NCBI GenBank assembly: GCA_020724525.1
Contig: DYGU01000003.1
Span: forward strand, 1 to 38,104
Length of the DNA: 38,104 bases
Direction of reading: 5' to 3'
From: Dehalococcoides mccartyi
Lineage (GTDB): Bacteria; Chloroflexota; Dehalococcoidia; GIF9; DYGU01
Shown here piece by piece: positions 1 through 38,104 of the stretch (the stretch's first letter is position 1; every line of letters starts with the position of its first letter). Position numbers and translations under genes: made by a program. Below the pieces are notes generated by a model. That model did no database searches, was not told the origin of the DNA, and was given only the letters and a program-made list of their open reading frames with translations.

Positions 1-43
1 GCACCTCCTTTTTTCTTATTTTACAGGTGCACTGTGCGCTCAT
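1..43 (-). other. possible start of a gene leaving the left edge
   Basis: On the minus strand an ATG at 43 follows an AGGAG-type ribosome binding site (51-59) and stays open to the window edge, encoding 14 residues that begin MSAQCTC. A second near-perfect Shine-Dalgarno sequence (AAGGAGGTGC) lies at 10-1, so the next real gene may start just outside the window and this short frame may be a leader or chance. The product cannot be identified. Confidence 0.2.
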
Positions 44-80
44 TTAATTCTCCTCTCCTTTAGAGAGTGTTTATTTTGTC

Positions 81-123
81 ACCCTCACCTACCTCTCCCT
101 TGAAGGGAGAGGTAGGTGAGGGT
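81..123. repeat. perfect 20-bp inverted repeat, intergenic
   Basis: Two 20-base arms (81-100 and 104-123) are perfect reverse complements around a 3-base loop, starting ACCCTCACC and ending GGTGAGGGT. The hairpin lies downstream of recG and could also act as a transcription stop, but there is no clear T tract. A related, less perfect copy lies at 25258-25304, so this is probably a dispersed palindromic repeat rather than a gene-specific terminator. Confidence 0.75.
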
Positions 124-188
124 TTCTTCGCTTTGTTCAGTATGGTGGATAAGCATTGGTAATCAACCTCCTCCACAAGTTTTCTATA

Positions 189-2642
189 TTAGCTCCATTC
201 CCCACCAGTTCTCCATACCCGAGCTAATTGCCGAACTAAAGGACGATGCTCAGATAGCCTGAGACCAGGGTCTTTTTGAAAAAGATAATAAGCTTCCCTG
301 CGCGCTAACTCTAACAGATTTAAATCAGAAAGTCTCGCCAGACGAAGGTCGGGTAGACCACTCTGTCTCGTGCCAAAGAACTCACCGGGACCACGCATTC
401 TTAGATCTTCGTCGGCTAAAGTAAAACCATCATAAATTCTCTCAATCAGTTTCAAACGTTCTCTCCCTTCCGGGGAAGGATTTTCAGCCACAAGCAAGCA
501 ATAACTCGGTTGTGCTCCTCGTCCAACTCGCCCCCGGAACTGATGTAACTGGGAAAGTCCAAAACGGTCAGCCCCCTCCACCAGCATCACTGTAGCATTA
601 GCGACATCAATACCCACTTCCACTACGGGTGTCGATACTAAAATATCCAGGAAGCCATCCCGAAAGAGACGCATTGTCTTTTCTTTGTCATCAGCCGCCA
701 TTCGTCCGTGAAGTAATCCTAACCTGAATTCGGGGAACACTTCCTTAGATAACCTCTCATATTCGGCTACTGCTGCTTTAGCCTCTATACTTTCCGACTC
801 CTCAATAAGAGGGCAAATAATAAATGCCTGACGTCCGCTATTGATTTCCCGCCTCAGAAAAGCATAAGCCTTTTCCCTCTGCTCCGGCTCGAGCCATCTT
901 GTCTTGACAGTCTGTCTTCCTGGAGGCAGCTCATCAATAACTGAAATGTCCAAATCTCCGTAAATGGTTAGGGCTAAGGTCCTTGGAATAGGCGTAGCTG
1001 TCATGACCAATATATGGGGGTTAAACCCCTTTTGCCGTAAGGCTGACCTTTGTAAAACGCCGAAACGATGCTGCTCGTCAATCACCGCCAATACCAGGTG
1101 AGGAAATTTTACTCCTTCCTGAATAAGCGCGTGAGTTCCGATAACTATGTCTACTTCGCCCTTTGCGGTTTGATATCTAAGTTCCTCCTTCTCCTTCTCA
1201 GAAAGACTACCAATGAGCAGGGCAACAGTAACTGGTCGGGATAAAAGGCCGTAGAAACGACAAAAGTTCTTTGTTTCCTGACTTTGTTTACTTGCCCGAC
1301 TTAAAAGCTGACAAATACTATTAAAGTGTTGCTCAGCCAGAATCTCCGTGGGTGCCATAAGGGCTGCCTGATAGGCGTTAACAAACGCAACTAACAGTGC
1401 CGTAACCGCTACTACTGTCTTTCCACTACCTACCTCCCCCTGGAGTAATCGCGACATTGGTTTTGATTGCTCAAGGTCTTTTAGAATCTCTTGAAGTACC
1501 CGGTCTTGAGCTGAAGTTAGAATAAAAGGCAAACTCCTAAGAAAGGTATTGACTAATTCCCAATCTATGACTAAAGCTTTACCCGGTTGGCTTTCTTCCC
1601 AACTATGTTTCCTTGATAATACACCCAACTGAAGCAGAAAAAGCTCATCAAAAACTAAACGCTCTCGAGCTTTGTCTTTCTCTGCCTGGGTCTCAGGATA
1701 ATGGGCTTGCGTAATTGCTTCATGGAGGTCCAAAAGTTGGCACCGCTCCTTAATATCTTCAGGTAAGAAATCAGCTACTTCCCAGAGCCGGTCATCAATA
1801 ACTCTTTTTACTAACGTCCTTATTTGTCGATGGTATAAGCCCTGGGTTAAAGGATAAACAGGAACAAGTCGCCCAGTATGGATTAGTTCCTCACTCTTGA
1901 CCAATTCCCACTCAGGGGATTCAAAAACCCGCTGCCCCTTGAAGACGCTTACCTTGCCGCTGAGCATTAGCCGGGCGTTGGTAGGCAAACTCTTAGCCAG
2001 ATAAGGTTGATTGAACCACACTGCCCGGATATTCCCGGTCTCATCACCAATGATAGCTTCTGTACCCTGTCGATTGCCAAAAGTAGCTACTCGGGCTTGC
2101 CACACTATACCCAAAACGGTCTGCTCCTCACCTTCCCTAAGCTCAGCAATAGATTTTCTCTGACTGTAATCCAGGTGACGCCTGGGGAAAAAATAAAGTA
2201 AATCTCGAACCGTCTTTATACCAAGCTTAGCCAGTCTGGTAGCCAGACCTTGAGATATGCCTTTAATAGTAGTTACTGACAAATCCAATCCCCGGTCCTT
2301 GCCAGATAACGGTCGACGAGAGGCTATTGATGACTTAGCAACGGGTAAAGAAGAAAGATGGTTCGGTGATTCTTTTTCCATCTTCGACTTATCAACTTTC
2401 GTTAGCCAATCAAGGACCTGGTTGACCCATTCCCGTCGCTGTTCCTGATTCCAATGCTTATAATCTGAATTGGTGAGTTGGAGTTTATTAAAATGAAAAA
2501 GCAAAGTCCGATCATTCACTTGCTCCCTTATCTGCTGCGACCACTTCCGGAGATACTTGTCTAACCCGCCAATTACAGCCCGGTCAGAGTAGTTTTTCTT
2601 CTGTTCCAGCTCGAGGATAGCCCGTAAAGATTCAATACCCAT
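189..2642 (-). CDS. recG: ATP-dependent DNA helicase RecG
   Basis: Superfamily 2 helicase that rewinds and branch-migrates stalled replication forks and recombination intermediates. The 817-residue protein shows an N-terminal helical extension of about 110 residues (as in many non-proteobacterial RecG), then the wedge/OB region (about 120-250). The helicase core follows: Walker A GEVGSGKT at 402-409, DEQH box at 522-525, TAT at 548-550, and QFRGRVGRG (motif VI) at 701-709. The C-terminal RecG region is complete. The length is slightly above the usual 680-780 because of the extension. ATG start at 2642. It follows the fakA-like gene on the same strand with two degV relics between. Function is firm by family. 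Confidence 0.97.
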   Translation of the reverse strand: MGIESLRAILELEQKKNYSDRAVIGGLDKYLRKWSQQIREQVNDRTLLFHFNKLQLTNSDYKHWNQEQRREWVNQVLDWLTKVDKSKMEKESPNHLSSLPVAKSSIASRRPLSGKDRGLDLSVTTIKGISQGLATRLAKLGIKTVRDLLYFFPRRHLDYSQRKSIAELREGEEQTVLGIVWQARVATFGNRQGTEAIIGDETGNIRAVWFNQPYLAKSLPTNARLMLSGKVSVFKGQRVFESPEWELVKSEELIHTGRLVPVYPLTQGLYHRQIRTLVKRVIDDRLWEVADFLPEDIKERCQLLDLHEAITQAHYPETQAEKDKARERLVFDELFLLQLGVLSRKHSWEESQPGKALVIDWELVNTFLRSLPFILTSAQDRVLQEILKDLEQSKPMSRLLQGEVGSGKTVVAVTALLVAFVNAYQAALMAPTEILAEQHFNSICQLLSRASKQSQETKNFCRFYGLLSRPVTVALLIGSLSEKEKEELRYQTAKGEVDIVIGTHALIQEGVKFPHLVLAVIDEQHRFGVLQRSALRQKGFNPHILVMTATPIPRTLALTIYGDLDISVIDELPPGRQTVKTRWLEPEQREKAYAFLRREINSGRQAFIICPLIEESESIEAKAAVAEYERLSKEVFPEFRLGLLHGRMAADDKEKTMRLFRDGFLDILVSTPVVEVGIDVANATVMLVEGADRFGLSQLHQFRGRVGRGAQPSYCLLVAENPSPEGRERLKLIERIYDGFTLADEDLRMRGPGEFFGTRQSGLPDLRLARLSDLNLLELARREAYYLFQKDPGLRLSEHRPLVRQLARVWRTGGEWS

Positions 2643-2665
2643 ATGTGAAAAATACCTGTTTTACC

Positions 2666-2764
2666 TTAATCTGATTCAATTTTAGGAGCGACAGTAATAC
2701 CAAGTTCTCTGGCTACTGTTGGTGGTATATCCGAGGCACTGTCGGTAACGATTTTAACTTTCAT
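2666..2764 (-). pseudogene. DegV N-terminal relic A (32 codons)
   Basis: The minus-strand frame begins MKVKIVTDSASDIPPTVARE and stops at 2666 after 32 codons. This matches the first beta-alpha unit of DegV/FakB fatty-acid-binding proteins, including the TDS lipid-head-group motif, but the remaining roughly 250 residues are absent. It lies between recG and a second similar relic, just downstream of a FakA-type kinase, the natural partner of DegV proteins. A weak GGCGGG precedes the ATG. It is most likely a decayed gene, although a retained micropeptide cannot be excluded. Too short for standard ORF callers. Confidence 0.7.
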
Positions 2765-2789
2765 TAATAATCCCGCCTCTGAAATTTAC

Positions 2790-2918
2790 TCAAGTGCAAG
2801 GTAGACCAAGACCCCACTGTTCCGCTTCAAGGACAGACACGGCTACCACAGTAACCTTCAGTTCCTCAGCTAAACTTGCTGGTAAATCGGAAACACTATC
2901 TGTAACAATCCTCGCCAT
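2790..2918 (-). pseudogene. DegV N-terminal relic B (42 codons)
   Basis: The frame begins MARIVTDSVSDLPASLAEEL and ends after 42 codons. It is a second DegV/FakB N-terminus with the TDS motif, clearly similar to relic A. Homology fades after about residue 30 and the tail (ending GLPCT) is not DegV-like. It starts 22 bp after the stop of the FakA-type kinase gene. Two tandem degV copies truncated at nearly the same point suggest an ancestral fakA-degV-degV-recG cluster that lost the DegV bodies. No good ribosome binding site is visible. Confidence 0.7.
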
Positions 2919-2939
2919 AGTAAAGTCCAGTTTAAGGTC

Positions 2940-4577
2940 TTATTCTAATGAAATTATGTAATTATAATTGGGTTGACCACCATAGACCAATTCAACCTGC
3001 TTCCCCGGGTATTCAGTCATAATTGCCTGAGTCATCTTCTCAGCTTCAGCGACTTTAGTATCAGCTCCGTAATAAATAGTCACCACCTCAGCTTTACCAA
3101 TCCCGGCCTTGTCAATAGCTTCAAAAATAACTTTACCCATATCCTCCCCAGCAGCTACCAGTTCTTCATCATCGACAATAGCAATAATTTGCCCTTTCTT
3201 TATCGGCAATCCTTTTATCTGAGCGGTTCGAATGGCACGTGTAATTTCTATAGTTTTTATCCCTCTTGTAGCTTCCTCCATAGCTCGGGCATTTTCTTCC
3301 AAGTCTTCAGCATATGAGAAGGCAAGAATAGCAGCCACGCCTTGGGCAATGGTCTTAGTCGGCACTACCATTACTTTTTTAGAGGTCAAGGGCTGGACTT
3401 GAGAGGCAGTAAGAATGATATTCTTGTTATTAGGTAGCAGAATGACCTTGTCCGAGCGCACCATCTCTACAGCCGCCAGTAGCTCACGGACACTTGGATT
3501 CATAGTTTGACCGCCAGGAATTATAGCGGCAGCCCCCAGGCTCCGGAAAACCTCCTTTATCCCCTCTCCAGAAGCTACAGCGACTACAGCTATATCCAAA
3601 GTTGGAAATCTCTGTTTCTGGAGTTCAATAAACCGACGGTGCTGGTCATCCATATTCTGGACTTTAACCTGATGCAGAACACCCAAAGAGGTAGCGTAGT
3701 GAAGTACGCCCCCAGGGTCCAGCGTATGGATATGCACTCTGACATTTGCCTCATCACCAACTACCATGAGGGATTGCCCTTTTCTTTCCAGACGTCTTCT
3801 AATCCTATCCAAGTTAAGGCTCTTTCCTTCAAGCACAAACTCAGTACAATATCCAAAAATTACTTCCTCTTTTGGGGAAACCACCACAATTTTAGGAGTT
3901 GACGGCAAGGCAGGAGCTATTATTTGAGGCTTACGGAAAGGTGCCTCTTCTATTTCTCCTTTAAGGTAGCGGAGAGCCCCCTCCAGAATGACATATAAAC
4001 CCTGTCCTCCAGCATCCACCACCCCTGCCTCCCGTAATACCTGCAATAGCAAGGGTGTCCGGGCTACTGATACTTTAGCCGCGTTGACAGAAGCTTCCAA
4101 GACTCCTATCACGCCTCGAGAGTTCCCTTTAGCTACTATTTCAGCAGCTTTAGCCACATCCTGTATTACAGTAAGTATAGTCCCCTCAACAGGACGAGAT
4201 AATCCCTGGTAAGCAGCGCTGGCTGCCTCCGTCAGGGCTTTCGCCAGCTCCTCACCATTGAAAGAATCCTCGCCTTCAAGCCCTCGGGCTAAGCCTCTAA
4301 AAATCTGGGACAGGATGACCCCTGAATTCCCCCGAGCCCCCATTAAAGCCCCATAAGCCATGGCTTTAAATACAGAAGAGGCACTCAAGTCACGAGCCCG
4401 ATAGGCTTCTTCCATAGTTGAGCGCATGGTCAGAAGCATATTAGTGCCGCAATCACCGTCGGGCACCGGGAAAACATTTATAGCATCTATATCAGCGGCA
4501 CTTTTCTCCAGCCAGGCTGTGCCAGCAGCAAACATATCTGTTACATCTTGTCCGGCAGCTAAAGTAAGTTGCTTCAT
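2940..4577 (-). CDS. DhaL/DAK-domain kinase, FakA/YloV-like
   Basis: A 545-residue protein of the FakA (YloV) family. In Firmicutes FakA phosphorylates fatty acids carried by DegV/FakB partners, feeding phospholipid synthesis. The N-terminal DhaL nucleotide-binding domain shows NVFPVPDGDCGTN at 34-46 (Cys where most members have Thr) and GARGNSGVILSQ near residue 100. A middle domain and a C-terminal DegV-like/FakA C domain follow, ending with QPNYNYIISLE, so the length is typical. ATG start at 4577, divergent from rpmB. Both degV genes directly downstream are decayed, so its lipid-carrier partner must be elsewhere or the role has changed. The substrate is inferred from the family only. Confidence 0.88.
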   Translation of the reverse strand: MKQLTLAAGQDVTDMFAAGTAWLEKSAADIDAINVFPVPDGDCGTNMLLTMRSTMEEAYRARDLSASSVFKAMAYGALMGARGNSGVILSQIFRGLARGLEGEDSFNGEELAKALTEAASAAYQGLSRPVEGTILTVIQDVAKAAEIVAKGNSRGVIGVLEASVNAAKVSVARTPLLLQVLREAGVVDAGGQGLYVILEGALRYLKGEIEEAPFRKPQIIAPALPSTPKIVVVSPKEEVIFGYCTEFVLEGKSLNLDRIRRRLERKGQSLMVVGDEANVRVHIHTLDPGGVLHYATSLGVLHQVKVQNMDDQHRRFIELQKQRFPTLDIAVVAVASGEGIKEVFRSLGAAAIIPGGQTMNPSVRELLAAVEMVRSDKVILLPNNKNIILTASQVQPLTSKKVMVVPTKTIAQGVAAILAFSYAEDLEENARAMEEATRGIKTIEITRAIRTAQIKGLPIKKGQIIAIVDDEELVAAGEDMGKVIFEAIDKAGIGKAEVVTIYYGADTKVAEAEKMTQAIMTEYPGKQVELVYGGQPNYNYIISLE

Positions 4578-4581
4578 CCCT

Positions 4582-4609
4582 TTGCCTAATCACCTGATTG
4601 TGGTATCAT
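4582..4609 (+). promoter_or_regulatory. candidate sigma70-type promoter of rpmB
   Basis: TTGCCT (4582-4587) and TATCAT (4604-4609) are separated by 16 bp and point toward rpmB, with a start point expected near 4616. This is a consensus match by eye only. It overlaps the leader of the divergent kinase gene. Confidence 0.35.
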
Positions 4610-4616
4610 CTACGCA

Positions 4617-4644
4617 TATTATCGTAAAATCTTATTATCGTAAA
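4617..4644. repeat. 12-bp direct repeat in divergent promoter region
   Basis: TATTATCGTAAA occurs twice, at 4617-4628 and 4633-4644, with start-to-start spacing of 16 bp, between the divergent kinase and rpmB genes. It could be a regulator site or a chance AT-rich duplication. No regulator is identifiable. Confidence 0.4.
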
Positions 4645-4655
4645 GAGGATTAGAT

Positions 4656-4835
4656 TTGTCACGAAAATGTGACCTTTGTGGAAAGACCATTCAATACGGT
4701 CATAATGTAAGTCACTCCAAACGACATACTAAACGGCGCTGGCTGGCTAATATCCACCCGGCGACAATTATTGTGGATGGTAAACCCAAGAAGGTTAACC
4801 TGTGCACCCGATGTTTGCGGACACAACATAAGTAA
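4656..4835 (+). CDS. rpmB: 50S ribosomal protein L28
   Basis: A 59-residue L28 of the large ribosomal subunit, too short for the usual ORF cutoffs. It starts at TTG 4656 (MSRKCDLCGK) with a GAGGA ribosome binding site about 7 bases upstream. It contains the family pattern HNVSHSKRHTKRRW and ends TRCLRTQHK. CDLC (residues 5-8) and CTRC (50-53) form a zinc-ribbon pair, so this is the zinc-binding C+ form. It is a single gene divergent from the kinase gene, followed by a hairpin shared with the convergent rpe end. Confidence 0.93.
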   Translation: MSRKCDLCGKTIQYGHNVSHSKRHTKRRWLANIHPATIIVDGKPKKVNLCTRCLRTQHK

Positions 4836-4837
4836 TG

Positions 4838-4864
4838 CCCAGCGAAATCTTTGATTTCACTGGG
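4838..4864. terminator. hairpin between convergent rpmB and rpe
   Basis: CCCAGCGAAATC and GATTTCACTGGG pair around a TTT loop with one C:A mismatch, directly after the rpmB stop and before the rpe stop. There is no strong T tract on either side, so terminator activity is plausible but unproven. Confidence 0.5.
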
Positions 4865-4871
4865 TGGGAGG

Positions 4872-5549
4872 TCAGCAGTTTAAACCAAGTCCCAACTTAA
4901 TTTTTCGCAGTGCCTTAGCAATACTTTCCCTGGTATTAAATATAGCAGTCCCAGCTACCAGAACTCGAGCACCAGCCTCAACTATTTTAAGAGCATTCTC
5001 AGCAGTAATGCCTCCATCAACTTCTAATTCTACATCCAGCCCTTTCTGGTCAAGCATCTTCCGCAGACGGTTTATCTTGTCCAGCATCTGGGGGATAAAG
5101 GACTGCCCACCAAAACCGGGATTAACGGTCATGAGCAGTACTAAATTGACTGAGGTTAGGATTTCATCTATCAGATTTAAAGGAGTAGCTGGGTTAAGAG
5201 CTACTCCAGCTTTAATTCCTGAGTCCTTTATCTGCTGCACCGCCCGATGAAGATGGGGGCAGACCTCCTCATGAACAGTAATAATGTCAGCTCCAGCTTC
5301 GGCGAACTGATTAATATACTGCTCCGGATGCTCAATCATCAAGTGAACATCCAGGGGTAGACTGGTCAATGGTCTAAGAGCTGCCACTATAGGAGCACCT
5401 ACAGTAATGTTGGGCACAAAATGTCCATCCATTACATCAATATGAATATAATCAGCCCCGGCTTTGGTCACTTCAATCACTTGTTCACCAAGACGGCTAA
5501 AATCAGCAGAAAGAATTGACGGGGCTAATTTAATCTGACCGACCTTCAA
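4872..5549 (-). CDS. rpe: ribulose-phosphate 3-epimerase
   Basis: TIM-barrel epimerase interconverting ribulose 5-phosphate and xylulose 5-phosphate in the pentose phosphate pathway. It shows the N-terminal LAPSILSADF, the metal/catalytic strand HIDVMDGHFVPN, MTVNPGFGGQ and VDGGI near the C-terminus. An open frame extends up to 5675 but reads antisense-like sequence over argH. The likely start is TTG 5549, with GGAG about 7 bases upstream, giving 225 residues, the usual family size. It overlaps the argH stop by 20 bp, so it is probably translationally coupled to the arginine operon. The start is inferred; the enzyme identity is firm. Confidence 0.93.
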   Translation of the reverse strand: MKVGQIKLAPSILSADFSRLGEQVIEVTKAGADYIHIDVMDGHFVPNITVGAPIVAALRPLTSLPLDVHLMIEHPEQYINQFAEAGADIITVHEEVCPHLHRAVQQIKDSGIKAGVALNPATPLNLIDEILTSVNLVLLMTVNPGFGGQSFIPQMLDKINRLRKMLDQKGLDVELEVDGGITAENALKIVEAGARVLVAGTAIFNTRESIAKALRKIKLGLGLNC

Positions 5550-6930
5550 CTTCAGACTCCAACAGTCTTTTTGCCCGAGATAATGCTTCTGATACCTGCT
5601 CTGGTGCTGTCCCACCATAAACCTTACGAGCCACGACAGATGTCTCCACAGTGATACTATACACATCCTCGGCAAACGTAGGAGAAAAACGATAATATTC
5701 TTCCAAACTTAACTCGGAAAGACTCTTACCCTTACTGATGGCATATTTCACTATCTCACCAACAATATCATAAGCTTGGCGAAAGGAGACCCCCTTCTTA
5801 ACCAAATAGTCAGCTAGGTCAGTAGCTAATGTATGACCTGTCCCGGCAGCCTCATAAGTCCGCCCAGAATTAACTTTCAAAGTTCGCACCATCTCGGTAA
5901 ATACCTCAAGACTGGTGCCAAGAATATCCACTGTAGAGAAAAGTCCTGCCTTATCTTCTTGAAGGTCGCGATTATAGGTCAAGGGTAAAGCCTTCATTAC
6001 AGTCAAAATCGCCATCAAGTTGCCATAGACCCGCCCGGTTTTGCCTCGGACCAACTCAGCTAAATCAGGATTCTTCTTTTGAGGCATAATACTACTACCG
6101 GTGGTAAAAGCTTCATCAATCTCAATAAAGCCAAATTCTGCCGATGACCATAAGATTAATTCCTCCGCCAGCCGCGAGAGGTGCATCATGGCTATCGCTG
6201 CTGCTGCCTCGTACTCAATGACAAAATCCCGATCAGAAACGGCATCCATACTATTGGCACTCACTACGGCAAAGCCCAGTTCTCGGGCTAAAAAATCCCT
6301 GTCAACAGAATAAGGAACTCCAGCTAAAGCCCCACTGCCTAAAGGTAAAACATCAGTACGCTTTAAACAATCCCTGAACCGCTCTTTATCCCGCTGGAAC
6401 ATCTCAAAATAAGCCAGAATATGATGAGCTAACAGGACCGGTTGCGCCCGTTGCAAATGAGTATAGCCAGGTATAATCACCTTCTGGTTGGCTTCGGCAA
6501 AGGTAATTAGAATTTTCTGAAAATTTTTAAGCCGGTCAATAGTTTCCAGAATTGCTTCTTTAAGAAAAAGACGCAAGTCCAAAGCTACCTGGTCATTTCT
6601 GGAACGAGCCGTATGTAATTTCCCGGCAACATCACCTATCTTCTCGAATAAACGGGCTTCAACGTTCATATGAATATCCTCAAGCTCAGGCTTGGAATTA
6701 AATTTGCCGTGTTCAATTTCCTCACCGATAGAGATAAGACCGTTTACAATGAGATCGGCTTCTTCTTCACTAATTATCTTCTGTTTAGCCAGCATCTTAG
6801 CATGAGCAATACTTCCAGTGATATCATGCCGATATAGCCGAGAGTCAACAGGTATTGAAGCAACATACGCTTGTGCCAGAGGATGAAGTGGTTTGCCAAA
6901 AATACCCCGTAAAATTCCCTTATTCTTCAT
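5530..6930 (-). CDS. argH: argininosuccinate lyase
   Basis: Final enzyme of arginine synthesis, splitting argininosuccinate into arginine and fumarate. The 466-residue protein of the fumarase/aspartase superfamily carries the signature GSSIMPQKKNPD around residue 280, the N-terminal lyase motif with DIHMNVEARL, and HTARSRNDQV. ATG start at 6930 follows GGAAGGCAGGT. It is the last arg gene of the operon; about 100 bp separate it from argG. The 3-prime end overlaps rpe. Confidence 0.97.
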   Translation of the reverse strand: MKNKGILRGIFGKPLHPLAQAYVASIPVDSRLYRHDITGSIAHAKMLAKQKIISEEEADLIVNGLISIGEEIEHGKFNSKPELEDIHMNVEARLFEKIGDVAGKLHTARSRNDQVALDLRLFLKEAILETIDRLKNFQKILITFAEANQKVIIPGYTHLQRAQPVLLAHHILAYFEMFQRDKERFRDCLKRTDVLPLGSGALAGVPYSVDRDFLARELGFAVVSANSMDAVSDRDFVIEYEAAAAIAMMHLSRLAEELILWSSAEFGFIEIDEAFTTGSSIMPQKKNPDLAELVRGKTGRVYGNLMAILTVMKALPLTYNRDLQEDKAGLFSTVDILGTSLEVFTEMVRTLKVNSGRTYEAAGTGHTLATDLADYLVKKGVSFRQAYDIVGEIVKYAISKGKSLSELSLEEYYRFSPTFAEDVYSITVETSVVARKVYGGTAPEQVSEALSRAKRLLESEVEGRSD

Positions 6931-7034
6931 ACCTGCCTTCCATCAACTCACAGATGGTTTGATAAAGAGGGGAGGTCTCTGAAACAATGGCCTGGACCTT
7001 ACCTTACTCTTGATTTGTTTTAGCCTATCTCTAT

Positions 7035-8249
7035 TTACTCCTCTTTGGTTTTTTCCTTCTGAAGTTGCACTTGTGCCTGGAGCCTTACCGGTAGTCCCCA
7101 AATATGAATAAATCCCGGGGAGGCGCTCTGGTCAAAAATATCCCCCTTATCATAAGTAGCTAAACTATAGCTATAAAGAGACACAGGCGATTTCCGGCCA
7201 ACTACTAGGCAATTTCCTTTATGTAACTTCACTTTCACTGTGCCGCTGACGAATCTTTGGGAACTACTTACATAAGCAGCTATGTCATCTCGTAATGCCG
7301 AAAACCAGAGTCCGTTGTAAATGAGGTCGGCATACTCCGTAGCTACCTTCTCTTTAAAACGAAGCTGGGAACGAGATAAAGTCATTGCCTCAAGGGCTTG
7401 ATGAGCTTTCAACAGGACTGTAGCTGCTGGTGCCTCATAAACTTCCCTTGACTTTATCCCCACCAGCCTGTTTTCCAGATGGTCAATCCTGCCCACGCCA
7501 TATTCTCCAGCCAGTTGATTAAGTTGCTGGATAAGACTAACACCATCTAATTCCTTGCCATTCAGACTTACCGGAATTCCTGTGTCAAAACCAATCTCAA
7601 CATAACTTGGTTCATCAGGTGTTTCTCTAACCGGTTTCGTCCAGGTGAAGACCTCTTCCGGCGGTTCTATCCAGGGGTCTTCCAGCACCCCACACTCAAT
7701 ACTTCTTCCCCAGAGATTTTCATCAATAGAGTAGGGATTAGCCACCGTTATAGGCACTGGAATACCATGTTCTTGAGCATAAGTAATAGTCCCTTCTCTG
7801 GTCATACCCCACTCTCGTGCTGGAGCTAAGATTTTAAGTTCCGGAGCTAAAGCAGCTATGCTGACGTCAAAGCGAACCTGGTCATTGCCTTTACCGGTGC
7901 CACCATGGGCAATAGCATTAGCACCTTCTTTCTTAGCTACATCAACCAAAAGTTTAGCTATGAGGGGACGGGCTAAAGCTGTAGCTAAAGGGTATTGCCC
8001 TTCGTAAATAGCATTAGCTTGAAGAGCCGGAAAAATAAAGGAATTAACAAAAACCTCTTTAGCATCCACCGTTAGAGCATTTACTGCTCCAATCCCCAAA
8101 GCTTTCTCCCGAATGGCAGGGAGGTCACGAACACCACCGATATCAGCAGTAAGCGTGATAACCTGCATCCCATATCTCTCTATCAGCCACTTTATTGCCA
8201 CCGAAGTATCAAGACCACCGCTATAAGCTAAGACCACTTCATCTGCCAT
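7035..8249 (-). CDS. argG: argininosuccinate synthase
   Basis: ATP-dependent joining of citrulline and aspartate. The 404-residue protein has the N-terminal PP-loop AYSGGLDTSVAIKWL, the GGTGKGNDQVRF segment and EHGIPVP, all typical of ArgG. ATG start at 8249, one base from the argD stop, so the pair is tightly coupled. The C-terminus ends in a short charged tail (QKEKTKEE). About 100 bp to argH hold no complete gene. Confidence 0.97.
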   Translation of the reverse strand: MADEVVLAYSGGLDTSVAIKWLIERYGMQVITLTADIGGVRDLPAIREKALGIGAVNALTVDAKEVFVNSFIFPALQANAIYEGQYPLATALARPLIAKLLVDVAKKEGANAIAHGGTGKGNDQVRFDVSIAALAPELKILAPAREWGMTREGTITYAQEHGIPVPITVANPYSIDENLWGRSIECGVLEDPWIEPPEEVFTWTKPVRETPDEPSYVEIGFDTGIPVSLNGKELDGVSLIQQLNQLAGEYGVGRIDHLENRLVGIKSREVYEAPAATVLLKAHQALEAMTLSRSQLRFKEKVATEYADLIYNGLWFSALRDDIAAYVSSSQRFVSGTVKVKLHKGNCLVVGRKSPVSLYSYSLATYDKGDIFDQSASPGFIHIWGLPVRLQAQVQLQKEKTKEE

Positions 8250-8250
8250 C

Positions 8251-9447
8251 TTACAATTTCTCCTTCTTTTGTTCTTTTAAAACTTCAGACAAGATGTTTA
8301 AGGCCCGGTCAACCTCCCTCTCGGTAATAATAAGGGGCGGCATAAAGCGAAGCGCATTGGGCTTTACCTGGTTGACCAGCAGACCTTTTTTCAAACAAGC
8401 CAAAGTTATTTCCTCAGCTATATTATCAGAAAATTCGACAGCTATTAACAGTCCCCGACCCCTAATATCAGTAATAAAGTCAAACTGCTGTTTTAACTTT
8501 GTTAGCTGGCTCATAAAATATTGTTCTAACCGCTTAACCTTATCAGGTATATTATTGTCAATAATAAATTTCAAAGTGGCAAAAGCAGCAGCACAAGCCA
8601 GAGGATTGCCCCCGAAAGTAGAACCATGTTCTCCAAAGCTGAAAACAGAGACGCGCTCTTTAGCCAGAAGCGCACCAATAGGCACTCCACTGCCTAAGCC
8701 TTTTGCTAAAGTCATTATATCTGGTTCAATGCCAAATTGCTCATAAGCAAAAAGTGTTCCTGTCCGACCAACACCAGTCTGAATCTCATCCAGAATAAGA
8801 AGAATACCTTTCTCGTCACACCAGGCTCGCACTTCCGGCAAGTAATCAGTATCGGCTATATTCACGCCGCCCTCCCCCTGAACTGGTTCCAACATTACCG
8901 CACAGACTTCAGCGGTAGTCGCCCCCTTAATAGCCTTAATATCATTATAATCCGCGTTAATAAAGCCATTAGGCAAAGGAATATAAGGCTCCTGAAATTT
9001 ACGCTGCCCGGTAGCTGCTACTGTGGCTAAAGTCCGACCATGAAAAGAGTTGTAAGTGGTAATTATCTTATAAGCCCCTTTAAGGTATAACTTGCCATAT
9101 CTTCGAGCCAGCTTAATGGCGCCTTCATTAGCTTCAGCCCCACTATTGCAAAAGAAGACTCTGTCAAGACAGCTTTTCTGGACTAAAAGTTCTGCCAGTT
9201 GTACCTGAGGGATGGTGTAAAACTGGCTGGATGCCTGAATCAGCGTCCCAACCTGATGCTTGACCGCCCTTGTCACAACCGGATGACAGTGCCCCAAACT
9301 ATTCACCGCCCATCCACCAACAAAATCAAGGTATTCTTTACCCTCATTATCCCAGACCAGGGCTCCTTTACCTCGAACCAATGTCACTGGTAAACGCTTA
9401 AATGTTCTCATAAATAACCTTTGCTCAAGTTCCTGCCAACGGTCCAT
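8251..9447 (-). CDS. argD: acetylornithine aminotransferase
   Basis: PLP-dependent class III aminotransferase converting N-acetylglutamate semialdehyde to N-acetylornithine. It shows FVGGWAVNSLGHCHP near the N-terminus, FCNSGAEANEGAIKLAR (phosphate-binding), LDEIQTGVGRTG with the PLP-ring Asp, and TLAKGLGSGVPIGA with the Schiff-base Lys. I choose ATG 9447 (398 residues), which lies 4 bases after the argB stop and follows GGGGATA. An in-frame TTG at 9465 would add six residues and overlap argB. A related succinyl-ornithine or lysine-pathway role is possible for this family, but the arg operon context makes ArgD the natural call. Confidence 0.95.
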   Translation of the reverse strand: MDRWQELEQRLFMRTFKRLPVTLVRGKGALVWDNEGKEYLDFVGGWAVNSLGHCHPVVTRAVKHQVGTLIQASSQFYTIPQVQLAELLVQKSCLDRVFFCNSGAEANEGAIKLARRYGKLYLKGAYKIITTYNSFHGRTLATVAATGQRKFQEPYIPLPNGFINADYNDIKAIKGATTAEVCAVMLEPVQGEGGVNIADTDYLPEVRAWCDEKGILLILDEIQTGVGRTGTLFAYEQFGIEPDIMTLAKGLGSGVPIGALLAKERVSVFSFGEHGSTFGGNPLACAAAFATLKFIIDNNIPDKVKRLEQYFMSQLTKLKQQFDFITDIRGRGLLIAVEFSDNIAEEITLACLKKGLLVNQVKPNALRFMPPLIITEREVDRALNILSEVLKEQKKEKL

Positions 9448-9451
9448 TTCT

Positions 9452-10240
9452 CTATCCCCGAGCAATTGTAGTCCCGGGAGCTTTCCCTTTCATCTCACTA
9501 AGTAAAATGTGAGGGATTCTACCATCAATAATCCGTGTTAGTGGCACTATTGTCAGGGCTTTAAGGCAAGCCTCCACTTTCACTACCATCCCCTTTGAAG
9601 CTGTACCCGAAGTCACTAACTCCCTGGCTTTAGCCACAGTTAAATGGGAAATCAATTCTCCCGAATTATCATAAATACCAGAGACATCCGTTAGAAAGAT
9701 CAGCTTTTCAGCCTTTAAAGCTGCTGCTATCTCGCCAGCAACCGTGTCAGCATTAATATTAAGTAATTTCACTCCTGTTCCCTTAGAGGAGTTCAAACTT
9801 ACTGGGGCAATCACCGGAATATAACCTCCGCTTAATATTGTTTGGAGCAAAGTAGTATTAATTTTAACGACCTCACCCACGTAGCCTAACTCAGGATTTT
9901 TGACTTCGGCTTGAATTAGACCACCATCAACACCACTTAAACCAATAGCCTTTCCGCCCAAGGACTGGATAGCAGCTACCAATTCTTTATTAACCAAGCC
10001 AGCCAAAACCGCAGTGACCACTTCCAGAGACCTTTCGTCAGTTACTCTTAGACCTTTTGCAAAATTAGTGGTGATGCCCATTCGGCTTTGCCATTCCGAA
10101 ACCATCGCTCCGCCACCATGAACAATTACTATGGACACACCTTTATGTTGAAGCGCGACTACATCTTCTATAGTGGTGTCCTGGCTACCCAGGGTGCTGC
10201 CACCAATTTTTATAACAGTGGTTTTTTTGATCTGGGGCAT
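9452..10240 (-). CDS. argB: acetylglutamate kinase
   Basis: Amino acid kinase phosphorylating N-acetylglutamate, the second step of arginine synthesis. The 262-residue protein shows KIGGSTLG near residue 11, VHGGGAMVSEW, and NINADTVAGEIAAAL with LIFLTDVSG for the nucleotide site. It starts directly at the first beta strand (MPQIKKTTVIKIGG), so it lacks the N-terminal helix found in arginine-inhibited hexameric enzymes. This may mean weak or no feedback inhibition. LysZ/LysW-type kinases are of similar size, but no LysW is nearby. ATG start at 10240. Confidence 0.95.
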   Translation of the reverse strand: MPQIKKTTVIKIGGSTLGSQDTTIEDVVALQHKGVSIVIVHGGGAMVSEWQSRMGITTNFAKGLRVTDERSLEVVTAVLAGLVNKELVAAIQSLGGKAIGLSGVDGGLIQAEVKNPELGYVGEVVKINTTLLQTILSGGYIPVIAPVSLNSSKGTGVKLLNINADTVAGEIAAALKAEKLIFLTDVSGIYDNSGELISHLTVAKARELVTSGTASKGMVVKVEACLKALTIVPLTRIIDGRIPHILLSEMKGKAPGTTIARG

Positions 10241-10261
10241 TTCTTTACTCTACTATTCCCT

Positions 10262-10337
10262 CTGTCATTGCGAGCGAAGCGCGGCAGTCCCCATTCCACT
10301 CGAGATTGCTTCGGCACCTCGTGCCTCGCAATGACAG
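10262..10337. repeat. CATTGCGAG inverted-repeat element, copy 1
   Basis: A 76-bp element bounded by perfect 13-bp inverted ends, CTGTCATTGCGAG at 10262-10274 and CTCGCAATGACAG at 10325-10337. The interior includes AGATTGCTTCGGCA. It sits between argJ and argB inside the operon, so it would be transcribed as a long hairpin. Related copies are at 11576-11600 (half), 18711-18805 and 26764-26880. Confidence 0.85.
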
Positions 10338-10356
10338 CCAGAATTAATAAACACTG

Positions 10357-11559
10357 TTAAGTAGTATAAGCACTGTTGATAGTAACATATTCCTCAGAAA
10401 GGTCACATCCCCAAGCTATGGCTTTCCTCTTCCCCATATTAAGACTCAACCTTAACATTATCTCTTTACTATTTAAACTTTCTGTTAATTCCCTCTTATC
10501 AAAAGCTACTGGGGAGCCAGCTCTCATGACACAAAACTGGTTCATATACAAGTCTATCTTCGACTCCATAACTCCCACTCCACTCCGCCCCAAAGCAGCC
10601 ATGACCCGACCCCAGTTAGGGTCACTACCATGAATTGCTGACTTAACTAAAGGAGAACTGGCTATAGCCCGAGCTGCTTGACGAGCCTCGGTCTCCCTTG
10701 CCGCCCCCTCAACCACCACTTCGATGAGCTTGGTTGCTCCCTCACCATCCCGGGCAATAGACTTAGCCAGATAAAGACAGACTTCGTTTAAAGCTTCCTG
10801 AAAGGCTTCGCTATTTTCCTCACTAATTGGGCTATTCTTAGCTAAGCCATTAGCCAGTAAAAACACCGAGTCACTGGGACTGGTCTCACCATCAATAGTA
10901 ACCATATTCAACGATATGTCAACCGCTTTTTGCAGAGCCGACTGCAGAAAATTAGCCTCTACCCTGGCATCCGTGGTCAAAAAGCACAACATAGTCGCCA
11001 GGTTGAGATGTATCATTCCAGCCCCCTTGGCTACCCCACCGATAACAAATTGCTCCCTTCCTGTCACCACGACCGCCACCTCTTTTGGGAAAGTATCCGT
11101 AGTCATTATGGCTTCAGCCAATTCGTGACCACCATCTTTAGATAAATCTATTTTTTGAATACCCTTTTGTATCTTGTCCATAGGCAGAGGTACACCTATT
11201 ATTCCTGTGCTGGCTACCAGAACTCCGTCAGGTAAAATATCTAACTTCTTTGCTGTTAAACTTGCCACTCTAATGGCATCAGCTATACCCCGCTCACCGG
11301 TGCAGGCATTGGCACAGCCTGAATTTACCACTATGGCTTGAGCCCTTTGGCTCTGCAAATGTCTTTGAGACAAAAGAACTGGCGCTGCTTTAATTTTATT
11401 TGTAGTAAATAGACCAGCAGCTATAGCCGGTACTTCAGAATAAAGGAGAGCTAAGTCCAGTTTGTCCTTCTTTTTTATCTCAGCACAAACCGCCCCTGCC
11501 ACAAAACCCTCAGGAGAAGTAACACTACCAAAGTCAATTATTTGCCAGTTAAAAGCCAA
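10357..11559 (-). CDS. argJ: bifunctional glutamate N-acetyltransferase / ornithine acetyltransferase
   Basis: Transfers the acetyl group from N-acetylornithine to glutamate, giving the cyclic arginine pathway. The 400-residue Ntn-hydrolase-fold precursor self-cleaves at Ala188/Thr189 (LATMLCFLT), and Thr189 becomes the nucleophile. The oxyanion-hole pair Thr118-Gly119 (ASTGIIGVP) is present. The ending NSAYTT is typical. Start is TTG 11559 behind GGAGGAG, the first gene of the arginine operon. Whether it is bifunctional (also using acetyl-CoA) cannot be read from sequence. The leader contains half of a CATTGCGAG repeat. Confidence 0.96.
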   Translation of the reverse strand: MAFNWQIIDFGSVTSPEGFVAGAVCAEIKKKDKLDLALLYSEVPAIAAGLFTTNKIKAAPVLLSQRHLQSQRAQAIVVNSGCANACTGERGIADAIRVASLTAKKLDILPDGVLVASTGIIGVPLPMDKIQKGIQKIDLSKDGGHELAEAIMTTDTFPKEVAVVVTGREQFVIGGVAKGAGMIHLNLATMLCFLTTDARVEANFLQSALQKAVDISLNMVTIDGETSPSDSVFLLANGLAKNSPISEENSEAFQEALNEVCLYLAKSIARDGEGATKLIEVVVEGAARETEARQAARAIASSPLVKSAIHGSDPNWGRVMAALGRSGVGVMESKIDLYMNQFCVMRAGSPVAFDKRELTESLNSKEIMLRLSLNMGKRKAIAWGCDLSEEYVTINSAYTT

Positions 11560-11575
11560 ATCGAGTCTCCTCCCT

Positions 11576-11600
11576 TGTCATTGCGAGCGAAGCAATCTTA
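11576..11600. repeat. CATTGCGAG repeat, solitary half
   Basis: TGTCATTGCGAGCGAAGCAA and the following bases match one end of the dispersed inverted-repeat family. The mate end is missing. It lies in the argJ leader, just before its ribosome binding site. Confidence 0.7.
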
Positions 11601-11662
11601 AAAGAAGTCCTTAGAACACTAACAATTACCGGTTCCACTAATCTATAGAAAACGAAACAGCC

Positions 11663-11761
11663 TTAGCTGAGGTCTTTTTTGAGCTGCTCGAACTCTTCCT
11701 TGCTAATTTCACCCCGGGCATAACGAGCTTTAGCAATACCCAAAAATACATAATAACATAG
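11663..11761 (-). pseudogene. SHOCT-domain protein, 3-prime relic
   Basis: The minus-strand frame between stops encodes about 32 residues ending KARYARGEISKEEFEQLK plus a short tail, preceded by a hydrophobic VFLGIA stretch. This is the typical C-terminus of small membrane proteins with a SHOCT (short C-terminal) domain. No start codon with a ribosome binding site is visible, and an in-frame TGA lies directly upstream at 11762-11764. It is therefore a truncated remnant. It stands alone upstream of argJ. Confidence 0.65.
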
Positions 11762-11764
11762 TCA

Positions 11765-12062
11765 CTAAAAAAGTGCCTCTTGCTCCATCTTCCCCTGAAA
11801 TTTCCGTCAGAATGTTACTACTTAAGCAAAATAAATCACGCCGTTAGTGTAAAGCAAGCCAAATCTCCCCAGATTTGCTCATGGCAACCTTTCCTATAGG
11901 AAGGCTTGCAGTGATTCTTGACAAAGAGAGGCCTCTTATGTATATAATGTACTTGGTGATTTCAGTTTAGGTTATCACAAACTTAGTTAGATTACTTTAG
12001 ATTTACTCAAGTCTTGGATGACCCAGCTCAAACCAACTATTTAGAAGAGAGGAAGTCATCCA
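11765..12062. other. intergenic leader region with promoter and palindromes
   Basis: About 300 bp without a gene. It holds AAATCT/AGATTT arms at 11861-11876, a 12-bp palindrome TTCCTATAGGAA at 11891-11902 just upstream of a strong promoter, and then a roughly 110-base untranslated leader before the zinc-ribbon gene. A long leader would suit post-transcriptional (for example cold-responsive) control, but this is inference. Confidence 0.4.
11918..11948 (+). promoter_or_regulatory. sigma70-type promoter upstream of zinc-ribbon/RRM genes
   Basis: Consensus -35 TTGACA at 11918-11923 and -10 TATAAT at 11943-11948. The spacer to that hexamer is 19 bp, or 17 bp if TATATA at 11941 is used. It points to the zinc-ribbon gene and probably also drives the RRM gene beyond it. 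Confidence 0.6.
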
Positions 12063-12372
12063 ATGAGTTTTCAGGACAAGTCGATCCGATGTTCCGATTG
12101 TGGGACTGTCTTCACTTTCAGCGCTGAGGAACAAGAGTTTTTCCAATCTAAAGGCTATACTAATGAGCCCAAGCGTTGTCCCTCTGTCGCCAAGCAAGGA
12201 AGTCAGAGCGATACGCAAATAGCGGTCACAACTATGGGTCCAACGCCAAATGTTTCCCGCAACATGCGCTGAATGTGGCAAGGACACTGAAGTGCCGTTC
12301 AAGCCCCGCCAAGGTAGACCAGTGTACTGTAGTGATTGCTACAGTAAAGTCAGACTGAAACGGTCACGCTAA
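12063..12372 (+). pseudogene. zinc-ribbon domain protein, two frameshifts
   Basis: The first frame reads MSFQDKSIRCSDCG and continues to PKRCP at about 12182. The sequence then resumes one base back (frame starting CRQARKSERYA, 12185 on) and again one base back near 12240 (QMFPATCAECGKDTEVPF). The last frame ends VRLKRSR at 12372. Together these make a protein of about 102 residues with four CxxC-type knuckles (CSDC, CP-C, CAEC, CSDC), a known small zinc-ribbon family often found with RRM proteins in Chloroflexota-like genomes. Two one-base deletions break it. GAGGAAG precedes the ATG at good spacing. Sequencing error or recoding is possible, but large neighbouring genes show no such errors. 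Confidence 0.75.
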
Positions 12373-12387
12373 TCTGGCAGTAAGGAC

Positions 12388-12418
12388 ACACACAGGCCTG
12401 GTAATCCGGCCTGTGTGT
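12388..12418 (+). terminator. strong 11-bp hairpin after zinc-ribbon gene
   Basis: ACACACAGGCC (12388-12398) pairs perfectly with GGCCTGTGTGT (12408-12418) around a 9-base loop. No T tract follows, so it may be a processing or attenuation hairpin between the zinc-ribbon and RRM genes rather than a complete intrinsic terminator. Confidence 0.5.
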
Positions 12419-12486
12419 AGCGGGAACCTTCTTGCGCCTCATGGCAGCAGAAAAATTGTTTAATCTAAACGAAAGGGGGGACTAAT

Positions 12487-12807
12487 ATGAATATCTATGT
12501 GGGTAACTTATCGCGTGAGGTAACTGAACAGGAATTGCGGCAAGAATTCATGGCTTTCGGACAGGTAACATCTGTAAGCATTATCAAAGACAAATATAGC
12601 GGGCAATCGAGGGGGTTTGGGTTTGTTGAGATGCCATCAAACTCTGAAGGTCAAGCCGCAATTACTTGCCTCAAAGGAAAAACACTAAAGGATCGGACGC
12701 TTTATGTTAGTGAGGCTCGCCCTCGTTCCGACAGCAGAGGCGGTGGGGCTTACGGTGGCAGGCGGGGCGGCGGATTTAGTGGAAGAGGCAGACAGAGGCG
12801 GTACTAA
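12487..12807 (+). CDS. RRM RNA-binding protein, glycine-rich tail
   Basis: A 106-residue single-RRM protein. RNP2 is IYVGNL at residues 3-8 and RNP1 is RGFGFVEM at 42-49. The domain ends near residue 78, followed by an Arg/Gly-rich tail (GGRRGGGFSGRGRQRRY). Bacterial members bind single-stranded RNA and are often cold-induced; the specific target is unknown. ATG 12487 follows a strong AAAGGGGGG ribosome binding site. It lies about 115 bp downstream of the broken zinc-ribbon gene and is probably on the same transcript. Confidence 0.93.
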   Translation: MNIYVGNLSREVTEQELRQEFMAFGQVTSVSIIKDKYSGQSRGFGFVEMPSNSEGQAAITCLKGKTLKDRTLYVSEARPRSDSRGGGAYGGRRGGGFSGRGRQRRY

Positions 12808-12921
12808 ATTACCTATCCGACTACCTATATGCTTAAGACATATAAAGGCGAAAGTTAGTATGCAACTGACCGAACGCAAGCTGCATGGTATAGTTTCAGC
12901 AGTATTTGTCGAGACATTGGA

Positions 12922-13290
12922 CTATCTCCTCTGCTTTACCAAGCCAGCAAGGGCTTTCGCGGCTCTTTCAGGAGTGGGGTATATAGCTACGCCGCTTTCG
13001 ATGAGTTGATGTTTTTCCTCAGCCCAGATAGTTTTGGGGGAAGGAAAACAGCAAACAACGGACTCCAGAGTGAAAGAGACATTAAGATTAGCCTGAAGAT
13101 TGACCATACCAAAGGTATTTGGTCCTATTATCTTGATGTTAGCCTGGTTAGCTATGGTCGCTATTCCATCCTGTAAATTAGTCCCGACTTCCGTCTTGAT
13201 TTCTTTGAAACCAGCGGTAATCAGAACTGCCCCTTTGACCCCTTTCTCGACGCACTCATTCAGCACAGAGGGTACTAAAGAGGAGCGCAC
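12922..13290 (-). pseudogene. ADP-forming acyl-CoA synthetase alpha-subunit fragment
   Basis: The frame reads SLVPSVLNECVEKGVKG, then AVLITAGF, then IIGPNTFGMVNLQANLNVSF. This is the CoA-binding/ligase part of an acetate-CoA ligase (ADP-forming) alpha chain. It then jumps to LIESGVAIYPTPERAAKAL, which belongs about 270 residues later at the end of that chain. Both the N-terminal part and a large internal block are missing. The upstream end abuts a truncated DUF169 gene without an intergenic gap. The catalytic His segment of the family is absent, so the product cannot be functional. Confidence 0.75.
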
Positions 13291-13671
13291 ACAGAGGCAC
13301 AAACCAGGTAAGCATATTTACCGTATTCAAACCTGAGCATTTTCTATCACTTTCCTTCTGACTTCTTTATCTTCAAGCCAGTTGGGCACCGCAAAACTAC
13401 CATTCATAAACTTGCTCATGGGAGGTATAAAGCCTAAGGTAACAGCACCAATAGGACAGTACACATCCTCTTTTCCCATAGCCATCACCCAGCCATAGCG
13501 CCTGGTGAGAGCAATCCCTTGACATGTTGGCATAGGCACCCCTAAATCACGAAGAGGTTGTCTGGCTTTCTTCGGGACTTCCTCGGCTGAACTGACCATC
13601 TTCACTGCTACCGGAAAAGTCTGAGGATGAAGGTAAAAATTTAGGGCTTCATTTACTTTGGTTAATTCCAT
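13281..13671 (-). pseudogene. DUF169 protein, frameshifted and 3-prime truncated
   Basis: The first 114 residues (MELTKVNEALNFYLHPQTFP, then CPIGAVTLGFIPPMSKFMNG) are a good DUF169 N-terminus. A stop follows at 13327, but the next frame continues RFEYGKYAYLVCA as expected for the family. It then ends at the junction with the acyl-CoA synthetase fragment at about 13285. Full family members are roughly 220-260 residues, so the second half is gone. It starts inside the mutS 3-prime end (23-bp overlap), on the same strand. The DUF169 function is not established; members are common in anaerobes. Confidence 0.7.
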
Positions 13672-16240
13672 TTTTGAACTCCTTGGCTTTTTGTTTTAAC
13701 TCGTAAAGTTTAGTAATAGCCTCCAAAGGCGACATCGAGTCAATATCAAGCTGGAGAATTTCGTCGGCTAACACCGGGGTAGTAAAAAGGGGGAGTTGCT
13801 GTGGCAGCTCTTTCTTTAACCGAGGCGACCGGCGCTGCTTTCGCTGAGAGTGATTATCCTCCAGATAAGACAGGACTTCCTGTGCCCGGTGTATTACTGA
13901 TTTGGGTAGACCCGCCAGTTGGGCTACATGGATCCCATAACTTTTGTCAGCACCACCGGGAACGACCTTGCGCAAGAAAATGACTTTACCCCTTTCCTCG
14001 GCTACAGACATATTAAAATTTTTGACTCGGGGCAATACTTGGGCTAACTCTACCAACTCATGATAATGGGTGGCAAAAAGAGTTTTGGCTCCCAGCCGAG
14101 GGTGGTTATGAATGAATTCGGCTACCGCCCAAGCAATAGACAAACCGTCATAGGTACTCGTCCCCCGCCCAATTTCATCAAGAATAATCAGAGACCGAAG
14201 AGTAGCATTATTGAGAATGTTGGCTGCTTCCACCATTTCTACCATGAAGGTCGACTGACCGGCCACTAAGTCTTCCTGGGCACCAATCCTGGTAAAGATG
14301 CGGTCAACAATTCCAATAGTTGCCAAATCAGCAGGGACAAAACTACCTACCTGGGCTAAAAGAACAATAAGAGCTACCTGCCGCAAATAAGTAGACTTCC
14401 CCGACATATTAGGGCCGGTCAGAATAATAAGCTGGGCATCCTTAGTAGACAGATAAGCATCATTGGGTATAAAACCACCATCACCTAAACTCCTCTCTAC
14501 TACCGGATGCCGCCCCCCTCTAATAACAATAACATCCTCTTCCGTTAGCTCCGGTCTACTATACCCATACCGAGCCGCTACCTCACTCAGACTGACAAAA
14601 ACATCTACTTGGGCAATAGCTTTAGCTGTAGTCAGTATTTGTTCCAGACTATTGCCAACCTGCTGGCAAACCTGGCGGAAAAGATTCTCCTCAAGTTGAG
14701 CTATCCTTTCCCGAGTATTAAAGATTAAAGACTCGACCTCTTTAAGTTCAGGGGTAAAAAAGCGTTCGGCTTCAGTAAGGGTCTGCCGGCGAATATAATT
14801 GTCTGGAACCAATTTCAGGTTTGCTTTAGATACCTCAATATAATAACCAAATATCTGGTTATAACCAACCTTCAACGATTTAATCCCAGTACGCTCCCTT
14901 TCTTTCTGCCCTAAATTGGCTAAATATTGCTTAGCCTCTTTACTAACCTTCCGTAGGTTATCCAGCTTTTCACAAAAGCCTTCCCTAATTACACCACCTT
15001 CTCCAAAATTATCAGTTGGATCATCAACAATAGCTCGATGGATTAAATCCACAATCTCAGAGCAAGGATTCAAAGTAGCACATAGCCAATTCAAAGGAAG
15101 CCCGGCTGATTCTACAATTGATTTTATGTCACTGATTTTAGCTAGGCTGTTAGCCAACCCGATTAGCTCTTTGGGTGCAGCTAAATTGCTCTTTACCCGA
15201 TTAATTAAACGCTCAACATCGGCTACTCCATTAAGAAAGGAAGCTAATTTACGACGACTTATAGTATTATCATAAAACCAGGCTACAGCTTCCTGACGCT
15301 TTCTTAGTTCAGCTATATCAAAAAGAGGTTGCCCCAGCCATTGTTTTAATAACCTACCCCCCATAGCCGTTTTGGTTAAATCAATAACAGAAAGGAGAGA
15401 ACCAGCAGTAGTCCGCCAGCGACTGGACTCAAAAATCTCCAAATTTCGCCGAGTCTGGGCATCTAAAGTCATAAATGATAGGGTTGAATAAGTAGTGAGT
15501 TGGTTTAGTTGCCCTAAAACCACCTTTTGGGTCTGCTGGAGGTAATGAACAATAGAGCCAGCCGCCTGAATAGCTAAGGGAAGGAAAGCACAACCATAGC
15601 CCTCAAGAGTGGTCACACCAAAATGTCCCAGCAAAGTTTGCCGGGAGGTTTCTAAATCAAACCAATAATCATCAAAACGAGTTAGGCTCACTGGTACTAT
15701 CAAATCAGAGAACTGGGTGCTCTGCGGAATCAGGATTTCCGCCGGCTGAAGACGTTCTAACTCAGAGGCGACCTGACTAACTGGGAGTTGAGTGGTAGCA
15801 AATTCAACGGTAGTTATATCCACATAGGCAAATCCGGCTGTCTCAGCCTCTATAACTAAGCTAACCAGATAATTATTACTCTTACCATCAATCAGACCGG
15901 GGTCGACTATTGTGCCCGGAGTTATTACTCGGACTACATCCCGCTCCACAAGACCCTTACCCGGTGGACTGAGTTGTTCACAAATAGCTACTTTATATCC
16001 GCGGTTGACGAGCTTACCCAGGTAATTATTAAGGGCGTGATAAGGAATCCCCGCCATAGGCACCCGCTGTCCCTTACCCATTTCCCTAGAAGTCAAAGTA
16101 ATTTCTAACTCTCGGGCAGTAATTTTGGCATCTTCATCGAAGGTCTCGTAGAAATCCCCCAGCCGGAAAAAGACGATAGCTCCGGGATAACACTGTTTAA
16201 TTCTCAAATATTGTCGCCTGATGGGAGTTATTGTTGCCAT
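13649..16240 (-). CDS. mutS: DNA mismatch repair protein MutS
   Basis: Mismatch-recognition ATPase of 863 residues. The mismatch-stacking motif Phe30-Tyr31-Glu32 (RLGDFYETF) is present, so this is true MutS1 and not MutS2. Connector, core/clamp and ABC ATPase domains follow: Walker A GPNMSGKST near residue 620, and Walker B/signature LDEIGRGTSTYDGLSIAWA. The C-terminal dimerisation helix is present (SPLEAITKLYELKQKAKE). ATG start at 16240. mutL is not adjacent. The 3-prime end overlaps the DUF169 pseudogene start. Confidence 0.97.
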   Translation of the reverse strand: MATITPIRRQYLRIKQCYPGAIVFFRLGDFYETFDEDAKITARELEITLTSREMGKGQRVPMAGIPYHALNNYLGKLVNRGYKVAICEQLSPPGKGLVERDVVRVITPGTIVDPGLIDGKSNNYLVSLVIEAETAGFAYVDITTVEFATTQLPVSQVASELERLQPAEILIPQSTQFSDLIVPVSLTRFDDYWFDLETSRQTLLGHFGVTTLEGYGCAFLPLAIQAAGSIVHYLQQTQKVVLGQLNQLTTYSTLSFMTLDAQTRRNLEIFESSRWRTTAGSLLSVIDLTKTAMGGRLLKQWLGQPLFDIAELRKRQEAVAWFYDNTISRRKLASFLNGVADVERLINRVKSNLAAPKELIGLANSLAKISDIKSIVESAGLPLNWLCATLNPCSEIVDLIHRAIVDDPTDNFGEGGVIREGFCEKLDNLRKVSKEAKQYLANLGQKERERTGIKSLKVGYNQIFGYYIEVSKANLKLVPDNYIRRQTLTEAERFFTPELKEVESLIFNTRERIAQLEENLFRQVCQQVGNSLEQILTTAKAIAQVDVFVSLSEVAARYGYSRPELTEEDVIVIRGGRHPVVERSLGDGGFIPNDAYLSTKDAQLIILTGPNMSGKSTYLRQVALIVLLAQVGSFVPADLATIGIVDRIFTRIGAQEDLVAGQSTFMVEMVEAANILNNATLRSLIILDEIGRGTSTYDGLSIAWAVAEFIHNHPRLGAKTLFATHYHELVELAQVLPRVKNFNMSVAEERGKVIFLRKVVPGGADKSYGIHVAQLAGLPKSVIHRAQEVLSYLEDNHSQRKQRRSPRLKKELPQQLPLFTTPVLADEILQLDIDSMSPLEAITKLYELKQKAKEFKNGINQSK

Positions 16241-16351
16241 TTTTACCTGCTTATTTTACTCCCCTTAAAAGTAACAAAAAAGCCTTTGTTGAGGGTGAGG
16301 AGAAGGAGTTGGAGTGACAATTTGCTATGTTTTGGGCAAACTCTATCAGGT

Positions 16352-17725
16352 TTAGCTTCTCAAAAAGGCATCTATAGAAGCGGCAGCTCTCTTGCCGGCT
16401 CCCATGGCACTAATGACTGTGGCGGCTCCGGTAACTACATCACCCCCTGCCCACACCCTATCCTTCGTCGTCTTCCCCGTTTCCTCATCGGCTACCACCG
16501 TGCCAGCCTTGGCAATCTCCAAGCCTTTAGTGGTAGACGGCACTAACGGGTTCGGGGTTGTGCCCAAAGCCACAACAACCACATCAACACCAATAATGAA
16601 TTCGCTCCCGGGCTTAATGATAGGTCGTCGCCGCCCACTGGCATCCGGTTCACCCAACTCCATCTCATAGCACTCCATAGCTGTTACCCAGCCTTGGTCA
16701 TTGCCTATAAACTGCTTCGGGTTAGTAAGGAGCTTAAAAATAATCCCCTCCTCCTCAGCATTTTCTACTTCTTCACGACGAGCTGGCATTTCTATCCGAG
16801 AACGCCGGTAAACGATGTAAACTTCTTCAGCACCAAGCCGAAGAGCACACCGGGCAGCATCCATAGCCACATTGCCACCACCAATAACCGCTACCCGCCT
16901 GCCCACTTTTATCGGTGTGTCATACTCGGGGAAGAGATAAGCTTTCATTAAATTTACTCGAGTAAGGAATTCATTAGCTGAGTAAATACCATTGAGGTTC
17001 TCACCCAGGATACCTAAAAACATAGGTAGCCCGGCTCCGGTACCTAAAAAGACGGCATCATACCCCCCTTCCAGCAGCTCATCCACAGTAGCTAACTTAC
17101 CAATGACAGAGTCCAACCTTATCTCTACCCCTAAGGACTTAACATAGTCCACTTCATTCTGGACAATGTTTTTTGGCAATCTAAATTCGGGGATACCATA
17201 CGTCAACACTCCACCGGCTACATGAAGAGCTTCAAAAATAGTTACCTCATGCCCTAACTTGGCTAAATCAGCAGCACAGGTTAAACCCGCTGGTCCGGAA
17301 CCAATTACTGCTACCCTTTTTCCTGAAGATGGCAGCAAAGAAGAGGATGAGCCGGGATTAGAACCGTGCTTAAGTTCCCAATCAGCCACATAGCGCTCCA
17401 GACGACCAATGGCTATTGGCGCTCCTTTCTTAGCCAAAGAACAGACTATTTCACACTGGGTCTCCTGGGGGCAAACTCGTCCGCAAATGCCCGGTAAAGC
17501 GTTCTTACTCTTAAGAATTGTCACTGCCTCTTCTATATTGCCTTCTCTTATCGCCAAAATAAAAGCCGGAATATCTATGTACACCGGGCAGCCCTCAACA
17601 CAAGCACGCTTAGGACACTGGATACAGCGGTTAGCTTCCCGAACTGCCATTTCATCGGTATAGCCAAGGGCTACTTCCTTGAAATTCTTACCCCTGACTT
17701 TCGGGTCTTGCCTCGGCATCGGCAT
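16352..17725 (-). CDS. nfnB: NfnB-like NADPH-binding subunit (GltD family)
   Basis: A 457-residue flavoprotein of the glutamate-synthase small-chain family. N-terminal cysteines C34, C37, C42, C46 and C81, C85, C91, C95 suit two [4Fe-4S] clusters. An FAD motif IGSGPAGLT lies near 142, and a second Rossmann motif VIGGGNVAMDAA binds NAD(P). Because NfnA lies 40 bp upstream in the same operon and no GltA large chain is near, it is best read as the large subunit of the NADH-dependent reduced ferredoxin:NADP+ oxidoreductase (also called SudA). The ATG at 17725 has only a weak ribosome binding site. GltD is the alternative call. Confidence 0.85.
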   Translation of the reverse strand: MPMPRQDPKVRGKNFKEVALGYTDEMAVREANRCIQCPKRACVEGCPVYIDIPAFILAIREGNIEEAVTILKSKNALPGICGRVCPQETQCEIVCSLAKKGAPIAIGRLERYVADWELKHGSNPGSSSSLLPSSGKRVAVIGSGPAGLTCAADLAKLGHEVTIFEALHVAGGVLTYGIPEFRLPKNIVQNEVDYVKSLGVEIRLDSVIGKLATVDELLEGGYDAVFLGTGAGLPMFLGILGENLNGIYSANEFLTRVNLMKAYLFPEYDTPIKVGRRVAVIGGGNVAMDAARCALRLGAEEVYIVYRRSRIEMPARREEVENAEEEGIIFKLLTNPKQFIGNDQGWVTAMECYEMELGEPDASGRRRPIIKPGSEFIIGVDVVVVALGTTPNPLVPSTTKGLEIAKAGTVVADEETGKTTKDRVWAGGDVVTGAATVISAMGAGKRAAASIDAFLRS

Positions 17726-17765
17726 CCGATTTAAATCAAGTTTTACCTTTTTCTTTTCTTCCAGC

Positions 17766-18626
17766 TTAAACCTCTACAACTTTGACTATTGGCTTATACC
17801 ATCGCTGGCATTCCCAATGCGTTAATGATCTTATCTCCTCCTCCAGATAAATAGTTCGTCGGGCTGCCAAAAGTTCCCAGTCTACCTCATGACCATCAAA
17901 TTCCGGACCATCAACACAGGTAAACTTAGTTTTACCACCCACTGACACCCGACAACAACCACACATCCCGGTGCCATCAACCATAATTGAATTGAGAGCT
18001 ACCAGAGTTTTCACTCCAAAAGGCTTGGTGGCTTCACTGGTAAGCATCATCATGAAAGTGCAACCATGAGCAAAGACTCGGTCAATCTTTCCGCCTTTCT
18101 CCAGCATTTCTTTCAGCGGGTCATAAGCCCATCCCTTATAGCCAGAAGAACCGTCACCAGTGGTCACGATAAGTTCATCGCTCACTTGTTGCAACTTCTC
18201 CTGCCAGTAAAGTAAGTTCTTAATCCGGGCTTCTATAATACAAATGACTTTATTACCTAAACCTTTCAAGGCTCGAGCTACAGGCAGGATTGCCCCAACC
18301 CCGTAGCAACCACCTGCGCAGACTACAGTCCCAAACTTGTCCAAATGAGATGGTAAACCCAAAGGACCAGCTAAGTTCAAAATATGGTCTCCGGCATTAA
18401 GAGCCGCTAACTTTTGGGTGGAGGTGCCTACTTGCATAATCAGCACTGTAATAGTCCCTTCTTCACCATCCCAGTCAGCCAAAGTAAGAGGAATGCGCTC
18501 CCCAAACTCATCAACCCGAACAACAGCAAACTGTCCTGGCAAAGCTTTTCTGGCTATAGCTGGTGCTTCAATTTTTATCAAATGAATATTTGGAACAAGA
18601 GGCTCATTAGCCAGAATTTTATACAT
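17766..18626 (-). CDS. nfnA: NfnA-like ferredoxin-NADP reductase subunit
   Basis: A 286-residue flavoprotein of the dihydroorotate-dehydrogenase electron transfer / SudB family. The FAD domain carries RIPLTLADW, the NAD-binding half has CAGGCYGVGAILP, and a C-terminal [2Fe-2S] site uses MCGCCRVSVGG (C222, C224, C225) and FTCVDGPEFDGHEVDW (C237). With NfnB it should form the electron-bifurcating transhydrogenase (NADH + reduced ferredoxin + 2 NADP+). ATG start at 18626 behind AGGGATAATT. A relic of a second nfnA start lies at 19122-19163, directly after fdhA. Confidence 0.88.
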   Translation of the reverse strand: MYKILANEPLVPNIHLIKIEAPAIARKALPGQFAVVRVDEFGERIPLTLADWDGEEGTITVLIMQVGTSTQKLAALNAGDHILNLAGPLGLPSHLDKFGTVVCAGGCYGVGAILPVARALKGLGNKVICIIEARIKNLLYWQEKLQQVSDELIVTTGDGSSGYKGWAYDPLKEMLEKGGKIDRVFAHGCTFMMMLTSEATKPFGVKTLVALNSIMVDGTGMCGCCRVSVGGKTKFTCVDGPEFDGHEVDWELLAARRTIYLEEEIRSLTHWECQRWYKPIVKVVEV

Positions 18627-18710
18627 AATTATCCCTAAAAAACCTTAGCAGCTTCCAGTTGGGAAATTTTACCATTTTGCCCTGATTGCCGAAAGCCTGA
18701 TTAGTAAATG

Positions 18711-18805
18711 CCCCACAAAATCTACGATTTTGTGGGGATCCCTGGGTGTAAGAAGCGTGGCAATCTCCGGGATTGCTTCGGGGCTAATGCCCCTCGCAAT
18801 GACAG
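18711..18805. repeat. CATTGCGAG repeat element, copy 3, with extra hairpin
   Basis: The right end CTCGCAATGACAG (18793-18805) and the interior are the reverse complement of much of the copy at 26764-26880. Shared blocks include the GGGCATTAGCCCC and ACACCCAGGG segments. The left part is a perfect 12-bp hairpin CCCCACAAAATC / GATTTTGTGGGG (18711-18737). The second terminal CATTGCGAG arm is missing. Confidence 0.8.
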
Positions 18806-18813
18806 AGTAGGGT

Positions 18814-18842
18814 TTGTAAACAGCTTCATCAATAGTTATAAT
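18814..18842 (+). promoter_or_regulatory. promoter of the small membrane protein gene
   Basis: TTGTAA (18814-18819) and consensus TATAAT (18837-18842) with an ideal 17-bp spacer point toward the plus-strand gene at 18886. The expected start point is about 18849. It begins 9 bp after the repeat element. Confidence 0.65.
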
Positions 18843-18885
18843 AGGTATTAAAGTTGTGCCTACATTGTTAAAAAAGAGCAGGTTA

Positions 18886-19098
18886 ATGAAGAAAGGCTTG
18901 GGAAAGAATATTGAAAAGGTCAAGAAGCTTAAACAAGAGTGGCTAAAAATTGCCGGGGAAAGCCCCGAGCCTATGGATTTGCTCCTTATTTTAATGATGC
19001 GCATTGATGGCAAATTAGCTCGACTCGAAGGTTGGCTGGCTGGTGTAGTAGCCGTAATTATCGGATTACTATTAGCTATCGCCATGGCTGTGTTGTGA
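18886..19098 (+). CDS. small membrane protein of unknown function
   Basis: A 70-residue protein. A basic amphipathic N-terminus (MKKGLGKNIEKVKKLKQEW) is followed by MMRIDGKLARLEGW and one C-terminal transmembrane helix (VVAVIIGLLLAIAMAVL). The helix-linker-single TM plan resembles small XhlA-like or SHOCT-partner proteins, but I do not recognise the family. ATG 18886 is chosen over GTG 18856; the ribosome binding site (GAGCAGG) is modest. It has its own good promoter and lies opposite to the surrounding fdh-nfn operon, inside what looks like an insertion between two copies of the nfnA start. Confidence 0.6.
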   Translation: MKKGLGKNIEKVKKLKQEWLKIAGESPEPMDLLLILMMRIDGKLARLEGWLAGVVAVIIGLLLAIAMAVL

Positions 19099-19121
19099 AA
19101 GCAAGTAAAAGTTGAGAGGAC

Positions 19122-19163
19122 GAATATCAGAACAAAGGGCTCATTAGCCAAAACTCTATACAA
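19122..19163 (-). pseudogene. relic of an nfnA 5-prime end
   Basis: Starting at TTG 19163, the frame reads MYRVLANEPFVLIF, matching the intact nfnA start MYKILANEPLVPNI, and a GGGG ribosome binding site sits directly after the fdhA stop. Similarity ends after about 14 codons, where unrelated sequence begins. The intact nfnA starts about 540 bp further on. This records either a duplication followed by truncation or an insertion that displaced nfnA. Confidence 0.65.
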
Positions 19164-19172
19164 AGTAGCCCC

Positions 19173-21956
19173 TTAAACTTTTTCTATCCTCACCGCAGAG
19201 ACTTTAAGCTCTGGCATCTTGGCAACAGGGTCAAGCACAGTGGCACTAGTCAGAATATTTGCCGCACTCTCAGCAAAATGAAAGGACATATAAACTACGC
19301 CTGGTGGGGATGCTTCTGTCACCCTGGCTTTGGTAATTACTTCACCCCGGCGTGAAATAACCTTTACCTTATCACCCTGATTAATACCAAGCCCCCGAGC
19401 ATCAGCCGGATTTACCTCCACCGCCCCTTCTGGCTCCAAGAAATTGAGCCCGAATACTTTCCGGGTCATTGTACCAGTATGATAATGATAAAGACTGCGC
19501 CCTGTGGTCAAAATCAGTGGGTAGTCTTTGTCAGGCATTTCTGCCGGTGGTTTATAGCTGAGTGGTGTAAATCTACCTTTGCCCCGGACAAAAGTGCCAA
19601 TATGCAGAATAGGTGTCCCCAGGCTTTCTTCATTCGGGCAGGGCCAGCACAAAGATACCTTCTCCAGGCGCTGGTAATTAACACCACCATAGCCTGGCGT
19701 GACTTTGGCTATCTCCTGCATAATCTCGGAGGGATCACTAAAATCAAACCCTTTACCTCCCATCCGTTTAGCTATCTCACAAATAATCCACCAGTCGGGC
19801 TTAGAATTTCCGGTTGGTTTAATTGCTTTTCTCACCCGCTGTATTCTTCTTTCCGTATTGGTAAAAGTGCCATCCTTCTCAGCAAAGCTGCATGCCGGCA
19901 AAACAACACTGGCTAAGCGGGCACTCTCACTAAGAAAAATGTCCTGAGCTATTAGAAATTCAAGCTTCTTTAAAGCTTCTTCGGTATGTTTGGCATCAGC
20001 TTCACTAATTACCGGATTTTCCCCAATAAGATACATAGCCTTGATTTTCCCGCTATGGATAGTATCGAACATCTCTGGTAAAGTTAGCCCAGGTGTCGGG
20101 CTTAAACTCACTCCCCAGAAATCCTCAAACTTCTTCTGAATATCAGGATTATCAATCCTCTGGTAGCCAATATAAACATTAGGTAAAGCTCCCATATCAC
20201 AAGCACCCTGAACATTATTCTGCCCCCTAAGAGGGTTGACCCCCGAGAAAGGTTTGCCAATATTTCCGGTAAGCATAGCTAAATTAGCAATAGCGAAAAC
20301 ATTATCAGTCCCGTGACTGTGTTGAGTAATGCCCATGGCATAAACGATAGTTGCTGGTTTCTGGGTAGCGTATAGCCGAGCTGCTTCAATTATCTTAGCC
20401 TTAGGCACACGGGTAACTTTTTCCACAAAATCTAAGTCAAAATCCTTCAGAGACTGCTTAAAGGCATCAAAGTTCTCACAGCGTTCTTCAACAAAAGCTA
20501 AGTCGGCTAAACCCTCGTCCATAATAACCCGCATCATGCCCATTAACAGAGCCACATCACTACCAGGCAGATGCCTTAGCCAGACATCCGCCCACCGGCA
20601 CAGATTGATTTCTCGGGGATTAGCTACAATTAACTTAGCACCTTTGCTTATAGCTCTTTTTACCTCTAAAGCAATAACCGGGTGACCTGAAGGAGTATTG
20701 CTACCAATAACAAAAACACAGGCAGCATCACCGATATCAGATATAGGGTTAGTCATGGCTCCACTGCCAAAAGCCTGAGTTAAACCAGCTACCGAAGGAC
20801 TATGGCACAGGCGAGCGCAATGGTCGACATTATTGGTTCCCATTATGGCTCGGGCAAATTTCTGAGAGAGGTAATTCTCTTCGTTAGTAATTTTAGCTGA
20901 AGAAATAAGGGCAAACTGGTCTCCCTTATATCTTTGTAATTTGTCAGCTACCAGGTCTAAAACTTCGTCCCAGCTTGCCTCTTTAAATTCCCCATTTTCT
21001 TTGATTAATGGATTGGTCAACCTTTGGGGATGATGAACAAACTCGACAATCCCAAAGCGCCCCTTAACACAGGCTTGTCCTTTATTAGGGGTTCCCTGAA
21101 AAACGAAGTTTTTCAGGGGTAATTTATTAGCCAAAGCTTCCAATATTGGAACTGAGCTGATAATCCGTTCTTTCTTTATCTCCAAGTTTAACTGGCAACC
21201 AACCCCACAATAAGGACAGATTGTAGTGATAACACGCTCGGGTAACCCTTCCCATTTAGCCGCTCGTTCGGCTAAGGCGCCTGTAGGACAGGCATCAACA
21301 CAAGCACCACAAAACTGACAGCCTGCTTCCTCCAAGGAGTAATCAAAAGCAGTCCCGACTAAAGCATCACTGCCCCGATAAGTAAAAGCAATCGCCCCGA
21401 CTCCTCTTATCTCCTGACAGACACGGACACATCGCCCGCACAGGATGCACAAGTTATAGTCCCGGTCAAAGAAGGGAGAATCCCTCAAGATGGGTAAATC
21501 ACGGTAAGTATAAGGAAGTTTGACCTCTGCCAAACCAACATAATCAACCACCTTTTGTAACTCGCAGCGTCCATTTTTGGGACACATAATACAACCTGTG
21601 GTCACTGCCACCTTTCGCAAGCAGATATGGTAAGGCTGGCACCGCTCTTTTCTATCACAAACAAGGCAAGTATGGGGGTGCTCGGTAAGAACCAGTTCTA
21701 AAATGTTACGCCTTAGTTCTTGTATTTGGGGAGTGTTAGCCTTAACCACTATACCGCCCATAGCCGGGGTGGTGCAGGCAGTAGGGAAACCCCTCATCCC
21801 TTCCACTTCTACAATGCACATCCGACAGCTTCCATAAGGGGACAGACTCGAATGATAGCAGAGGGTAGGAATATAAATGCCTATTTCCTGAGCCGCTTCA
21901 AGAATTGTTGCCCCATCTCTGGCAGTAACTTGCTGACCATCAATAGTCAGATTTAT
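19173..21956 (-). CDS. fdhA: NAD-linked Mo/W formate dehydrogenase, catalytic subunit
   Basis: Molybdopterin oxidoreductase matching formate dehydrogenases along its length. The N-terminus carries a NuoG-like [2Fe-2S] domain (YGSCRMCIVEVEG), HPHTCLVCDRKERC plus a second CIMCPKNGRCELQ, and a two-cluster ferredoxin domain (CILCGRCVRVC, CQFCGACVDACP). The FdhF-type core follows with CPYCGVGC, CARLCHSPSVAGL and RGQNNVQGACDMGALP. Cys (TGC at 20805-20807) replaces the selenocysteine of E. coli FdhF, and the next His is kept. The first ATG (21821) lies inside the [2Fe-2S] domain; homology runs 45 codons upstream to NLTIDGQQVTARDG, where AAGGAG precedes ATC-ATA. I therefore place the start at ATA 21956 (927 residues). 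The partners are the NuoE/NuoF-like genes upstream. Confidence 0.9.
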   Translation of the reverse strand: MNLTIDGQQVTARDGATILEAAQEIGIYIPTLCYHSSLSPYGSCRMCIVEVEGMRGFPTACTTPAMGGIVVKANTPQIQELRRNILELVLTEHPHTCLVCDRKERCQPYHICLRKVAVTTGCIMCPKNGRCELQKVVDYVGLAEVKLPYTYRDLPILRDSPFFDRDYNLCILCGRCVRVCQEIRGVGAIAFTYRGSDALVGTAFDYSLEEAGCQFCGACVDACPTGALAERAAKWEGLPERVITTICPYCGVGCQLNLEIKKERIISSVPILEALANKLPLKNFVFQGTPNKGQACVKGRFGIVEFVHHPQRLTNPLIKENGEFKEASWDEVLDLVADKLQRYKGDQFALISSAKITNEENYLSQKFARAIMGTNNVDHCARLCHSPSVAGLTQAFGSGAMTNPISDIGDAACVFVIGSNTPSGHPVIALEVKRAISKGAKLIVANPREINLCRWADVWLRHLPGSDVALLMGMMRVIMDEGLADLAFVEERCENFDAFKQSLKDFDLDFVEKVTRVPKAKIIEAARLYATQKPATIVYAMGITQHSHGTDNVFAIANLAMLTGNIGKPFSGVNPLRGQNNVQGACDMGALPNVYIGYQRIDNPDIQKKFEDFWGVSLSPTPGLTLPEMFDTIHSGKIKAMYLIGENPVISEADAKHTEEALKKLEFLIAQDIFLSESARLASVVLPACSFAEKDGTFTNTERRIQRVRKAIKPTGNSKPDWWIICEIAKRMGGKGFDFSDPSEIMQEIAKVTPGYGGVNYQRLEKVSLCWPCPNEESLGTPILHIGTFVRGKGRFTPLSYKPPAEMPDKDYPLILTTGRSLYHYHTGTMTRKVFGLNFLEPEGAVEVNPADARGLGINQGDKVKVISRRGEVITKARVTEASPPGVVYMSFHFAESAANILTSATVLDPVAKMPELKVSAVRIEKV

Positions 21957-21965
21957 GATTTTAGT

Positions 21966-21971
21966 CTCCTT
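21966..21971 (-). promoter_or_regulatory. ribosome binding site that sets the fdhA start
   Basis: AAGGAG on the minus strand lies 6 bases before ATC (21959-21957) and 9 before ATA (21956-21954). It is in phase with the conserved N-terminus of the formate dehydrogenase and no ATG, GTG or TTG is available there. It argues for translation from a rare AUC or AUA start, or for a mutated or misread ATG. Confidence 0.6.
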
Positions 21972-22005
21972 AACTACTACGCTTACAAGACCCTTTCTTT
22001 GAAAA

Positions 22006-23913
22006 CTAACTTCCTTTTACCAGGATAGGCTCCCGAGGAACTTCAATTTTAACTCCTGAAACCTTAACCACAGCCGAAAACCGTTTCGGACAAACATCAA
22101 GACATGTCCCACACTCAATACACTTGTCTTGGTCAATAACATGTATCAGCCTTTTGCCACCACGAATTGCCTCAACCGGACAATTCCTGAGACAGATCAT
22201 GCATCCGGCGCACTTATCTGGAAGAATGTAAAAGGAAATTAGTTTTCTGCACACCAAAGCCGGGCACCGTTTTTTGTTAATGTGTTCTTCATACTCGCTA
22301 CGGAAGTAGCGAATAGTAGTAAGTACTGGGTTTGGTGCTGTTTGCCCCAGACCGCAGAGGGAGCCTGATTTAACAGTATTAGCTAATCTCTCCAATTGCT
22401 CTATATCTTCCAGTTTACCTTCCCCTTTACTTATCCGCTCCAGAATATTAAGCATTTGTTTTGTTCCCACCCGACACGGCACGCATTTGCCACAGGACTC
22501 CGCCTGAGTGAAAGAAAGAAAATACTCGGCTATATCAACGACGCAGGTATCTTCATCCATAACAATCATCCCTCCCGACCCCATAATAGAACCAGCATCA
22601 GTAAGAGACTCATAATCAACCGGCAGGTCAAGTAAATTTACTGGTAAACAACCCCCAGAAGGACCACCCGTCTGCACTGCTTTGAATTGCTTCCCCTTTA
22701 AAATACCACCGGCTACCTCATAGATAACCTCACCCAATTTAATACCTAAAGGTACTTCAATAAGACCAGTCCTCTCTACTTTCCCGACTAAGGCAAAGGT
22801 TTTGCTTCCCTTACTTGTTTCCGTTCCATACTGAGCATACCACTCCCCTCCCTTCTCTAAAATCACGGCAACATTTGCCCATGTCTCCACATTATTAATA
22901 TTCGTTGGTTTTCCCCATAATCCAGACTGGGCTGGAAAGGGAGGGCGAGCCCGAGGCATACCCCTCTTGCCTTCAATAGACGCCATTAAAGCTGTTTCTT
23001 CTCCACAGACAAAAGCCCCGGCTCCTTCTTTAATTTTGATATGAAAATTAAAACCGGAGCCCAAAATATTATCCCCCACAAACCCATACTCCTCCATTTG
23101 AGGCAAGGCGATATTTAATCTCTCTAATGCTAATGGATATTCAGCCCGGCAGTAGATATAACCTTGATTAGCACCGATAGCGTAAGCCCCGATAACCATA
23201 CCTTCTAAAACAGAATGAGGGTCACCCTCCAGCAAAGACCGGTTCATAAAAGCTCCAGGGTCACCCTCATCAGCGTTGCAGATAATATATTTCTCTGGGC
23301 TCAGTTCTCTCCGACAAATATCCCATTTTAGCCATGTGGGGAAACCAGCCCCACCCCTCCCCCTCAAACCAGATTTCTTAATTTCCTGAATAATCGCTTC
23401 CGGTTCCATTTTTAGTGCCCTGACCAGACCCTTATAACCATCATTAGCAACGTAATGGTTGATATTCTCCGGATCAATAAAACCGCAATTGCGCAAAACT
23501 ATCCGCACTTGTGGCTTAAGCACCGGTAGGTCAAACAGAGCCGGGATGCCATCAACTCTACCATCACCAATATATCCTAATGCCAGATCAGGGCGAGTAT
23601 TATCTTTAATCAGGTAATCTTCAATAAGTTGAGACACAATCTCTGGAGTTAAATTACCGTAAGAAATGCGCGGTCTGCCTGGTTTTATAATATCTACCAT
23701 AGGCTCGGCGTAGCACAGACCGATACAGCCGACCTGGATAACCTTAGCCTCAATATTGAACTCTTTTAATGTTTTGTTAATGGCATCAATAACTGCTAAG
23801 GCTCCTGCCGAACGACCACAGGTAGCAGCCCCAACTAATAAACATGGCTTTTCCACTTGTTCCAGCACTCGCCATTCCAGAAGAGCTTTCTTCTCAATCT
23901 CCTCGAAAGTCAT
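22006..23913 (-). CDS. NuoF/HydB-like NADH-binding subunit of formate dehydrogenase
   Basis: A 635-residue diaphorase subunit. A thioredoxin-like [2Fe-2S] domain (C24, C32, C63, C67) is followed by the NuoF domain with GRGGAGFPTW near 185, ICNADEGDPGAF (FMN) near 211, GAGAFVCGEETALMASIEG (NADH) and SCGKCVPCRVGTKQ ([4Fe-4S]). A C-terminal two-cluster ferredoxin domain follows (CAGCMICLRNCP, CIECGTCLDVCP). This architecture is that of NAD-reducing or electron-bifurcating hydrogenase/formate dehydrogenase subunits, not respiratory complex I. I start at ATG 23913 behind AAGGAG; an in-frame TTG at 23934 overlaps nuoE. The stop is 50 bp before the fdhA start. Confidence 0.93.
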   Translation of the reverse strand: MTFEEIEKKALLEWRVLEQVEKPCLLVGAATCGRSAGALAVIDAINKTLKEFNIEAKVIQVGCIGLCYAEPMVDIIKPGRPRISYGNLTPEIVSQLIEDYLIKDNTRPDLALGYIGDGRVDGIPALFDLPVLKPQVRIVLRNCGFIDPENINHYVANDGYKGLVRALKMEPEAIIQEIKKSGLRGRGGAGFPTWLKWDICRRELSPEKYIICNADEGDPGAFMNRSLLEGDPHSVLEGMVIGAYAIGANQGYIYCRAEYPLALERLNIALPQMEEYGFVGDNILGSGFNFHIKIKEGAGAFVCGEETALMASIEGKRGMPRARPPFPAQSGLWGKPTNINNVETWANVAVILEKGGEWYAQYGTETSKGSKTFALVGKVERTGLIEVPLGIKLGEVIYEVAGGILKGKQFKAVQTGGPSGGCLPVNLLDLPVDYESLTDAGSIMGSGGMIVMDEDTCVVDIAEYFLSFTQAESCGKCVPCRVGTKQMLNILERISKGEGKLEDIEQLERLANTVKSGSLCGLGQTAPNPVLTTIRYFRSEYEEHINKKRCPALVCRKLISFYILPDKCAGCMICLRNCPVEAIRGGKRLIHVIDQDKCIECGTCLDVCPKRFSAVVKVSGVKIEVPREPILVKGS

Positions 23914-23930
23914 TGTTCTCCTTAGTCCGC

Positions 23931-24401
23931 TCAATACTTACCCAGAATATCCTTAACTTTAGTGGTGGTCATCCGACCATGAACATCTTTATCAACAACC
24001 ATTACTGGAGCTAAGGCACAACAGCCAAAACAAGCTACCCTCTCCAAACTGAACTTGTAGTCTGAGGTTGTGCCACCAGGTTGGACACCTAACTCCCTCT
24101 CTACCGTTTCTAAGATGTTTGAACCACCTCGCACATGACAGGCAGTACCTAAACATACTTTCAGACTATGCTCCCCTCGGGGGGTAAACCGAAATTGGGC
24201 ATAAAAAGAAGCAACCCCAAAAACCTCACTCTCTGATATCCCGGAAAATTTAGCTATTTCGGAAATCGCCTCTTTAGAAAGATAACCTAAGTTTTCCTGG
24301 ACTTTTTGTAATAAGGGAATGACTGCCCCTTTTTCTGCCTGGTAGGACTTGAATATTTCAGCTAATTCATGGGGCACAACTATTTCCTCGGCTCGACTCA
24401 A
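23931..24401 (-). CDS. NuoE-like [2Fe-2S] subunit of formate dehydrogenase
   Basis: A 156-residue thioredoxin-like ferredoxin of the NuoE/HydC family, the first gene of the operon. The cluster ligands are C83-x4-C88 (CLGTACHVRGG) and C124-x3-C128 (RVACFGCCALAP). The helical N-terminus has IPLLQKVQENLGYLSKEA, typical of the family. The long frame starts at TTG 24401 without a good ribosome binding site. GTG 24377, preceded by GAGGAA, is a good alternative (148 residues) and fits the promoter at 24412-24440. It passes electrons between NuoF-like FMN and the Fe-S chain. Confidence 0.93.
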   Translation of the reverse strand: MSRAEEIVVPHELAEIFKSYQAEKGAVIPLLQKVQENLGYLSKEAISEIAKFSGISESEVFGVASFYAQFRFTPRGEHSLKVCLGTACHVRGGSNILETVERELGVQPGGTTSDYKFSLERVACFGCCALAPVMVVDKDVHGRMTTTKVKDILGKY

Positions 24402-24411
24402 CTAAAGCCAT

Positions 24412-24440
24412 AGTTTACTAAACAAATACTTCAGGGTCAA
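24412..24440 (-). promoter_or_regulatory. candidate promoter of the fdh-nfn operon
   Basis: On the minus strand TTGACC (24440-24435) and TAAACT (24417-24412) are 17 bp apart. The start point would fall near 24405, a few bases before TTG 24401 or about 28 before GTG 24377. It is the best match by eye in the divergent region. Confidence 0.4.
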
Positions 24441-24543
24441 GATTCTCTGGACCTTGACAATAGGCGCAAGGCAGAAATGTTGACAAGGACAAGGCATAGT
24501 AATGCTATATTATCGTTAACCGGGGTAACTGGGATGTGAATTC

Positions 24544-25248
24544 ATGTCGGCAATAGCTATAATTACTGACAGTATTGCTTGCCTTACTCAAGAACACATC
24601 CAGCAATATAACATTGGCGTAGTACCGATAAACATCTTCTTTAATGGTAAAGTCTACCAGGACTGGGTGGACATAACTCCGACCCAGGCTTATGAATTCC
24701 TGGAGAAAGCTCCTGAATTCTGGAAAAGTTCGGCTCCTTCTCCTGAAGACTATCTAAAGGTCTACCGGGAGGCAAGTCAACATGCCCTGGTAGCGGCTCG
24801 AGCCTCAACCGAAGGAAAGACTTTTGATGAAGTCATTAACGCCGCTAAAAGGGTTAAAGAAAGAGTGAAATTTCTGGCTCTTCTGGAAACTATCCACCAT
24901 GCTTATAGAACGGGGCGGATACCCAAGATTGCCTCCCAGATAGGCTCTTTTCTTTCCATTAAACCAATTCTAACCGCCAAGAATGGGTTGATTCACTTTG
25001 TCACTGCCACCAGCCAGAACCAAAGAGAAGGGCATTGAAAAATACTTCAGTTAATGAAAGAATATATGGGCACTTCAGAGCCAATCCATGTAGCTGTGAT
25101 GCTTGCCGATGTCTTAGAAGAAGCTCAAAAACTCAAAGACAGAGTTGCTGCCGAGTTTAACTGCACCGAGCTTTTTATTACCAACTTCAGCCCCATCATG
25201 GGCTATGCTACTGGTCGTGGCACTTTAGCCTTAGCCTTCTATAAATAA
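24544..25248 (+). pseudogene. DegV-family protein, broken
   Basis: DegV/FakB fatty-acid-binding protein. It begins MSAIAIITDSIACLTQEH with the TDS motif and NIGVVPINIFFNGKVYQDW, and later shows AYRTGRIPK and IGSFLSIKPIL. Three lesions are visible. About 45 residues expected after EASQ (24780 region) are missing. A one-base gain near 25015 shifts the frame so a TGA occurs at 25036-25038. A one-base loss near 25041 restores frame for KILQLMKEYMG to the end (TGRGTLALAFYK). In the shifted stretch the other frame reads RTKEKGIEK as expected. TTGACA at 24480-24485 with TATATT at 24506 (20-bp spacer) could be a promoter. It is the third broken degV in this window. Confidence 0.8.
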
Positions 25249-25257
25249 ACCCCAGAA

Positions 25258-25304
25258 ACCCTCACCTACCCTCCCCCTTCAAGGGAGAGGAATAAGGTGA
25301 GGGT
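25258..25304. repeat. imperfect copy of the CCTCACC inverted repeat
   Basis: Outer arms ACCCTCACCT (25258-25267) and AGGTGAGGGT (25295-25304) pair perfectly, with an inner CCCTTCAAGGG palindrome. The sequence is related to the perfect repeat at 81-123. It lies between the broken degV and gmk and could stop transcription from degV. Confidence 0.7.
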
Positions 25305-25339
25305 AAACTACAAAGTTCTCCTATGAATTGCCACAATGT

Positions 25340-25345
25340 TATAAT
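25340..25345 (+). promoter_or_regulatory. -10 box implying a leaderless gmk transcript
   Basis: A perfect TATAAT at 25340-25345 lies exactly 6 bases before the GTG start codon at 25352. The predicted transcription start is therefore the start codon itself. No convincing -35 hexamer and no ribosome binding site are seen. Confidence 0.5.
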
Positions 25346-25351
25346 ACCCCC

Positions 25352-25972
25352 GTGAAAAATTCGCCAGACAAACTATCGCCTTTTGTTAATGAACCCAAAC
25401 CTCTCCTCATAATATTGTCAGGACCTTCCGGTGTAGGCAAAGACGCTGTCTTTTCTCAGATGAAACAATCAGGACACCTCCTTCATTGCGCGACTACTAT
25501 TACTACCCGTTCGGCACGACCTACCGAACAGAACGGAATTGACTATCACTTCATCACCGCGGAAGAATTCAAGCAAAAAGTTACCCGAAAGCAGCTTCTG
25601 GAATGGGCAGAGGTCTATGGAAATTATTACGGTGTCCCTAAACGAGAAATAGAACCGGCCCTTGAAAGGGGGCAAGATGTAATGGTAAAAGTTGATGTAC
25701 AGGGGGCAGCTACTCTAAAGCGTCTTTATCCCGAAGCTGTAGCTATTTTCCTTATGCCGCCTTCTGAGACTGAGTTAGTCCGGCGCCTGAAACAGAGACA
25801 TAGTTTATCCGAAGCTGACTTTGACCGACGGTTGAAGACGGCTCGAGAGGAAATAAAAAGTTTACCTCTCTTCGATTACGTTGTCATTAATCATAAAGAC
25901 AGATTAGACCACACCATCAGCCAGATTGAGGCTATCATTACTGCTGAAAAATGCCGAAAAAGACCAAAATAG
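25352..25972 (+). CDS. gmk: guanylate kinase
   Basis: Phosphorylates GMP to GDP in nucleotide synthesis. The 206-residue protein (from GTG 25352) shows P-loop SGPSGVGKD at 23-31. The residue after GK is Asp rather than the usual Ser/Thr that contacts magnesium. The GMP-binding segment TTRSARPTEQNGIDYHF and the lid VRRLKQRHSLSE are present. An upstream in-frame TTG (25328) would add eight residues but overlaps the -10 box, so GTG with leaderless translation is preferred. It converges on the metallo-hydrolase gene 17 bp away. Confidence 0.93.
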   Translation: MKNSPDKLSPFVNEPKPLLIILSGPSGVGKDAVFSQMKQSGHLLHCATTITTRSARPTEQNGIDYHFITAEEFKQKVTRKQLLEWAEVYGNYYGVPKREIEPALERGQDVMVKVDVQGAATLKRLYPEAVAIFLMPPSETELVRRLKQRHSLSEADFDRRLKTAREEIKSLPLFDYVVINHKDRLDHTISQIEAIITAEKCRKRPK

Positions 25973-25989
25973 CTCACGGTTAGAGTAAT

Positions 25990-26673
25990 CTATCTCCGGG
26001 TCGTTGACCGGAGTTGAGACCTATAACCTTCTATATACCTTTTAACTTCACTGGCAGGTTGATAAATACCAAAGTGCCCCTCACACAAGATATCAGCACC
26101 AAGATTAATGAGCTTTTCCAGAGAGATAATGGCTTGCTTGGGATTAGCCCCCAAAGCCACATAATAAGGACCGTGAATATCCTGCCCGAAAAGAACTCTT
26201 TTCTCCATATCTAAATATACTGCAATGCTTCCGGTCGTGTGTCCCGGGATATGAACCACCTTAATTTCATATTTACTGAACTTTAAGCTGCTGTCAGTAT
26301 CAAGTTTTAAGTCAACCCGACAAGGCACATAGGAAACTCCGTAAAACTCAGTACCGATTCCCACTCCTGATTCAATAGCAGGGGCATCCAATGTATGGGC
26401 AATTATGCTAACGCCGTATCTTTGTTGAAAAGGAGCCAGGCCACCCATGTGGTCAATATGGGCATGGGTAACAATTATGGAATGAAGGTCCTCCGGGGCA
26501 AACCCTAACCAACTAATATTATCTACCAGTTTATCAAAGCTCTCCCCAGCACCAGCATCAATTAGAATCAATTCCCCGGCATCAATCAAGTAGACACAAC
26601 AATCATAAGGGTGGGATATTTCAGCACTGCCCACCAGGTATACATCCTTCCAGACACAAAAAGCCTTCTTCAT
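25990..26673 (-). CDS. metallo-beta-lactamase-fold hydrolase
   Basis: A 227-residue MBL-fold enzyme with a full dinuclear site: His70-x-His72-x-Asp74-His75 (THAHIDHMGG), His145 (IPGHTTGS), Asp165 (LFGQDIHGP) and His200 (CEGHFGIY). The compact size and lack of extra domains resemble glyoxalase II-like or generic MBL hydrolases; the substrate is unknown. ATG start at 26673. The gene is monocistronic, with its own promoter at 26702-26730, and is convergent with gmk. Confidence 0.9.
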   Translation of the reverse strand: MKKAFCVWKDVYLVGSAEISHPYDCCVYLIDAGELILIDAGAGESFDKLVDNISWLGFAPEDLHSIIVTHAHIDHMGGLAPFQQRYGVSIIAHTLDAPAIESGVGIGTEFYGVSYVPCRVDLKLDTDSSLKFSKYEIKVVHIPGHTTGSIAVYLDMEKRVLFGQDIHGPYYVALGANPKQAIISLEKLINLGADILCEGHFGIYQPASEVKRYIEGYRSQLRSTTRR

Positions 26674-26701
26674 GTTCTAAGGTGAGAAACCTCTCCTAAG
26701 C

Positions 26702-26730
26702 ATCATAACACCTCCAAATTGCTCTTTCAA
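26702..26730 (-). promoter_or_regulatory. promoter of the MBL-fold hydrolase gene
   Basis: On the minus strand TTGAAA (26730-26725) and TATGAT (26707-26702) have an ideal 17-bp spacer. The start point is expected about 22 bases before the ATG. Confidence 0.6.
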
Positions 26731-26763
26731 TAAGAGATAGCTAAAGTGTTTATCAGCCCCGTT

Positions 26764-26880
26764 CTGTCATTGCGAGGGGCATTAGCCCCGAAGCAATCCC
26801 AACAGATTGCCACGCCTCCTACACCCAGGGTCACCATAAAATCATAGATTTTGTGGGGTATTCCTTCGGCTCGCAATGAC
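26764..26880. repeat. CATTGCGAG inverted-repeat element, copy 4
   Basis: A 117-bp element bounded by CTGTCATTGCGAG (26764-26776) and CTCGCAATGAC (26870-26880). The interior contains a GGGGCATTAGCCCC palindrome and a degenerate ATAAAATCATAGATTTTGTG hairpin. It is the reverse-complement relative of the copy at 18711-18805 and makes up most of the roughly 320-bp gene-free stretch 26674-26994. Confidence 0.85.
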
Positions 26881-26994
26881 GGGTTATGTTGCTAAACGCT
26901 CTCTAGGATTAATACCTTTCCTTCTACGGAAAATAAATTAAAATACCCAGAGTTTATCCAAATTCATTGTTAACTTAAGAATCGAGGTTCTGAA

Positions 26995-27691
26995 ATGACG
27001 ACAATCAGCCATACTAAAAAGAGGAAGGACCCAGCTTACACAAGTAGAAGCTAAAGAACTTCTCCAAGAAGCTGGAATACCCGTTATTGAAACTAAACTT
27101 GCCCGGAGTAAAAAGGAAGCCATCTCTTTGAGTCGGCAAATAGGCTTCCCCGTTGTCTTAAAGATAGTCTCCCCTGATGTTATCCATAAGAGTGACGCTG
27201 GAGGGGTTAAGTTAGACCTTAAAAATAGCGCCCAGGTAGGCAGAGCTTATCGCGAAATCCTGTTATCTGTAAGACAAAAGTATCCCAAAGTTAAAATTGA
27301 TGGAATCTCGGCACAAAAAATGGCTCGTCCCGGAGTGGAAGTAATTATCGGTATGGACAAAGACCCCCAGTTCGGAACTGTCCTGATGTTTGGTCTTAGT
27401 GGTATATTGGTGGAAGTTCTCAAGGATGTTTCCTTCCGTTTAGTACCCGTGACTAAAAGGGATGCCAAAGAGATGATTAAAGAGATAAAGGGTTATCCTT
27501 TATTGGAGGGCTACCGCGGACAGGAACCGGCTAATATTCCTTTCCTGGAAGAGCTTATAGTCAAAGTTTCCCAGTTTATAGAGAAAAATCCTCAGATAAA
27601 GGAACTTGACCTTAACCCCATATTTGCCTACAAGGATAGGGCTTTAGCCGTAGATGCCTGGATAATATTAGAACCGACGGCAAAAGTCTGA
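26995..27691 (+). pseudogene. ADP-forming acyl-CoA synthetase beta subunit (ATP-grasp), 5-prime frameshift
   Basis: The body encodes the ATP-grasp beta chain: GFPVVLKIVSPDVIHKSDAGG, MFGLSGILVEVLKDVSFRL, and the C-terminal ELDLNPIFAY metal-binding Asn segment. Homology continues upstream of the first usable codon (TTG 27128) to ILKRGRTQLTQVEAKELL. That part has no start codon and meets TGA at 26996. The only nearby ATG (26995) is one frame off. A one-base change around 27005-27015 therefore appears to have disconnected the start. A shortened protein from TTG 27128 would lack part of the ATP-grasp N-domain. No alpha subunit is adjacent; a decayed alpha fragment lies at 12922-13290. Confidence 0.65.
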
Positions 27692-27733
27692 ATATTGGGC
27701 GAGTTGTGCCAGGACCCGGACAGCTCTGAGAAG

Positions 27734-27762
27734 TTGACGAGAAAAAGCCTGAGTGCTATCTT
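27734..27762 (+). promoter_or_regulatory. candidate promoter of padR-HAAS genes
   Basis: TTGACG (27734-27739) and TATCTT (27757-27762) are 17 bp apart, about 30 bases upstream of the padR start. The -35 match is good and the -10 weak. Confidence 0.4.
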
Positions 27763-27795
27763 AAAGTTAATCACAAAATGAGTGAGGTATGAAAT

Positions 27796-28134
27796 ATGAA
27801 TTACGGACGAGAATTACTGAAGGGCAGTACTGATGCTTTACTCCTCTCCTTGATTAATCAAACCCCAATGTATGGATACCAAATAATAAAGGAATTAGAA
27901 AAAAGAAGTAATGGCTATTTCCAGTTCAAAGAAGGGACTCTATATCCAGCTCTCCACCGATTAGAAAGGGCTGGGTTTCTTTATGGTAAGTGGCAAACCT
28001 TACCCGCCGGGCAACAAAGACGGTATTACTTCATAACCGAGAAGGGAAAGCAAGTTTTAGCCGAGAGATTGGCTACCTGGCAAAACTTCTCGGCAGCAGT
28101 GAATTCAGTTATTCAGCCAGTAATTGCCAGATGA
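27796..28134 (+). CDS. PadR-family transcriptional regulator
   Basis: A 112-residue winged-helix protein. It shows the family start ELLKGSTDALLLSLINQTPMYGYQIIKELEKRS, the recognition segment FKEGTLYPALHRLERAGFL and the wing RRYYFITEKGKQVL. ATG 27796 follows GAGGT. It is coupled to a downstream HAAS membrane protein, a pairing seen widely in which the PadR protein controls the membrane partner and neighbouring genes. The effector is unknown. Confidence 0.93.
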   Translation: MNYGRELLKGSTDALLLSLINQTPMYGYQIIKELEKRSNGYFQFKEGTLYPALHRLERAGFLYGKWQTLPAGQQRRYYFITEKGKQVLAERLATWQNFSAAVNSVIQPVIAR

Positions 28135-28141
28135 GGTCTGT

Positions 28142-29047
28142 GTGGCAACAAACCTAAATAATTACTTAGACGACTTCAAAAGGTTTTCAAGGCTCGACCC
28201 GGTAGTGAAGGAAGATATGCTCCGGGAACTTCATACACACCTTGAAGACAGGAGCCAAGAATTAAAAGATTCTGGATTTTCTGAAGAAGCGGCGACTGAG
28301 GTAGCGGTTAGCTGTTTAGGCTCCCCCCAAATTATCGCCCGCCAGATTTATGAAGTTTATAGTCAAGGAACCTGGCGTCAAGCCTTCTTAGCTGCTTTAC
28401 CTCACTTTATTGTCGCCTCATTGTTCGCCTTACGCGCCTGGCACAACACTACCCTATTGTCCTTCATTTTGGTTGCGGTTATTGGTGTTGTCATTTATGG
28501 CTGGTGGCATGGCAAGCCGGCTTGGCTATTTCCCTGGCTTGGTTATTATTTCATCCCGGTAATAGTTGCTGGCATCATGCTCATTTATTTGCCCGGGGCT
28601 TGGTTCTGGCTCGCTGCCGTTGTTTATATACCATTAGCTTTGTTCGTTTTAATTTCTGTAGCTAAAGAAACAATAAGCCAGGATTGGCTACATGCCTCAG
28701 TAATGCTATTACCGGCTCCAATTTTATTAGGCTGGGCCTTAGTCTTAGGCACAGATAACAGCTTCGACAGTGTTAATAGACAGCTACAGGACAAGGCGTC
28801 ATGGATTGCCTTTAGTTTCTTAATTCTTGCTTTAGCTGTAGCTACTTTCATTCGTGTTGGACAACGCTGGGCTAAAGCCGGAGCTTTATTGACCCCAGAG
28901 CTCTTAGTCTTGACACTTGTCGCCATAGTCAGCCATGGAGGCATTGGCTTCTGGCTATGGATGGTACTTGCTTTACTATCTACCTTTCTCCTCCTAAGTC
29001 CAGCAGTCTTAGAAAAGACTAAACTAATACGAAACGGGAACAAGTAG
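28142..29047 (+). CDS. HAAS-domain multipass membrane protein
   Basis: A roughly 301-residue protein. The first 80 residues are a HAAS-type domain (NNYLDDFKRFSRLDPVVKED, HTHLEDRSQELKDSGFSEEA, CLGSPQIIARQI), followed by about six to seven hydrophobic helices. It is the standard partner of PadR regulators and probably a membrane sensor or regulator; no enzyme motif is seen. I choose GTG 28142 behind GAGGT, just after the padR stop. TTG 28124 would add six residues and overlap padR. Confidence 0.85.
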   Translation: MATNLNNYLDDFKRFSRLDPVVKEDMLRELHTHLEDRSQELKDSGFSEEAATEVAVSCLGSPQIIARQIYEVYSQGTWRQAFLAALPHFIVASLFALRAWHNTTLLSFILVAVIGVVIYGWWHGKPAWLFPWLGYYFIPVIVAGIMLIYLPGAWFWLAAVVYIPLALFVLISVAKETISQDWLHASVMLLPAPILLGWALVLGTDNSFDSVNRQLQDKASWIAFSFLILALAVATFIRVGQRWAKAGALLTPELLVLTLVAIVSHGGIGFWLWMVLALLSTFLLLSPAVLEKTKLIRNGNK

Positions 29048-29178
29048 TTACTACCGCATTTAATCTTAACTTTTAATAGATTTCCCGCAAAAGCCCCCTT
29101 TTTTGTAACCGGCATAAACCTTTTTCGTTCTTCTTCGTTTTGTCTATTAGATAAAATCACCATAGGAAGGAGAATTAA

Positions 29179-29691
29179 ATGAGGGTAGTGTCTAAAAAGG
29201 CTACTCTATTAGTTGCCTTAAGCCTGGCGGTGCTTTTGGTCTCAGCCACCATAGGAACAGCCCTGGCTCAAGAACCGGTCAAAGAAAATCCCCCAACCCC
29301 TGTCGCCAAAAAATTATTCGCCAGAGTGGCTGAAATCTTGGGTATTGAGGAGCAACAACTCCTTGATGCTTTCACCCAAGCCCAGAAAGAACTGGCGGCG
29401 GAACGTTTCCAGGCTCGCTTAGATAAACTCGTTGAACAAGGTCACCTTACCGAAGAACAGGCTAAGCAGATTAAAGAGTGGTGGGAACAAAGACCAGAAT
29501 TTTTGGGTCCTGGCTTTGGTTTAATGGGACCGGGTCTAAACTTTTACAAAGGCTTAAGGTGGGGCAAAGGACACTTCCCATGGGCTCCTAAACCCTCTAA
29601 AAAAACCGGCACCATCCCCCTGAAGAAAGACAAAGGGGGTAATAGACCACAGGATTGGAGCTGCTTTCTAAAAAGCAGCTCCAATCTGTAA
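29179..29691 (+). CDS. secreted DUF2680-family protein
   Basis: A 170-residue protein with a Sec signal peptide (KKATLLVALSLAVLLVSATIG, cleavage near ALAQE at about 31). Helical repeats typical of DUF2680 follow: VAEILGIEEQQLLDAF, RLDKLVEQGHLTEEQAKQI. The Gly/Pro/aromatic tail GFGLMGPGLNFYKGLRWG changes after about residue 145 into a segment that overlaps a strong hairpin (29654-29685), so the last 25 residues may not be original. ATG 29179 follows GGAAGGAG. The function of the family is unknown; members are extracytoplasmic. It is near padR-HAAS but about 130 bp apart. Confidence 0.8.
   Translation: MRVVSKKATLLVALSLAVLLVSATIGTALAQEPVKENPPTPVAKKLFARVAEILGIEEQQLLDAFTQAQKELAAERFQARLDKLVEQGHLTEEQAKQIKEWWEQRPEFLGPGFGLMGPGLNFYKGLRWGKGHFPWAPKPSKKTGTIPLKKDKGGNRPQDWSCFLKSSSNL
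29654..29685 (+). terminator. 14-bp hairpin overlapping the end of the DUF2680 gene
   Basis: ATTGGAGCTGCTTT (29654-29667) pairs perfectly with AAAGCAGCTCCAAT (29672-29685) around CTAA, ending just before the TAA stop at 29689. A related ATTGGAGCACCAAT lies at about 29704. There is no T tract. It could be a terminator or a small insertion that rewrote the protein tail. Confidence 0.5.
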
Positions 29692-29733
29692 TGAGCATTC
29701 CACAATTGGAGCACCAATCTGAACCCCCATCGG

Positions 29734-29829
29734 TTGACAATCAAACCTGATGGGATAAAGGTCTCTACAGGCAGGACTGTGGATGTGAAGGAAATCCGGA
29801 GATGGATTGAGGAAAGGATTGGGAATTGA
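29734..29829 (+). pseudogene. short unidentified frame, possible 3-prime relic
   Basis: An open frame from TTG 29734 gives 31 residues with a protein-like end (DGIKVSTGRTVDVKEIRRW, then IEERIGN). There is no ribosome binding site and no recognisable family. It may be the tail of a lost gene or chance. The stop lies 6 bp before the convergent nuclease gene stop. Confidence 0.25.
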
Positions 29830-29835
29830 AAGTAG

Positions 29836-30324
29836 TCATTTTCGTTCCCATATTCCTTTTCTCTCTTGTTGTGCTTCCTTTTCGGCAGCTTCGAGATAAC
29901 TCTGGTACTTTATGTCCGGTGGGTAGGAACGAGCCCGAGCATAGCCTTGTCTTACCAATTCAGCATTAACAAAAATATTATCAACATAAACATAGCGGAG
30001 TAACCTCCCATGTTTATCCCTGTCTGATATATCCTTTTCCAGTCTGACTTTCTTGCCCACCACTAATCTTTGATTAGCCTGGTAAGCTTCTAAGTAATAG
30101 GCTTCACCTTTTTCAGGAGCATTAATACCAATATAGCGAACTTTGTAACCTCCAGCTACGACAATAGTGTCACCATCAATAACCTTAATGACTTTGGCAG
30201 TGGCAGGTGCCTCAATGCAACTTATGGGAAGAGTTAAGAAAGTAAAGAGAAAAACGAGGGGAAAGATGAGAACGTTTTTCCGGAGCTTATTTCCTTCCAG
30301 CCTTAGAGTATCTTTCCCACTCAC
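29836..30324 (-). CDS. staphylococcal-nuclease-like exported nuclease
   Basis: A 162-residue SNase-domain protein, probably cutting DNA/RNA outside the cytoplasm. A basic then hydrophobic N-terminus (LRKNVLIFPLVFLFTFLTLP) ends at ISC, possibly a lipoprotein Cys36 though the lipobox is imperfect. Catalytic equivalents are visible: Asp50 (VIDGDTI), Arg63 (KVRYIG), Glu71 (INAPE) and Arg107 (KHGRLLRYVYV). The calcium ligand Asp40 of the S. aureus enzyme is Asn68 here. Start GTG 30324 overlaps the queH 3-prime end by 38 bp, so the two are cotranscribed. Confidence 0.9.
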   Translation of the reverse strand: MSGKDTLRLEGNKLRKNVLIFPLVFLFTFLTLPISCIEAPATAKVIKVIDGDTIVVAGGYKVRYIGINAPEKGEAYYLEAYQANQRLVVGKKVRLEKDISDRDKHGRLLRYVYVDNIFVNAELVRQGYARARSYPPDIKYQSYLEAAEKEAQQERKGIWERK

Positions 30325-30829
30325 TATACAGGCACCCGCAGTATTGCTGACGGTATAGATTCAGTACCTTAGTTTGATGACGGCTCTCACTATAATACCG
30401 CCTGAGGTCGTGATAAAGAAAGGTTATTCCTGTTTCTTTAGCTACTATCTCCCCAATTTCCTTAAGAAGTTGGTGCTTCTGGTGGGGACTGATAAGTAGG
30501 GTCGTAGTGAAGACAGCAAAACTTTTCTCCTTAGCTATTTTGGCTGCTCTTAGCAAACGAAGGTGGAAGCACTTCTGACAACGCTCAGCTTCATATCCAG
30601 CAATAGCTTGGAAGAATTTAACCGGATCATAACTTTGGTCAGCGATGATAAGTAGACTTTTGCTCCTGGAAAAGGTAATTAGAGCTTCAAGACGGCGCTG
30701 GTGTTCAAGATAAGGGTGAATATTTGGATTATACCAGAGTAAAGTAACCTCAAATCCTTGGCCCCGCCAGTAACCAACAGTATAAGCAACACAGTGAACA
30801 CAGCAAGTGTGAAGAAGTAACAAAGCCAA
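30287..30829 (-). CDS. queH: epoxyqueuosine reductase QueH
   Basis: A 180-residue DUF208 protein, the non-cobalamin enzyme for the last step of queuosine tRNA modification. It shows the family cysteines: HTCC (C9, C10), ERCQKC (C84, C87) and YCGC (C164, C166), and the segment LWYNPNIHPYLEHQRR. These should hold an Fe-S cluster and a second metal. Start TTG 30829 follows GGTGAG, which lies within the ruvB stop region (7-bp gap). The ruvB-queH order is a conserved neighbour pair in several anaerobes, as far as I recall. Confidence 0.93.
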   Translation of the reverse strand: MALLLLHTCCVHCVAYTVGYWRGQGFEVTLLWYNPNIHPYLEHQRRLEALITFSRSKSLLIIADQSYDPVKFFQAIAGYEAERCQKCFHLRLLRAAKIAKEKSFAVFTTTLLISPHQKHQLLKEIGEIVAKETGITFLYHDLRRYYSESRHQTKVLNLYRQQYCGCLYSEWERYSKAGRK

Positions 30830-30836
30830 TAGACTC

Positions 30837-31871
30837 TCACCATAAAGTTGGTTGAGCTTGCCCTTTCTTGTAAGGCAAACCCAAGTGCTCGCAAGCCAAA
30901 CGAGTAGCTATCCTGCCCCGAGGTGTTCGTTCCAAAAAGCCAAGCTGAAGAAGATAGGGCTCATACACATCCATAATAGTGTCTGCTTCTTCATTAATTA
31001 CGGCAGCAATAGTGTCCAGCCCCACTGGACCAGCATCAAATTTCCCAATCAAAGTACAGAGAATTTTATGGTCAACCTCATCCAACCCAAGGGTATCTAT
31101 TTCAAGTTTAGCCAGTGCTTCTAAAGCCACTGACTCAGTAATTACTCCGTTTGCCATAACCTGAGCATAATCTCGAACCCGTTTAAGAAGGCGGTTTGCT
31201 ACCCGAGGTGTACCCCGAGAACGGCGAGCAATCTGACTCAGACCAGCATTATCAATACCAACTTTCAGTATATTAGACGAACGCTTAAGAATTGCTTCTA
31301 TAGCCGGTTCCCCATAAAAATCAAGACGGTACACGGCACCAAATCTGTCTCGCAGAGGAGGACTCAGGAGGGCAAATCGGGTGGTAGCCCCGATTAGGGT
31401 GAAGCGAGGTAAGCTTAACCGCAGACTCCTTGCCCCAGGACCTTTGCCAAGAATTATATCAAGGGCAAAATCCTCCATTGCTGGATAAAGAACTTCTTCC
31501 ACCGGGTGGCTTAAACGATGGACTTCATCGATAAAAAGCACATCTTCCTTCTGGAGATTAGTTAGTAGAGCTGCTAAATCTCCGGGACGCTCTATTGCTG
31601 GTCCTGATGTTATCTTGATATTGACTCCCATTTCAGCAGCGATAATATAAGCTAAAGTAGTTTTCCCTAAGCCAGGTGGTCCATATAGAAGAATATGGTC
31701 TAATGGCTCACTACGTTTTTGAGCAGCAGCAATGGCTATCTTGAGGTTGTCCTTAATCTTCTCTTGACCTACAAAAACAGAAAGACGTTTTGGGCGAAGA
31801 TTAGTATCTAATGGAAAATCTTCAGTATCAAGTTTACCTGATACAATTCGTGTCTTTGCTCTGCTTTCCAT
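30837..31871 (-). CDS. ruvB: Holliday junction DNA helicase RuvB
   Basis: The AAA+ motor that drives branch migration with RuvA. The 344-residue protein has Walker A GPPGLGKT at 64-71, Walker [10 protein letters not shown] at 112-120, the sensor [19 protein letters not shown], and the C-terminal winged helix ([35 protein letters not shown]). ATG start at 31871. ruvA and ruvC are not in the window. It is followed by queH and the nuclease gene in one short operon. Confidence 0.97.
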
Positions 31872-31961
31872 AGTCCCAGGGAATAATCAACTCCAAAAGA
31901 GAAAACTGCTTATGAAAGCAAACTTTCCTCTGTTGATGTACCAGTCATCAATTGGGAAAAT

Positions 31962-31981
31962 ACTGAGGTAACTTCCTCAGT
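31962..31981 (-). terminator. intrinsic terminator after rpoC
   Basis: On the minus strand ACTGAGG and CCTCAGT pair around a 6-base loop, followed by ATTTTCCC. The hairpin starts just after the rpoC stop and would end the rpoBC transcript before ruvB. Confidence 0.6.
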
Positions 31982-31987
31982 TAAAGC

Positions 31988-34900
31988 CTAAGCCGGGATG
32001 AGGCTGCCAATAATTACATTTTCTTTGAGACCACGAAGCTTATCTATTTTGCCCCAGATAGCTGCCTCGGTAAGCACTCTGGTAGTTTCCTGGAAAGAGG
32101 CAGCAGCTAACCAGCTATCTGTATTCAGAGAAGCTCTGGTAATGCCCAAAAGAATAGGTTGGGCAGTCGCTGGTTCACCCCCTTCCGCCAAAACTTTAGC
32201 ATTTATGTTCTCATAATCAAATCGGTCGACTAATTCCCCTGGTAGGAGTTCTGTATCACCCGAGGACTCGACACGAACCTGGCTTAACATACGGCGGATG
32301 ATAACTTCAACATGTTTATCATTAATGCTTACTCCTTGAGAATAATAGACCTTCTGAATTTCTTCTACCAAATATTGTTGCACCGCCTCTCTACCCAAGA
32401 TGCGAAGGACATCCTGGGGAGCTTTAATTCCGTCAGTAAGTTGTTCACCAGCTTTTACCCTGCTCCCTGATTTAACTCTAAGGCGAGCTGTGGGTGGAAT
32501 TATATATTCCCGCTCATCTCTTTCCTCATAACGGATATAAAGACGATTATCCTCAACACTGACTCGACCGGTAACTCTGGCTAATATAGGTGGCGCTGCC
32601 CTAACCGCTGGAAGCTGGCTTTGAACAGCCTCTTCAGTTGAGTAAAGAGAAATTGGCTGAGCCAAAATGGTACCAGCGTCCACCCACTGTCCATTGCTTA
32701 CCAGCACTTCAAAGTCTGACGATAAGGGATATCCATCAAGATAAAATTCCGAGCTAACTACTTTAATTTTACGCTCCTCCTCAGTCTCAATTACTTCGAC
32801 TACCCCATTAATTTCAGAGAGGATAGTCTGCCCCTTCGGGCTTCTGGCTTCGAATAATTCCTCTACCCGAGGTAAACCACTGGTAATGTCAACACCAACA
32901 ACACCACCCGTATGAAAAGTACGCATCGTAAGTTGAGTGCCAGGTTCACCAATGCTTTGGGCAGCAATAATGCCGACGGCTGTACCAATTTCTACCAATT
33001 CGCGGCGTGCCAGATCACGTCCGTAGCAATACTGACAAACACCGTAGCGGGAGTGACAACCAAGAGGTGACCTCACATAGACTCGATTTATACCAGCACT
33101 GATAATCTGGGCAACTTTCTGCTCATCAATCTCTTCATTTCTGCATACAAAGATTTTACCAGTATTAGGATCAGCAACATCAGCCGCCGCCATCCTCCCA
33201 ATAACACGTTCGGCAAAGGGAGGTAGGATTCCGCGTTCCGTTTCTGGCATCAGCCAGATACCTTCGGTAGTACCGCAGTCTTTTTCGGATACAAGCACAT
33301 TTTGAGCTATATCAACAAGACGTCGTGTAAGGTAACCACTGTCCGAGGTTCTTAAGGCAGTATCAGCTAACCCCTTACGAGCACCATGAGTGGAAATAAA
33401 ATACTCCATTACAGTAAGTCCCTCACGAAAGCTCGACTTTATAGGAAAGTCAATTATTCTTCCAGAAGGGTCAGTCATCAATCCTCGTATGCCAGCCATC
33501 TGTCTGATCTGGGAGATATTACCTTTCGCTCCAGAGGTCGCCATCATATAGATGCCTCCATGCCGATCCAGGGAGCGAGACAGGATATCAGTGATCTTTT
33601 CAGTAGCTTCCATCCACACTTGAACAGCATTATGATAGCGTTCGTCTTCAGTGATCAAGCCCCTATTGAACTGACTATCAATAAGTGCAATCTCCTCATC
33701 AGCTTCTTCCAGAATTTTAGCTTTCTCCTGTGGTCCATCAATGTCTTTTATAGCAATAGTGGTTCCAGACTTGGTAGCATACTCAAAGCCTAACTGTTTA
33801 AGATCATCCAGAACTTTAGCAGTTGCCTCATCATTCAGTAAGCGATGGCAATCCGATACCAGACGCTTCAAAGTAGTTTTATCTACTAACTTGTCATAAG
33901 ATCGGAGCTGTGGTGGCAAGCATTCATTAAATAAAATCCGACCGACATTAGTCTTTATTCTTTGTCCCTTAGTTATTTCATCCTTAACTTCGATCTCAGC
34001 ACCCAATTCAATAATACCAAGGCCATAAGCTAATTTAACTTCTCTAAAACTGCCAAACTTCATTCCCTCTCCCTTGGCTCCAGGTCTGATATTAGTAAGG
34101 TAATAGCAACCAAGCACCATATCCAAGGTAGGCACCATTATTGGTTCACCGCTACTTGGTAACAGCATATTATGAACGCTGAACATTTGCTCCCTCGCTT
34201 CCCTTATCGCAGCTCTTGAGAGAGGGACATGGACTGCCATTTGATCGCCATCAAAATCAGCGTTAAAAGCAGCGCAAACAAGGGGGTGAATCTGGATAGC
34301 ACTGCCATCGACAAGCACAGGCTCAAAGGCTTGAATACCTAAACGGTGAAGAGTTGGAGCCCGATTAAGTAAAACAAGATGCTCTTTTACTATCCCTTCA
34401 AGTAAACTCCAAACTTCCGGTCTGGCTCTCTCTACTTGCCTTCGGCCGCTCTTGATATTGGGAGCGTACCCCTCCTGGACAAGTCGACGGATCAGGAAGG
34501 GTTTAAAGAGTTCCAAAGCCATGCGCTTGGGTAAGCCACACTGGTGAAGCTTAAGCTCAGGTCCAACAACGATGACAGAACGACCACTGTAATCGACGCG
34601 TTTACCAAGAAGATTCTGACGGAAGCGTCCTTGTTTTCCTCTGAGCATTTCCGAAAGTGATTTCAACCTATGCCTCCCAGCGCCAACAAGAGCTCGACCG
34701 CGCCGACCATTATCAATCAGAGAATCAACAGCCTCTTGAAGCATACGTTTCTCATTGCGAATAATAATGTCAGGCGCCCCAAGCTCAATGAGCCGCCGGA
34801 GACGATTGTTACGGTTGATCACCCTTCGGTAAAGATCGTTAAGGTCACTGGTAGCAAAGCGACCTCCGTCTAACTGGACTATAGGTCGTAATTCTGGGGG

Positions 34901-35815
34901 CAGTACTGGAAGTACAGTTATTATCATCCACTCCGGCTTATTACCGCTACGCCGGAAAGCCTCGACTACCCGTAGCCGCTTGCTCGCTCTTTTGCGTCGC
35001 TGTCCCGAAGTAGAAGAGACCTCTTTAAAAAGATGCTGACGTAAATCATCAAGATTAATACTTTTGAGAATCTCAAGGATAGCTTCAGCTCCGATGCCAG
35101 CTTTAAAGATATCACCATACTTTTCCTTAAATTCCTGATATTGGCTTTCGGAGAGAAGCCGGAGAGGTTCGAGAGATTCTATCTCTTCTATTTCCTTTTG
35201 CAGTTTCTCTTCCTGTTGTACTTTTACTTCAGCAAATTTTTGACGTACATAGTCCACTCTCTCCGCAGCTTCTTGGGCCGATTCTGCTTTTGCTTCTATT
35301 TCTTCAATTTCACTTTGGACCATTTCTTCCCGCTCAGCCAGCCATTTAGAAAATTCCTGCCTGAGTCGGCGGATCTCCTCTTGGCAAGCTGATTTGTCCA
35401 CTGAAATCACAACATATTGAGCAAAGTAAAGGACGCGCTCTAAGCTTCGGGGGGAAAGGTCAAGAAGTAAAGCCAATCTGCTCGGCACACCCTTGGCAAA
35501 CCAGACATGGGCTACCGGGGCAGCCAACTCAATATGTCCCATGCGCACCCGACGCACTTTAGATGGTTCCACCACAACCCCACATTTATCGCACCTAACG
35601 CCGCGGTAGCGTTGTTTTTTATATTTGCCACAATAACACTCATAATCTTTAGTTGGTCCAAAGATTCTCTCACAAAACAGCCCATCCTTTTCCGGCTTCA
35701 GAGTACGATAATTAATTGTCTCCGGTTTAGTTACTTCACCGTAGGACCAACTTCGAATCTGTTCTGGTGAAGCTAAGGAAATACGGACAGCATCAAAATT
35801 ATCAATTTCAGCCAT
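31988..35815 (-). CDS. rpoC: RNA polymerase beta-prime subunit
   Basis: The 1275-residue largest RNA polymerase subunit. The N-terminal zinc finger is [20 protein letters not shown] near residue 58. The active-site magnesium loop is [12 protein letters not shown]. Trigger loop and bridge helix lie around [20 protein letters not shown] and [19 protein letters not shown]. The second zinc site is [11 protein letters not shown], and the C-terminal tail is complete. It has no large lineage-specific insert compared with E. coli (1407). ATG start at 35815, 20 bp after the rpoB stop. Confidence 0.98.
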
Positions 35816-35835
35816 TTTTTCCTCTCATTTCAAAC

Positions 35836-38104
35836 TTAGAGTCTAACTTTCCTTTCAGGCTTTCCCTCTTCAAGAAAGCTTATTTTCTCTTCCTCTTCAT
35901 TAAGAAGTTCGACAGATAATCCCAAACTTCGTAGTTCCATAAATAAGACCTTAAAAGATTCAGGAACACCCGGTTGGAGTATATCTTCACCTTTAACAAT
36001 TGCTTCATAAGTTTTTCCCCTGCCAGTGACATCGTCTGACTTCACAGTGAGCAGTTCTTGAAGTATGTGAGCAGCACCGTAGGCCTCCAAAGCCCACACC
36101 TCCATCTCACCAAAGCGTTGACCTCCGAACTGAGCTTTTCCTCCTAATGGCTGCTGGGTAATTAGAGAATAAGGTCCCGTAGAACGGGCATGAACCTTAT
36201 CCTCAACAAGGTGAATGAGTTTCATCATATAAATATAGCCCACCGTTATTGGTTGATCGAAAGGTTCACCGGTCTGCCCATCCCTCAGGCTGACTTTGCC
36301 AAAAATCGGGGGGGAATATCCTCGTTCCAGATGGAGTTGCTTTATCATCTTCTCCACTTCGTCATTAGAAACATCATTTGTGCCTATGCCCAACCCTTCA
36401 AGCCAGAGACGGAGGCAGGCTCTCTTAGCTTCACCAGGATAATTATCGTCAAATATTCGTTGCCCATTATAGCCACGCTCATTGAGCCATCTCTTAGTTT
36501 GCTCTAAAATGTCAAGGGGCGAGTGTCCATTGTCTCCAATATTGGTGTTATTTGCCTGCTGGATTAGCCACACCCGAGCCAGTCCATCTTCAATAACTGA
36601 ATCACCAGCACCATCAAAAATAGGATTTAAGACTGCCCAGCCTAATGTCTTGGCTACCCAGCCTAAATGAGTTTCCAGAACTTGACCAATATTCATACGC
36701 GATGGTACCCCTATTGGGTTGAGAATAATTTCCACAGGTCTCCCATTCGGCAGGAAAGGCATGTCTTCTTCCGGAAGAATACGACCCACCACACCTTTAT
36801 TACCATGTCTCCCTGCCATCTTGTCTCCAACGGAGATTTTTCGCTTTTGGGCAATCCATACTCTCACCAGTTGATTTACACCTGCAGGTAGCTCGTCATG
36901 ATTATCTCGGGAGAAAGCTTTAACATCAATCACTTTCCCCCACTCCCCATGGGGTACTCTGAGAGAACTATCCTTAACTTCACGAGCTTTTTCTCCAAAA
37001 ATGGCTCGGAGTAACTTCTCTTCCGGTGTTAGTTCAGTTTCACCCTTAGGAGTAATCTTGCCAACCAAGATATCTCCAGGACCAACCTCAGCCCCAATAC
37101 GAATAATCCCAGATTCATCAAGATCCCTTAGACTTTCTTCGCCTACATTAGGTATGTCTCGGGTAATTTCTTCCTTCCCCAATTTGGTGTCCCGAGCCTC
37201 TATTTCATGTTTCTCAATATGAATAGAAGTAAACCTATCGTCCTTCAACAGTTTCTCACTGATAATGATGGCGTCTTCAAAGTTATAGCCTCGCCAGCTC
37301 ATAAAGCCACAAAGAATATTTTGACCTAAAGCAAGTTCGCCCTTATCGGTTGCTGAACTATCAGCAAGAACCTGCCCTTTTACCACTCTATCACCTTTGT
37401 TTACAACAGGTCGCTGATTGATGCAAGTACCCTGATTGGTTCGAACGAACTTTACCAGCGGATAAACACGCTGTTCCCCTATATCTTCCCTGACCACAAT
37501 TTCTGAACTGGTAACCGAGGCGACAATACCTGCCTCACGAGCAAAAACCACTTGTCCACTATACTTAGCTACTTCCTGCTCCATGCCTGTAGCTATCAAG
37601 GGTGCCTCAGGACAAACTAAAGGAACAGCCTGTCGTTGCATGTTAGAACCCATCAAGGCTCGATTAGCATCATCATGCTCAAGGAAAGGGATAAGAGAGG
37701 CAGCAACACTAAAGATCTGCTTAGGCGCCACATCCACAAAATCGATTTTGCCAGCTACTTCAGTAAAATATTTACTTCCTTTTCTAACCTCTATCCTATC
37801 TTCCATAAATTCATTTCTTGGGCTAAAAAGGGCATTAGCCTGGGCAACAACATATTCCTCTTCTTTGTCTGCCGAGAGGTAAACAATCTGGTCAGAAACA
37901 AAAGGAACAACCCTCATGCCTTTAGGAGGTAAAGAAGCTAACTTCTGCGCAATCTCCTCAGTAATAAATGTTCCCCTCAAAGCAACCACGGTCCCATTGG
38001 TATCCAAAATATCCTCGTTAAGAGTCCTTCCCGAAAGTTGCTCAAATTTATTAGGTACCTCGTGGATTACCTTACGATAAGGTGTTTCTATAAAACCATA
38101 CTCG
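35836..38104 (-). CDS. rpoB: RNA polymerase beta subunit, 5-prime part outside window
   Basis: The C-terminal 755 residues of RpoB; the frame runs off the right edge, with [12 protein letters not shown] the first residues visible. It includes [59 protein letters not shown] and the C-terminal [17 protein letters not shown]. About 400-450 N-terminal residues, probably including most of the rifampicin region, lie outside. The operon order rpoB-rpoC is standard. The promoter and upstream ribosomal genes are not in the window. Confidence 0.97.

Follow-up and report, generated by a model that had tools for sequence, protein, structure and literature searches.

The locus raises the question of how nfnA came to be separated from fdhA by an interval that holds a broken copy of the nfnA start, a small gene of opposite orientation and a dispersed repeat. 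In the first-pass annotation of the window (i.e. the whole analysed stretch of 38,104 nucleotides) it had been proposed that an insertion or duplication split an original fdhA–nfnA junction. Here, we compare the interval with its own genome and with related loci and weigh the ways in which it could have originated.

The gene run and its interval

The gene order on the minus strand is hydC, hydB, fdhA, the interval, nfnA, nfnB and then mutS, as assigned with Pfam and NCBIfam (Table 1). The N-terminus of FdhA is a NuoG-like iron-sulfur region, and the intact NfnA reaches 378.8 bits against a curated cut-off of 220, which identifies it as NfnA of the PRK06222 type. By profile these neighbours are of the same kinds as the genes for the NfnAB transhydrogenase and the HylCBA/FdhA-type electron-bifurcating formate dehydrogenase portrayed in excerpts of PMC6405883 and PMC5736913; what is described here differs from those systems in being a spacer between genes and no new enzyme. 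All matches of a plasmid search with NfnA stayed below 60% identity, and Rfam yielded 0 matches within the window.

Table 1. Features of the gene run and of the interval between fdhA and nfnA
Feature	Position	Strand	Description and evidence
hydC	23931..24401	-	NuoE-like; upstream member of the same gene run; Pfam
hydB	22006..23934	-	NuoF-like; upstream member of the same gene run; Pfam, NCBIfam
fdhA	19173..21821	-	formate dehydrogenase alpha subunit, 882 aa; Pfam; NCBIfam TIGR01591, E 1.4e-252
nfnA remnant	19121..19163	-	start copy (TTG, YRVLANEPFV...); repeat finder, local alignment, genome pattern search
small protein gene	18886..19098	+	70 aa; codon score; opposite strand to operon
decayed MITE-like dispersed repeat	18661..18827	-	carries CATTGCGAG; genome DNA search
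nfnA, intact FAD/NAD-binding subunit	17766..18626	-	286 aa; NCBIfam NF004862, E 1.7e-113; tree
nfnB, GltD-like subunit	16352..17725	-	457 aa; Pfam, NCBIfam, tree

The stop codon of fdhA (19173–19175) is followed by GGGGCTACT and then by the TTG of the nfnA remnant at 19163, which thus begins 9 nt past the stop and is preceded by a GGGG site. This second nfnA start had already been recognised, with 14 codons assigned to it; the copy is real, but it opens with TTG and only about 11 codons are in frame; these differ from the intact start at 6 of 33 nucleotides and are followed by a 1-nt gap. DNA likeness to nfnA extends beyond this frame break to about 19121. The intact gene, previously placed about 540 bp further on, starts with the ATG at 18626, and the repeat finder gives a direct repeat of 48 nt (77%) with a spacing of 537 nt. 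Local alignment of both starts covers 57 nt with a score of 46, the maximum among 3000 dinucleotide shuffles of the interval being 30. The pattern of the nfnA start, with up to 3 mismatches allowed, occurs in the 1.34-Mb genome at 2 places only, namely the remnant and the intact gene (reversed control 0), and among 47 distinct nfnA starts the closest to the remnant is the window's own (28/34 nt; 26 and 25 for the relatives L061 and L062 described below). Extension of the repeat into the end of fdhA is not supported: the 24 nt upstream of intact nfnA rank 12th of 48 upstream stretches, and their likeness to the fdhA end is equalled by 410 of 3000 shuffles.

Truncated gene remnants, or pseudogene scars, arise from insertions or deletions in bacterial operons. 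As in such scars, the start survives here, runs out of frame after few codons and stands beside an intact copy; nothing essential differs, the two copies being separated here by a dispersed repeat and a small gene unrelated to them. The remnant combines significant similarity to an intact gene with a disrupted frame, as a pseudogene fragment does, and most likely has no function. A check for selection on its 5 substitutions past the start codon gave a BLOSUM score that is equalled in 9% of random sets.

The plus-strand gene that had been noted in the interval shows coding-like codon usage from the ATG at 18886 (the ORF list starts it with GTG at 18856), its score being 0.214 per codon; genes of the window, cut into 71-codon pieces, give 0.168 (s.d. 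0.075). The promoter proposed for it did not hold up: the match upstream (18814–18842, 10/12) is no better than chance, with 1 found and 1.3 expected. Inspected by eye, the protein has a charged N-terminal half and a single hydrophobic stretch in its C-terminal part. No family was found in Pfam, NCBIfam or PHROGs, the sole Pfam row (E 0.31) being far below the cut-off. In other genomes the best match (L065) has 33% identity over 61 residues with E 0.001, and we do not regard such weak matches as establishing a family. A phage source was considered and rejected, as there is no PHROGs family and 0 of the 43 pattern hits in viral contigs were confirmed by tblastn.

The repeat CATTGCGAG, also pointed out before, is part of a dispersed element that occurs many times in the genome. 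With the interval as DNA query 73 matching places were found at E up to 1, a count in which the interval itself is included and the palindromic part is read both ways; one place lies outside the repeat. Mobility of the interval as one unit was rejected, since the small gene is single-copy (a search of its own genome returns itself alone) and all but one genome match fall in the repeat part. The search elsewhere in the genome, which had been recommended, thus recovers the repeat and not the small gene.

MITEs are miniature inverted-repeat transposable elements. From 29 loci examined, 11 copies of the dispersed repeat could be placed with both ends; they measure 111–195 nt and their ends are inverted repeats, the 35- and 34-nt ends aligning with one gap. 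Direct repeats of 7–10 nt are found at the ends of 6 of these 11 copies, compared with 6 nt at most in 110 mismatched pairs. Judged from the anatomy of its sequence, the dispersed repeat is probably a MITE, with which it shares dispersed short copies and inverted ends of about 35 bp; apparent target duplications are seen in 6/11 copies. It differs in that the window copy is decayed, and it is not assigned to a named family. In the window copy the right terminal repeat is degenerate and no target duplication was recognised. Among the papers listed for CATTGCGAG when the literature was searched, none had a title on such a repeat. A second copy is present in the window at 26747–26862 (86% identical over 117 nt).

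Junctions in related genomes

Scanning species genomes with NfnA revealed three loci: L061 and L062, both from Nitrospirota and with 79% identity, and a distant match of 27% in Novosphingobium. Both Nitrospirota loci have the order hydC-hydB-fdhA-nfnA-nfnB with fdhA and nfnA contiguous, the distance from the fdhA stop to the nfnA start being 13 and 11 nt, respectively. It is this place of nfnA that the remnant occupies in the window. In the FdhA tree the window groups with L061 and L062 (support 100/100), and so it does in the NfnA tree (99/90), where G008 from the same order comes next. NfnB and HydB of the two Nitrospirota fall outside, with 62–63% and 68% identity to the window, whose NfnB and HydB are placed among those of the same order (identity to G008 85% and 78%, respectively). 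Because the history shared with Nitrospirota is absent from the neighbours hydB and nfnB, the trees suggest that the fdhA–nfnA pair was exchanged horizontally with Nitrospirota, in either direction.

For the same order, 60 genomes including the window's own were searched with FdhA and loci were taken for the best matches. The junction count comprises 15 other genomes whose FdhA has an identity of 58% or more and extends to the C-terminus; G002, G023 and G039 (47–49% identity), G021 (C-terminus missing) and matches without a locus, e.g. G056 and G059, were left out. In none of the 15 does fdhA lie directly against nfnA. Next behind fdhA comes a NuoG-like/GltD-like fusion gene in four (G008, G045, G049, G018), a hydC homologue in another four (G006, G022, G051, G057) and a remnant of the hydC start followed by nfnA in one (G038). 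Five have no operon gene behind fdhA within the available bases (G007, G009, G011, G017, G037), and in G040 the contig ends there. The other genomes searched all lie outside the window's family, and an empty site was thus not observed in a close relative. A relative with the same interval, by which the match of the two starts could have been explained as coincidental, was looked for in the relatives' junctions and none was found.

Three same-order genomes carry comparable scars. G012 has hydC residues 1–65 joined in frame to fdhA residues 850–882. In G038 the spacer from fdhA to nfnA contains a hydC start of about 40 codons, at the place taken by a full hydC in G006. G003 contains an nfnA start fragment matching residues 1–33 together with a decayed piece of hydC. 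These three were met in loci chosen for nfnA or fdhA and do not represent a count over all genomes. At L120 (1950–2320) the in-frame join of a hydC start to an fdhA end gives an open frame of 105 codons, which marks a deletion and may still be read.

Possible origins of the split junction

That the remnant lies where it does and most resembles the nfnA of the window itself means that nfnA very likely once began right behind fdhA. Likewise, as L061 and L062 are the closest kin for both FdhA and NfnA and have the genes contiguous, contiguity very likely preceded the split. Four things are directly observed: the repeated nfnA start, a gene with coding-like codon usage, the dispersed repeat and contiguity in two relatives. 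From these we infer how the block was inserted and in which order the events took place, as follows. In the ancestor nfnA would have stood immediately behind fdhA in a hydC-hydB-fdhA-nfnA-nfnB run. A block of about 470 bp, consisting of the small membrane-protein gene on the opposite strand and the MITE-like repeat, would have entered between the two genes and left roughly the first 45 bp of nfnA in two versions, a broken remnant behind fdhA and the intact gene beyond the block. After the split nfnA could be transcribed by read-through from fdhA or from a start of its own, and either may hold.

We give an even chance to the interval being such a rearrangement scar, formed by insertion of a block with short duplication of the nfnA start. 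For it speak the repeat, which is far above chance and restricted in the genome to the remnant and the intact start, the coding-like nature of the small gene, and the inverted ends of other repeat copies, some of them with apparent target duplications. Against it stand the window MITE copy without target duplication, the other genes that mostly follow fdhA in the same order, and the 24 nt upstream of intact nfnA, which are unlike the fdhA end. Since a longer copy would be expected if the entire junction had simply been duplicated, this upstream region implies either a short duplicated stretch or a lost second nfnA. In the latter case two nfnA copies would once have existed, one behind fdhA and one before nfnB, and a deletion would have taken most of the first and fused its start to the upstream DNA of the second. 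We regard this as a serious though less probable explanation: it accounts for the unlike upstream region and has comparable deletion scars in the same order (G012, G038, G003), but no other trace of an extra nfnA copy was found in the genome, and FdhA and the intact NfnA have the same closest relatives, as expected for an original partner. Because of these shared relatives we favour the intact nfnA as the putative original partner of fdhA, displaced by the block. The split by insertion or duplication proposed in the first-pass annotation is supported in part, by the contiguity in L061 and L062, whereas the same order offers no contiguous pair (0/15) and loss of a second copy fits too.

Two further readings concern the remnant itself. 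From its GGGG site and TTG start a 164-codon frame (18669–19163) runs antisense to the small gene, is open throughout and has a plausible ribosome site, so that a chimeric protein or leader peptide could be made from it. Its codon score (-0.121 overall, -0.252 where antisense to the small gene) lies within the non-coding range and no Pfam, NCBIfam or PHROGs family was found, which makes use of this start very improbable; that it was retained as a leader or chimeric frame which tunes the coupling of fdhA and nfnA is no more probable. A mere chance match in an interval that was always present would agree with the missing fdhA–nfnA contact in all 15 same-order genomes. It is hardly credible and was rejected, as none of 3000 shuffles scores as high, the match follows fdhA at the expected site, on the expected strand and in the expected order, and the genes are contiguous in two relatives. 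Whether insertion with duplication or loss of a copy took place, the split junction is ordinary genome wear.

Neighbouring modules in the same order

The locus illustrates the shuffling of electron-bifurcating enzyme modules in this lineage with gene starts remaining as scars, and it is itself of mixed composition, the fdhA–nfnA pair siding with Nitrospirota and the neighbours hydB and nfnB with their own order. In several same-order genomes (L114, L115, L116, L120) a NuoG/GltD-like fusion gene lies directly before nfnAB, the longest frames having 586–734 codons, and in G006 it is accompanied by its own hydC and hydB. This arrangement resembles the StnABC set; StnABC and Nfn are almost mutually exclusive in acetogens according to an excerpt of PMC7483475. 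FdhA varies at residue 339, which is Cys in the window. Seven same-order genomes (G006, G018, G038, G040, G049, G051, G057) have TGA at this position, presumably encoding selenocysteine, and the stop is absent in G008, G045 and both Nitrospirota.
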